A stretch of DNA of 64,000 nt from Camellia lanceoleosa (taxonomy: Eukaryota; Streptophyta; Magnoliopsida; Ericales; Theaceae): positions 63,706,009 to 63,770,008 of the forward strand of contig CM045761.1 of NCBI GenBank assembly GCA_025200525.1, read 5' to 3'. Under the pieces are notes generated by a model, which was given only the letters and a program-made list of their open reading frames with translations, was not told the origin of the DNA and ran no database searches. The translations under genes and the position numbers were made by a program. Shown piece after piece: positions 1 through 64,000 of the stretch; position 1 is the stretch's first letter; every line of letters starts with the position of its first letter.

Positions 1-627
1 TCAATAAACTTACAAAAGATGGAATCATCATATAACAAATAGATCAGACCAAAGATGAAGCATGACAAGAACTAGTACATTAACAAATAAACTTCATGTT
101 TGAACTGCAAAGAGATACTTCATAATGATATAACAAACAGTACAGGATATTTCTGAACAATGAGATCACATATAATGATAAAACAAACAGTAACAGACTC
201 AATATCACTGAAAATAATCCTAGAACATATTAGCAAAGGGATGAGAAAGTGATATTTAAAAATATATATATTGTGACGACAAAGGTTGTAAATATTCACA
301 TTTCATCTAATCGCAACTGATATATTGATCAAATATGTATAAACTAGTTTATTGACAACCACCCTTGAGAGTCGACCAATACAGGATAATTCAGGGAAAG
401 AAAGCTTCACCATCTGACACCAAGGGGGCTAAACATGGGTCGATATTACTTCAACCATTAGATTTAACACTTCTTTCTGGGCAAGCCATTCGTTGTCAAA
501 TAACTAAAGAGCCAAAACAGAATTTCTTACTAGACTGATGATCTGGTTGGGTAGTGGTTTCTATCCTCCAAGACTCGAAACAGTTGGCACATGATCATTT
601 CATGGTCTGAGCATCCATAGTTTGATT
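1..627. other. Non-coding; possible 3' UTR/downstream sequence
   Basis: No credible open frame. If the minus-strand exons at 628-918 are real, the part next to 628 would be their 3' untranslated region. The rest is AT-rich sequence with no repeat structure that I can recognise. Confidence 0.3.
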
Positions 628-918
628 TTAGCACTCCATCAAGGCAGTTTCAATTTCTGATAGTGGTGCTGCAACAGAGTGAAACAAAGGTCCATCCATC
701 ATAGATGTAGCATGAGTAGACAAAAGCATTTAGAGACAGAAGCAAGGCATACAAAGATCAGAAACACAACACATTATGGACGCTAAGAAAATCAGATAAA
801 TGGTTGCCACACGAACATACCGAGCAAATCTTCATATGGATCTCCCATTAGCAAAGGAGGTAAGAATACTTGGTCTTGAGCTTCCTCTCTGTCACAATAT
901 GACTTCTGTGAATTGGAA
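628..918 (-). CDS. Possible last two exons of an unrecognised minus-strand gene (partial)
   Basis: On the minus strand, a 3' splice site (GACAG) precedes an exon at 918-821. This exon ends at a GTATG donor. The next acceptor, TGTTGCAG after a pyrimidine-rich stretch, opens a 41-nt exon at 668-628 that ends in TAA. The splice joins G|CA in phase, and about 45 residues read through both exons, including FLPPLLMGDPYEDLLAPLSE and ending IETALMEC. The acidic, hydrophobic tail is typical of a plant protein C terminus, but I do not recognise the family. Upstream exons were not found. A TC-rich minus-strand stretch at about 1960-1797 with a CAG|GTATCT donor could be a 5' UTR exon of the same locus, but then the gene would be very short. 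It could also be a captured gene fragment in a transposon. Confidence 0.35.
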
Positions 919-2156
919 CTGTCAAATTTGACCCAACAACTAAAAGAAAACCATTTACCTATAACCAATTATTTAGGATGCAACTAAAAACTGTAAGAAT
1001 AACTATGAGACAAATAAATATATATTATAAAAAATGCATAAAGCAGTTACTTCAAACCAAGTGAATCAGTTACGTATTAGCAAAGACAAGTAATTGGGTA
1101 GAGCCAGTAAAATTTGATGAAATTTCCTCTACATTTTAATTTTATGACTAACTGACTTCTCTGAAAGGCTATACAATACACTCTGTTGTAAATGGATTGG
1201 GAATAGAATAATTGCACTGAAAAACCTAATTTATTTTCTCTTAGAAGTAACAATTGTGTTCTAATGATAAATAGATAGCTTGAATTAAGAGGATAGATTG
1301 GGTGAGTAATTTTGTCATTTCATTTCTCAAAATTCAGAGTACGTGGTAGAGATAGAAATGGGGATATTTTCGTCATTTTTCGATAGAAGAGTTCATTCAT
1401 TTTGCAGCAATACAAAATCCAATGTGTCATCAAAGGCCCATGTCCATCCAATGGCCTCATAACAAAAAATTAACTAAACAGAGCAAAGCAATTTCTAACC
1501 ACTTGAGCTCAAGAAACAAATCCTCATTCAGTAATCTGCGTCAAATCAACAACAGAGTTCTCCTTTATTACAAACTGAACCCACATTAAACACAAACCTG
1601 CTCTTACTCTCACCATAGCCAAATTCATATAACAATTATGTAGAGAGAGAGAGAGAGAAGCAGGGATAAAAAGGAAAATGGGGCTGATGTTGGTTGTTCA
1701 TGGTGGAGGAGGAATTTGGATTAAACTCAATGGCGGTAGATGGGTCAATTTGGGACTGGGTTTGTATGAAGGTATGCGAGAGAGAGAGAGAGATACCTGG
1801 GGTAATGCTCCAATGGTGGATCTACGTTGGTGCGATGGCGGTGATGCTCCTATACCCGACGGCTATGGAGACAAACCGAGAGAGATAGCGTGGAAGGAGG
1901 AGGGCAGACGCATGAGAGAGAGACAGAGACAGTCACTATGAGAGAGACAGACGGGCATGAGAGGGAAGTAGAGGTAAAGATTGTATTAAAACGGTGATGA
2001 TCTTGAAACACTAGCAACCTATTTTTTCCCGAAGGTTGCTAATAAGAAATGGATGTGTATTTTTTTCCCAACTAAATACTTTAATGTAGAATCCCTCCAA
2101 AATTCGAAATCCTCCCCCCCAGAACTTGTAATTATAAATTGTTGGCAACGAAGTTT

Positions 2157-2520
2157 GGTCGTCAAAAGATAAAAAGTTTTTTTTTTTTTCATTCAGTGAC
2201 AAATAATTTTAGTAGCAAAAACTAACTCTACAGCGACTAAAATATATTTTAGTCGCTGAAAATAAATTTTTGGGGACTAAACTTTTGGTCGCTAAAGATA
2301 AAAAGTATTTTTTTTTTTCATTTGGCGACTGAATAATTTTAGTAGCCAAAACTAACTCTATAGCAACTAAATTATGTTTTAGTCACTGAAAATAAATTTT
2401 TAGCGACCAAACTTTTGGTCGCCAAAGATAAAAAGTAATTTTTTGTTTTTTATTTGGCGACTAAATAATTTTAATAGCCAAAACTAACTCTATAGCAACA
2501 AAAAAAAAATTTGTCGCCAA
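2157..2520. repeat. 130-bp tandem repeat, about 2.8 units
   Basis: The landmark GGTC..AAAGATAAAAAG starts at 2157, 2287 and 2417, exactly 130 bp apart. Each unit carries a T-run, a TTGGCGACTRAATAATTTTA-type block, ACTAACTCTA and GCGACTAAA-type words in both orientations. The internal inverted words mean each unit can fold on itself. No coding potential. Confidence 0.8.
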
Positions 2521-3149
2521 TTGTGGCATATTTAGTGACTAGAAATTATTTCAGTGCTAATTGTGACATTTTTAGCAACTAAAGTTCTTTTACTTGTCAA
2601 TAATCAATATACTCCAACTAAAAAAAATTAATAGCTAAATCTTATACTTTTACTGATTGATATAATTTTTTGTCGTCAATTTCATAATTTTTTATGATTA
2701 AAATTTTTTTGTCCCCAAAAATATGGCTTCTTTGGTTTGTGTTTGAAAGTAATTTTTAAGATAAAAAGTGCCAAAACTTGTTTGGTTTGTTTTTTTCCAA
2801 AAATGATTTTGGAAAATTATTTTGGGGAGAGAATTTTTAAAAAAGTGATTGATTTGATGTATATGAGAGAGAGAGAGAGATTTTGAAAAGTAGGTAACTA
2901 AACAAAATTTTAAGATTTTTTTTGAAAAAATTTGTTTAGTTTAATTACTCTTAAAAATTTGTTTATAAAGAATTTTTTTCAAAATTTTTTTTTAAAAAAC
3001 AAACCAAACAATTTCCTGTAGGGAGAGGTCGTCACTAGAAACTGGAGATGGTGATCTGAGGTCACTGGGAGAAGGAAGAAGGGAGCCCTGGCAATGTTGA
3101 TAATAGAAATGAAGAAGGTGAAGAGAGTATTTGGGAAATATTAATAGAT

Positions 3150-4641
3150 GGGTAAATTACACTGACATCCTCTGAGGTTTATATTTATTATAGTTCATTC
3201 TCTCACATTTTGAAAATTACATTTCTTTCCTGAGATTTAAGTTTCATTAAAGATTTCCCCCTTCATCAATTTAATTTTTCTAAACACCAATTTTGTCCTC
3301 ACTAGGTAAATTACATTGACACCTCTTATATTTTAGAAATTACAATCCCTTCCCTAAATTTTAAAGTAGCGTTACCAATTGTCCCTTCAGTTAGTATTAG
3401 TTGAAAAAAAAATTCATTGAAAAACAATTAATTGGAAAAAAATTATTTGAAAAAAAAAATTATTTGAGAAAAAATTAATTGAAAAAAAAAATTTGTTAGT
3501 AAAATTTTTAAATTTCTGTTTACAAACCAACATAAACTTATTTTTTGAATTTACTTTTTTTCCTCAAATTTACAAATTGAGACAATAATTTATAAACCAA
3601 AAAAATTATCAAACAAGTTTTTATGACAGTTTTTAAAATTTTTGTAAATACAAATTGAAAATTAAAAACGAAATGGTTACCAAACAGACCGCAGATAGTA
3701 AAAATGTCATAAAATTAACAAATAATTAAATAAGTTACCAACGTAAGAAATGACTTATCAAAATATTCTTAGACTATGTATGGGTTGATTTTTAGAAAAA
3801 AAATTTTAAAAATTAAAAATTAATTTGGTTAAGAAATAAAAAATAATTATCACTTAAGGTAAAAAATAATTATCATTTTAATTTTTGGACATGTAATATA
3901 TATATATATATATACGTATGACTGTTTCAATTTAATTTGTAAAAAATTATTTATAACCACTTGAAAGATAAAAGTTATATAAAAATAATAATAATTTTTT
4001 ATTTCTTATTTCTTAACCAAAGTAATTTTAAATTTTTTTAAAAAAATTCTAAAAATCAAACCAAACATAGCTTAAGAATCTTTTAATAAGTCATTTCTTA
4101 CGTTGGTACATTTTTACCACCTGAAATCTATTTGGTAACCATTTCGTTTTTAATTTTTAATTTATCATTTATATTTACAAAAATTTTAAAAACCGTCATA
4201 AAAACTTGTTTGATAATTTTTTTAATTTATAAATGGTTGTCTCAGCTTGTAAATATGAGGAAAAAACGTAAATTCAAAAAATGAGTTTACGTTGGTTTTT
4301 AAACAGAAATTTAAAAATTTTAATAACAAATTTTTTTTTTTCAAATAATTTTTTTTTTAAATAATTTTTTTCCCAATTAATTTTTTTCTAATTAATACTA
4401 ACCGATGGGGCAATTGGTAATGTTATTTTAAACTTTAGGAAATGGATTATAATTTTTAAATTGTGAGAGATGTCAATGTAATTTACCTAGTGAGAGCAAA
4501 ATTAGTATTTAAAAAAATTAAATTACTGAAGAAAAAAATCTGTAATGAAACTTTAAATCTTAAAGGAAAAATATAATTTTCAAAACGTGAAGCGAGAATT
4601 GTAATAAATATAAACCTTAACATTGTCAATGTAATTTACTC
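3150..4641. mobile_element. Foldback MULE-type element with roughly 700-bp arms and 9-bp TSD
   Basis: The two halves are imperfect reverse complements over almost their whole length. GGGTAAATTACACTGACA at the left end matches GAGTAAATTACATTGACA on the opposite strand at the right end. Inner landmarks such as GTTACCAAAC.. and the AACGTAAGAAATGACTTAT block also pair. Flanks 3141-3149 (TTAATAGAT) and 4642-4650 (TTAATGGAT) form a 9-bp target duplication with one mismatch. A 9-bp duplication and long inverted arms are known marks of Mutator-like non-autonomous elements. No open frame is retained. An (AT)n run lies near the centre. Confidence 0.85.
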
Positions 4642-4650
4642 TTAATGGAT

Positions 4651-5290
4651 ACAAAAAAGTACATGACTTTGATCTACATGATCGGCCCTAAAATAAGCTC
4701 TAATGGAGGGCCCACCTCGGCCTACATGGAATCATTTCTTTGGTTAAGTCCATTTTGTATCATGAGAAATGATGAGGATTGTTAAAAAAATAATTAATAA
4801 AAAAAAATATTCTTTTAAATATCATAAGAAGAAATCTTGACCTTTTTTTTCTTTTTGTTGCACAAAATAGTGATTATATTATAATGCAATCCAACGTTTT
4901 TGCATATATTTAAACCTAAAACTTAATTCACCTTGATACTTAAATATCTTCTTCATGTAATTGCTAGGGGTTTGGAGGAACAAATCTAGACCTACTTAAT
5001 TCTCATTACACGTTCTACTATATATGAACATAAACCCATGTATTTTTTTCTATAGATCTCATTATCTTCATTGAATTCTTATCATCAACTAGTAAAGTAT
5101 GTTTTTCTTCTTACATATGCTATATTTGAATATTGAATTTTTTTACACAAATAAAATTGTATACACATTATTTATGGATAATCAAATAAAAAAATATTTG
5201 TTTTAATGATAAGAAAGAATTTGGGGGTATGTTTGGGAACCAAGAATTTTTATCAAAAAACACTAAAAATCTTTACAAATTGTGAAAAAA
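4651..5290. other. AT-rich non-coding stretch
   Basis: No gene, tandem repeat or clear inverted repeat was found here. Confidence 0.4.
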
Positions 5291-5294
5291 TAAT

Positions 5295-5535
5295 GCTACA
5301 TCCACCAAAATTTGTATCGCCTGAATTGTCCAAATTTCTTCATGTCGGTCGTCTAGCAGATTGATCTACCAGTCGTCTGGTGGGTTGTCTGAATAACAGG
5401 GTGATGATTGCGATGGACGAAGATAACGATTGCGGTAGACGATGGTGAATCCGGTAGTCTTGTCGATCATTTGGGCAGTTATTCGGGCGATGGTCCGGTT
5501 GGCACAAATTCAAGCGATAGCAAATTTAGTGGATA
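5295..5535. mobile_element. Small TIR element (candidate MITE)
   Basis: Left end ATCCACCAAAATTTGTATCG and the reverse complement of the right end (ATCCACTAAATTTGCTATCG) match over about 30 bp with few differences. Between them is a locally GC-richer core with GTCGTCTGG- and GATGG-rich words. I could not define a target duplication, so the superfamily is unknown. Confidence 0.45.
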
Positions 5536-6069
5536 AATTATTTTATCTATTTTTGTACATATTTTCTCATAAAAAATCAAAAAAATTAATTCTGAAATAT
5601 GTCCTCAATCTAATGTGAGAAGCCAAAGTGCGAGCACGACAACAATAGAAGATGATAAGCTAATGTGAAATCTGAATGAAAGTTGATGGTAAAAAGTGTA
5701 ATTTAACCTTTTACTTATCCATACTGTAGTACTCATGCATAAGGAACATAGAAAGAACAACTAATTCTCAATTATTATTATTATTATATAAGGCAAATTA
5801 TACTCACATCTTCGAAAGTTTGGAATAAAAATATAACTAGTTCCATATTTTTGATATAATTATATTGGCTTCTTTTGAAATTTTAATTTGCATAATATTT
5901 AGATCATTTTTTATCAATAAGTTATGAGTTGTAAGGATAAAAAGACAAATTTATAATATTTTTCTATTAAAATTTATATTTATCTATATTTATTTATCTA
6001 TTTTAATTTTGATCGGTTTAACTTTACTAAAAAAAAAAATAATATAATTATGTTAAATTTGTAGGATTA

Positions 6070-6497
6070 ACCAGTGTGTTTGGTTTCAACTTTTTGGATT
6101 CAATTTTCTGAAAATTGAGTTTTTTGTTTTTAGTATTTTTTATTTTTATTTTTAGTGAATATTTTTTAAATTTTAAACAATTTTTTTTTATTTTTTTAGA
6201 TGCACCTTACTTATATGTATCTAAAAAGTAAAATATTTGTAAAATAATATTTTAAAAAATCAATAAATAAACATGAATACAAAAATGTATTGAATTTTCT
6301 TTTTTTTTTTGTATTTTTATCATTTAGTGAATTTTCTAAAGATTTTTTTCACAAATATTATACTTTTTAAGTGTATTTATGTTAGATGTATCTAAAAATT
6401 TAAAAAATTGCTTAGAATATTAAAAAAAAATTTGTAAAAACAAAAAAAATAATTTTCTAAAAAGTGAATCAGGAAAATCTAAACCAAACAAGTTGAA
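6070..6497. mobile_element. AT-rich foldback MITE, copy 1 of a local family
   Basis: Begins GTGTTTGGTTTCAACTTTTT and ends in a complementary CCAAACAAGTTG. Each arm carries the conserved block TAGATGCA/ATC..AAAAAGTATAATATTTGT, once per strand, so the element is a long imperfect palindrome of about 430 bp. Related copies lie at 14518, 21185, 33925, 52430 and 53800, with partial ones near 16440 and 19760. No target duplication could be fixed in such AT-rich flanks. Confidence 0.55.
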
Positions 6498-7166
6498 CTG
6501 CATATTTTTTTTTTAATTTTTTTTAAATTTCAAAAGAGAGTAATGTAATGTGCTACATGTAATATAATAATTTTAGGGTAATGCTATGATACATACCCTC
6601 AAAAGGGTGTAACCATACAGAAGTTATATTATTTGTAAATTTAATTATCACAAATGATATAATTCAATATTATAAGAGTCATAATTAAAAAAAAAAAAAA
6701 AAGAGTTATAATCAAACATCACAAAACAAAGAATTCTTAAATTATAATCAAAATAATGTCATAACTAATACTCCAGAATAACTCATAACAAGCAACACAA
6801 TGACTTTGTTTGAGAGGTTGGTTATTTGACTATTTTAATTTGGTTTAAAAAGTTGTGTATTTGAGAAGTTGGTTGGTTTTTTTTTTTTTTTAGTTGATGA
6901 TTTGATGGTTGTAAAAAAAATGAAATGATTATAAATTAGATATGACATTTTGTCTTACTAATTATTTTAACTTAGGTTTTATTTTAGCGAATTATTTTAA
7001 CTTAATCCTCTTCTCAAACAAGACCAATTAATCATAAAGATCATAACTAAAAATGCAAAAAAAAGTGTATATCATAGAATTTTATTGTGAGAGAAAAAAA
7101 TAAAATGATTATAGATTAGATGTGATATTTTATTTTATTAACTATTTTAACTTATGTTGTATTTTA

Positions 7167-7306
7167 GGCCTCGTTTGAGAAGTAACTATTTTAGCAAAAA
7201 AGTCAAAAAATTACTATAAATTATCACATCACTTTCTTTACTTTTCAACACATCTTTTCATAAAAAGTTAAAAAGTTACAAAAATAACTTATTCCCAAAC
7301 GTGGCC
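7167..7306. mobile_element. Tourist-type MITE, 140 bp, TTA TSD
   Basis: GGCCTCGTTTGAGAA at the left is complementary to TTCCCAAACGTGGCC at the right. TTA flanks both sides (7164-7166, 7307-7309). This matches PIF/Harbinger (Tourist) MITEs. Confidence 0.75.
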
Positions 7307-7819
7307 TTAGACCATCTCCAACGTTGCATCAAATTCAGTATCAAATTTGAATTTGATGAAAAAAGTCACTTTTTTTGTTCTAATGGTTTCACCAAACTAA
7401 TATCAAATTAGAACGGAGCAAATTTTTCACCAAACTGAGAATCTGCGTGAGCCTTCACCAATTCACTGTGCTGTAACGTTGCAAGTGGGCCTACCGATCA
7501 ACCTACCGAACATCCGACCGGTCGACCCACCGGTCGACTGAAAATAGGTTCAAATAGTTTAAAATAAGTAGGTTCAAACAGTTCAAAAAGGTTTTTAAAA
7601 AAAAAATTAGCTTTACCGGTCGACCAATCGATTGACCCACAGGATGACAATTCTTTTTGATGCACCGTTGGAGCAACTAATATCAGATTAAGAAAATGAG
7701 CCATTTTCTACTTAAATTTGGTGAAAAAAATATTGAACCATTGGAGATGCTCTTAGTGAGCTATTTTAACCAAATTCTTTTCTCAAACAAGACTTATAAG
7801 TCATAAAAATCATAAGTTA

Positions 7820-7950
7820 GGCCTCGTTTGGGAATATATTATTTTAGTAATTTTTTGACTTTTTACTAAAATATGTACAAAAAAATAGAGAGAGTGATAT
7901 AACAACTTATAATGACTTTTTGACTAAAATGTATAGTTGACAAACGAGAC
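7820..7950. mobile_element. Tourist-type MITE, 131 bp, TTA TSD
   Basis: GGCCTCGTTTGGGAA left end and complementary CAAACGAGAC right end, with TTA on both sides (7817-7819, 7951-7953). Same family as the copy at 7167, with a slightly decayed right end. Confidence 0.7.
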
Positions 7951-7953
7951 TTA

Positions 7954-9290
7954 AAAATGCAAAAAAGTATGTCGATGTTTGGAAAGTTACTATTTTAGTA
8001 AACTATTTTAGTTTTTGACTATTTTAATAGGTTAAAATTTTTGTATTTGAGAAGATAATTGAATTTTTTTATAGTTTGATATGATATTTGTAAGAGAAAA
8101 GATAAAATGATTATAAATTTGATATAATATTTTATTTTATTAATTATTTTAATATATTTTATTTTTTTTGTAAATTTTAACCTAAAAAAAGACACAAAAA
8201 ATTCTTGCCAAACACCACCCGTATGTCATAGAATTTTCTATAATTTTACAGTATTTTCCATAATTTTAGCTTGTGTCAGCCACCCCATGTGGAAGAACTA
8301 TAAAAGTCATTAGCTGAAATTTACATTGTACCAACTTTAATAATTTTTCCAACTAATGCTACTATGGGTGATTTGGAAAGTTAGAGGTGATTTAGGGTGA
8401 TTTAAATAAATGTCTTTTTAATTTTTAATGAAATATGAGTTAGGTATAGATTGAGTTTGAAGTGATGTAATAGAGAGACGATGTGATTTAAATAAGATGA
8501 TGTGACTTAAATAAGATAGTGACAATTTAACTTTTTGACTTTTTTAGATCATGATAAACAAGGTCATAAAAATCAATCTTTTGATATTTTTATTATCTTT
8601 TTATATATAGAAAATATAAGAAATAATATGACTTAAGGGTTCTTTGGAAAGCGTAAAATTAATATATTTTTTTACTTTTTACGAAAAAACGTAAAATATA
8701 AATTAGGTTTAAAGTGATTTGAGAAAAAAATAATATGACTTAAATAAGACAATTGTAACCTAAATAAAATAATATGCTAAAATAATATGTGTTATTTTAA
8801 TACATGCTAAACAATCAATTAAAATAAATTAAATGTGAAAAATTAATTTTTAACTAATTTCTCAAATCATTGCCCATATATGTGTATAAAATAAATAAAT
8901 AAATAATTTATTGAATGAATCAAAGTACTGGAAGATTTTTTTTGAACAAGAGGGACAAGATTTGATTTCAGTTGATTTGATGTACTGTCGAAGGAATCTG
9001 TACCAAGATAATGGCTGATTTTGGAGAGTAGGTCAAAAAGACAGCTTTTAATCTTCTTCCTTCTTTCATAAAAAAAAAATTTTAAGAAAATTAAAATATA
9101 ACTTTTTAACCATCATTTTCAAAAGGACATTAATTTAGACTTCCTTAAAATACTTATCCCCACAATCCTCTCACATATATGGAGGTTAGAAATTGGATGA
9201 GAAGAAAAAAAAAAAAATTTGACCAATTAAAACTAAAGGGGTGAAGAGGATGACTCCCAAAGGGGGTTTCAACCTTTATTCTTTTCAAAA
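7954..9290. other. AT-rich stretch with degraded MITE-like fragments
   Basis: Several partial GTTTGG.. / ..TTTTGACT.. blocks resemble broken Tourist copies (around 7975-8190, 8350-8560 and 8630-8820). No complete ends, target duplication or gene could be supported. Confidence 0.4.
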
Positions 9291-9297
9291 TACCTTA

Positions 9298-10537
9298 GGT
9301 GCTGTTTGGTAACATTTCCATTTTCAGTTTTTTGTTTATATTTATAAAAATTTTAAAAACTCAAATAAAAACTTGTTTAGTAAAATTTTTGATTTGTAAA
9401 TCAATGGTCTCAGTTTATAAATTTGGCCAAAAAATAAAAACACATGTTTTAAGTTTTGAGTTTTGAGTTTTCAGTTTTTTTTTTTTTTTTACTACCCAAC
9501 ACCAGCCACCACTCGCCACCATTTTCCACCACCGTCTTTCGGCACCACCACCCACCCCCCACCACCTGCCACCACCACTTGCCACCACCACTCACCTGCC
9601 ACCCACTTGCCACCACCACCCACCCCTCGCCACCACCACCACCACCACCACCACCCGCCACCTACTTGCCACCATCCATCTGCCACTACCATCCACCACC
9701 TGCCACCCACCCGCCACCACCACCTACCACCCCTCACCACCACCACCACCACCCACCACCCATCTGCCACTACCCACCAACCCACCACCACCACCACTCA
9801 CTCACTACCACCTACCACCCGCCATCACCCATCCACCCACTACCACTACCCGCCACCTACTGCCATCCACCACCCACCTACCACTACCACCCACCACCCA
9901 TCACCACCACTACCCACTCGTTACCACCCACCACCTGCCACCGTCACCCACCCACTTACCATCACCACCCATCACCCACCTGCTATCCATCTGTCACCAC
10001 CACCCACTTGCTACCACCCGCCACCGTCACCCACCCACCCACTACCACCCGCCACCACTCGCCATCCGCTACCCACCTGCCACCACCAGCCACTCGCTAC
10101 CACCCACCACCGTCACCCATCCACCCACCTCCACCACCCGCCACCACTACCCACCCACCACCACCACCACTGCCACCCACCCACCTGCCACCACCCACCA
10201 CCACCCGTTATCTGCCACCCACCTTCTACTACCACCCGCCACCACCACCACCCACTCGCTACCACCCACCACCCGTCACTGTCACCCACCCACCCACCAC
10301 CACCAACTACCCACTATCCATCGTCACCATTTTCCACCACCGTCTTCCGTCGCCACTTGCCGTCACTTGCCATTTCTCACTCTTTTTTATATTTTAAAAT
10401 TTTTTTAAACAATTTGTCAATTACCAAACGCATTTGTAATTTATGTTTTTCTAAAAATAAACAAAAAATAAACAAAAACCAGTTCATAAAATTTTTGTAA
10501 ATATAAACTGAAAACGTAAACGTTACCAAACACACCC
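9298..10537. mobile_element. Harbinger-like non-autonomous element carrying a minisatellite
   Basis: Left end GGTGCTGTTTGGTAAC pairs with the reverse complement of the right end, GGGTGTGTTTGGTAAC. The next 60 bp or so also pair (TTTTCAGTTT.. and TATTTAYAAAAATTTT). TTA flanks both ends (9295-9297, 10538-10540), as in PIF/Harbinger elements. Between the AT-rich arms, positions 9490-10375 are replaced by a CCACC/CCACCT minisatellite. The element has no transposase. Long frames through it (for example 9456-10397, rich in Pro/Thr/His) are composition artefacts. Confidence 0.8.
9490..10375. repeat. CCACC(T)-type minisatellite, about 890 bp
   Basis: A strongly strand-asymmetric tract built of ACCACCTGCC, ACCCACC, CACTCGCTACC and GCCACC words with no single fixed period. 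The word ACCATTTTCCACCACCGTCT occurs at both the start (about 9518) and the end (about 10326), so the array is bracketed by a duplicated unit. The opposite strand is G-rich, GGTGGTGG-like, with potential for unusual DNA structure. Confidence 0.8.
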
Positions 10538-10986
10538 TTATTGATTCGAAGGAATCTGGTACTATTGGGTGTTTAGCATAATTTATATAAATATATTTAT
10601 TTGAGTCATATCAATTTTTAATTTTTTATAAATTTTTTTATAAAAAATTTAAAAAATATATTTATTTAGATCATTTTAAATATTTCTAAAAATACAATAA
10701 TATATATTTAGAAAATTCTATTATGATGTGTACTTCAAGTTATTATATTTATAATTTATGTATAATAGAATATATATATATATATACAAATACATATATT
10801 TTTATATTTTATTTAGCATGTACAACTAAAATAATTTACAAATTAGTGAGCTTGCACCCAAAACAATTCTCACCAATGTCTAGACGTTCAGTCAGAAAGA
10901 TTCTTTGCTATGCTAATATTTTTTCTATTTTTTTAGTATGCGTAAAATATTCAAACCAAATTATAAGCCAATTGTTTGGAAGGTAA

Positions 10987-11125
10987 GGTGTCGTTTCACA
11001 ATTATATATTTTAATTAAAAAGTTAAAAAATTATTATAAATTATCATTTTATTTTTTTTATTTTTTTAAATATTTTTTCGTAAAAAATAAAAAATTACTA
11101 AAGTAGCTTATTTTCAAATAAGACC
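10987..11125. mobile_element. Tourist-type MITE, 139 bp, TAA TSD
   Basis: GGTGTCGTTTCA left end and complementary AAATAAGACC right end with TAA on both sides (10984-10986, 11126-11128). The core shares the AAAAAGTTAAAAAATTA words of the family. Confidence 0.6.
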
Positions 11126-11526
11126 TAAGTTTAGGATTAAATTAGTTAATAAAGATAAAATATATTATTTTACTTAATAAGATAAAATATCACATTTAAA
11201 TTATAATTAATTAATTTTTCCTTATTAGGAAAAAAATAAATTCCCATCCATAAAAATATGAACTCATGTGACAATGGAAACATGTGACAACTTCGTCACG
11301 TATAATATTTTATATTTACTTAATTCTTATTCTAATTTAATTGTGAAATTCTTAATAAGGTAAAATTGACTAATTGAATTATTTTAATTTCAAGTATAAG
11401 ATCATATGAAAGTTTAATTAAACATTATTTTTAATGAGAATAATAATAATAGTCCGTAATAGTAAAATAAATATTAATTTTATGATGATATAAGATAAAG
11501 TGGAATTTAATTTATATTAAGAGTTA

Positions 11527-11967
11527 CAGTGGTGCTACAGGGCCCGAAAACGGGGGGCCCGAATGGCCCAAAATTTTATTTTATTTTTTTTTTCTCTTCA
11601 GCAGAAGAAATGAGGGAGGAAGACGAAGGGGGGAAGGGGAAAGGGAGGGAGAGGGGGAGGAGAGGGGGAGGAGGAGGAGGAGGGGGAGGAAGGACTGGAG
11701 GGGGCCTAAAAAATGGAGGAGGAGGACGCGATCGGCGGCGATCGGCACGATCGGAGGAGGAGGACGGCGACGCGATCGGCGGAGGCCGACGTGACCTCTC
11801 TCTCTTTCTCTCCCTCTCCCTCTTCCTCTGCAACTCAAAGTTGCAGAGATTCAACAATGGCCGAAAAAAAAAAAAAAAAAAAAAAAAACCGTAATGCCCA
11901 AAACGACGTCGTTTTGAGCATTCGGGGCATTCGAGCAAACAGTATTTCGGACTCTCAAATATTTTTC
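11527..11967. mobile_element. ACGACGTCGTTT-family MULE-type MITE, copy A
   Basis: Flanked by the exact 9-bp duplication TAAGAGTTA (11518-11526 and 11968-11976). Left end CAGTGGTGCTACAGGGCCCG pairs loosely with the opposite-strand right end (GAGAGTCCGAAAT..GCTCGAATGCCC). Order inside: T-run, purine-rich GGAGGAGG block with GGACTGGAGGGGGC, CGATCGGCG block, CT-rich block, A-run, then the palindrome AAAACGACGTCGTTTT at 11900-11915. Frames across the purine tract are low complexity and not genes. Confidence 0.8.
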
Positions 11968-12183
11968 TAAGAGTTATTATGTAAGTATTTAATGATAAAA
12001 TTAATATAATATAAATAATTACATAACTGTACGGGCTAAGGTGTAATTCAATTCGGCATTGATTTACTCAAAGTATGATTAATATAATTATTTAAGACCT
12101 AAAGAATACAACTATAAAATTATGATAAAAGTTGGACACAAAGGAAATATGGTGAACGGTGTCCTATGCGTTGGGCACCTAAA

Positions 12184-12417
12184 GAAAAAGCCACCTGTTA
12201 AGCCTATTGTGTAAATGAATGAATCCTATTGCGTAGATGAGTGAATTAGCAAGGAAGATAATGAGGGGTGAGTCACCCTGTAAAGAACTCAAGTATATAA
12301 GAAAAAGTCACCTGTTAAGCCTATTGTGTAAATGAATGAATCCTATTGCGTAGATGAGTGAATCAGCAAGGAAGAAAATAAGGGGTGAGTCACCCTGTAA
12401 AAAACTCATGTATGTAA
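12184..12417. repeat. Two tandem copies of a 117-bp unit
   Basis: GAAAAAG(C/T)CACCTGTTAAGC starts at 12184 and again at 12301. Both units contain AATGAATCCTATTGCGTAGA and GGGGTGAGTCACCCTGTAAA with only a few differences, so the duplication looks recent. Confidence 0.85.
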
Positions 12418-13570
12418 GGGGTGAATCGAAGGCCAACAAAAATAAAAGAAAATTTACAAGAAAAATGATTAGGGAAAAGGGCTCATAAAATCAGCATAGA
12501 AAGAAAATAGTAAAGATTAATATTAAAATAAGTTGTATTATATCTTGAGTCATTATAATATATTTTGAATATATTTATATTTTAATTATATTAATTATTT
12601 TTTGAACTCTATTTGCTTAAAATAAAACCGATGGTTATATTTGTTTAAATTTTAGAAATTATTTAACAATGATTTTGTAAGTAATTATTTTCTGTAAATA
12701 TCACTACGAGAGTCACATGCCTTGAGAGATTTAAATAATCATTGACTTTTGTTTAACTACTTTGTGGTCATCTGTTTGTCATAGATCCATTGACCTTTGT
12801 TCTAATTGTCATTTCAATAGCCTCTGTTTTGTTTTGTTCTGTTTTATACTGTGATTATGGTTATTTATTTACATAATTTCTATATTTCAGTTTCTGCCAC
12901 ATTGAATAATTTATTTATTCAAATTAAGTTATGTTAATATTTTAGCTGAAATAATTATCCATGGTAATTTTTGTCCTCTCATTCTATCATAGCACAAGGC
13001 ACTTTGTAGTCATAGTACAACTCGAGTATTGCAATCGAATAGAAACTCCAATGTACACATTTTTGTTATACTTAAATGAAGATTTGAATATCATTTTATT
13101 TTACTTCGCTGCTCTATTAATTTGTTATGATTTCAATTATTATCTTGTCGCGACGCCGAACCTCTGAGTATCAGGTTTGAGTTGTGACAAAACATACCTA
13201 ATAAAAATATGTATACACAAAAATATACATAATATTTAGCGTAATTCGACTTAAATGCCTATATTCACATAAGAGTGGTAAATCCACTATATATAGAAAT
13301 TAGAGAAATAACTAGAAAATACTCAAAACTTGTACCACTGCCTGAATCCTATATTAAGATAGTTAAACATTTGCTCAACAGTGTCCCATAGTATTTTTCT
13401 ATCACCCTATCTACCTCCATTACACAATTTCTTCACCATTTTCTCACACTCCATAAGAGAGACTCCTTTCCTCTCTCTCAATCTCCAGTAAACTCCACAC
13501 ATGTATATTTATACATAATACAAAGTAGTTGAGGAGATACACAAAATTAATATACCTTTTAAATTTTCCT
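12418..13570. other. AT-rich non-coding stretch
   Basis: No gene or defined element. The short open frame at 12961-13167 has no recognisable motif or coding signature. Confidence 0.4.
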
Positions 13571-13574
13571 ATGA

Positions 13575-13990
13575 TGCCAACTAGGGAAGTAAATTTGGCT
13601 TAACGCACTCGGGTCCGGGCTCAGGCCGATCCACTGTCGGGTAGCTCTTATCAAAATTCGGACGAGGCCTAGTTAGCTTACATGCAAGAAAATTTAAGCC
13701 TAAAGGCAAGGGGTATTCGCACCTCAGGCCGGGCCAGCAGACCTAGACCTAGACTCAGGCTTGGGGTAGGGCTGACCATGCCTTTCCTAGGCCTTAAGCT
13801 AGTTGATGGATTGAATTTTGGGCTGAGCTCACGGGCAAGTCAAACTTTGAAATAGATAATCTAAACCCAAAGTATAAGACTAAGCTCAGGTCTAAGCCTA
13901 GATAAGCCTAGCTAGGCCAAATAGGATCGGGCTGCAAACCGACCTTGGGTAGACTAGGGGCTTGCCTTTGCAAGACCCAAAGTACCTATC
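13575..13990. mobile_element. hAT-like terminal remnant rich in GGCC words
   Basis: Starts AGGGAAGTAAATTTGGC, similar to the AGGGATGTAAAAATGGCC end at 35033. It contains many GGCC, GGGCC, TAGGCC and CAGGC words in both orientations, as in the subterminal regions of the hAT relics at 35.0 and 60.4 kb. No transposase is present and the far end is not clear. Confidence 0.45.
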
Positions 13991-14009
13991 GTAAATTCAC
14001 ATTACACCT

Positions 14010-14398
14010 GAATTGGGATCCTCTACTTGCACTTTCTCCTTGCGCTCCGTCCTTGCAGGCCTTCGGGCCTACTTTTAGGCCCAATTTTGATAATCCGAAC
14101 TGTTATATTTTATGATTTATTCAATATATCATACCTGTAAAAAATTAAGTTGATCGGATATCAAAAAGCATATGTTTGAAAAATTGTTTATTAAATTCTT
14201 TAAAAAAATAGTTTTTAGTTCAATTTTTAAAACACATACTTTCTGATATCTGATTAACTTAATTTTTTATAAATATAATATACTGAATAAATTTTAAAAT
14301 ATAAACTGTTCGAATTATTAAAATTGAACCTAAAAATAAACTCAAAAACTAGCAAAGACAGAGCGCAAAGAGGGACTTGTAAGAAGAGGCTCTTGACT
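14010..14398. mobile_element. GATCGGATATC foldback MITE, copy 1 (10-bp TSD)
   Basis: Arms of about 180 bp are reverse complements. TTGATCGGATATCAAAA lies in the left arm and its decayed complement in the right. The outer arms (CTCCTTGCGCTCCGTCCTTG) pair with the right end. CATTACACCT occurs exactly at 14000-14009 and 14399-14408, a 10-bp target duplication, pointing to a Mutator-like origin. Copies also lie at 20766, 37000 and 61010. Confidence 0.8.
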
Positions 14399-14517
14399 CA
14401 TTACACCTTGCCTTTTCATTAGCCAGCCTCCAAAACTGTGTCAGTCATTTGCATCCCATGTGACTCCCAAAACCCATTAATACCATCCATGCATGAACAG
14501 AATCCAAAGAATAATCA

Positions 14518-14890
14518 CCCTGTTTGATTCTAAGTTTTTAAAAATAGATTTATGAATTTTTAATTTGTATTTTTATATTTTTAATAATATTTTTTTATAA
14601 TTTTTAGATCTACTAAATCTTAATATATTTTTAAAAAATTGTACAATTTTTTTAAAACAATTCATTAAATATAACAAAATATGAAAATATATTAATTTTT
14701 TTTGTATTTTTTTATTTGGTGACTTTTTTTTATAAAAAAAATTACAAATATTATACTTTTTAAACGTATTTGGATTATGTGTATCTAAAAAATAAAAAAA
14801 ATACATAAAATATTTGAAAAAAGACTAAAAATATATAATTACAAAAATCAAAAAACTCAATTTTCGAGAACCAAACATGGAGAATCAATC
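14518..14890. mobile_element. AT-rich foldback MITE, copy 2
   Basis: Contains the family blocks for both arms (TTTTTTATAA..GATCTACTAAAT..; CAAATATTATACTTTTTAAA; GTGTATCTAAAAAA) and ends CTCAATTTTCGAGAACCAAAC. More decayed than copy 1. Confidence 0.45.
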
Positions 14891-14899
14891 TCAACCAAA

Positions 14900-15700
14900 C
14901 GGCTCCCAAGACAAAACCCATTTTAATATTTCAATAAATCTTTTTCCATTTCATATTGACAGAAAATCCCAACATTTTTTTGCACAATTATCAAATCAAT
15001 TAAAAAAAATCAATCATCATTCCAAATAGAACTTTGTTAGTTAAGTTAAAATAGTTAAAAAGTTAGGCTAAAAAATTTCATCCCAAAGGAAGGCTTAAGA
15101 TTGTTTTGAAAATTGACTTTTTTAATGACTTATGAAAATACGTATAGAAAATATAGAGAAAAATTAACTTTTTTGTAAAAAATTTTTGCTAAAATGTAGC
15201 CTTCCCAAAATAACCCTTTCATTATTTAAAACAATTTGTATAAAAAAAAAAATAGAAGAAATTACAAATTAATTGTACTTTTCAAAAATAATTATATACT
15301 CATGAAAAACTTTGTGATCTTAATAGTTAAAGTTTGAAAAATTATCTTAATCTAAAAAAACTTCCAAGCATATACAGATTTGTATTTTTTTTAAATTACC
15401 AACGGTACATATTAGGCTTTTTACTCGTTTTATTTTTCTTCTTTTTTTTAATTTTTAATTTTTTTGAATATATTTTTTTAAAATTTTTTTTTTTTTTTTT
15501 TGTGAACAATTTTAAAAACTCGTTTGAGATGCACCAAAGAAACGGGAGAGCTTATAACCTGAATTTGGGAATGGTATACCCAAACAAACCTCTGCTTTCA
15601 TTTTGTTGAGAAAATTACAAATGTGGTATTTGGGACAAAAAATATTACAAAATAATGGAGAATAAATTTAATTACATAAAAATAAATGTATATAAAATAA
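14900..15700. other. AT-rich non-coding stretch
   Basis: Homopolymer-rich sequence. The 91-codon frame at 15334-15609 is Phe/Leu-rich from T-runs and not credible as a protein. Confidence 0.4.
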
Positions 15701-16293
15701 GAGTAAAGCTTAATTTCAGTCCATAATGTGGATTAGACTCCATTGTTTGGGTCCGTGAGAATCAACACAAGTCCCATTTCGATTATCCAATCTGTTTCAT
15801 TTATTTTTTGAGTTACTGCATATAGATTATTTACGAAAAAAATAAAATGATCTAATAATCATAACCATATAATTTTTATCATATTTATTTTTAAGGGTAA
15901 AAAACAGTTTGTCTCAAAGCTATGCATTCCTTATAATTGTAATCCCTTAAGTTTCAATTTTGTTATTTTGATCCTCAAACTTATCAATTTAGTCATAGCT
16001 CAAATGTCCGTCTACACTGATAATGGGAAAGTTAGTTTTAGTACCCCGAGTATGCATTTTTTGTCATTTTAGTCTATTAAATTTCAATTTTGTCATTTTA
16101 ATTTTCAAAGTTATCAATTTGAGTCAATTTGATCTTATTTCTAACGTCTATCTATATTAATAACAAGAAAAGTATTTTATCGTTGTTTTTAGGATAACTT
16201 ACGTTGACGTTCCTTCTGTTTTTTTGAAATATTGTCACTCAATTAATCCTTAAAATTACACTAACATCCCTAGTTAGCTACTTCCTTGAAATG

Positions 16294-17027
16294 AAGTAAT
16301 TCTATTTCCACACACTAATTTTTCTTAGTACACACTACTGAACACATTCCCAATACACACTTTATAAAAATAAAAATACTCAATATACATCTCTATATTC
16401 CAATATTATCCTTATTTTCAATTTCAAAATTCTAAGGCCATGTTTGGTTTCAATGTTTGAATCAATTTTTTGAAATTTTTCTGAGAAAATTATAAATTAA
16501 TTTAACAAAAATAAATACCAAAAAAATGTTTTTTAATTTTTTAGTTTTTTTGCCCCTAGAAAAATAAAACCATATTCAAATAAGAAGTTTTTTAAATTTA
16601 TTTTTGAAAACATATTCTAAAATTAGATCAAATAAAGCCTTTTTTTTTTTTTTCAACCACTCCTCCTTTATTGTTGTTGCTGCCACTTTCCACCCTCAAT
16701 CACCGCTGCCGCCACTTCTAACTCATCCCCCTCCGTCCTAAACCTCCACAATCAACCTTGAGTGATTCGTGGGGGAAGACTTGTGGGAGTATATGGTTTA
16801 TGGTGAAAAGTGATCACAAGTGAAAAGGGAAAAAGCCAATAAGAGGGGATGGTGGATGAGAGACGTGGCACTAGCAATAGAAATGATAGTGATATTTTAG
16901 AATTAGAGTTTGGGTAGAAGAAGACGAGGTTATTATAGTATTTTAATTCTAGGACAAAATTTTATTAATGAAAATTTTCATCAAATGTGTGAACTAAGAA
17001 GAATTGGTGTGTGGAAATAGAATTATC
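16294..17027. mobile_element. MULE-type MITE, 734 bp, 10-bp TSD
   Basis: CCTTGAAATG is duplicated exactly at 16284-16293 and 17028-17037. The terminal repeat (TAATTCTATTTCCACACAC on the left; ATAATTCTATTTCCACACAC on the right, opposite strand) extends for about 40 bp through TTCTTAGTNCACAC. The interior includes a C-rich CCGCTGCCGCCACTT block like the one at 48.1-48.4 kb. No frame is kept. Confidence 0.85.
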
Positions 17028-17452
17028 CCTTGAAATGCAATTATACTATTTTAGATTAGTCAAATTTCATCTATTAGCCATTATCTTCAACTTTACTTAG
17101 AGTTAGTTTGGGATGTGACTTTTTTAATATTTTGGTTAAAATATGAGATTAAAAAATGGAAGTGTTTAGGAATAATTTTGTACATTTTTGTGAAAAAATA
17201 TGTACAAAGTAGAGAGTGATTGTGATTTTTTGACTTTTTTATATAACTTTCTAAACTTTTGATTTTTTTACTAATCTTTTTTTTTTTAATTTTTTAATTT
17301 TATGTTTTAAGGTTATTAACCTTTATCCTAAACCGCCGTTTACTCTTTTTCACCACATGATAGTTGTGATTTGGGGTTTGAGTTACCATCCTGTTGGCTA
17401 TATATTTTGTACAAGTCAATTATAATTTGACGCGTGGCAAAATAAAGATAAT

Positions 17453-17909
17453 GAATAAAGTTTGGGGGCTCGAATTGGTGTCCCCCGAATTGCTGAAACG
17501 ACGTCGTTTCAGCAATTCAATTTTATTTTATTTTTTTCTTCCTTCCTCCAGTCTAAAACAGGGTGAGGGTGAGGGAGAGGGAGAGGGAGAGAAAGAGAAA
17601 GAGAGGGAAAGGGAGAGGGAGAGAAAGAGAGAGAGGGGAAGCAGCTCGCGTCGCCTCCGCCGATCGCCACGCCTCTGCCGATTGCCGCGTCTTCGCCTCC
17701 GTCGTCGATCACCATGCCTCTGCCTCGTCTCCGCCCCGGCCCCCCTCGGTCCCATTCTTAGGCCCTCCTCCTCCTCCTTCTCCTTCTCCTTCTCCTTCCT
17801 CCCCCGTCTTCTTCTTCCTTCTGCTGTCTTCTTCCTTCTGCTGAAAAAAAAAATAAAAAAAATTAGGGGGATTCGGGGGAGCTCGTTTTCAAGCTCCCTA
17901 GCACGGTTG
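17453..17909. mobile_element. ACGACGTCGTTT-family MULE-type MITE, copy B
   Basis: TAAAGATAAT is duplicated exactly at 17443-17452 and 17910-17919. Left end GAATAAAGTTTGGGGGCTCG; right end read from outside CAACCGTGCTAGGGAGCTTG. Positions 17487-17518 form a perfect 32-bp palindrome centred on ACGACGTCGT. Purine-rich GAGGGAGAGG, CGCCGATCGCC and CT-rich blocks and an A-run follow the family order. Inserted inside the solo LTR, so it is younger than that LTR. Confidence 0.85.
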
Positions 17910-18184
17910 TAAAGATAATATAGGAAGACTATTCAAGTCTTCGATCCTGATCGTACACGTGGCAGTTAGTATTGGTTATTACGAGATCTAAGTAGCAGTG
18001 AATCAACGAAGAGATGTAAGGGGATGTGGTTTCAATAGTTACTCACATTTCAAATTCAAATTTAAAAGGGAAGCCTAACTGCAAGTAAGGGCGTGATGGA
18101 GCTAATCTTAAGGCAACATGATCAGCGATCATGGAGGAGCAGTTCGACGGTTAGACGTGCAGTTCGATGGTCATCCTTGAGCAA

Positions 18185-18192
18185 TATAAATA
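18185..18192 (+). promoter_or_regulatory. TATA box of the solo LTR
   Basis: TATAAATA in the middle of the LTR, followed 20-50 bp downstream by the presumed start of the R region. The spacing is typical for an LTR promoter. Confidence 0.5.
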
Positions 18193-19264
18193 GTAGAGAA
18201 GGCCCCAGAAAAACCCCCTAGACTCAGATCCAAAAAACGAGTCTTTTATACTTATTTTCCTTTCCAGTCTTACATTTCCTATACTTTAAATTTCTACATT
18301 GCATTTCGTTCATAGGAGTAGTTTCAAATAGATTGTTGCTGTAAACTTCTACGAGGCTAAGTTTGGATCATTGTAAGTTTTTCATTTTAATGAGATACTT
18401 CAATTGTTTTTCATTTAATTGCTATATTGCTTAAATTCTCCTAAATCAAGCCACCAGTAAAAATCCTCTTCATTGAGGCTGAAATAACTAAAACGCAATC
18501 ATCTGATAATTGGTTGACAATTAATTCTCTGTAAGAACTGATTGATCCTTACTGGCACGCTCACAATTACAATAATAACTTTCGAAAGCCAAAAAGTCAA
18601 CACATCCAAAAAAAAGAGTGACATGAGAAGATGTTATATATGGTGATACAGTATAATAAGATATATATTCAAAGTAAACAAACATGTGAAATAATATAAT
18701 TAGAATTAAGATTAAATTGATTCAAATTGATAATTTTGCAGACAAAAAATGACAAATTTGAAATTTAAAAGACTAAAATGACAATAAACTCATATTTTAG
18801 AGACTAAAATTGACTTTTATTTATACTATTTCCGTTATTAATATAGACAGACGTTACAATCATGACCAAATTAATAACTTTGAGGAGCAAAATGATAAAA
18901 TTAAAGTTTAAGAGACTAAAATGACAATGAACACATACTTTATGAACTAAAACTGTATTTTATCTTATTTTTAATAAGTGAACGAGAAGTATAATCTTGA
19001 AATTAGATCGTTTATTAAAAAATAAAAGTAAATATGATAAAATTATATAGCCATAGTTTTTTTGGATCAATCCAATTTACTTATTATTATTATTTTAAAT
19101 TTTATGGTTGATTTCTACATTGTAACCTATTAATGAACCGATTAGATATCAAAATGGGATTCGCTGGGTCTTACGGGGCCAAACTTGTATATGGTAGATT
19201 GGAGACAAACATTCCTACAAAAATAATTATGAAAACAGGAAATATAAATTCTATTTGTTTAGTG

Positions 19265-19661
19265 CAGTAATGCTACGTAACTCGAATTTTTCTTCCCCGA
19301 ATCCCCCTAAATCTAAAAACGACGTCGTTTTGACGTCTGAAATTTTTTTTTTTTTTTTTTGCAGATCAGAAGAAGGGAGAAGAGGGAGAAGAGGGAGAAG
19401 AAGAAGGGAGAAGAAGGGAGGAGGAGGAGGGGGAGTAGGAGGAGGAGGAGGAGGAGGAGGGACTGGAGGGGGCTCACAGAATCGGGGTGGGGGCGGAGGC
19501 GGAGGGCGGAGGCGGGGGCAGGGGCGACGATCGGAGGCGACGGCGACGAGCTCCTCTGCGACGAGCTCCGAGACGATCGGACGCGACGGCGACGAGCTCC
19601 TCCTCTGCGACGAGCGACGAGCTCCTCCCCTCTCCGACGAGATCCGAGCTCCGAGCTTCTC

Positions 19662-19700
<39 letters not shown>

Positions 19701-19756
19701 GTTTGCAAATTTCGGGGGATTCGGGGGGCGCGGATTCGCGCTCCCAAGCATTATTC
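19265..19756. mobile_element. ACGACGTCGTTT-family MULE-type MITE, copy C
   Basis: TTGTTTAGTG is duplicated exactly at 19255-19264 and 19757-19766. Ends CAGTAATGCTACGTAACTCG and, from the right, GAATAATGCTTGGGAGC, each followed by a CCCCGAATCCCCC block. Palindrome AAAACGACGTCGTTTT at 19317-19332. GGACTGGAGGGGGC is shared with copy A. A (CT)n tract at 19670-19697. The six-frame open frames of 94-169 codons here come from the low-complexity GGA/CGA composition. Confidence 0.85.
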
Positions 19757-19766
19757 TTGTTTAGTG

Positions 19767-19985
19767 TTTGAAATATACTTTTGTATTTTTCTATATTTAA
19801 TAATTATTTTTAAATTTCTTCATAAATTTTTTAATTTTTAATTTATATAGATTAGGTGCATTAAAAAAGTTCAAAATAAATTGATTAAAATATTAAAAAG
19901 TTTACCAAAAATAAAAAATACAAAAAAAATAAAAACAACTTAAAAGTATTTTTTAAATTTCAAAACCAGACACTCTCTTCCTCTC
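19767..19985. mobile_element. Fragment of AT-rich foldback MITE
   Basis: Shares the GTATTTTTC.., ATTAGGTGCATTAAAAAA and ..ATTTCAAAACCAGACAC blocks with the family described at 6070, but is short and probably truncated by the neighbouring MITE. Confidence 0.35.
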
Positions 19986-20765
19986 ACTTCAATACCTTAA
20001 CCAGAATCACTACCATTTCTCACCTCTCCAATCCCAACCTCTCAAGACTACTTTCTTTGACAATTGTCGTTGCCAGATGACAATGATACATCTTTTCAAT
20101 TTGAGAGTTTTAAAAGAATATTAATGATATAAAAAATTAAAAAATTAAAGTTAAAACATCATATTACATCAGACTTGTACACTAATTAAAAATATTAAAA
20201 CTCTTAATTTAAAATTTTCAATCTTTTTTCTAGTTACAAACCCCGACCACAAACTCTAAGGGGGTAGTTTGGTTATCTTAATTGGAACTAAAAAAATATA
20301 AAATATAAAATAAATTAAAATAATGTATTTATCACTATCATAAATATAAATAATGTATTTATCGCTCACGTATGTGTGGGGCTGATAGAAGTGAGGCGGA
20401 AATGAGGGTCTCAATCAACTTTCTTTATTTATCGCTATCGTAAAAGTTCTATTCTAACCACTCTTATTTTATATTATTTTATTTCATTGAAAATATGATG
20501 AACATGAATCCAACTATTAGTATTTTTTTATTAATTTTAATTTTCGAAGGGGTCCAAGTTACAAGTCCCAATAACCTTTTTCCATTAACATCAAATCCGA
20601 AATGATATCAAATTGTAACGACACAAGGCTATGGTTGGGAAAGTTGGAAAAAGTTTCTCCAATAACTAGACGTAGAAGATCCAGAATAGATATATATATA
20701 TATATATATTTTTTGATGGGGATGTAGAAGATCCGGAGTGTCGTCCAAACCTACCACATGTTCAC

Positions 20766-21144
20766 CGAGTTATCCCTTCTTTACACTTCTTCCTCGTATT
20801 TTTTACTTGTAGGGTTATTGGGTTTACTTTTAAGTTTAATTTTGATAATTTGAATCATTCATATTTTAAAATTTATTCAATATATCGTATCTGTAAAAAA
20901 TCAAATTGATCGGATATCAAAAAAAATGTGTTCGAAAAATTATTTATTAAATTTTTAAAAAAAATAATTTTTAGTTTGATTTTTCAAAATACATGTTTTT
21001 TGATATCCGATCAACTTGATTTTTTACAAATATGATGCTAAACAAATTTTAAAAAATTGAACGATTCAAATTATCAAAATTAAACATAGAAGTGAGCACA
21101 ATAACCCTACAAATAGAAAATGATACAGGGAGGAAATCCTTGCT
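20766..21144. mobile_element. GATCGGATATC foldback MITE, copy 2 (9-bp TSD)
   Basis: CATGTTCAC is duplicated exactly at 20757-20765 and 21145-21153. Arms pair over about 170 bp: TTGATCGGATATCAAAAAA on the left, TTTTGATATCCGATCAA on the right. The outer block CTTGTAGGGTTATTG also occurs on the right as its complement. Best-preserved copy of the family. Confidence 0.85.
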
Positions 21145-21184
21145 CATGTTCACGTGGAACTACCTCACACACACGCTGCCAGAA

Positions 21185-21590
21185 ACTCCTAGAAATATTT
21201 ACTTTGTTTATTTTCAGTTTTCAAATTTTATTTATTTATTTTTTGTTTTTTTAATTTTTATTAAATTTTTTTAATTTTTAAATACACTTAACATAAATAT
21301 ACATAAAAAGTATAATATTTATAAAAAAATCTTTAAAAAATTCACAAAATATAAAAAATATAAAAAAATATGAAAATTCAATATATTTTTCGTATTTTGT
21401 GTATTTATTAATTTTTTTAAAACATTTGTTTATAAATATTTTACTATTTAAATACATCTAAGTAAGGTGCATCTTTAAAAAGTAAAAAAAAAAAAATTGC
21501 TTAAAATTTTACAAATATTCACTAAAAATAAAAAATAAGAAAAACAAACAACTCAATTTCTAAAAAACTGAAACCAAATACACTGATTAC
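21185..21590. mobile_element. AT-rich foldback MITE, copy 3
   Basis: Both arm blocks are present (AAATACACTTAACATAAATA..AAAAAGTATAATATTTATA and ..TAAATACATCTAAGTAAGGTGCATC). Ends in AAACTGAAACCAAATACAC. Begins within 40 bp of the GATCGGATATC element. Confidence 0.5.
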
Positions 21591-21798
21591 CATTGCTAAA
21601 TTATTCATAGTTATTGTTTGATAAAAAAAGATTTAATTGATTTTTTTAGAATAATATTATATGTATCGATTAATATATTAATTAGTGTACTAACGAATTA
21701 TATAATACAATTTTAAAAGTTTTGAATCTTTGTAATTTGTATAATGAGTGATATCATAATTTTAAAATGATAATATCATAACTATGTTGATATACTAA

Positions 21799-21980
21799 GG
21801 TCAAGTTTGGGAAGACTAAATAAGTGCACTTTTTGACTTTTTATGAAATATGGGTTGGATTTGGGCTGGGTTTGAAGTGATGTGTTAGAGAAGTGATGTG
21901 ACTTAAATAAGATGATGTGACTTAAATAGGATAGTGACTTTTTGACTTTTTTGATTTTTTTGAAGATGCCAAACTTGGCC
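21799..21980. mobile_element. Tourist-type MITE, 182 bp, TAA TSD
   Basis: GGTCAAGTTTGGGAAG left end and complementary GCCAAACTTGGCC right end, with TAA on both sides (21796-21798, 21981-21983). The GTGATGTGACTTAAATAAGA words recur near 8470-8530, in a degraded relative. Confidence 0.7.
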
Positions 21981-21983
21981 TAA

Positions 21984-22800
21984 TTAATATATCAATTAGT
22001 GCATATAGCACCATTGACTTTTTTAAGTTGAGATTCTTTAAGTTTGGTATTAAAAGGTTTATTTGAGTTGATTTTTTTTATTATATATTTATGTGAGAAA
22101 AAAATAAAATGATTATAATTTAAATGTGATATTTTATTTTTATTCACTTATTAACTAATTTTATTTTAATTTTTTTTTTTTTAGTTCTAATTGGCTTATT
22201 TAACCCTAGCCAAACGAATCCATAATCATTTACTAGTTTCCACATTATTAGGCTGGATAGATATATTTATCCAAAAAAAGGCTAGATAAATATTTAAAAG
22301 ATGTTTGGGGTGCACTACAGAAGTGTTTTTTTTTTTTTTTTTCTTAAAAAATTTTTAAAATTTTTTTTGGATTATATTGTTTATCTATTTTTTATACAAT
22401 TTTTTGTAAAAATTCAAAAAATATACTTATTTAAATCATTTGAAACACTCTCTTAGAGGGAATATATATTAAAATAATAAAAATTATTAATTACACTTTA
22501 TCCATTTAATTATTATTTCATTTAACTGTAAAATCCTATATTTAGATTCTTCAATTATCAAAATTATTTCACTTTTACTTTTTTAGAAAAAAAAGATCTT
22601 CTATCAATTTTATTGTTGAGGGATCTAAATATACAATTTTTAAAATTGAAATGATAAGATAATATTTACTATAGTTGAAAGGATAACATATAATTAACCC
22701 TAATAAAAATAAAATTTCATGAGATCCCCACTAATTTTAATTTTACTATGGCGCATCCAAAATTTAAATCACATTGTTTGGTTTTGATTGACCCTTTAAA
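21984..22800. other. AT-rich stretch with one degraded MITE
   Basis: TAAGTTTGGTATTAAAAGG.. to ..AACCCTAGCCAAACGAATCC (about 22030-22220) resembles a decayed Tourist copy. The rest, up to the MULE end at 22801, shows no gene or defined element. Confidence 0.35.
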
Positions 22801-22895
22801 GGGAAATTTATTGATAAATCCCATTTAGAGATATTTTATCCCAATAAGTCCACAAAGAAAAATTATATCCCAATGAGTCCCATATAGTTTTTTTC
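22801..22895 (+). repeat. Left terminal inverted repeat of the MULE
   Basis: Imperfect inverted match to 33825-33918. Starts with G as usual for Mutator-like ends. The match falls off after about 90 bp. Confidence 0.7.
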
Positions 22896-22989
22896 TTATT
22901 CCATAAAGTCCAGTTTTTAAATTTCATATTTATATGTGGACTATTATGCCCTTATATACATATAGACTGTGTTAATACGTAATAAAACT

Positions 22990-23242
22990 TCCTGTGATCT
23001 CGGTATTCGATTTGGCGCTTTAGATTTCTAATTCAAATCGTTACGTTTCTACCTTGCATCTTTGTCGTTCCATCGCTCGAGGCGTTGATGTCCTAGGGTT
23101 TGATTGTTCTTTGTTCTAGTCGGTATGGCGATTCTCAAGTGAACAGGACGAAGTTGAAGGTGTTGATTCGTCATTTTCGGAGTATAAGCGTATCGGGCGC
23201 TTTTTTTCGAGTTTTGGTCGACTGTTGGATTGGATGATTAAG
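22990..23242 (+). other. Probable 5' UTR exon of the transposase gene
   Basis: A locally GC-richer stretch after the terminal repeat ends at ATTAAG|GTTAGT (donor at 23243). The matching acceptor TTTTTACAG ends at 24152, three bases before the start codon. The exon has no long frame, so it is likely untranslated leader. Its 5' limit is a guess. Confidence 0.5.
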
Positions 23243-24152
23243 GTTAGTATCAGTGTAGTTATGAATAGATGTTCAATTTTTATTTTGATTTGTAGGATGG
23301 ATCAGATCCTTTGTTATTGGATTGATATTTTTGGATGCTCTGTTTTTTCAATTACATCCATCATACGTGGTCATTGGAGGGGAGGTCATTCAGATATATG
23401 TTGAATGTTGTAATATTCCTTTTACTTTGATGTATGTATAATGAGGCCCTGTGTGAGTGATGTAATTCAGAGTATATTGAACAATGTGAATGTTAACATC
23501 ATGTTAGTATTACGTGAAGCATGTGGATGTAGATGTTTTATTTAATTTCTGTGAGCAGCATTGTCTGGACAAAAGAGTGATTGGTAAATTATAAGTAATG
23601 TGAAGATTGACATTAGTATGCACTGATGTGAAGGTTTACATATGTGTATGCTAATGACAGTCATGTGAACATTCACATTAGTACACACTGATGTGAATAT
23701 TCACATTAGTGTATACTAATGTTAGTTGATCGATTAATGAACAGTACTGTGAATGTTGACATTGTCAGTGACTCAACAATCAGCAATGAATTATTAATGG
23801 TCGTTAATGTGAATGTTCACATTGTTGATGTCGTTTTTTACATCGTGTTAGTATTACGCGAGGGGAGGTCATGAGATTACTGATGAATGTCGGTCTTCTA
23901 TAATTCAGAGTATGTGTCAATGTAAATGTTTACATCGTGTTCATATCATGTGAAGAATGTGGGTGTTTTCACTTTTACTTTGATGTTTGCTTAATGAGGC
24001 TTTTGTGTGGGTGTGAATATTCACATCTTGTTTAATGATGGTTGTTGAATTTAACAGTTGAACTGTACTTGTAAGCTGCTAATTCTTGCGCAATGTGAAT
24101 ATTCATATCGGTTTGGATTATTGTTAATTGTTGTATTGTTTTCTTTTTACAG
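23243..24152 (+). other. 5' UTR intron of the transposase gene, palindrome-rich
   Basis: GT..AG intron holding several TGTGAANNTTCACA motifs (for example near 23664, 23690, 23805 and 24005) and the 281-bp segment (23551-23831) that is repeated in the next intron of this gene. Confidence 0.55.
23551..23831 (+). repeat. 281-bp segment duplicated at 25261-25541, copy 1
   Basis: From GTGAGCAGCATTGTCTGGAC to ATTGTTGATGT it matches 25261-25541 without indels. I count 8 differences in 281 bp. Contains four near-palindromes. Lies in the 5' UTR intron. Confidence 0.9.
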
Positions 24153-27100
24153 GAGATGGATAGCTTCATGATGTTAGTGTGTACATATGGTTGTAGTACC
24201 ACTGTAGTAAATGCTGCCCCCGCATTGTGTTATTCGCGTTTGGTGGAATGTTTGTGTGAAAAGTGGGGGAAGTTGTCTGCTGGTTCTATTTCATTGTTTT
24301 GTAAATTACCTGGGATTAATAGGTGTGATTTGGAGAATGAGGAAGAATTTCAGAACATGTTATTGTTTGCTAAATCAATGGGGGTACAACATGTAGAAGT
24401 TGTGGTTGAGTTGAAAAGTGATATTGGTCAGTCAAGTAGTTTGGGATTGGTGCGTGTGGGGGTTGAGGAAGAAGTTGATGCACTACGGAGATTTTGCCAC
24501 CATAAGGAGAAGGTGTTGTTGTCAGCCCCTTGGGCGAATGGTATTACGCATGTGGGACAACGGTTTATTGGAGGTGCACAAGAATTTCGTGACGTTTTGT
24601 GTAAGTATGCCATCCAATGTGGGTTTCAATTTACATACGTGAAGAACGAGACAACAAGAGTTACTGCTGTGTGCGCGATGCGGGAGGAGAGGGGCTGCTT
24701 GTGGGCTATACATTGTAGAGCACAACGAGCAAATGATTTTTTCTACATCAAGAGTTTTAGTGACATGCATACTTGTGGTACGGATGTCCGAACATCGAAG
24801 AATCATGAGTTAGTTCGGATTTGGTGTCTAGTACCATATCCGAAATTGTGAGGGACAAGCATTGACTCGGCCGTGTGATGTGGTGACTATTTTGAAGAGG
24901 GATTATGGGCTAGATGTTAGTTACCATGTCGTATGGTTGGGTGTGGAGAAAGCAAAGGCTGCTATTCATGGAGAGCACTCGTTATCATTTGACCAGCTGC
25001 GGTGGTATTCGGATGCTGTGATGCGGTACAATCCAGGGAGTTATGTCAATATTGACTATGATGCGAGTAGTCAACGGTTTTGTCGCTTCTTTATGTCATT
25101 CGCTGCGTGTATTTCTGGGTTCAATGCTTGCCGGCCTTTATTATTCCTGGATGGAACATTCCTCAAAGGAAAGTACAAAGGTCAGCTACTTGCACAACCG
25201 AAAAGACGAAAACAATGGTTAGTATTCTTTTTTAGCTGTCTATTCATGTCAATATTCACTGTGAGCAGCATTGTCTGGACAAAAGAGTGATTGGTAAATT
25301 ATAAGTAATGTGAAGATTGACATTAGTATGCACTGATGTGAAGGTTTACATCTCTGTATGCTAATGATAGTCATGTGAACATTCATATTATTACACACTG
25401 ATGTGAATATTCACATTAGTGTATAGTAATGTTAGTTGATCCATTAATGAATAGTACTGTGAATGTTGACATTGTCAGTGACTCAACAATCAGCAATGAA
25501 TTATTAATGGTCGTTAATGTGAATGTTCACATTGTTGATGTTTACGAACTTCAATCCAAAAATCACAATAGTAAATAGGGCAATGTAGATATAAACATTC
25601 ACATGACTTGTTTGTTTATACTGTTTTCTATGCGCTTTGGAATATTGTGAACAGTTGTGTATTGGTGTTGTGTTGTAGGTTTGTTTCCTGTTGCCTTTGC
25701 GATTGTTGATTCAGAGACAACGGCGAATTGGTCGTGGTTCTTGCATGAACTTGGGAAGGTTGTTGATGGTAAACGCCATATTACTTTCATTTCGGATCGT
25801 AATCTTGGGCTGTTAGAAGCTATGCCAAAGGTGTTCCCATCGGCTCATCACGGTTATTGCTTACAACACTTGAAGAGCAATTTAAGAGACCGGATGAAAG
25901 GAATTGATAATGGATTCAAGGATCACCTAGTAAGTAGTTTGGGTGACTGTGCGTACGAGCCAACTGTGGTAGGGTTCCATGAAAAGCTTGCAAAATTAAA
26001 AGAGGAGGGTAAACAACGAGTTCATAATTTTTTCAAGGACTTGGCACCTGAGCATTGGGCAAATTCATACTTCAGGTAATAATAGTTTCCTAACATCTTT
26101 GTGAATTTTAGAATGGTAGCGATGTGAATTTTCGATTTAGAATGGTAACAATCTTCGAATTGTGTTTCATGTTCAATGTAAATGATGTGAATGTTCACAT
26201 CTGCTAACGATGACTGATGTGAATGTTCACATCTGTTTAAATTGTCAAATAGACGTGCAATGTATTACAGGTTTGAATGTTGACACGTGTCATATTTTGT
26301 TGTTGTGAACATTCACATATTGTCCATCGTTTAAGTTGACAACATAATAAGCATATGATGTGAACATTCACATTATTATAAACTGGTAGCAGATGTAAAC
26401 AGTAATATACCCTGATGTGAATGTTCACATCACTGTATTCTAATGTCAGTACTATGAATGTTCACATCTGTTAACGTTAATGGTCAGATCTCTTAAATTC
26501 CGTATTGTACAATGTTTGTGATATTGTGCAGGGGCATGCGTTATGGGGAGATGACATCCAATGCGGCGGAGTCATTCAATAACTGGATTAAAGAAGTACG
26601 TAATCTTCCTATCACTCAAATGGTGGACACAATTCGTACTCAGTTGATGCGGCAAATGTCTGCAAGGCGTGACCAAGCAAACAGATGGAACGAGATTATT
26701 TGTCCGACATTTGAAACAAGGCTTATGGATTCGTTCAATGACAGCAGGGCTTGGCAAGTTAGCAAAGCCAATGAGGATGTGTTTGAAGTTCATTCGATAC
26801 CATCTGTTACGCTTGATGTTTCGAGGCGACATGTTCTTGCTTCAAATGGCAAATCAACGGATTCCCATGTGACCATGTGTTATTGCCATTCAAGAGCCGC
26901 TATAATCTCAATGATTGTGTAGAACATTACTTTCATGTGGAGACGATCGTGCAGCCTATTCGGAGCCATATTCCCTATACCATCGGTGGAGAAGCCGCTT
27001 TTGATCCCACGGACTTCACTATATACCCGCCAACCGTGAAAAGACCACGGAAGGCCGAAGAAAAATAGGATCCCATCAAGGGGTGAGAAACTGAAGCAAA

Positions 27101-27166
27101 TAAGGTGCGGGAGATGTGATAAGTTGGGGAGTCATAATCGGAAGTCATGCACAGCGCCAATATAGG
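24153..27166 (+). pseudogene. MuDR-type (MULE) DDE transposase, frameshifted
   Basis: Catalyses excision and insertion in autonomous Mutator-like elements. Exons: 24153-25217 (ATG at 24156), 25679-26075 and 26532-27166, joined by GT-AG introns whose phases restore the family reading (N|GLFPVAFAIVD; YF|RGMRYGE). Visible parts: N-terminal MuDR region; LLFLDGTFLKGKYKG with the first catalytic Asp (codon at 25150); ISDRN with the second Asp (25795); HGYCLQHLKSN; AAESFNNW with the Glu (26569); SWIM finger CSCFKWQ..PCDH (26832-26876); C-terminal zinc knuckle CGRC..H..C (27106-27151). Broken by frameshifts near 24819, 24859, 25190-25215, 26830 and 27065, so no full protein can be made. The final stop is at 27164. 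Confidence 0.9.
25261..25541 (+). repeat. 281-bp segment duplicated from 23551-23831, copy 2
   Basis: Same orientation, exactly 1710 bp downstream of copy 1, inside the intron at 25218-25678. It starts 43 bp after the donor site and ends well before the acceptor, so splicing signals were spared. Confidence 0.9.
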
Positions 27167-27169
27167 ATG

Positions 27170-28370
27170 TACCTTTTTTCTATTTCAACATTGTATTTTA
27201 CATTGGATTCTTATATTCATTTTTGAAATAAGATTGTGTTGTGTTGGCAAACATTGGGTTGCAATAAGATTACGTTGCGTTGGCAAATATTATAATGCAT
27301 TAGTATGTGATTTGTGTTTTTTTTTCACTTTTTTAAGGTACCAATTTGACATTTTTGTTGGTTGTGTTTTGGATGAATGCATGATGTCAACATTAACACA
27401 GGTGTAATATAATCACATTATGTGAATGTTCACATTGTTGATCTTTCAAACATTTCTGTGATGGGAATGTTTACATTATTGTTACTGTTGACAGTATTGA
27501 AGTAGATGACATTAGTGTTTACATCAATGTAAACATTCACATCATCAACTCATAAGATCTAAATATTCATGACATCGTTGTCGCCATTCAGATAATCAGA
27601 AATTATGATGTGAATATTCACATTTATGTAAACGAATCATATTATGTCAAAAGTTGCACATGGGTTGAACTTCTTTACCTTTTTGTTGTCAATGTTGACA
27701 TGAATATAAGCTGTTAACATAAGTTAGTATGAACATTCACATCAGTGTTGCAACTGTGAACATTCACATCTTTCAAACAATAGCGCAAATGAATATCATA
27801 AGTGAATGTTCACATTTGGCAGACATTAGTGCAAGAATTATGCTCATCACAACATAGCATTACGAATGTGATAAGTGACTATGTACATTCAGAGCAGTGT
27901 TGCAACTGTGAACATTCACATCTGTAAAGATTACTGCATATGAATGTCATAATTGAATGTTCACATATAGCAGACATGAATGACATTTACAACTGTTATG
28001 AGCAAGAACAGATGTGAATGTTCGCACATGTGTAAGTGATCCGTAATGATGTCATGTAGACCAAGTGTACACTCCTTCACAAAGTATGTGTATTATAGAA
28101 CACTCAGGTTCAAACATTCGCATGAATTACACTCATAACAACACAGCATTATGGATATCGTAAGTGAATGTGAACATTCACATCATTCACATCTGTAAAG
28201 CATAACAACACCAAAAGTAGTTAAAAATTCCCAGCTGGCTTTTTCCCATTAATAGATGTTGTATCAATGTTTTACAATTAGTTGTTGTGTCAAAATGTTA
28301 ACGCAATCCATACTAACATTCATATCGAGTCTTGCTTAGTTTGTAGGTGGACACCCCCCACCTATAGGTT
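27170..28370. repeat. Intergenic palindrome field between the convergent MULE genes
   Basis: Between the stop codons of the transposase (+) and the ULP1-like gene (-). At least a dozen copies of TGTGAACATTCACA / TGTGAATGTTCACA or one-off variants lie here (for example near 27422, 27608, 27756, 27802, 27908, 28010 and 28170), spaced irregularly at 30-110 bp in otherwise unremarkable AT-rich DNA. No gene. Confidence 0.85.
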
Positions 28371-28779
28371 TTAATGAAGCTCTGATTTCTTATGATTCAA
28401 AAAACTATGCACTAACAAATCTCGTAGTCCACACCATTCTGAACTAGTGAGGCTGCCCACAACTTCTTCATGGAATATGTGCGCCCGCATGATGTAACAT
28501 ACTGCAGGTCCACAGTCCACTCTGTAAAAAAGAAATGGTTTTGATTAGCAGTTGACATGAATATTTGCATAATTGTTATGGAGGGTTTGTAAAAAATGTA
28601 TTGAGGATTACGAGTCCTGCGTTGTTGAGGAGACTTCCACACCTGCTGATTGGTCAGGCCGATTTTGGCCTTGTAGCTTAGTGTGTAGGGGTGATGACTC
28701 GCCAATAACGCCACAACATGCTCAATATACTTCCTCTGTATGGTATTTCAAATTAGGTACCAACAAACATTAGTGTGTG

Positions 28780-29050
28780 TATAGTCATGTAGATGTCAAC
28801 ATTCACAGTAGTATGTACTGAATGAATGTGAACATTCACATCACTGGTTCAGATGTGAACATTCACATCTGTGAAACATAGGTGAAGTGGCAGTGTTGTG
28901 AACATTCAGAGTAGTAGATTATGAGTGCATGTGAACATTCACATCACTGATTAAGATGTGAACATTCACATCTGTGAAACATAGGTGAAGTGGCAGTGTT
29001 GTGAACATTCACATATGTGGAACTGTTTTGAACATTCACAGCAGTATATT
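28780..29050. repeat. 103-bp repeat array 1 (in a ULP-gene intron)
   Basis: Units start TGTGAACATTCACATCACTG at 28827 and 28930. Each contains a second palindrome, then GAAACATAGGTGAAGTGGCA and a third palindrome after GTGT. Lies in the intron between exons 29292-29074 and 28642-28612. Nearly the same unit recurs at 30960-31300. Confidence 0.85.
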
Positions 29051-30959
29051 TGTGTTCAAAAATAGCCACTTACAACTTCCAGTGCTTGGTCGATATGCGG
29101 GTCATGTATTCCTGTTCTTGGGCGCAACGAGTTGTAATGCCTCCACAAATTGTCTTTAGCATCATACACAACTATCGTCCAGTGGTACTCATGATGCAAT
29201 GGGAATAGTAGGTATCTCTCTCCTTTGTAGTTCTTGACATGTGCATCAATGTGTTTACTCCTTTTGCGAGGATGGTACTCTCGTATCACTTTCTGTACAG
29301 ATTGGACAAATAATTAATGGTCTGTGAAGTTTCACATTTGCAGTACAAATAGGTAATGGACTGTGAAGTTCCACATTCACATTACAAATAATGGAATGAT
29401 AGGTTACCAAACACAAGCTTGTGAATATGAATGCCGCTTCATCCGAAGTTGGGTTGACCACCTCTTGTTGTTCATGCAACAGTTCAGCATATGCATCTAT
29501 GAGCTGCACAAACATGGGGTCATATTATATAGATTTGTGGCTGTGAGTGTGTCTGTTTCTGTGTGCATATGCATGAAGAGCTAATTATGTTTGTTATGGC
29601 ATACATTGCTATGTATTGATTCCTCCTTGATAATGTTGACAATGTCATCAAAATACACATGTGTAGCCTTTGAATCTCCTTTCCACACCAGCAGCCTGTG
29701 CATTATAAACAAACCAATGTGAATATTTACATTGCACAGATCTGAACAAACCAGAAAATTGAACACAGTGATGATTATAGACAATTACGGAATGTGAATG
29801 TTAACATTAGATGTATGCAGAGTCACTTACTCATCGCCTCCAGTTTTTTGTAAAGCTTGGACCTTTTGTTTGTCTTGTTTGGACATCTTGCTCCACACTT
29901 TGAACTTGTTGGTCAAGGATAATTTTTTTAGCTGCTTCGCTGGTGGGTGTTTCTCCACATCTTCAACCATTTCGACTGGATGGGGTTGCTTTTGGCCCGA
30001 AGTCTGGCATCGAATTCAGGCAAGCGATGCTCTTTGCGATCTTTTTCCTTTATACGCTTGACCCTAGAAGGTGGGCTGATATTGTGTTCCATTGGGCTAG
30101 GGGGTTGCTTTTCTGCCACAGCCTGTGTGACAATGTGGACTGACTGGTCATCGTAAAGATCTTGAAGAAGTGTTTTATCGCATTCCAAGTCAATGACCAC
30201 CGCTAAGCGTTTGATTTCTTCATCCTTCTGCTGCATGCACTTCTGTATTTCGGTATTTATGTTGGGTGGGCTGGACTGGTTGAACAATTTATGTTCAAGA
30301 TCAGCTATGACTCTTGCCCTTAATTCCCACGAAAATTGAAGTTGTTTGTACTTGGCTTCCCATTGCCTTACGACGCCCCAGGCCTTCCGATTTTCTTTGA
30401 TTAACATGTCAATCAAATCAGGTTGGTTTGTGTTTGGTATTACAATAGATGTGTCATAATGTTGGCTGCTAAATGGAATGTGAATGTCCTCATCACTGTC
30501 CTGTTGCTCAACCCCATCCCCAGAAAAGTCAGAGTTGGTGCCATTGTGTTTTTCATCCTTGATGTCAAAGGGGTTGGGAGATGTTGTGTCTGGTTCAGAA
30601 ATTTCAAGCTCGACCTTCAATGTTTTATGCTTGAACTTTTGTATTTCTGATGGGATTGCAAAGAGTTCACCGGCATTAACCTGACAATGGAAAAAACAGG
30701 TTATGTAACGTATATATTTGAGTGGTGTTATAATGTGAATGTTTTGTTCAGCAGTTGAAGGCCCTACTTCATTAAAACCCAAATCTGCTAAAGAGGTGGT
30801 TCTCATCTTCTTCTGTAAAGCAGTCAGATCCCACTTCACACACCGTGGAAAAGCATTGGGTTTGTGAGGTTGTAGGATGGTTGTGTGCTCACACAACCAA
30901 TACTTCAGTAAAACAACAAACATAGTGTTATTTAGGAATTGAATAGTAATGTCATGAGT

Positions 30960-31300
30960 AGATATGAGTAGATGTGAACATTCACAGTAGTATGTTATGA
31001 GTGGATGTGAACATTCACAACACTGGTTCAGATGTGAACATTCACATCAGTGAAACATAGGTGAAGTGGCAGTGTTGTGAACATTCACAGTAGTATGTTA
31101 TGAGTGGATGTGAACATTCACATCACTGGTTCAGATGTGAACATTCACATCTGTGAAACATAGGTGACGTGGCAGTGTTGTGAACATTCACATCTGTGGA
31201 ACTATTTTGAACATTCACAGCAGTATAGTATGAGTGAATGTGAACATTCACATCAGTGATTCAGATGTGGACATTCACATCTGTCAAAGGTAATTGCCTA
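30960..31300. repeat. 103-bp repeat array 2 (in another ULP-gene intron)
   Basis: Units start TGTGAACATTCACA at 31006 and 31109 (103 bp apart), with a looser third unit at 31239. GAAACATAGGTGAAGTGGCA is shared with array 1. Lies in the intron between exon 32141-31405 and the exon near 30925. Confidence 0.85.
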
Positions 31301-32144
31301 TGGACATTCACATCAATGGTACATATATGAATGTTTACAGTTGGCTTAGATGCACAACACTGAAGGACATGTGAATGTTATTATTTGAGAACATAGGTAC
31401 TTACCATCAATAACATGACACAGCCGGTTACTTTTGCTGGATTTTTGTCGTTTTGGGAAATAGACGATGTCAACGTTGTTATAATTTGCTTAGCCCAGTC
31501 ATATTCTCGCATGGTTTCCAATGGAACCATATGTGTGTAGTAGCCCCATCCTATCGCCTCTCCACTTTTGTGAAAAAGCTTTTGGCAAGCATACATGCAC
31601 ACTAGTCCGCAACTTCTTCGTTGTCAGCTTTCTTTTTGCCTTTCAACGCCTCGGTCAAAAGTGTGCGTATCCATTTTGATGTCAACCGGCTGACATTTTT
31701 GCATATTTTGTTTACAATGCCAGTCCTTGGTTTCGCACCGTACGATATGTCCATCGGCTTGCTGCCACAGTCCACACCAAAAATCAGCTTGATGTCGCTG
31801 TTGTGTATGCTCATCTTTTTCTTCCCAATGTAGAATGCATCCTTTGAAGCTCTGTACATTTGTAGTACATGCACAACGACGTCATCATATTTCATGCATT
31901 TGTCCAGGTCAATCTGATTGTTTCTTAATGCATCAAGCAAATTCCAAAATGGTGTTTGTTGAAGGCACCGCAATTGCTTGTGTGAACTTGGTGGTTTTCA
32001 TGAATTTGACCAGTCCGGTCATATTAGATCTGTAGTTCACATTTTTCATGTCCACATTGGTGCTAGGATTTGTTTTTGGGGTTTCTTCCTTCACATGGTA
32101 CTCATCTCTCTTCCTCTTTCCTGTTTTCTTGTGTGCAACATCTG

Positions 32145-33478
32145 CAAAATGGAGCGCTTTAAAAAATTAAGTCCACGCCATGTGATTAGCGTAATGGAAC
32201 AGATGTGAACATTCACAGCATGTTGATTGGGTCAGCACAAACACAATGTGCATATTGTGTCACTGTGTGGAAAACAATGTATTTTTATACAACCATGAAC
32301 ACCATTGAATAACATGTGCATGTTAACACGAACATATAAAATGCCGGATCAACTTATTGGATCACCATTAACAATCAAGAATATGAACAAGGCAAACATT
32401 CACAATAGGGGGAAAAAATCTAAATATCCCTAGTCATTGGCCTAATGTTTGCAATCCATGTGAATGTTCACAGCGTAGAATAACAGTAACAATAATATCT
32501 GATTGTCCTAAAATCTACTAAAATGTTCAGGCAATGTGAATGTTCACAGCTTAGACCAAACTCACCAACAATATCTGATTGTAGTAAAATGTTCAGGCAA
32601 TGTGATTGTTCACAGTCTAGAACAACATCACCAATAATATTTGACTCTCCTAAAATGTTTAGGAAATGCCAATGTTCACAGCCTAGAGCGAACACACCAA
32701 CAGTATCTGATTGATCTAAAATGTTCAGGCAATGTGAATGTTCACAGCCTAGAACGACAGCACGAACAATATCTGACTCTACTAAATTTTCCCGGCAATG
32801 TCAATGTTGATAGCATAGAACAACAGGACCAGTAATATCTGACTCTCCTAAAAGTATCAGGCAATGTGAATGTTCACAGCCAATAACAAAAGGACCAATA
32901 ATATTTGATTCTACTAAAATTAGCAGGCAATGTGAATGTTCACATCTTCCATCAACAATAACAGCAACAGAATTGGCCAAACATTTTGCAATCCACAAGA
33001 ATGTTCACATCATAAAACAACAACACCATAACTACCTGATTATCCAAATTTTTTAACTCAATGTGAATGTTCACATTTTTAATCAACTACAACAAAACAG
33101 AATTGGCCAAAACATTTTGAAACCGTGTGAATGTTCACAACAGTGAACAACAACCGTATAACATCTGCAATAATATGACTATCAAACCATTTTCAATCAA
33201 TGTGAATGTTCGCATATTGCAATAACAACGACTACAACAAAAACATTTTCGAATGTTCACAGTTGTGAACACAATGTAATGCAACTGTAATGTTTTTTAC
33301 TTCAAAGATCAATAAGATTAAGGATTATCATGGAGGGGTTCAGAATAAATGTTAGGTTATGAACAATATGGACTCCTATATATTGTACGATACGAAAATG
33401 GATATTTGTCGAGTTCGTAATAATGGTTGTTGATAAACGTGATTAGGGTTTAAATACACGAATGAGTAGATTGCTTAC
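32145..33478 (-). other. Probable long first intron of the ULP-like gene
   Basis: Donor GC|GTAAGCAA at 33478 and acceptor ATTTTGCAG at 32142. Besides the 66-bp array it holds further irregularly spaced motifs at about 32207, 32459, 33003, 33060, 33127, 33200 and 33250. The phase across this splice does not fit the next exon exactly, so either another small exon or a further frameshift is missed. Confidence 0.45.
32520..32960. repeat. 66-bp tandem array with one near-palindrome per unit
   Basis: The motif TGTGAATGTTCACA or a variant starts at 32535, 32601, 32667, 32733, 32799, 32865 and 32931, exactly 66 bp apart each time. The units share CAGGCA before the motif, GCCTAGAAC after it, and AATATCTGACTCTCCTAAAA between. 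Lies in the long first intron of the ULP-like gene. Because 66 is divisible by 3, a periodic 22-residue frame (CEHSHCLNIL..) stays open on the minus strand, broken by a single stop near 32800. Confidence 0.9.
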
Positions 33479-33492
33479 GCTTTTGTGCCCAT

Positions 33493-33824
33493 TTCGACGA
33501 AAAGATGTTCGCATCGGCGACGATGCGACGATATTAACGGCGTATGAACGACGCAGAAGATGTTCAGACGATGTGACAATGGAACGAAGACAATCTTCTC
33601 GACGTAGGGACGAAGGAGAAGATCAATGAGATGATGCGCAGATGCTACGTTGGAAGGAATACAGATTTGTGGGAGTTGAGGGGATGTGGAATGTGGGTTT
33701 CGATTTCTAGACTGTAAATGTACTGTGCGTGATTTCCTGCGCAAGAATAGAGAGGGTAAGAGAGACGGTTATGAGATTCAAAGAGAGAGAGAAAGGCGCG
33801 TGTTTTGTTAGGGATGTTTTGGTC
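33493..33824 (-). promoter_or_regulatory. Presumed promoter and 5' leader of the ULP-like gene
   Basis: Minus-strand sequence between the right terminal repeat and the start ATG at 33492. It has a TCTCTCTCTCTTT tract and a locally GC-richer leader with GTCGTC words, resembling the leader of the transposase gene at the opposite end. Each gene thus reads inward from a terminal repeat. Confidence 0.45.
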
Positions 33825-33918
33825 TTTCTGTATGAAATGGACCTAATGGAATATTATAAAACACTATGGGTTTTATGGAACAACACTCTTAAATAATGGA
33901 TTTACTAAAAAAGCTCCC
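33825..33918 (-). repeat. Right terminal inverted repeat of the MULE
   Basis: Reverse complement begins GGGAGCTTTTTTAGTAAATC and follows the left repeat with scattered differences and small indels. Confidence 0.7.
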
Positions 33919-33924
33919 TTTTTT

Positions 33925-34290
33925 AAAAATTAATTTTTTTATATTTTTTGTATATTTTTATTTTTAATATTTTAAATAAATTTTTTATTTTCTAAATACA
34001 CATAACTTAAATACACCTAAAAAATAAAATGTTTGTGAAAAATATTTTAAAAATTCAATAAATATACAAGAATACAAAAAATGTATTGAATTTATATATA
34101 TTTTTTTATATTTGATGAATTTTTTAAAAATGTTTTCTATAAATATTATACTTTTTAATTTTATTTAAGCTAGGTGCATCTAAAAAATAAAAAAATCTTA
34201 AAATATTCAATTTTTTTGACTAAAAAACACATGAAAATAAAAAACTTAATTTTCAAAAAAGTAGACTCAATTTTTTAAAACCAAACAAGA
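33925..34290. mobile_element. AT-rich foldback MITE, copy 4
   Basis: Arm blocks AAATACACATAACTTAAATA..AAAATAAAATGTTTGTG and ..ATTATACTTTTTAATTTTAT..AGGTGCATC. Ends TTTTAAAACCAAACAAG. Abuts the right end of the MULE, so the MULE may have landed next to or within it. Confidence 0.5.
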
Positions 34291-34587
34291 TGAATAATTT
34301 TATCTAGTCTCCGTTTACATATCTTTCTAGTCCATCACAATTGACAATCCACCGTTTACATATATATAAAATAAAAATAAACATGGGGGCACAAATTCTA
34401 ATAAGATGGAATTTCAAAATTTATATTAAAATTGTGTTTAAATTTTAAATTTATGAAGGAAAAGAAAATTAAAGAATAAGAGAAATCAAATCCAAATTAA
34501 CACAACTAACACCACTTAATCTATCATGACCATATCTCTTATGAAAAATGTTATAGATTTTAAATTTTTTATCAAATAAATGATTAA

Positions 34588-34775
34588 GGTCTCGTTTGGG
34601 AACATGTTTTTTTAGTAATTTTTTTGTTAAAATATGATGTAAAAAAAAAAACTAGTATGTTTGGGATAATTTTTTTGCTTTTTACGAAAAGATGTGCAAA
34701 AAGTAGAGAGAAAATAAAATCTTTGACTTTTTGGTATGAGTTGTTGGCTTTTTAGTTTTTTTTTTTTTATCAATT

Positions 34776-34818
<43 letters not shown>

Positions 34819-35018
34819 AAAAAAAAACAACAAAAAAAAAAAAAGATTCTTTTTTTTTCTTTTTTTTTTCTAAAAAAAAAAAAAAAAAAAAGTCAAAACA
34901 TTTTTTTTTTGAGTGACTATTTTAGCCAAATAGCCAAAAAGTTACTAAATTAGCCTGTTCCCAAACGAGGCCAACTTTTTGACTATTTGGCTAAAATAGC
35001 CACTTGCCAAACGAGGCC
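34588..35018. mobile_element. Tourist-type MITE with duplicated tail, TAA TSD
   Basis: GGTCTCGTTTGGGAACA left end and GCCAAACGAGGCC right end with TAA on both sides (34585-34587, 35019-35021). A second, internal end (TTCCCAAACGAGGCC, to 34972) precedes the outer one by 46 bp. The centre is expanded by long A and T runs (34757-34912). Confidence 0.65.
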
Positions 35019-35032
35019 TAAATGTCTCCCAT

Positions 35033-36850
35033 TTAGGGATGTAAAAATGGCCCGAGATCCGTAAGCGACTTGAAGCCAGCCCGCCTCATTTCGGTCCGGT
35101 TATGCTCGGGCCCAAGTCCAGCCCGAGACCTTAGGCCTAGGCTTGGGCCTTCTATTTGAATCCTGACCCGTTGGCCCAGCTCAGCCCAGCCTAACCCAAA
35201 AAAAAAGTTGGCCCTACAGGCGACTCGGCCTTCCCTCTCTAATTCTGTCTACCAATAATCAAATTTCAAAGAATTAAAAATTTAAAAAAACAAAAGACTT
35301 GCAAGTTGTAATGGTTAAATAATAATAAAATAAATAAAATAAAGGATTGCAACAACCGTTAAAAAAAACAGAAAAATGGCCAATCTTTTCCTTGCGCAGG
35401 GAGGCAAAATTGATGTTGCCTCTCGCCGCAAAGTTGTCGCCTCTACCCCCCCTTGTTGCCTTGTCATGCATTACATCATTGTAATTTGCAATGAAGGAAA
35501 AATAAATAAATTTAATTGTCTGCACCTTTGCAAACTAAAAGAAAAAAAAAGTAATAATAAAAATAATATTCTAATTCAATAGTCATATTATGGTTTAAAA
35601 CACAATGGTCATTTTTTTCTTTATTTATAAATTTAGTTCAATCTTTCAAACTTCTATAAATATCTTTAATTTTTCAAAATAAATCTCACAAACAATTATC
35701 TCTCTTAAACTATCAATCTCTCTCAACTCTCAATTAATTTTAAAGTATCATTCCTAAGTGGCAATTGCAATTGTGCAAAAAGAAACTAATTTTTGTATCA
35801 CATTTGTTTGTCGATAAAATTAATTAGTTTAATTAAATTTACTAACTACTCATTTTTTTACATTAATTATTTCTAAACATATATTAATTATTATTTTTTA
35901 CTTATTATTTAATTAATTGTTAGTTCTTACATATTATTTTACATACATTACTATGGATCCTAATATTCTTAATGTTTATGTGGATATTGATATATATATA
36001 TATATATTACATAACATGAATCTATTGATTCTCCTTCTAATATCCATCTTCCAACAGTTGGATCATCATCTCGAGGCACAACTAATAGTGTTTGGGAACA
36101 TTTTGAAAAAACATTTATAAATAATCCTGATGGTATAATTACATTTAAAGCAAAATTTAAATATTGTGCACATTTACTTAGTGATGAATTTTCAGGAAGT
36201 ACTAGTCATCTAAAAAAGCATGCTAACAAATATTTATAAAATCAACAACATGATATTAGAAGTCAAATGCAATTAGGGGCATAATCAACTTTTAATTTGC
36301 AAATATTTTCATATTTTATTGAATGATATAAATTTTTATAATATTTTATTTCAATTTGAAATAAAAATTATTCATTGAATAAATGTTATATAATTAATTT
36401 AATGATTGTAGTATTAAAAGTTTCATTTTCATATATAAAAAATTATTCATTTCAAAGGGAAAAAATTACATAATTACATACTTTTTTAGTTATAAGTTCA
36501 TAATTAAAAAAACATAAGCCGTACACAATTAAATTTAATACCACCATACATGAACCATAACCAAACATCCCATTAATCTTAACTAAAATATTATTTACAA
36601 ATTTTCTTTTATTTTTTTATCTCTAATAAATAATCTACATAGATAATGCCAACCCAGGCCCGTCCTGCAACTCGAGGCCAGACCTGTGGGGCCGACTCTA
36701 GGCCTGAGCTTAGGCTCGCAGGCTCGACCTTATGCCCTCTTTCGAGTGTACCACGACTTGGGCATGGGCCCCACTTTTTGGCCCATGGGCTGACCTAGGC
36801 TGGCCTGCCAAACAAGTAGGGGCCCATCGAGCTCTGCTCAAGGGTCATGA
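35033..36850 (+). mobile_element. hAT transposon relic, copy 1
   Basis: Left part TAGGGATGTAAAAATGGCCC followed by GGCC-rich subterminal words (to about 35235) is typical of hAT ends. A GGCC-rich stretch at 36650-36840 is the likely opposite subterminal region. Between them lies the first part of a transposase gene (35953-36239). Clear homology to the copy at 60.4-63.8 kb runs from about 35640 to 36290. The right terminus and target duplication were not found. Confidence 0.65.
35953..36239 (+). pseudogene. hAT transposase N-terminal fragment with BED zinc finger
   Basis: BED fingers bind transposon ends. Starts MDPNILNVYVDID, shifts frame in a TA run, then reads ESIDSPSNI..NSVWEHFEKTF and FKAKFKYCAHLLS..TSHLKKH. 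The finger's first Cys has become Phe (KFKYC). Stop at 36237-36239, and no catalytic domain follows. At 36.16 kb this copy has the uninterrupted sequence AAAGCAAAATTTAAATA, where the second copy carries a MITE insertion. Confidence 0.75.
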
Positions 36851-36999
36851 TTACACCATGTTTCCATGTGAGACATTTGGTCATTTATTTGGTAGAAATT
36901 TTGATATCCCTAACATTACCTATCTCTTGTTTATCGCAAAATCATGTAGATCAATATCTTAAATATTGAATTCATTGTTGTTAAAATCTCAATCCCAAA

Positions 37000-37420
37000 G
37001 TTAGGGAAATGGGGTGGTTGTAGTGCGGAGGCATAACAATTTTTGTTGTGCAACCATATGGGCCCATTTTTAGAACCTATTTTGATGATCTGAACCATTT
37101 ATATTTTAGAGTATATTGCATAAAACATATCTGCAAAAAATAGGTTGATCGGACATTGTTAATTATTTCATCAAATTGCATTTGTATTTACAAATATAAA
37201 TGACAATTGTGATTTGAAGTACAAAATTGAATACAAATGTGAGTATATGAAAGGGTTACAAATATCCAATTAATTTATTTTTTTACAGGTATTTTCTGCT
37301 CATTATATTTTAAAATTTGAACAATTCGAAGCACCAAATCATGCTCCAAAATAGGCCCATATGGCCGCATAATAGTGGTTGCTTTGTCCCCACACAATAG
37401 CCACCCCATCTCCCAAACTC
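37000..37420. mobile_element. GATCGGATATC foldback MITE, copy 3 (diverged)
   Basis: Outer arms GGGAAATGGGGTGGTTGTAG and, from the right, GGGAGATGGGGTGGCTATTG pair. Inner blocks ATATGGGCCCATTTTTAGAAC and TTGATCGGACATTG are recognisable family parts. The right arm has lost most of the GATCGG core. A 9-bp direct repeat with one mismatch (AATCTCAAT / AAACTCAAT) could be the target duplication but is not firm. Confidence 0.6.
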
Positions 37421-38438
37421 AATTTTCTCACTATTCTTAGGTTTGGACCTTAATAAACTAGTCTTGAAAAATAGTATTGTAGATATTTTTTTCATACACT
37501 TCTATCGAGTTTAATGACTAAAATATCACTTCTTTTTTGTTGTTGTTGTTGTTGTCGTCGTCAATTTTACTTAATGAAAATAGATAGATAATTTAGATTG
37601 AAAATAAATCAAAACATTAGAATTTAAATTGACAAAATTAAAAATTTAGGATTTATTTTATTACAAGGAGGAAACTTATAATTTATTTTATTGGTTTCAT
37701 TTGGGATGTAGGTTGGCTTTTTGATTATTTTAGCTTAGGATTAAAAAGTCTCATTTGGGATTGACTTTTTGATTTTTTTGACTTTTATGAGAAAAAAATG
37801 AAATAATTATAGTTTTGATGTGATGTTTTATCTTATTGACTGTTTAGCCTATTTTATTTTTTTGTGGGTAAAATAGTCAAAAAAACCTCTCAACTCTTAC
37901 ATGCCAAATGAGCACTATTATTTTTAAAGAAATTTTAGGAAGTCTGTAGATAAAAATTTTCAAATAAGTATTAGGGTGGTGAATTGGCCAATGATTTATT
38001 TTGTATCGTCACGTCCCTCTACCTTCATGTTGCATTCTATGTTCGTCTGAGAAGATTTTTTTTAGTTTAATTTTTTAGTTTTTTTTTACTATTTTAGCAT
38101 GATTAAAAAAATTTCATTTCAGAAGAACTTTTGATTTTTTTTGTAGTTTTATAAGAAAAAAGTGAAATGATTATGGTTTGAATGTGATATTTTATCTTGT
38201 TGATTTTTTAGTCTATTTTAACTTTTAGTGACTAAATTAGTCCTAACCCACTTTCCACATGAGGCCTCTATAGTTCCTGAATTCTTTGAATTACATTATA
38301 GATGATTGTGAAAGAAGGGAAGTGATAGAAAGCTCTAAAAGTAGAGCTCTAAATGGAGCTCTACTGAGCTGGCAGTGAAGGGAAAAACAAAAAACAAAAA
38401 AGGACTAAAACATCACATCAATGGATGGGCCCTACTCA
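37421..38438. other. AT-rich stretch with degraded Tourist-like fragments
   Basis: Two blocks, about 37690-37920 and 38060-38270, carry CATTTGGGATGTAGGTTGGC / TTTTTGATTTTTTTGACTTT and GCCAAATGAGC-type words like broken MITEs. No gene. Confidence 0.4.
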
Positions 38439-39289
38439 TTAGAGCTCCTTTAGGGGTGCCTCTATGTACACATCACCTTTCATCTCAAGGCACACTATTA
38501 CTTAAGGCATACTTTTAATAATTTGATAAATACAAAATTTGCTCAATACACACCACAATATTTTATCTTTATCCTTACTCATACACCCTGCACATATATT
38601 TCATCTTCACATTTACTTACTCACACACCCCACCCATGATCTTGCATCTCCCTCTCCGTTCTCTGTTTCATCAAAGATGGTAGTGGTGAAGATCCATTAT
38701 CCTCCATTCTCTGTTTCATCAAAGACACAGGTGGAAACAACTCCACATTTGAGATACAGTAGGTGAGAATTCTCATTTTGCTTAAATTTGAAGGTTTTAT
38801 GTACGTTTTTCCATTGCCATGAGCATCGTACATGAATGTTTGATTTTGTAAAACAGTGGCATTGTATATGGAAGTCTGATTTTGCGAACCGTTCGACACT
38901 GGTCTATCGAACATTAACCTTTTGTCCTGAGTGTTTCTATCGCACAACTTCAATATGTTCGATTGTAGTTAGTCGAACATGAGTACATTGTTCGAATCTG
39001 GGTATCTAAACGAATACAAACGGTTTACCACTCAGCAAGTACACGAAAACGAAAAAAAAAAAAATGAAAAACTAACATTTTCCTTACTTCATTGTTTAAA
39101 ACCAATATTGCTAGATACATCCATCATTCAGTCAAATCAAAATCTTCAATAATATGTATATTTTTTATTGTTTGTTTAAGGGTTTTTGATTTTTGTTTCA
39201 GGATTTTTGAGTTATTGAAAGAAAAGATACGTAAGTAACGTTTCAGAAGAAGGGTGTGTATTATATTCATTATTATCCTTTATGTTATC

Positions 39290-39960
39290 CCAGATAGGCA
39301 ACCCAAGAGGGGGGTGAATTGGGTTATTAAAAATTTCACAGTATTAAAACCAACACAATATTCAGAATTTTAATAAAAAAACAGAATAATAATTATCAAT
39401 ATAAACGTAAGAGAGATAGGGAGAGAAAATCAAACACTGCGATTTATAGTGGTTCAAGACGCCATTTACGTCCACTCCCCAAGGAACCTCCTTGGGAATT
39501 TCCTTACTATCAATTGAATAAATACACCACCAAGCTTGTGGATTTGGCACAGGACTTACTCTTATCTATTGAGCCTCACTCAACAATAAAAGCCTTACCC
39601 TCACAAAATCTCTCTAAAAAATAAAGAATAAAGAATAAGAATAAGGGTAATTTACTCCTCTTTACAATATTTCTCTCACAAAGAGTAGATATGAAAGTGT
39701 AAAAATAAATGCTAGACTTAGATCCGAAAGTGAAAGAGAATACAATTTGGAGTTCTCAAAAATTTTCTCTTAAGTTCTTGGTTTGTTCTCCACATCCAAC
39801 ACTTCTATTTATACACGTAAATATACCGTTGGACGCCCTTGCCGACGCCATGGCTTACATAAGCGCTCGACGTCATCGTTTACATAAACACGCTCCTGAT
39901 GTCATGGCTTACATAAGCAGGCTCTTGATGTCATCGCTTACATAAGTACACTCCTTAATT
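39290..39960. mobile_element. Probable retroelement (LTR/TRIM-like) fragment
   Basis: CCAAGAGGGGGGTGAATTGG.., then TTTATAGTGGTTCAAGACGC and ACGTCCACTCCCC..AACCTCCTTGGG resemble sequence found in plant LTR/TRIM-type repeats. I cannot define LTR ends or target duplications, so the assignment is tentative. Confidence 0.35.
39845..39955. repeat. Four tandem copies of a 25-29-bp unit
   Basis: Units with GTCATGGCTTACATAAGC recur at offsets of 25, 29 and 29 bp. The differences (GCC/TCA; GCT/GTT) suggest an old array. Confidence 0.75.
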
Positions 39961-40111
39961 TTAAATAGTCAGCAAATGATAAGAATAAAAATAAGACTAA
40001 TTTTTTCTTTTTGTTTTTTTTTTTAAACATGGAGCCACCGTTTTTGTAGACAATTTAATACAAAGTTCACAACTTTCAAACAAACAAATAATTTTCTCCA
40101 TCTTGTTTATA

Positions 40112-40146
<35 letters not shown>

Positions 40147-41009
40147 ACTCCATCTTTTTCTTCTTGCTTGATTATAATATGATATAATCAATGTAGTGTA
40201 GTGTGATATGATGTAATCAATGCAATGTAAAAAATTTAATAGCGCACGTGATGTATTCTGCATATAACGTTATATATGTTCTGATCAAATATTTGCATAC
40301 ACAGAAAAATCTCTTTAAATAATATTTATGATAGATCTGAAAATATATGCTCTCTTTAAAATATTGTACAAGTTGTAGAGATTTTAAACTAAATATATTC
40401 TCCCAGTCCATATTAATTTTCTCAAAACAAGATAACTCATAAATATCAAATTTGTCAAAATAATACAACCAATCAATCATTTTTATCAAAATTATATAAC
40501 TAATCGATTTGTCAAAAGATGAATAGTAATTAACCCTATTTTTCAAAAAGTGAATAGTAAAGCTTTTGAAAATATTTTTATTTAAATAATATTTAACAAA
40601 TATATATTTTAAAAAAAATAATATTTTGGGTCAAATAATATGTAAATTAGAAAAATCCAAATTGTTACAAATAATATTTTAGACATCATCAAAATTAAAT
40701 AATCAAAATTAAATAATATGATTAACACTTTATAGTAACTTTACGTAAGGTGTGTATCATAGTCCAAAGCCCTTTGTCCTTTGTGGTTATTTTACATTAG
40801 GTTAATATTGTAATAAAAAAATAAACTAATTAATGGTATGCCTTGAGATAAAAGGTGGTGTGTAAATAGAGGCTTCCCTCTTTTAGAGCTCCCAAATATT
40901 TTTACGTGAATATATTTTTATTAAAAATTAAAAAACAAAATTGAACTGAAGAATTTAAAATTTGATATGACATAACAATCATACGGATTGTTTGGAATTA
41001 TATAAATAA

Positions 41010-41228
41010 GGTCCCGTTTGGGATATTAGTTTGGGCTAAAATAGCTATATAAGACAAAATAAGCTATTGTAGCAAAATAGAACAAAATGTCATATCTAAC
41101 TTATAATCATTTTATTTTTTCTTTCACAAAAATCAAAAAGTCAAAAATTTATCCCAAACAAGGCTTTTTAGCTCTAAGCTAAAAACAGTCAAAAAGTCAA
41201 AAAGCCAACCAACATCCCAAACAAACCC
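41010..41228. mobile_element. Tourist-type MITE, 219 bp, TAA TSD
   Basis: GGTCCCGTTTGGGATATT left end and ATCCCAAACAAACCC right end with TAA on both sides (41007-41009, 41229-41231). Confidence 0.7.
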
Positions 41229-41265
41229 TAAATATGGTATATTTTTAATTTTTTACAAAAGATGT

Positions 41266-44200
41266 TGTCACGAGCCAAACCCGCCTCTATGGGTTTAGCA
41301 TCAGAATCGCCAAGAATCCGTGATTATCGAAAAGCCCGCTAATAAGAAGACAAGATACAGAGTATAGGGGCATGGTGGAAGCCAAAATAGTAATTAAACA
41401 ATGTCCAATGAGCTGTGACAGTCTGTATGTAAAAAGACTTTTCATATATATACACATTTGGAAATAGAACAGTATAAACAATCATCCAGGTCAGGGACTT
41501 AATCCCTATTAAGACAGTACAGTACAGTGCTATCAGTCGATGAAGTATTATAAAACAGATACAGAGACAGATGGGGGAAACTAAAACACCCAAAAGCTGT
41601 AGCTGTCACGACCCAAACTCGCCCCTATGGGTTTAGCACCGTAATCGGCCAGTAATCCGTGATTACTGAAGGCCTTCTTAACTGTAAGACAGTATTACAG
41701 AGTACAGGGGCATGGCGGAAGCCAAAACAGTAAATAAACAATATCCAATGAGCTGTGACAGTCTGTATGCAAAAAGACTTTTCATACATATATACACAGA
41801 CAGTACAAAACAGTATGTACAACATTTATAATTATTCAAAACAGGGACCTAATCCCTACTAAACAATACGATATCAGTCTAAATAGTTATTACAAAACAG
41901 ATGCAGAGACAGACAGAGAGAAATAAAACACCCCTAAGCCATAGCTTGGCGGGCTCGGAACCTCGCAGGGAGGCACAGTGGTTGGCTTGACAAAAAGGGA
42001 AGTCTAACCCACGCTCCTAGCTCCGGTCTGGTGCCTGAACACCTACATATATATATATATAAACAGTGAGCTAAAGCCCAGTGAATAACATAATGCGTAA
42101 AGAGGTTAAGAATGAATGTTCTTTCAGTATTGAAAACAGTCAATTAATTCAGTATATCAGTCATTCAGTCGTAACAGTCATATGTGGTACATCCGTTAGC
42201 ATAGCAATACAGTAAACAGTAGGTCTTAAAAGACCGAGCAGTCAATAATGGCCATCATAACAGTAAACAGAAGTTCCAAGATAAGAACTGACAGAGATCT
42301 CAGTAACAGTAGCAGTAACAGTAACAGTAACAGTAGTTGCTATGGATACCACAATACGGTTCAGAATAGAGGACATACATTCATTCAGTTAACAGTATCG
42401 ATTCAGAAGCAGTATAGTTTAACCATTCAGAAGATATTTATATTTGAACATATCTTTACACAATTGTTACTCACAGAGTTCTGGGCTATAAGCAGCTAAA
42501 GCGCGTCTCCGGAAGCCAACCCTAAACAGTGACAGGATGAACATACACTAAGTTACACAGTCGGGAATCAAGGACTTAGTCCCTACTTAGACTCGGTGTG
42601 GTTCTACATCTATATCCTCATTAAGATGCCTTAAACTAGGCCTAAAAATGTTTAGAATGGAATGAGGATGCAAAGATGCACTTTAAAATTATTTTCAGAA
42701 TTTTGAGAAAACAGGGGATCCACTTGAGCGCAGGTTACCCCATTCGAGCGCAAAGGCAAACACAATACTCCTCTCGGGCGCGAGTTACTCGCCGAGCGAT
42801 CAGAAACATGCCAAAAATCGATAGGTGAAATTCACGCCGATTGGCGCCGACACCCGCCGAAAGAAGACACAAGGTTACGCTGGACCGTAAATTACCCCGC
42901 TCGAGCGGACATCAAAACAAAGGTCATCGAGAGCACGAATTTCACGCCGAAAGTGCCATTTCGCTCGAGCGTGAGTTCAAAATCTGGAATTCCCAGATTT
43001 GAACCTCAAGCTCAAATTCAACCTTTGATGCATCAAAACCAAACCTTTTGGGCCAATTTTCCAGAAAACATTCAAAAAATCATAGTTTAACACGATTCAA
43101 AGCTCAAATGTAAAATCAAAGCCCCAACGGAAGATTAATTGTACCCATTTTGAAACCAAATTTCATGAATATGAAGAACATGCAACCATGCATGAATTTA
43201 ACCAATTCAAAGCTTCCAACACTTGCTCTAATGAGCCAATTCTTATAAAATCAAGTTGAAAACATGGATTTTAGCATAAACATGAACATGCATGTGGGAT
43301 TCCAAGAACATTAACTTCAAAACTCAAGAATGGCAACATGCATGTATGGATTAAGCTCTTAATTCAACAACTTGAGCTAGTTCTAGGATTAATTCACTAA
43401 TTTGACATGAAACATGCAAGATCAAGCTCAATTCATAAATAAGAGGGTAATTACTCTACCTTAGGTCTTGAATTACAAGACTAGCAGTTCAATTTAGTAA
43501 TGGATTCCTTAAATCTACCAAGTTTCCAAGCCAATTCTCAAGAACTCAAGATGAACAACTCAATTTCTCTTACTCTCTCACTCTAGTCGGCTAGAATAAG
43601 GAAATAGGCTGATGAAATGTGTTATGTGATCAAGTGTGTGTAAGGCTCAAATGTTTAGATGATGGGCCACTAAATGACAATTCGGTAAATAAGGCCAAGT
43701 TATGTAATTCAATATTATAAAATCTAATTTAATCATACCAAATCACTTTTCAGATAAATATACCATAAAATCATATAAACTCTAACGATTATAAAGCATT
43801 AATTAATTTCGGATTCGGCCGCCAATAAGGCATTCAATTTGTAGTTTAACGCATAAAACATTAATAGATACTTCGGCATTCAAACAGATAGAAATGCATT
43901 CAACTAGCACATTCAATCAACCAGTTTAGTATTTCAGTCGGCTCAATTACTCATCATAATTAGTCTCAGTTTAGCAGTAATCAGTAGCGTTATCAGTGAT
44001 CAGTGGTGAGGATTATTACAGTAGCTTGAACGGGCTCGGAACCTCACAGTGAGGCACAGTGGTTGGCTTTGACAAAAAATAGTCTAACCCACGTTCCTAA
44101 CTCCGGTCTGGTGCCTGGACACCTATATATATATATATATAAACAGTGAGCTAAAGCCCAGTGAATAACATAATGCGTAAAGAGGTTAAGAATGAATGTC

Positions 44201-45985
44201 CTTTCAGTATTGAAAACAGTCAATTGATTCAGTATATCATTCATGCAGTCATAATAGTCATATGCGGTACATCCATTAGCAGAATAGTACAGTAAACAGT
44301 AGGTCTTGAAAGATCGAGCAGTCAATGATGGCTATCATAACAGTAAGCAAAAGTTCCAAGATAGGAACTAACAGAGATCTTTGTAACAGTACCAGTAACA
44401 GTAACAGTAATTGCTAAGGATGCCACAATATAGTTCAGAATAGAGGACAGACATTCATACAGTTAACAGTAAACAGTTCAGAAGATAGTTCAGTTGATCA
44501 TTCAGAAAATATTCATTTTCGAACATATCTTTACAACATTGTTACTCACAGAGTTCTGGGCTACAGATAAGCTAGAGCGTCTCCGGATGCCAACCCTACA
44601 CAGTTACAAGATGAACACACACTAAGTTACACATTCGGGAATCAAAGACTTAATCCCTAATTGACTCGGTGTGGTTCTACATCTATATCCTCATTAAGAT
44701 GCTTTAAACTAGGCCTAAGAATGCCTAGAATGAAATGAGGATGCAAAGATGCACTTTAAAAATATTTTCAGAATTTTCAGAAAAATAGGATTCCGTTCGA
44801 AGCGTTTTTTTTTCGCCGAGCGACATGCATAAAGGTTCTCGCCGAAGGCACTTCCACGCCGAGCGATCGCAAAACATGGCAAAAGTATCGGATGTGAAAA
44901 TCACGCCGATGGGCGCCGATATCCGCCGAAGCGTGTGACATGTCTGCTCGAGTGTGCATTTCGCCGCGGATCAGAAAATAATGCAAAGTGCTGGGAGCAC
45001 GAATTTCATGCTCGAGTGCCACTTTCCCCGCTCGAGCGTGAGTCCAAATTTTGGAAATTCCAGATTTGAACCTCAAGCTCAAAACTAAGTTTCAATGTAT
45101 CAAATTCGATCCTTTTGGGCTAATTTTCTGGAAAACACTTCAAAACTCATAATATAACATGTTTCAAAGCTCAATTTGTAAAATCAAAACCCAAAGGTAG
45201 TTCAATTAAACACAATTTCAACCCAACTTTCATAAACATGATGTAAAACATAACATACATGAATTTAATCAACCTTAAGCTTTGAAAACATGAACAAATG
45301 AGCCAATTCTTTCTATAACATGGTGAATTCATGAACTATGGTCGAAAGATGGACATACATGAAGCAATTTCATGATAAACAACTCCAAAACTTCAATATA
45401 AGAGCATGCATGCATGGATTAAGTTCCAATTCAACATTATTAGACCAAAGATTGACTTAGATCACTAAACTCCCCTGAACCATACAATATATGTCTAAAA
45501 TTCATAAATAGAAAAGCAAAAGCTCTACCTTAAGTCTTTAATTTCAAGAAGGGGAGCTCAATTATACAATTAGCGTTCAAATCTTCCAATTCTCTAAGCA
45601 ACTCTCTAGATGAAGCCAAGTTCTCTACCTCTCTCTCTCTCATTCGGTTTTGCTCTCAATATGGCCGAGAAATGTTATGAAAATCAAGTCTCAATGTCCC
45701 ACATCGGATAAAGGCGGTGTGTGTGTGTGTTCTATATATCATCTTACAGGCCTTTTTTTGTGGGTTCAATGTAAGCTCATTGTTCAAAAAAAAAAAAGTC
45801 TCAAATGTTTTATGAGATGGCCCGCTAACATGGCATTTTGGTAATTAAGTCCAACTCTTGCAATTAATCATTATTTAATTTAATTTAATCATACCAAATC
45901 ACATTTCAGATAAATACACAATAAAATCACATAAATTCTAATGATCATAAAATATCGATCAATTTCGATGGTGAGGGTTATTATA
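41266..45985. mobile_element. Outer solo LTR (TGTCACG family), split by a sister solo LTR
   Basis: Starts TGTCACGAGCCAAACCCG, ends GGTGAGGGTTATTATA, and is flanked by GATGT on both sides (41261-41265, 45986-45990). Its sequence is 41266-41603 plus 44026-45985, about 2.3 kb. The final CA has become TA. The body matches the inner LTR closely (for example CGGGCTCGGAACCTC.., AGTGAGCTAAAGCCCAGTGA, ATGAGGATGCAAAGATGCAC). There is no internal coding region, so it is a solo LTR of a retrotransposon whose proteins are not visible here. Confidence 0.9.
41604..44020. mobile_element. Inner solo LTR (TGTCACG family), 2417 bp
   Basis: TGTCACGACCCAAACTCGCC to GGTGAGGATTATTACA, flanked by GTAGC on both sides (41599-41603, 44021-44025). 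Inserted in the outer LTR of the same family in the same orientation. Includes CAGTAACAGTAACAGTAAC microsatellite (about 42300-42335), a (TA)n run at about 42047-42061, and CGAGCG-rich words near 42720-42970. Open frames here are short and without motifs. Confidence 0.9.
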
Positions 45986-46055
45986 GATGTGTAATATAAT
46001 AGATAGGTGATATGACTCAAATAAAAAATGATGTAACCCAACTTAAAAAAATATA

Positions 46056-46334
46056 CTTCCACTGTCTCAAAATAATAATCTATTTTGAGAAATTCAACTT
46101 TTTTTAATAGTACAATTATTACATTTTAAAAATATTAAATTTTCAAAATTATCCTTTGATAGTACATTATTTTGAAAATATCAATTGTCATAATTATACT
46201 TTTTATATTATTAATGAATTTAAAAAGAAGGGTAAAATAATAAATTCATATTATTCCTTAATTTTTGAGAAAGGATTAATATTGTAAGATAATAAAAAAT
46301 AAAATAAGAGAGTAATATTTTGAGACAGAAAGAG
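46056..46334. mobile_element. Stowaway-like MITE
   Basis: CTTCCACTGTCTCAAAATAA at the left pairs with CTCTTTCTGTCTCAAAATAT from the right. TA precedes the left end. The terminal motif resembles Stowaway/Mariner MITEs (CTCCCTCCGTCYCAAAAT). The right TA is two bases off, so that end is slightly decayed. Confidence 0.6.
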
Positions 46335-47460
46335 AATATACTTAGAATTTTAATATGGTAAAGCATAACCAAAATTTTTGAAAAATTAAAGGGGGGGTTT
46401 TATCAATTTGCTGACGTCATCACCGCGTCAGCCTCTGATGTCAGGAACAACATCAACGTTGCCCCAATTTTTTTTTTTATTATTTGGATTATGAGTTGAT
46501 TTTTTTAGTTTGAAATTAAAAATTTTCGTTTAGATTAGATTTTTTAAATTTTTATGAGAAAAAAATAAAATAATTATAAATTAAATATTTAATTAAAATA
46601 ATTAATTTTATCCAATACAATTATTTTAACTTAAAATGATATCCCAAACAGCTAAAGACCTCGCCTGGGAGGTTCCCCACCAAGGACCAACAACCATGCG
46701 TCTAATCACTGTGCCAAACGATTACTTGCTCTTAATACTTTTCCAATAAATATTTAAAAATCAGATTGGGCCACAGTTGGTCGACATCAGCCTCTAGACA
46801 CACGTGCATTCACTCTCCGTTGGTCCACCGGCGCGTGATAGCGCGTCCCATCCCATTTTAGGGTTTATTTTTGTGAGTCTGAACTCCTTTAGTTGAGACT
46901 CATCTTTTGGGAGTTGGTTCAAGCAAACTCTTACCTTCGGTTTGTTTTGTGAGATTGAAGGGTGGGAATTGATAGCGAGGAGATTAATAATGAAAAGATT
47001 AAATAAAATTATGTTTATTTTGATGATAGTTGTTAGTGTATAAATTATTAAATTATTTTTATATAAAATAAATATAAAATAATAAAATAAAAAAAATATA
47101 AAAATATTAAACATTAATGTTTTAAAAAAAATGTCAAACATGTAAAAAAAAATTTAAAAAAAAAAATTTCAGAAAAAAATAAAATAAATAAAATAATGAT
47201 TTTTACTTAATAAAAAATACAAAAAATTAAACATTAATGTTGAAAAAAATGCTTGATATGTAAAAATAAATAAAAAAAATTTCTAATCCGTCGACTATTC
47301 TTCTAATACCAAGTCTTAGAGGTTCATCCGAATCCTATTTGCAAGGCCTATCCTAAGCCTTTGGCTTAGCAATCTCTTCCTCAACTCGTAAACAAACACC
47401 ACATTAAATGGGGCACAGTTATCCTAATCCCAATCCCTTCTCATACCCCAAACAAACAAG
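46335..47460. other. AT-rich stretch, no gene seen
   Basis: Contains GCTGACGTCATCACCGCGTC at about 46410 and a run of A/T homopolymers at 47040-47280. The 115-codon minus frame at 46794-47141 is Ile/Asn/Phe-rich from AT composition. Confidence 0.35.
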
Positions 47461-47960
47461 CGGGGCCTAAAGGCCTTGTTTGGTTTGATTTTGGAGAAAT
47501 TTTTAAAAATATATTCTACAAATACTTTTTTAAGAGTAATCAAATCAAACAAATTTTTCTAAAAAAACTCTCAGAAATGTGTTTGGTTATCCAATTTTCA
47601 AGATTACTTTTGAAACATGTTTATAAAAAAGACAAACCAAATAACTTTTTGTACTTTTATCTCAAAAACTACTCTACAAAAAAGCAAACCAAACAAATTT
47701 TTGTACTTTTTTTTTCAAAAATTATTCTACAAAAAAAACCAAAGTTATTTTAGAGAGAATATTTGAAAAAAGACAAATCAAACAAGTTTTTGTACTTTTT
47801 ATCTCAAAAACTACTTTACAAAAAAAGCCAAAGTTATTTCACAGAGAATATTTACAAAAATGCAAACCAAACAAATTTTTGTATTTTTTTATCTAAAAAA
47901 CTACTCTACAAACACAAACCAAACACATTCTTTAACTTCGGAAAAAACTACTCTATTATT
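47460..47960. repeat. Degenerate tandem repeat with AAACCAAACAAATTTTTGTA units
   Basis: CAAACCAAACAAATTTTTGT followed by TATCTCAAAAACTACTCTAC recurs four to five times at irregular 60-120-bp spacing. It starts next to a GGCCTTGTTTGGTTTG end, so it may be an expanded MITE interior. Confidence 0.6.
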
Positions 47961-47981
47961 TTAAAATTGACTCTGATATTT

Positions 47982-48462
47982 AAGATATTCAAAATTTATT
48001 TTCACACACAAATTAATCCATACACACAAAAAAGACACGGTATTTAACTTGGTTTGACCTAATGTCTACGTCAGGAAAGACTCACCCCCACCATGTTGAC
48101 ACCATTTACACCACTCAAGGGCAACCACCACTACGACCACCTCTTCCTCCTTTTTCTTGTTGCCACCGCCACAGCTACCATCACCCTTACCTTTTCTTAG
48201 CCTTAGCCACCACCACCATACCAAGATGTTCAAAATTTATTTCTACACACAAATTAACCCCTACACACCAAAAAAAACACGATATTTAACTTCGTTTGGC
48301 TTAATGACTACGTTAGGAAAGACTCACCACCACCATGTTGGCACCATCTACACCACCCAATAGCAACCATCACTACAACCACCTTCTACTCCCCCTTCTT
48401 GCTGCCGCTGCCACGACTACCATCACTCTTATCTTTTCTCAACTTCACCGACCGCTACCATT
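47982..48462. repeat. Two tandem copies of a 241-bp unit with C-rich half
   Basis: AAGAT(A/G)TTCAAAATTTATTT starts at 47982 and 48223. Both units run through ACGTCAGGAAAGACTCACC-type sequence into a CCACC/CTACCATCAC-rich half. The C-rich half resembles the blocks at 9.5-10.4 and 16.7 kb. Confidence 0.75.
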
Positions 48463-48539
48463 ATTATCACTAACTTATTGTCATCATCGCTATAGTCACC
48501 CCTACTTTGTCACTATCATTGCCATCACCACCTCTCCTA

Positions 48540-49040
48540 ATACAACTATTAGCATCCAATTTTAAAATCACAATCAAATATAAAAAAAATATAACATTTT
48601 TGGCGGAAGAACACATAGGATAATTCTTTTGAAAGATAATTTAGTAGCCAAAAATGAATTGAATGGGAGAAACAGAGTGAGAATTAGATGAAGCTGATGA
48701 TCTCATGCCTGACGAACCAATAGGATTTAAAAACATTATTAAAATTTTCAGTGAATTAATTAACATCAATAAAACACTATAATAATAGGGTGTTTCTCGA
48801 AGTCGGTCGATACAGCCGTCCCACTACGCACACTACATATAGGACCTGGATTTATTTTTAATTTATTTTAATTTTTAATTTAATTTAAATTATTTTGATA
48901 TATTTAATTTAATATAATAATATAATTTATAATTTTTGTAAGTTAAAAATTAATTTATTTTTTAAATGAGAGAAGAAAAACTTAATTTATAAATTAAAAT
49001 TAACTTATGTTTATAATTATAAATTATAAATTGTTAAATT
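48540..49040. other. AT-rich upstream region of the dioxygenase gene
   Basis: No repeat with clear ends. Very AT-rich at 48850-49040 (TTTAATTTAATT words). Confidence 0.35.
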
Positions 49041-49158
49041 ATAACCTATAATAACTTTCCCACACCTTTAGCATAGAGGACCACAGACCCATACACATAC
49101 ACTTAGAAATTTACTTAAACCAAACAAAGCACAACCATCTTGGTACAGCCAAAGAAAA

Positions 49159-52100
49159 ATGCCTCCATCTACCACCAACACCACCACTCACTATGACTCC
49201 TACCCACCAGTGTTCCGCCCAAAGATCGCCTCAATCCACCACTCACCACCCACTTCACGCAACCCATACTCAGACTCAGACCCACTACCAGTAATCGACC
49301 TCCAATGCCTGAACAAGAACAAACTAGCCGAGGCTTGCAGAGACTGGGGCATATTTCGATTGGTGAACCATGGTGTCCCAACAAAGCTGCTGAGCCAGCT
49401 TCATGAGCATGCCAAGGACCTTTTCTCTCTCTCCTTTGAGACCAAACAAAGGCATGGTTTTGGAAGTCCTATGTCTTACTTTTGGGGTACCCCTGGTTTA
49501 ACCCCTAGTGGGGTGGCCATTGAGAGGAGTCTCAATATTGCTCCAAACATTAACTGGGTCGAAGGTTTCAGTGTTCCTCTGACTCTACTGTCAAACCTTC
49601 TGTCACACCAGCTTCAAGATCATGGTGATGATGATGATTATCCAATGCTTGATGCTTTCAGGTAACACAAACGCCTTTTAATTACCTTTCGCTTTTTATT
49701 TTTATTTTTATGAGACATGAATAATTTTGATTGGTTAAAAAAATTGATCATTTGAAAGTTAAGAGAAATTATTAATTTTTAGTTTAAAAAAATTATACTA
49801 ACAAACTTATCAAATAAACACAACATTAAATGATCAAATTATGTAAAAATTTTAAGACATTGTTAAGTGTATTAAAACAGACAACAGTATACCTTTCTAG
49901 TAGATTGCTGTGGATTACTTTGGACATCTCCGACAGGTTGACTTGTAGCCTCTTTTATTTATTCATTTATTTTCGATTATTGAAAGATAGTACAACCAAA
50001 AAGCCAATCATATACTAATCAACTTTGAATATTTTTTTTTTGGTTGTAAAAATTCAGCAATGGTAGGTATCATGAAAAATCTTTCATAGAAATAATCATG
50101 AAAGTTTCGTGATTCTTGGATTACACTTAGAATAAAGTACTACACACTAATCAAGATAATCCAAGAATTATAAATTTTTCATGATTATTTTCATAAATTT
50201 TTTTTTATGAACCCTAACTTTTTTTCGTAAAAATTATTCGAATCGATGGATGTAAACCCTCACGATTCATGTTCAATGCACACATGTTTTCACGATTGGT
50301 TTCTGTGGCCGTGATATTTTAAAATAAACTATTGATCAAGTTCACTACATTTTAGTGTTTTGAGAGGTCTATAAAAAGTTAATTTTTTTTATCATTTTTG
50401 TATTTGAAAAGTTGGCTTTTTTTGATTTTTGATTTTTATTTTTTGTAAAAAAACAAAAAAAACCAAAAAACTGATTTTTTTAAAAAGTTCCCAAAACACC
50501 CCATCATCATCCTATCATTGTTCTTGACATATATATATATATATATTTTTTCCTTCCATGGTTTTCTTTTAAATATACTACAAGTGACATTATTTTAGGT
50601 AAATCTTTTAGGTCCCACTTAATGACTAAACAAACTAAAAAGATTTAATACAATTTAAGATAGATTTTGTACATCTACCGACATTAACTACAGTTGTTTG
50701 CATTTTCCAATTTTATATATCAAAATTTTATTTTTTCCTTTAATTGATAGGAGATGATTTTTGTCGAGTGGGAGTCCTACTTGGATAGGTGTTGTTGGAT
50801 TAATCATATGATAACTGATTTAAATTTCTTTTCAATCGAACGATTTATTTAACGGGTTTTAAAAAAAGGAGTGGCTCATGGGTGGACCTTAAAGGCCCAA
50901 CAGAATCAACTGGTATACTTTTGGTGAGCATGATTGCATGGTGGATATAACTTTTTCCAATGGGGGAGGATTTTACAAGTGGGGTAAGTAGCAATCATGA
51001 GATGAGGACCACAATGAGTTTGGGCCTCAAGTGTAGTTTTCAATCTCTCGGCCCTTTCTCTTTGTTTTTTTTTGGACAGTTGGGTACGCTATCAGACTCG
51101 TTGCATTCATTCATTGCTCATCCATTCCTTGTACTAGTAGTTTTCACGTGTAAAAAATCTACTGTGGTCGTCGTTAAAATTGCCACTGTATTTTTATTAT
51201 TATTTTTTCAACCGGTAAGATTATTTAACAATTCAACAGATACATAAATTTAACAGCTAACTCTATAATAGAAACAAAACAACAAAATCCCATAGTAAAA
51301 GAAAAAAATAATAATAAATCTTTATATTTGACAATGATTAACCTATGATTTTCTAATTATACTAGATTTTTGTGGATTTCAGCCATTAAATTTGAATATT
51401 ATCTGATTAAGTTATGTATCATCAATTTATTGGTATAAAAAATAAAGATCATTAAATCAATGTATTAGTGACACATATAGCATTCAATTTTAGTCTGTTC
51501 ATATATGTTATATGTTTCCCTGTGTGTAAGAAAAGATGTTCACGTCTATAAATTAGTATTTTTGCATTTGTAACTGGTTGTTTGTGCCGACAGTTTTAAT
51601 ACTATATGGCCTTGTTTATTTGGGCGGATTGAATTAGGTTAGATTAGTATTCTCATGACTAATAGTTCTAGAATTGCGAATTTTTTAGATTGCATATTCT
51701 ATCTTATGTTTGGATTGAATTAAGATTATAGGAAGGGATTAGTAGTTCAGGATTTGGCTTAGTTCTCCAATTTATATCCCACTCTCCTCGGTAGTATTGA
51801 ATAGTCTATCATACGTGGACTATCATATCCAAATGGATTGTTAGTCTGTACTTCAATTGTTTAACCAAACATCGAATTAATAATTTTATTCGACTATTAA
51901 TCAAATCCCAAACTCATGTCCACTCAAACAAACATGACCTTGTTGTTTCACAAATTGGACTAGTTTTCAACTGTTTAATTCTGATCTGTCTTTGTATGGC
52001 GTTGAAGAACTGAGTTAGATGAGTATGGAAAGCACCAATCAAGACTGGCTACAACAATTTTCAAAGCAATAGCAGAGAACCTGGAACTGGGTCGAGAACT

Positions 52101-53368
52101 GTCGGACTGTTATCTATCTACATCGACTGGTAACATGCGGGTTTACCGCTACCCACGATGTTCGGAGGAGAACCAAGCATGGGGGATCGACGCCCATACA
52201 GACAGCTCAGTGATATCGATACTGTACCATGATGAAGTCGGAGGTTTCGAAGTTTACAAGGATGGTAATTGGCTCCCAGTCAAACCGATTCCCAACACTC
52301 TCGTCCTTCTCCTCGGTGATATGATGCAGGTTTCTCTCTCTCTCTCTATTCTTCTACTCTACTTCTCTTCTAGCCATACAAAAAAAAAAAAAAAAAAATT
52401 GAGACAACTTTTTTAGGAATCTCAAATATTTTTCAGCAACAAATTTGTAGAACATTAATACAAATTGTTTGATTTGAATTTTTTTTTTCTTCTGAAAATT
52501 GAATTTTTTGTTTTCCATATTTTTTTTTTTACTAATTTTTTTAATAAATATTTTAAGTAATTTTTTTAGTCTTTAGATATACATAATATAAATATACTTA
52601 AAAAATATAATATTTGTACAAAAAATATTTCAAAAATTTACTAAATATCAAAAATACAAAAAATAAAAAAGAAGGTATATTTCGTATTCGTGTATATTTG
52701 TTGATTTTTTAAAATATATGTTACTTTTTTGGTACATCTAAAAAAAACAAAAATGCTTAAAATATTAAAAAATTGCTATAAAAAAAAAACTCAATTTTCA
52801 AAAATTGGAACCAGTCCAAATCTGTTGGCTTTGTGGATTTAAGTTATTTATAATTATAATACAATTTTATCATATTTGTTTAAAAATAAAGAGACAATAA
52901 AAATAACTTTTTAAATTTTTTTTTTAAAGATAAATATGATTAAGTCACGTGTCAATAATTATCCGATCAGTTTAAATATTTCATGAATGATTTACATTTT
53001 ATAACTTTAAAAATGAATGATTGAAGTAAGTGCCATCAACGTCTAATCCAATGTTCTTTTATAAATAGAGAAAAATTGAAACTTATTTTTTTATTCATAT
53101 ATAATATTTTTTTTTGTGTGCGCGGGTGTGGGGGGTTATTAATTAGGCGATGAGCAATGATAAATACAAGAGTGTGAAACATAAGGTGAAGATAAACAAG
53201 TACGAGGATCGAATGTCAGCTGGTTACTTCGTGTTCCCTAAGGAAAACGGTGTGATTCGGAGCTCAAACTACAAGCCTTTTTGTTACGCTGAATTTCGAG
53301 CACAAGTTCAACATGACTTAAAGACCGTTGGATACAAAATTGGTCTCGACCACTTCAAGCTTCATTGA
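49159..53368 (+). CDS. 2-oxoglutarate/Fe(II) dioxygenase, gibberellin-oxidase-like
   Basis: Oxidises a small molecule with O2 and 2-oxoglutarate in the cytosol; the substrate cannot be told from sequence. Exons 49159-49661, 52008-52329 and 53147-53368 join in frame through GT-AG introns (AG|A restores Arg168) to give 348 residues, the usual family length. The N-terminal DIOX_N domain has LPVIDLQCLN and WGIFRLVNHGVP (about residues 48-75). The core has VYRYPRCSEENQAWGIDAHT with the iron ligands His231 and Asp233, His287 in VKHKVKINK, and Arg297-x-Ser299 (DRMS) for 2-oxoglutarate. SYPPVFRP near the start and the PMSYFWGTP motif fit plant proteins annotated as GA2ox- or GA20ox-like. The ATG (context AAAAATGCC) is the first in frame. 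All catalytic residues are intact, so it is probably functional. Both introns contain repeats. Confidence 0.93.
49662..52007 (+). other. Intron 1 of the dioxygenase gene (2.35 kb)
   Basis: Donor TTCAG|GTAACA, acceptor GTTGAAG|AACTG. Holds a candidate MITE (51605-51955) and AT-rich fragments. The short frame at 50960-51247 has no motif. Unusually long compared with the 300-1000 bp common in such genes. Confidence 0.8.
51605..51955. mobile_element. Candidate MITE in dioxygenase intron 1
   Basis: TGGCCTTGTTTATTTGGGCG on the left pairs with AGGTCATGTTTGTTTGAGTG read from the right over about 25 bp. No convincing target duplication. Confidence 0.5.
52330..53146 (+). other. Intron 2 of the dioxygenase gene
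   Basis: Donor ATGCAG|GTTTCT and acceptor AATTAG|GCGATG. About 390 of its 817 bp are an AT-rich foldback MITE (52430-52820). Confidence 0.8.
52430..52820. mobile_element. AT-rich foldback MITE, copy 5, in dioxygenase intron 2
   Basis: TTGTTTGATTTGAA..TCTGAAAATTGAATTTTTTG at the left and CTCAATTTTCAAAAATTGGAAC at the right. Both TAGATATACATAATATAAATA and GGTACATCTAAAAAA arm blocks are present. Confidence 0.55.
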
Positions 53369-53795
53369 TGACAATGACACCCCTCTTCTAATTACTTTAC
53401 TACTAGTGTGCCTTTTTTTTTCCTTTTTTTTTTTTTTTTTTTTTCCCCCTTTTTTTCTTGGGTTATTTTTAAAGTTCAAAAAACATGTCATGATGTGTGG
53501 GCAGACTCTATTGTGAGTAGACAGTGAAAAAGAATATAAAAATGGTGTGTCTCTAGTTTTAATCTTGAAGAAAGATGGCTATTTTGTGTTTTTATTATTA
53601 ATTTTTTTGTTGAATTTAATCGTAGGAGTGATTCTAAATGAGTAGTGATATGTCCCAAGACCCCCATCAAACTATCAAAAATTGTTTAAAAAATATATTT
53701 ATTTTGCTAATATTTTATTTAATTCCATTAAAAAACTAAGCGACCCTATCGAGTTGGAATTCATACCCATTGGACACTTATTGTTTGAAAATTTT
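53369..53795 (+). other. 3' UTR and downstream region of the dioxygenase gene
   Basis: Follows the stop at 53366-53368. A long T-run at 53415-53456 and AT-rich sequence. No unambiguous poly(A) signal was picked out. Confidence 0.4.
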
Positions 53796-53799
53796 AAAT

Positions 53800-54180
53800 C
53801 ACTTTAGAAATAGTTTAGATTTTTTGTTTTTCGTGTTTTTTATTTTTAGTAAAATTTTTGATATTTTAAACAGTGTATTTTTTTATTTTTTAGGTCATTT
53901 TAATCTTGATATATTTAAAAAGTAAAATATTTATGAAATTTTTTTTAAAAAATCAATAAATATATATTTTTTGAATTTATTGAATTTTTAAAAGATTTTT
54001 TTCACAAATATTTTATTTTTTTAAATACATGTAGGTTATGTGGATCTAAAAAAAATAAGATGACTTAAATATGAAATAAAAAAAATTCTAAAGACAACAA
54101 ATTACAAAAAAAAAAAAAAAAACAAAAAAACAACTTTGCTGTTAAAAAATTCAAAACCAAACAGAGTCAATGTTGTTTAG
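53800..54180. mobile_element. AT-rich foldback MITE, copy 6
   Basis: Blocks TTTTTTAGGTCATTTTAATCTTG..AAAAAGTAAAATATTTATG and ..AAATACATGTAGGTTATGTG. Ends TTCAAAACCAAACAGAG. Confidence 0.5.
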
Positions 54181-54189
54181 TTTTTAAAA

Positions 54190-55410
54190 AATCCTTACAG
54201 AATTTATGAAGTTTAAGTTTGTGGAGTGACACCATCTGCAAAAACTTATGGAGTCGCCACTGTTGAATCGCAAAACCCACATATAGGTTGCCTAGTGTAG
54301 TGACTGGGGTTTAACATGAGTTTTTTTTTAGTCAGAAACATTTGAGATTCATATGGCTCTGTTTATTTAGAAAGAAATGGATAATGGAAAGTAAAAATAA
54401 TAGAAAGTGCAGTAAAAGAAAGGAAAAAGAAATAAAATTTATTTTCTTGCATGCATTTGAATAGATTAGAAATTTTGCAAGAAAATGATGGGAAAAAATA
54501 TAATTACCGCATAATAAGGAGTTGTAGACAGAAGTATGGGTAAATAAAGAAACAAAATAAGTATTATCAAATTTTGTGAGAAAAAATAATATATATATAT
54601 TTTTTTTGTGTATTTTGTGAGAAATCACAAGCCTAATTAACAAGTTAATTTGAGTTGTACATGAAATTTTAGTTTCCATTATTTTCTAGGATTATCTATC
54701 TAAACAAACACATAAAAAATTATTTTATTTTTCTTTTTTTTTTACTTTCTTGTATTCTTTATCTAACCAAACTGAGCCTATGGGATGATTTTCAGAGGTC
54801 TCATATTTGAGTTTTAGAGGTGGCAAAATGTTTGGGTGTAATTGATACGTGTAATTTGTTGATAATTGTATGTATCCAGATTTTATTTATAAGCTTCTAA
54901 TATATGAAATGACATGATAGGCGGATTATAGTTCATTGACATTAAGAAAAATAATACTAAAAATTGAGTGTGCAAAATGGGTGTATCTTAGCATTTTTAA
55001 GACAAACAAATAGTCGCACAAAGATATCATTATTGTGCAATTGGAAATGTTCATGTGAAGGATTTCAAACAAATACTTTCGTGTTTTTATTTCAAATCTA
55101 TTCATTTTTGTCATTTTTATTTTTGAATGATTTCAAAAAAAGGGGTGCATCTTTCAGTATTTTCTATTCGCTTATGTTTGAGTCTTTTTGTCCTTTATAT
55201 TCGTTTGGAATTTTGTTTATATTTGCTAATTTTTTGGTTGGTTCAGTGTTGGACTCTTATTCCTAATTAAAATGCTCAATTTAAATTGAAGTAACACTTC
55301 ACAATAATTTTTACATTTTATCATTTTTTTTAATTTTATATTTTAAAATGCTCAATTTAAATTTTAGGTTGTTTGAATTCTGGTTTTAAAGAGAGCTGTT
55401 GAGGTGATGA
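54190..55410. other. AT-rich non-coding stretch
   Basis: No supported gene. Frames of 60-115 codons (54332-54679 minus, 54964-55266 plus) are Phe/Leu/Ser-rich and lack motifs. Confidence 0.4.
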
Positions 55411-55414
55411 AAAC

Positions 55415-56290
55415 TAAGGGTGGGTGTGGGTTGATTACGGTTACAGAATTTTCAATCCGTCATCCGTCTGTTAGATTAGCGGATTAAAAAAAATCAATCC
55501 GCATCTGTTCGCCAATCCGGCCAATGTGGATTGAGCGGATTGGTAGATGGATACAAATCGGTTTGGCAGTTTAATTTATAAATTTTCAATATAATTCAAC
55601 TTGTGCACTTTCTCGAAAAAAGAAGAAGAAAGTATTAAAGTTAATGACTTAAAAAAGTATTACAATCACGGCAAGCCTCATCCAAAGAGAGAAATTTTGA
55701 AACTTTAGAATATTACAATCACTGCATGCTTCATCCACATATTATAATCACAACATACCACATCCACATAAAGTATTACAATTTGTGGTTCTTAAAATAT
55801 ATAAAAAATTCAAACCACCAAAATCATGAACAGAGCAGTAGTAGAGATTGTATGCCTCTGTATTTTTACATATATATCTATTTTTAAAAACAAAAACAAA
55901 CCAGCATATATTATCTTTTTTATTTATTATTTTTAGAGTTAGATTTAAAAACAAAAAAAATATAGATTAATACATTTATTTTTTTCAATGCAAAAAATAT
56001 ATTCAAGTTGAAAACTCTTTTTCAATAGAATATTTAACTTTTTTTTCAATTGAAAATATAAAATCTTACAAATTATTAGGGGTGTTTGCAGTTTAGCGGT
56101 TTGGTTGCTGTTTATAGAATCTTAAATCCGCCATCCGTCTAAAAATAGGCAGATTGAAAAAAATAAATCCGCAACCGTCCGTTCGTCATTACGCATCCGT
56201 CTAAAATGTGGTGGATTCGTTCAATTCGATTTGTTTAAGCGAATCGATATATCCGTTGTTTAACCATAACGAAAACTACTAAACCAACCC
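55415..56290. mobile_element. Two direct hAT-like end fragments
   Basis: AGGGTGGGTGTGGGTTGATT (55417) and AGGGGTGTTTGCAGTTTAGC (about 56079) are each followed by related text: ..AATCCGTCATCCGTCTG.. / AAATCCGCCATCCGTCTA.., then AATCCGCA(A/T)C. AGGGGTG starts with GCGGTTT-type subterminal words are seen in hAT non-autonomous elements. The two copies are in the same orientation, 660 bp apart. No target duplication found. Confidence 0.4.
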
Positions 56291-56299
56291 ATTTGATGT

Positions 56300-57470
56300 G
56301 GCCCAATTGAAAATTCCTCTGATATTACAAATGAAGCCATAGGCCCAATTGAGGAATTCTCCTCATATTTTCAACTTGCAATTAATAAACTATGGTAAAA
56401 GCTAACCATGGTTAAATGGGTGGTCATTAATGTTGAAATATATGTATAAAATTTATTAAAATATATAAAAACAAAATGTGTATTAAAATTTTAATTCTTT
56501 TGACGTTATATCACTGTTAATGAATGCTCAATAAGCAATCGTTAACCGGATCTGAAATTATAAATCAATAAAGTTGTCCAGTGTTTTTTTTGATATTTGG
56601 CAAAAAGGTTAGGTGTTAAATTCTATACTCTTGTGTAGGTTTTATTTCGTGGGTAGTTGGGGTTCAAATTATCCTTGAACTTTTATCGCAAGATTATTGC
56701 ATCAAACAGAGTTATGTTTTAAAAACTCTAAGAATAGCTAGGAAAAAGACTAATGATGGCGTAGGGGGGTTAAAAAAAAAATGTGATGTTTTTGACTGGT
56801 TTTTTTTTTTTTTAGTTATTAGTGCTATTAGTGGTCCAAAATTAAGTGGATGAATCACACTCTTTATTAATAATTTTCAAAAATGTTTAGAAGAGCACTA
56901 GAAACATCACTAATGATGTAATAATGTTAGGGGATGCTGTGATGTGATGTTTTGTTTTTTTTTTTTTTTTTTAGTTCATTTAGTTATATATTAAAAAAAA
57001 AAATTAGTGGGATGAATCACCACTCTTTAAAAAATAGACCACTTAGTTTGTGAAAATAAATGCGGTAAAATAAAAATGTTACGATTATTAGATCGATCTA
57101 TTTATTTATTTATTTTTATGAATGATAAACACGAAAAACACTATTAAATGTAAGAATTCACATTTAATTATTCAAAAATAATAATAATTAATTAATTTTA
57201 TTCAGATTTTATCTAATATATATATATATATATTAGTGTATAAATTAGTTTTAATTTATCCTAATTCAATCATTAATAAAGATATTATTAAGAATAATAA
57301 TTTTGTGGATGTTTAATATTTATTATTTATAAATTATTTTAATTTAACATGATAATTATTTTTATTAAATATTTTAATTAAAAATCTTAGTATATTAATT
57401 TTAAGAAATTCATATAAATATGTATATATATATAATAAAAAATAAAAAAAATCAAATTTTCAGATTTTTT
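56300..57470. other. AT-rich non-coding stretch
   Basis: Two similar blocks (about 56755-56900 and 56925-57040) contain GATGTGATGTTTT.., a T-run and GTGGATGAATCACACTCTTT, so a local duplication of about 170 bp is likely. No gene. Confidence 0.45.
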
Positions 57471-57508
57471 TGGTGACAGGATTGCTACTTGGTTGCATGA
57501 ATGGCAAC

Positions 57509-57634
57509 ATAGGATATAGGTCCCATTATAACTCTTAGAATTAGAAGATCTGATTAGACAATATAGAATGGTAATATAGGATATAGGTCCATTATAACTC
57601 TTAGAATTAGAAGATCCGAGTAGACAATATAGAA

Positions 57635-57640
<6 letters not shown>
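57509..57640. repeat. Two tandem copies of a 67-bp unit next to microsatellites
   Basis: ATAGGATATAGGTCC starts at 57509 and 57576. Both units contain AACTCTTAGAATTAGAAGAT and GACAATATAGAAT. They are followed at once by (GA)n from 57637 to about 57680, then (TA)n and (TG)n at 57707-57740. Confidence 0.85.
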
Positions 57641-57685
<45 letters not shown>

Positions 57686-57704
57686 TCAGCTTGGTAATTT
57701 CACC

Positions 57705-57739
<35 letters not shown>

Positions 57740-57789
57740 AAATATTTGCTTTTCCGGATTAGTGAGCAGAAAAGAAGTAAAAGAATTTT

Positions 57790-58015
57790 GGATATGTTTA
57801 GAAAGTGGGTTGGTTTTTGAATTTTTTTATTATTTTAGTTTGGGTTAAAAAGTTTCATTTGAAAATAATTTTTTTAATTTTTTTAGTTTTTTTTGGAAAA
57901 GAAAAAATGTAATGATTATGAGTTGCATGTGATATTTTAATTTATTGAACTAAAATAACTTATTTTGTTTTATAATGCTATTTTAGCTCCAACCCATCTT
58001 CCCAAACAAACTCTC
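57790..58015. mobile_element. Degraded Tourist-like MITE
   Basis: ATGTTTAGAAAGTGGGTTGG on the left and CCAACCCATCTTCCCAAACA on the right are complementary in part. No clean TAA/TTA pair. Confidence 0.4.
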
Positions 58016-58204
58016 AGTGAGCAACGAAGTAATGTAAGAGAAGAAGAAAAGAAGGAGGTGAAGGAAACAAATTTTTTTTTACCATTTCATCATCCTATTT
58101 TAATCCTATTATTAAGTAAAAAAACCCTCTCAACTCACTCATTTTTTTTAAAAGTTAAAATTTCAAATTGTGTTCATAGCGAAAATTGTAGATAGAATTT
58201 TATT

Positions 58205-58458
58205 AAGCAAATTACATATACCTCCCCCGAGGTTTAGTTAAATTACAGATATCCCCTGAGGTTTCGAAAATTACATCCCGCCCCCTGAGATTTATATTTT
58301 CATAACAAATTACCTCATGAGGTTTATACTTTCATAACAAATTGACCCCTAATTTGTTATGAAAATATAACCTTCAGAGGGGAATTTGTAATTTCTTAAA
58401 CCTCAAGGGGATATTTGTAATTTAGCTAAACCTCGAGAGGGGTATATGCAATTTGCCC
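58205..58458. mobile_element. MULE-type MITE, 254 bp, perfect 9-bp TSD
   Basis: AATTTTATT is duplicated exactly at 58196-58204 and 58459-58467. The arms pair across the whole element: GCAAATTACATATACC with GCAAATTGCATATACC, then CCCCTGAGGTTT / CCTCGAGAGG-type words. Its AAATTAC..CCTGAGGTTT vocabulary resembles the ends of the 1.5-kb foldback at 3150-4641, so the two may be related. Confidence 0.85.
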
Positions 58459-58469
58459 AATTTTATTTA

Positions 58470-59170
58470 TAATTGTATATAAATTTTGTGATTTATATAT
58501 CAAATATTTGAATATATTGGTAGTTTTAAAATCATGATATAATTGTGAAATTAGACTTACATGTGTAGTTTATACTATTAAAGAGATGATTGAAGATTTT
58601 ATTTGACCCTTAAATTTGTCAAACAGTTGTATGAATTTTTAGACAATTTTATACTTAAACTTTTGAGATGATTTCTTTTACAAAGTTGTTGAGAATGACG
58701 TCTAATTCATCTAGCAATTTTTGCAACAATTATTGAGTTTTGTATAGATTTTACCATATGTTTAAAAATCATTGAAAATTCTATATTAAATCAAATCTGG
58801 TAATTTCTAAATAAAAAATAAAATTTGAGAAATCTAGTTCCATAATAAATTTTTAGATTATGGAATTGATTTATAAATTTAATTATGGAATTAATTTAAG
58901 AAAATATGATAAATCTGTGTCATAAACTTTCTTGGAATTTTTTAGAATTATTTATAATTTATTTTTGAAAAATGTTTTATGAAAAATGACCGCAACATGT
59001 TTATTGAGTATTCTATAGATTTTTACGAATTTGAGAATTGTATAAGTAATTTATTTATAATTTTAATTACGTACATTCTGAAAATTTTTGTTAGATTGAG
59101 AAGGAATCAAAATTATCACTTCAATTGTTTATTTGGACTAAAATTTAATATTGTGTTAGTCTAATCTTGT
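58470..59170. other. AT-rich non-coding stretch
   Basis: Some ..GAAATCTAGTTCCATAATAA.. sequence, but no gene or clear element ends. Confidence 0.35.
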
Positions 59171-59179
59171 AAATTAAAA

Positions 59180-59929
59180 GAATAATCCTTCGTAGCTCGA
59201 ATTTCTCCCCCCCGAATCCCCCGGTTGCCCAAAATGACGTCGTTTTGGGCAGTTTCTTTTTTTTTTCTTTTTCTTTTTTTCCTCTTTATGTCTGAAAGAG
59301 CAGAGAGAAAGAGAGAGGAAAAGGAAGAGAAAGAGAGAGAGAAAGAGAAGAGAAGAGAAGGGAAGAGGGAATGGAGAGAGAGAGAGAGGGTAGATAGCTG
59401 ATCACCGCCGATTGCCGCCGCCGCCGCCTCCGCCTCCGCCTCCAATCGTCGCAGCCCAGCACGATTTTTTTTTTTTTTTTTTTTTTTCTGGATCTGAAAT
59501 GAAGGGAAAAAAATAAAAATAAAACTGTTGGCTGGTGTTGATGATGATGATTGTGATGTTGATGAAGATGTTGTTTATGACGAAGATGAATGGTTGAATT
59601 TTTTTTTTTTAGATCTGATGATGTTGTTGATGATGAAGATGAATGGTTGATGATGAAGATGTTGTTGTTGTTGACGATGAATGGCTTGTTGATGAAGATG
59701 TTGTTGAATGGCTTGTTGATTTTTTTTTTTTTTGGATCTGATGAATGGGTGGTCTCTCCATTTCTGGTACTTTCTTCTTCTTCTTCTTCTTCTTCTTCCT
59801 CTTCCTTCTTCTTTTTTGATTTTCTTCTGCCAGTTATTGGAAAAAAAAAAATTCAAAACTATGAAACGACGTCATTTTGATTTCGGGCAAAATTCAAGCT
59901 CGAAAATTTCAAGCTACGTAGCATAATTG
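59180..59929. mobile_element. ACGACGTCGTTT-family MULE-type MITE, copy D
   Basis: AAATTAAAA is duplicated at 59171-59179 and 59930-59938. Ends GAATAATCCTTCGTAGCTCG and, from the right, CAATTATGCTACGTAGCTTG match copy C in the reverse sense. The near-palindrome GCCCAAAATGACGTCGTTTT lies near the left end and AAACGACGTCATTTT near the right, so here the motif occurs in both arms. The interior holds a purine tract, a CCGCCGCC block, and a GATGAAGATGTTGTT minisatellite (about 59533-59735). Confidence 0.8.
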
Positions 59930-59939
59930 AAATTAAAAA

Positions 59940-60370
59940 TCCATGCATGTGTGTGATTATGGTTTATTTTTTTGTATCTAAATTATCATTCATACCATGA
60001 TTTAAATTAACTGTTTATTTAAATTTTGTATATTGATTTATTATTGTGTGATATGTGTAATATTTTATATTGGGAATTTTAATGAATTGGTATAACATTA
60101 TTGGTGATTGAAATTTTAAATATTTGTGATTAATATAAAAACTAACTGAAATGATTAACGGTATCTACAAAGTTAAGGATCGAGAGTTAATACCAGTAGT
60201 TCAGGGTGAGTCCTGATTTTTAATAATTTTTATATAATTGTGTTGTGAAATTCTAAGATGGCATGTGATTTATTTGAACCCTTATCGGTATTTAGTTTTG
60301 GAATAAGGGTCGATGTGCGGGTGGCACGTAGGGAGGTTACATACCCCTGGCAGACTGTTCTCTTAGGATA
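59940..60370. other. Unclassified AT-rich stretch with a GC-richer block
   Basis: 60280-60370 (GGGTCGATGTGCGGGTGGCA..ACCCCTGGCAGACTG) is GC-richer than its surroundings and may be a retroelement scrap. I cannot assign it. Confidence 0.25.
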
Positions 60371-60554
60371 GACCATGGATGTCACGGCTGCCCGGACCCA
60401 AGCTCAGCCCAGTACCTTGGGCTTGGGCTTGGGCTTGGGCCCGGGCCTTCCATTTTGGGGCTCGGCCCGACCCAAAAAATTTCGTACCCCAGCCCGGCAA
60501 ATTTCAAAAAATAAAAATAAAAAACAACTTACAATAGTTAAATAATTAAAAATA

Positions 60555-60730
60555 AAAAAAATAAAAAGATTGATCTTATAAAAATAAAAAAATAAAATAA
60601 TTGATCTTATAAAAATAAAAAAATAAAAAGATTGATCTTATAAAAATAAAATAATTAAATAAATAAAAAGATTGATCTTATAAAAATAAAAAAATAAAAT
60701 AATTAAATAAATAAAAAGATTGATCTCATA
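60555..60730. repeat. A/T-rich tandem repeat, GATTGATCTTATAAAAATAA units
   Basis: The unit AAAAAGATTGATCT(T/C)ATAAA occurs about five times at 30-60-bp spacing, with AAATAAAATAATT fill. Confidence 0.7.
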
Positions 60731-61009
60731 AAAATAAAACATAAAAAAATATAAAAATTAAATAAAAAACATTAATAATTTAAAAATAAAACAAAAATTA
60801 ATAATAATTTATTAAATTAAAATCAAATTATGAATTATTTAATGGAAAATGATGATATGATGTATCACTGTGTGCACAACAGCACAGTCTGTGTGTGTGG
60901 CAGGGAAAGTGGAAAAGTGCACCTAATAATATATACGGAAAAGTACACCTAAGGTCCTAAGCTCATGTGAAAGGAAAAAATAAAAATAAAAATAAAAAAA
61001 TATATATAT

Positions 61010-61340
61010 ACTAAGTTGGAAGGTAATACTGGGCTTGTGGGGGCTCACCACGAGTCCAATTTTGATAATCTGAACCGTCAATGTATAGAAATCTTCAATT
61101 ACTATATGTCTGTAAAAAAATCACGTTAATCGGATATCGTTAACTATATGATCCAGTCAATTTGGTATAAAAATGCATGGTGTTACAGTTAATGATTTAC
61201 AAAAAAACTAATCCGATCAAATAGTTATAAATATCCGATCAACGTGATTTTTTACAAACATATAATACTCGACAAGTAGTACACATTGAGCTGTTCCGAT
61301 TAGCAAAACAAGACCCGTGATGGCTCCCACTAGCTAAAGA
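61010..61340. mobile_element. GATCGGATATC foldback MITE, copy 4
   Basis: GTGGGGGCTCACCACGAGTC on the left and, from the right, GTGGGAGCCATCACGGGTC pair. AATCGGATATCGTTAA and ATATCCGATCAACGTGA form the core. It lies inside the hAT relic. No firm target duplication. Confidence 0.7.
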
Positions 61341-61778
61341 GCACCGTCCAAATGGTTGCCCGAGAAGGAGGCAACCATTTCCTAGCCTAGCCTCAATTTT
61401 GAGCTATTGCAAACTCAAACGGATATATATAAAATGGTCATAGTAATTCAAATGGATAGATTTTAAACTAGTATAAATATATTTTAGTTTTCAAAATATA
61501 TTTCACAACAAATCATTCTCTCTCTCTCTCTTCAACTCTCTCAATCTCTCTCAACTCTCAATTAATTTTGAAGTGCCATCCCTAGGTGGCTATTGCAATT
61601 GTGCAACAAGAAACTTTTAGCAGAAGAAGAAAATTTTTATATCGTATTCGCCAGTCGGTAACATTAATTAATTTAATTAAATTTATGCACATATATTAAT
61701 TATTATTTTTTACTGATTGAATTTATACATTATTTAAATTAATTGTTAATTCTTATATATTGTTTTACTTGCATTACT

Positions 61779-62005
61779 ATGGATCCTAATATGCCTAATG
61801 TTTATGTTGATGTTGATACATATACTCACCACATGAATCTGTTGATTCTTCTTCGAATATCCCTGTTCCAACAGTTGCATCATTATCTAGGAACAGAAAT
61901 AGTAGTATTTAGTAACATTTTGAAAAAATATCTATAAATAATCCTGATAGGACAATTACATTTAAAGCAACTTTTTTTTTTTCAGAATTCCATTTTTTTT
62001 TTAAG

Positions 62006-62049
<44 letters not shown>

Positions 62050-62237
62050 GAAAGAAGAGGAAGAGGCCTAGAGAGGGGAGAGGGGGAAGGAGGGTGTCGG
62101 CTGATCAGGGATGAGGCATGGGAGCAGCGGAGTGGGGAGGGGGCAGGGGCGACGATAGAGGAGCGGGCGACGATGGCGAGGCTTGCCGGGCAAAGCTGAG
62201 GCCGGGGGGTGTGGGGACGGGCGGCTCTCTCTCTCCT

Positions 62238-62277
<40 letters not shown>

Positions 62278-62317
62278 CCTCCTCTCTCTTCTCTCTCCTC
62301 TCTCTGCTTCTCCTCTG

Positions 62318-62351
<34 letters not shown>

Positions 62352-62417
62352 CAAACTTCGTTTTGGGGGATTAGGGGAGGGGGGCAAAATCGAGCTCTCA
62401 TGAACCCAGCTCCCCTT

Positions 62418-62466
<49 letters not shown>

Positions 62467-63784
62467 AAGGAGGAGAAAGGAGGGAAGGAGGCAGGAGAGA
62501 GGGGAGGGAGAGGAGAGGAGAGGGAGAGGAGGAGGGGAGAGGGAGGAGAAAGGGTCGGAAATGGATACAAGGAGGAGGAGGGGTGAGGCGGGCCGAGAAG
62601 GGAAGAGGCGACGAGGCATGGGGGTCGGACGGAGAACGATCGCGATCGGCGATCGAGGACGACGATTCGATCCCATCACGACGCTCTCCTCCCTCCCTCT
62701 CTCTCTCTCTCTCCTCTCTCCCTCCTCTCCTCCTTCCTCTCCCTCCGCTCCTCCCTGAAAGAAGAAAAAAAAAAAAAAAAACAACGCTTTTTGGGGATTA
62801 GGGGGATTAGGGGGAGCCAAATTCGAGCTCTCAATCATTATTCTAAAGCAAAATGTAAATATTGTGTATGTTTACTTAGTGCTGCATCTGCAGGGGATAC
62901 TAGTCATTTAAAAAGGCATTCTGACAAACTTTATAAAGTAAACAACCTGATATTCGAAGTCAAATGCAATTAGGGGCTTCATCAACTGGTAATTTCTAAA
63001 CATTTTCATATGATCCTATATGTGCACAAAATTCTATAGTTGATTATATTATTAAAAAAGAACAACCTTTTAGTACTAGTAAATGTCTTAATTTTACCGA
63101 AATGATTCACGAAAGTTTTGCACCGCAATATCAAAGTTTTTCAAGAAATACTACTAAAAACAGAATTTTAAAGAAATTTGAGGATATTAAAAGTGAATTA
63201 TTTGATATCTTTAAAAATTTGAATGGAAAAGTTTGTTTAACATCTTATCTATGGTCAAATAATGGTTTTGAATATCAATATATCACTGCACATTTTATTG
63301 ATAATGATTGGAAATTAAATAAAAGAATTATTTCATTTAAATTAATTGAACTTCCATACACTGGTCATTCGCTTGGTGTAGAAATAAGAAATGTATTATA
63401 TGAGTAAACTTTACAAAATAAAATATTTACGATTAGTTTAGATAATACATCATATTATAATCAACTGTAACCCATTTAAAATCAACTTTACAATTACTTG
63501 TTGATGGTGATTTATTTCATTTATTTTTTGCAACAACATCAATAGGAGGAGTACTGACACCTATTGAACTTAATTGGCGCCAAGTAGCCTTGTATAAAGA
63601 TTTTTTAAAAGTTTTCGATACTTCAATAAAATTATTTTCTTATATATATATATATATTCCTACTTCATCATTTGTTTTACATATGCTAACAGAAATAATT
63701 AAAGTTTTCATAAAATATATGGGTAATGAACTTTATGTAACCATTATTACTTCAATAAAAGAAAAATTTGATAAATATTTTTGA
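61779..63784 (+). pseudogene. hAT transposase with BED zinc finger, decayed and interrupted
   Basis: hAT transposases cut and move elements with hAT ends. Starts MDPNMPNVYVDVD like copy 1, then frameshift and stops, then HFEKI..INNPDRTITFKA, where a MITE (61971-62843) interrupts. It resumes as KCKYCVCLLS..TSHLKRH, a BED-type CxxC..HxxxH finger. 63102-63407 encodes FAPQYQSFSRNTTKN.. and TSYLWSNNGFEYQYITAHFI, characteristic of plant hAT transposases (RICESLEEPER-like). Later frames keep YKDFLKVFD and IKEKFDKY. The C-terminal dimerisation domain is missing because the sequence changes at 63782. Confidence 0.85.
61971..62843. mobile_element. ACGACGTCGTTT-family MULE-type MITE, copy E, apparent tandem dimer
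   Basis: TAAAGCAA flanks both sides (61963-61970, 62844-62851) and falls inside the hAT zinc-finger reading frame, which is continuous when the insert is skipped. The right end from outside is GAATAATGATTGAGAGCTCG, as in copies C and D. The element contains two similar halves (to about 62403, and from there), each made of a T-run, GGAGAGGGAG block, CGATCG/GCGACGA block, CT tract, A-run, GGGGGATTAGGGG and CGAGCTCTCA. The ACGACGTCGTTT palindrome itself is lost. Open frames up to 189 codons are low-complexity. Confidence 0.75.
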
Positions 63785-64000
63785 CATGGATAGGCCCATA
63801 AAGGCTATAGTCCACTATGAACAACCCAAGCCTACTACTTAGGACCCAATGCATAGTTCAACTGATGAGGTCCAACATAGCTAGAAGTCAACATAATATT
63901 AAGAACCAATGATATTCAGACACGTGGTAAGTGAAGGACAAGCCACATAAGCAGACAAAGATCCTACAAAATTATTGCCACTGTACATCGCCATTAATGA
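63782..64000. mobile_element. Probable start of an LTR retrotransposon (cut by window end)
   Basis: hAT coding sequence stops abruptly at ..GATAAATATTT and TGACATGGATAGGCCCATAA begins with the TG expected of an LTR. The following text (CCACATAAGCAGACAAAG, GACACGTGGTAAG) resembles plant LTRs in style. The far end and target duplication lie outside the window. Confidence 0.45.

Follow-up and report, generated by a model that had tools for sequence, protein, structure and literature searches.

The question raised by this locus is why a single transposon should be carpeted with copies of one palindrome and which protein would read them. In the window, that is the whole 64-kb stretch of DNA that was analysed, all 38 exact copies of TGTGAANNTTCACA lie within 23664-33139, inside one MULE, and none was found in the other 52,882 bases, which bears out the original prediction that the motif is confined to the element. 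The excess over shuffled DNA is equally clear, with a mean of 0.01 and a maximum of one copy in 300 dinucleotide shuffles of the element. When up to one mismatch is allowed, 62 sites are found inside the element and one elsewhere in the window; this sole outlying copy, TGTAAATATTCACA, occupies positions 287-300.

The element, its genes and its motif arrays

The whole element spans positions 22801..33918 (11,118 bp; no strand assigned), with TIRs that are short and degenerate. These limits, initially proposed for this one copy, could be upheld because each end recurs in other elements of the genome. The 9-bp target duplication is imperfect in the window copy, where 6 of 9 bases match (CCCTTTAAA / TTTTTTAAA). 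Among the seven elements with both ends placed, this one included, a duplication of about 9 bp is complete (9/9) in L005, L009 and one L014 element, and reaches 8/9 in L010, 7/9 in the other L014 element and 4/9 in L007. In addition, the ORF list shows the reading frame to be broken in both genes of the window copy, and so, given also its imperfect target duplication, this copy looks degenerate.

The transposase gene (24153..27068, plus strand), placed from Pfam domains and ORFs, has coding exons at approximately 24153-25215, 25678-26074 and 26532-27068. Its product scores above the Pfam cut-off for DBD_Tnp_Mut (45.6 bits), MULE (48.7 bits) and SWIM (29.1 bits), and a transposase with DDE, SWIM and MuDR DNA-binding domains identifies the element, as judged from its sequence, as a MULE. 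The VANC-like (ULP-like) gene (28412..33493, minus strand) is convergent with the transposase gene; it was placed from ORFs, its exon limits are approximate and its 3' part is uncertain, and pieces of its exons were found again in the clade B loci described below. The gene model for the window is approximate, with splice sites judged by eye, and marks 4,287 of 11,118 bases as coding.

By this approximate gene model, none of the 38 exact and none of the 62 one-mismatch sites overlaps an exon, in keeping with the first impression that exons are free of the motif, and one of the 76 two-mismatch sites touches an exon, at 30479. The proposed spread over distinct non-coding blocks was also recovered, with four exact sites in the 5'UTR intron (23664..24025), two in transposase intron 1 (25402..25531), five in transposase intron 2 (26186..26429) and five in the gap between the convergent genes (27421..28182). 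Non-coding blocks of the ULP-like gene account for the rest of the 38: five sites in a 103-bp tandem repeat (28827..29013), a single GT-centred site in a small intron (29323..29336), eight in a further array of the 103-bp repeat (30973..31252) and eight in the first intron (32204..33139), which is in part a 66-bp tandem repeat. None of these arrays was assigned a strand. The first exact site lies 863 bases from one end of the element and the last 779 bases from the other, and the terminal 0.7-0.8 kb of the window copy is without the motif. A 283-bp block of the 5'UTR intron (23548-23830) is 97% identical to a part of transposase intron 1 that includes its array (25259-25541), which suggests that motif arrays have spread by dispersed copying or conversion too.

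The centres of the exact sites are CA (20), TG (13), TA (4) and GT (1). The CA-centred motif contains neither a CG nor a CHG site, and therefore such methylation inside the motif could not block binding, a point made as a remark and not as evidence. With every distance counted a single time, motif spacing showed no clear periodicity around 10.5 bp.

Other copies and non-coding derivatives

A search with the DUF exon of the VANC-like gene gave 3127 candidates. Among the best 150, 127 are 68-100% identical (clade A, window copy included) and 23 are 58-61% identical (clade B); in other copies this exon is open for up to approximately 270 codons or more. In each of 30 clade-A loci, that of the window among them, 9-18 exact motifs were counted, against 0 in the reversed control, and six of the 23 clade-B loci hold 19-27 each, so that the motif is present in 35 of 35 other loci (29 of clade A and 6 of clade B). 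Coding sequence contains 0 of the 435 exact motifs in the 29 clade-A loci (window excluded) and 0 of the 135 in the six clade-B loci, with 42,536 of 97,866 and 12,839 of 35,006 bases marked as coding, respectively.

The tandem repeats that carry the motif have units of 66 and 103 bp in the window (clade A) and of 40–41 and 205 bp in two clade-B loci. Between repeat units the per-base difference is 0.02-0.10 for the motif and 0.18-0.27 for its flanks (lags with more than three pairs; the pairs are not independent). The resulting motif/flank divergence ratio within repeats is 0.09-0.37, for which the neutral expectation is 0.5 or more because one copy of each pair was required to be exact. Moreover, 31 12-mers occur in at least half of the non-coding DNA of both clades and are mostly pieces of the motif, with a few exceptions such as TCACCATTAACA, in a comparison where the clade-A coding mask also covered some translated intron. 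The consensus dyad of the clade-B sites reaches to about CTGATGTGAATGTTCACATCAG. Double changes at mirror positions preserve pairing in 13 of 193 cases, against approximately 6 expected under a naive null.

Across the 3.0-Gb assembly, in whose contig 4 the window lies, TGTGAANNTTCACA has 34,402 sites, a total not split by centre dinucleotide (e.g. TGTGAATATTCACA), against 1,215 for the reversed-pattern control (∼28-fold). The motif is therefore not equally common in exons or in the reversed control, and the original prediction of an element-specific carpet stands; the carpet is not peculiar to this copy but common to a whole clade, with sites in the tens of thousands.

Of the 34,402 sites, the first 50, all on contig 1, fall into 10 regions. 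Each of these 50 sits in a related element or fragment, and the motif is kept in non-coding derivatives, down to small MITE-like ones. L008 and L011 (12 sites) have DUF1985-like exons about half identical to the window exon. The elements of L005, L007, L009, L010 and L014 (two elements) are 1.3-3.1 kb long and gave no match to the window exon pieces, and their ends resemble those of the window element, either directly or via one another. L006, L012 and L013 hold small elements of ∼300-400 bp (approximate limits) in which end-like sequence surrounds a short run of 2 to 5 motifs, exact or near, at intervals of 21-22 bp, and spacings of 20-22 bp are recurrent in the small derivatives. The terminal sequence common to all derivatives is without the motif. 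The MITE-like small elements were observed at L006 4788-4886, L012 4907-4942 and L013 4914-4970, and in the non-coding derivatives L005, L009 and L010 the motifs are mostly TA-centred, with many near-motif pairs 20 bp apart.

A search with the left end of the element gave 1575 candidates, of which the 40 scored, including that of the window itself, are 97-100% identical. For at least 21 of these 40 left ends a clade-A DUF exon lies at a distance of 8.6-9.3 kb, as judged by comparison with 49 of the 150 DUF matches. Two left ends of the family lie 342 bp apart in opposite orientation (G000 C6:114130262 and 114130604).

The VANC-like protein and a second palindrome

The DUF exon (31404..32141, minus strand) encodes a DUF1985/PMD-like domain, the predicted DNA-binding part of the protein, as judged from the exon search, the alignment with clade C and the fold match of homologues. 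Clade C passes the Pfam cut-off for DUF1985 (PF09331), and clades A and B fall below Pfam cut-offs but are homologous to clade C. The VANC-like gene of the window is homologous to Camellia proteins such as P0047, and every relative with a source name comes from Camellia sinensis or C. fascicularis, which points to a Camellia, most likely tea, as the host. Relatives of the minus-strand gene have a DUF1985/PMD-like domain, long helices and a Ulp1-like end. VANC21 (PDB 9lnj, DNA-bound) ranks first in both structure lists obtained with the predicted folds of the homologues P0047 and P0003; VANC21 was not among the matches when PDB chains were searched with the sequences of VANC-like proteins. Sequence and predicted fold thus indicate that the element encodes a putative VANC protein of the DUF1985 type.

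The exon with the Ulp1-like catalytic His region (29073..29306, minus strand) scores 15.9 bits against PF02902, below the cut-off of 20.7, and the clade C homologue is just over it (21.8 bits). This stretch reads HW...YNS both in the window and in clade C; the catalytic Asp of Ulp1 proteases is expected at the position of the Asn. Weak repeated matches to PF08299 (DnaA-type helix-turn-helix), below the cut-off, were seen in P0047 (167-202), P0045 and other proteins of clades A, B and E.

The Pfam DUF1985 profile gave 732 candidates, and the best 150 comprise at least 66 places, 30 of them over the cut-off (three only with neighbouring matches). Five places were read as clade C and labelled L051-L056 (L053 lies inside L055). 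In these loci TGTGAANNTTCACA was not found at up to one mismatch; with two mismatches, L051-54 hold 6 copies (2.2 in shuffles) and L055-56 hold 4 (3.5 in shuffles). Clade C carries GATAAATTTATC, with 4 exact cores in L051-54 and 9 in L055-56 against 0.0 in each case (L053 being counted twice), and no exact core of GATAAATTTATC was found in clades A and B. The clade-C dyad around the core is approximately CAGTGATAAATTTATCACTG, with one arm mostly imperfect; near-full dyads were seen, and one exact 18-base dyad is present in L056. An earlier guess at this palindrome, GTGATAAATTTATCAC, was dropped when exact copies proved absent from the first four loci, and two longer loci served to redefine the motif. 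In L055 and L056 the stretches marked as coding overlap 0 of 22 copies of ATAAATTTATCA and 3 of 49 copies of the short GATAAATT. Genome-wide, ATAAATTTATCACTG has 2,650 occurrences and its control 8; at least 9 pairs overlap as full dyads among the 100 matches listed. The element ends (22811-22821 and the ends of relatives) contain TTGATAAATC, which resembles the clade-C half GATAAATT, possibly by chance.

The motif architecture is GTGA-N4-TCAC in clades A and B and GTGA-N8-TCAC in clade C, and such a difference is expected of VANC/VANDAL-type systems with clade-specific motifs. A protein tree built from 25 loci together with 6 named or public proteins places A and B in a single supported group, and the density of exact motifs is 2.7-5.3 per kb in the 18 loci of this group. 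In clades E (L057) and F (L058), with one locus each, it is 0.2 per kb; their near copies (up to one mismatch) are above chance, with 3 against 0.2 in E and 6 against 0.1 in F. Clade D (L008 and L011; absent from the tree) has 12 exact motifs with varied centres in 19.8 kb. Clade E genes contain two DUF1985-like copies ∼1.16 kb apart (G000 C3:7659021 and 7660178; C15:71535180 and 71534018 (L057); protein P0045).

A candidate reader and its known counterparts

The likely reader of the motif is the VANC-like protein that the element itself encodes in its minus-strand ULP-like gene and that would lift the silencing of its own family. The protein would bind many sites in the family's non-coding DNA (introns, intergenic gap and non-coding derivatives), and binding would lead to loss of DNA methylation over these copies and, in turn, to their expression and mobility. 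Specificity would arise from high site density, and site number would grow by tandem and dispersed duplication, with selection preserving the motif. The distribution of the motif, its sharing across repeat backgrounds, its slow change, the replacement palindrome of clade C and the predicted VANC21-like fold were computed here. The anatomy of the Camellia element is the same as that of VANDAL21, and on this ground we infer that the VANC-like protein binds the palindrome and lifts silencing; loss of methylation, mobility of the copies and a part played by the Ulp1-like end, if any, are put forward for Camellia on the same tentative footing. Binding would probably be as a dimer, given the dyad, the long helices and the mild excess of mirror-complementary double changes.

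The original prediction had named a dimeric protein such as the transposase, or an action on chromatin or RNA. The dyad does suit a dimeric, element-encoded protein and an action on chromatin; the transposase, however, is probably the wrong reader in view of the VANC21-like predicted fold and the VANC21 precedent. Binding by the MULE transposase, for transposition or self-regulation, would be natural for a protein that is encoded in the same element and has a MuDR-type DNA-binding domain, and the transposase and the VANC-like gene have linked lineages; because both genes travel together, the protein tree does not separate the two roles. However, the motif is missing from the terminal 0.7-0.8 kb of the window copy and from the shared derivative termini, where a transposase must act, and the known precedent for interior arrays is VANC. 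The motif-free ends and the Arabidopsis precedent thus point to the VANC-like protein, and we consider the transposase a very improbable reader. Transposons can also carry sites for host factors, so a host transcription or silencing factor might be the reader, but within this host the remote DUF1985 clade C is without the motif and has a palindrome of its own. Element-encoded readers fit this better than one shared host reader, which makes the latter very improbable.

That the carpet is a functionless by-product of tandem-repeat growth could be argued from the many sites that fall within 66, 103, 40–41 or 205 bp repeats and from the blocks copied between introns. Such growth hardly explains a motif that changes at 0.09-0.37 of the flank rate within repeats, recurs in clades whose repeat units differ, does not occur in coding sequence and is retained in small derivatives, and there is very little to commend this possibility. 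It is just as hard to credit that the palindrome works in RNA, as hairpins or small-RNA precursors. The motif is an inverted repeat and the pairing-preserving double changes exceed the naive expectation, but it is also present in intergenic and non-coding derivative DNA besides introns, it is sequence and not pairing that is conserved, the arms would leave a two-base loop, and the symmetry is accounted for just as well by a dimeric protein.

If the VANC-like protein is the reader, a more elaborate and rather doubtful extension is that Camellia VANC-like proteins are coiled-coil homodimers on long dyad operators, unlike the directional 9-bp reading of VANC21, and that lineages switched specificity with the outer arms GTGA...TCAC kept; a change in half-site spacing may then have made mutually blind anti-silencing systems in one genome.

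Whatever the mode of binding, the motif marks the genome copies on which one anti-silencer could act, and the findings point to sequence-specific anti-silencing, encoded by a transposon, in a crop with a large genome that is remote from Arabidopsis. The two candidate reader/motif pairs are testable against each other, and dyad motifs together with a natural clade switch could reveal how the target of a VANC protein changes. Searches of one open-access library turned up no previous account of these motifs, and the motif letters were met there in unrelated papers; the survey of Sasaki 2022, said to cover eudicots and to be relevant to motif novelty, lay outside this comparison. A meeting report mentions unpublished VANC-DNA structures and the change of VANC targets as an active question (PMC12859917).

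The original prediction knew of no description of such a carpet, but carpets of other motifs have been described for Arabidopsis VANDALs (PMC5735166). According to a review, KIU-type VANDALs recognise their own motifs in non-coding DNA, Kaonashi/KIU elements have a VANC-type gene with a Ulp1 domain, to which the Ulp1-like end of the Camellia gene may correspond, and the ULP1-bearing MULEs of melon, rice and grapevine, alike in carrying a Ulp1-like gene, are presented, as far as that description goes, with no motif carpet (PMC13317346). VANC6 has been linked to the VANDAL6/8 motifs AGTTGTCC and AGTTGTAC in transgene tests (PMC5735166). It provides a second reader and a second motif in one genome, like the candidate pairs of Camellia clades A/B and C, although the motifs are others and the transgene tests were made in Arabidopsis. 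VANC21 occupies YAGTATTAY sites in the non-coding DNA of VANDAL21 (Hiun) in Arabidopsis, binds them in vitro and is associated with a loss of methylation that is local for CG and wider for non-CG sites, and the VANC21 and VANC6 motif sets are often in tandem repeats (PMC5735166). VANDAL21 is the closely matching case: a MULE-encoded DUF1985 protein, a dense short motif across the introns, intergenic DNA and non-coding termini of the protein's own family, tandem repeats, exons free of the motif, and a DNA-bound VANC21 structure matched by the predicted Camellia fold. Indeed, a family-specific, dense, short motif in non-coding and not in coding DNA, often in tandem repeats, was found here as in VANC/VANDAL-type systems. 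The VANDAL21 motif differs in being 9 bp long and directional, with arrays in one orientation, whereas the Camellia motif is a dyad of 14 bp or longer; furthermore, binding and methylation loss are experimental for VANC21, whereas the Camellia counterpart is deduced from sequence and predicted fold. Overall, the kind of system is known, and the Camellia motifs, their dyad symmetry and their scale seem, provisionally, to be new.
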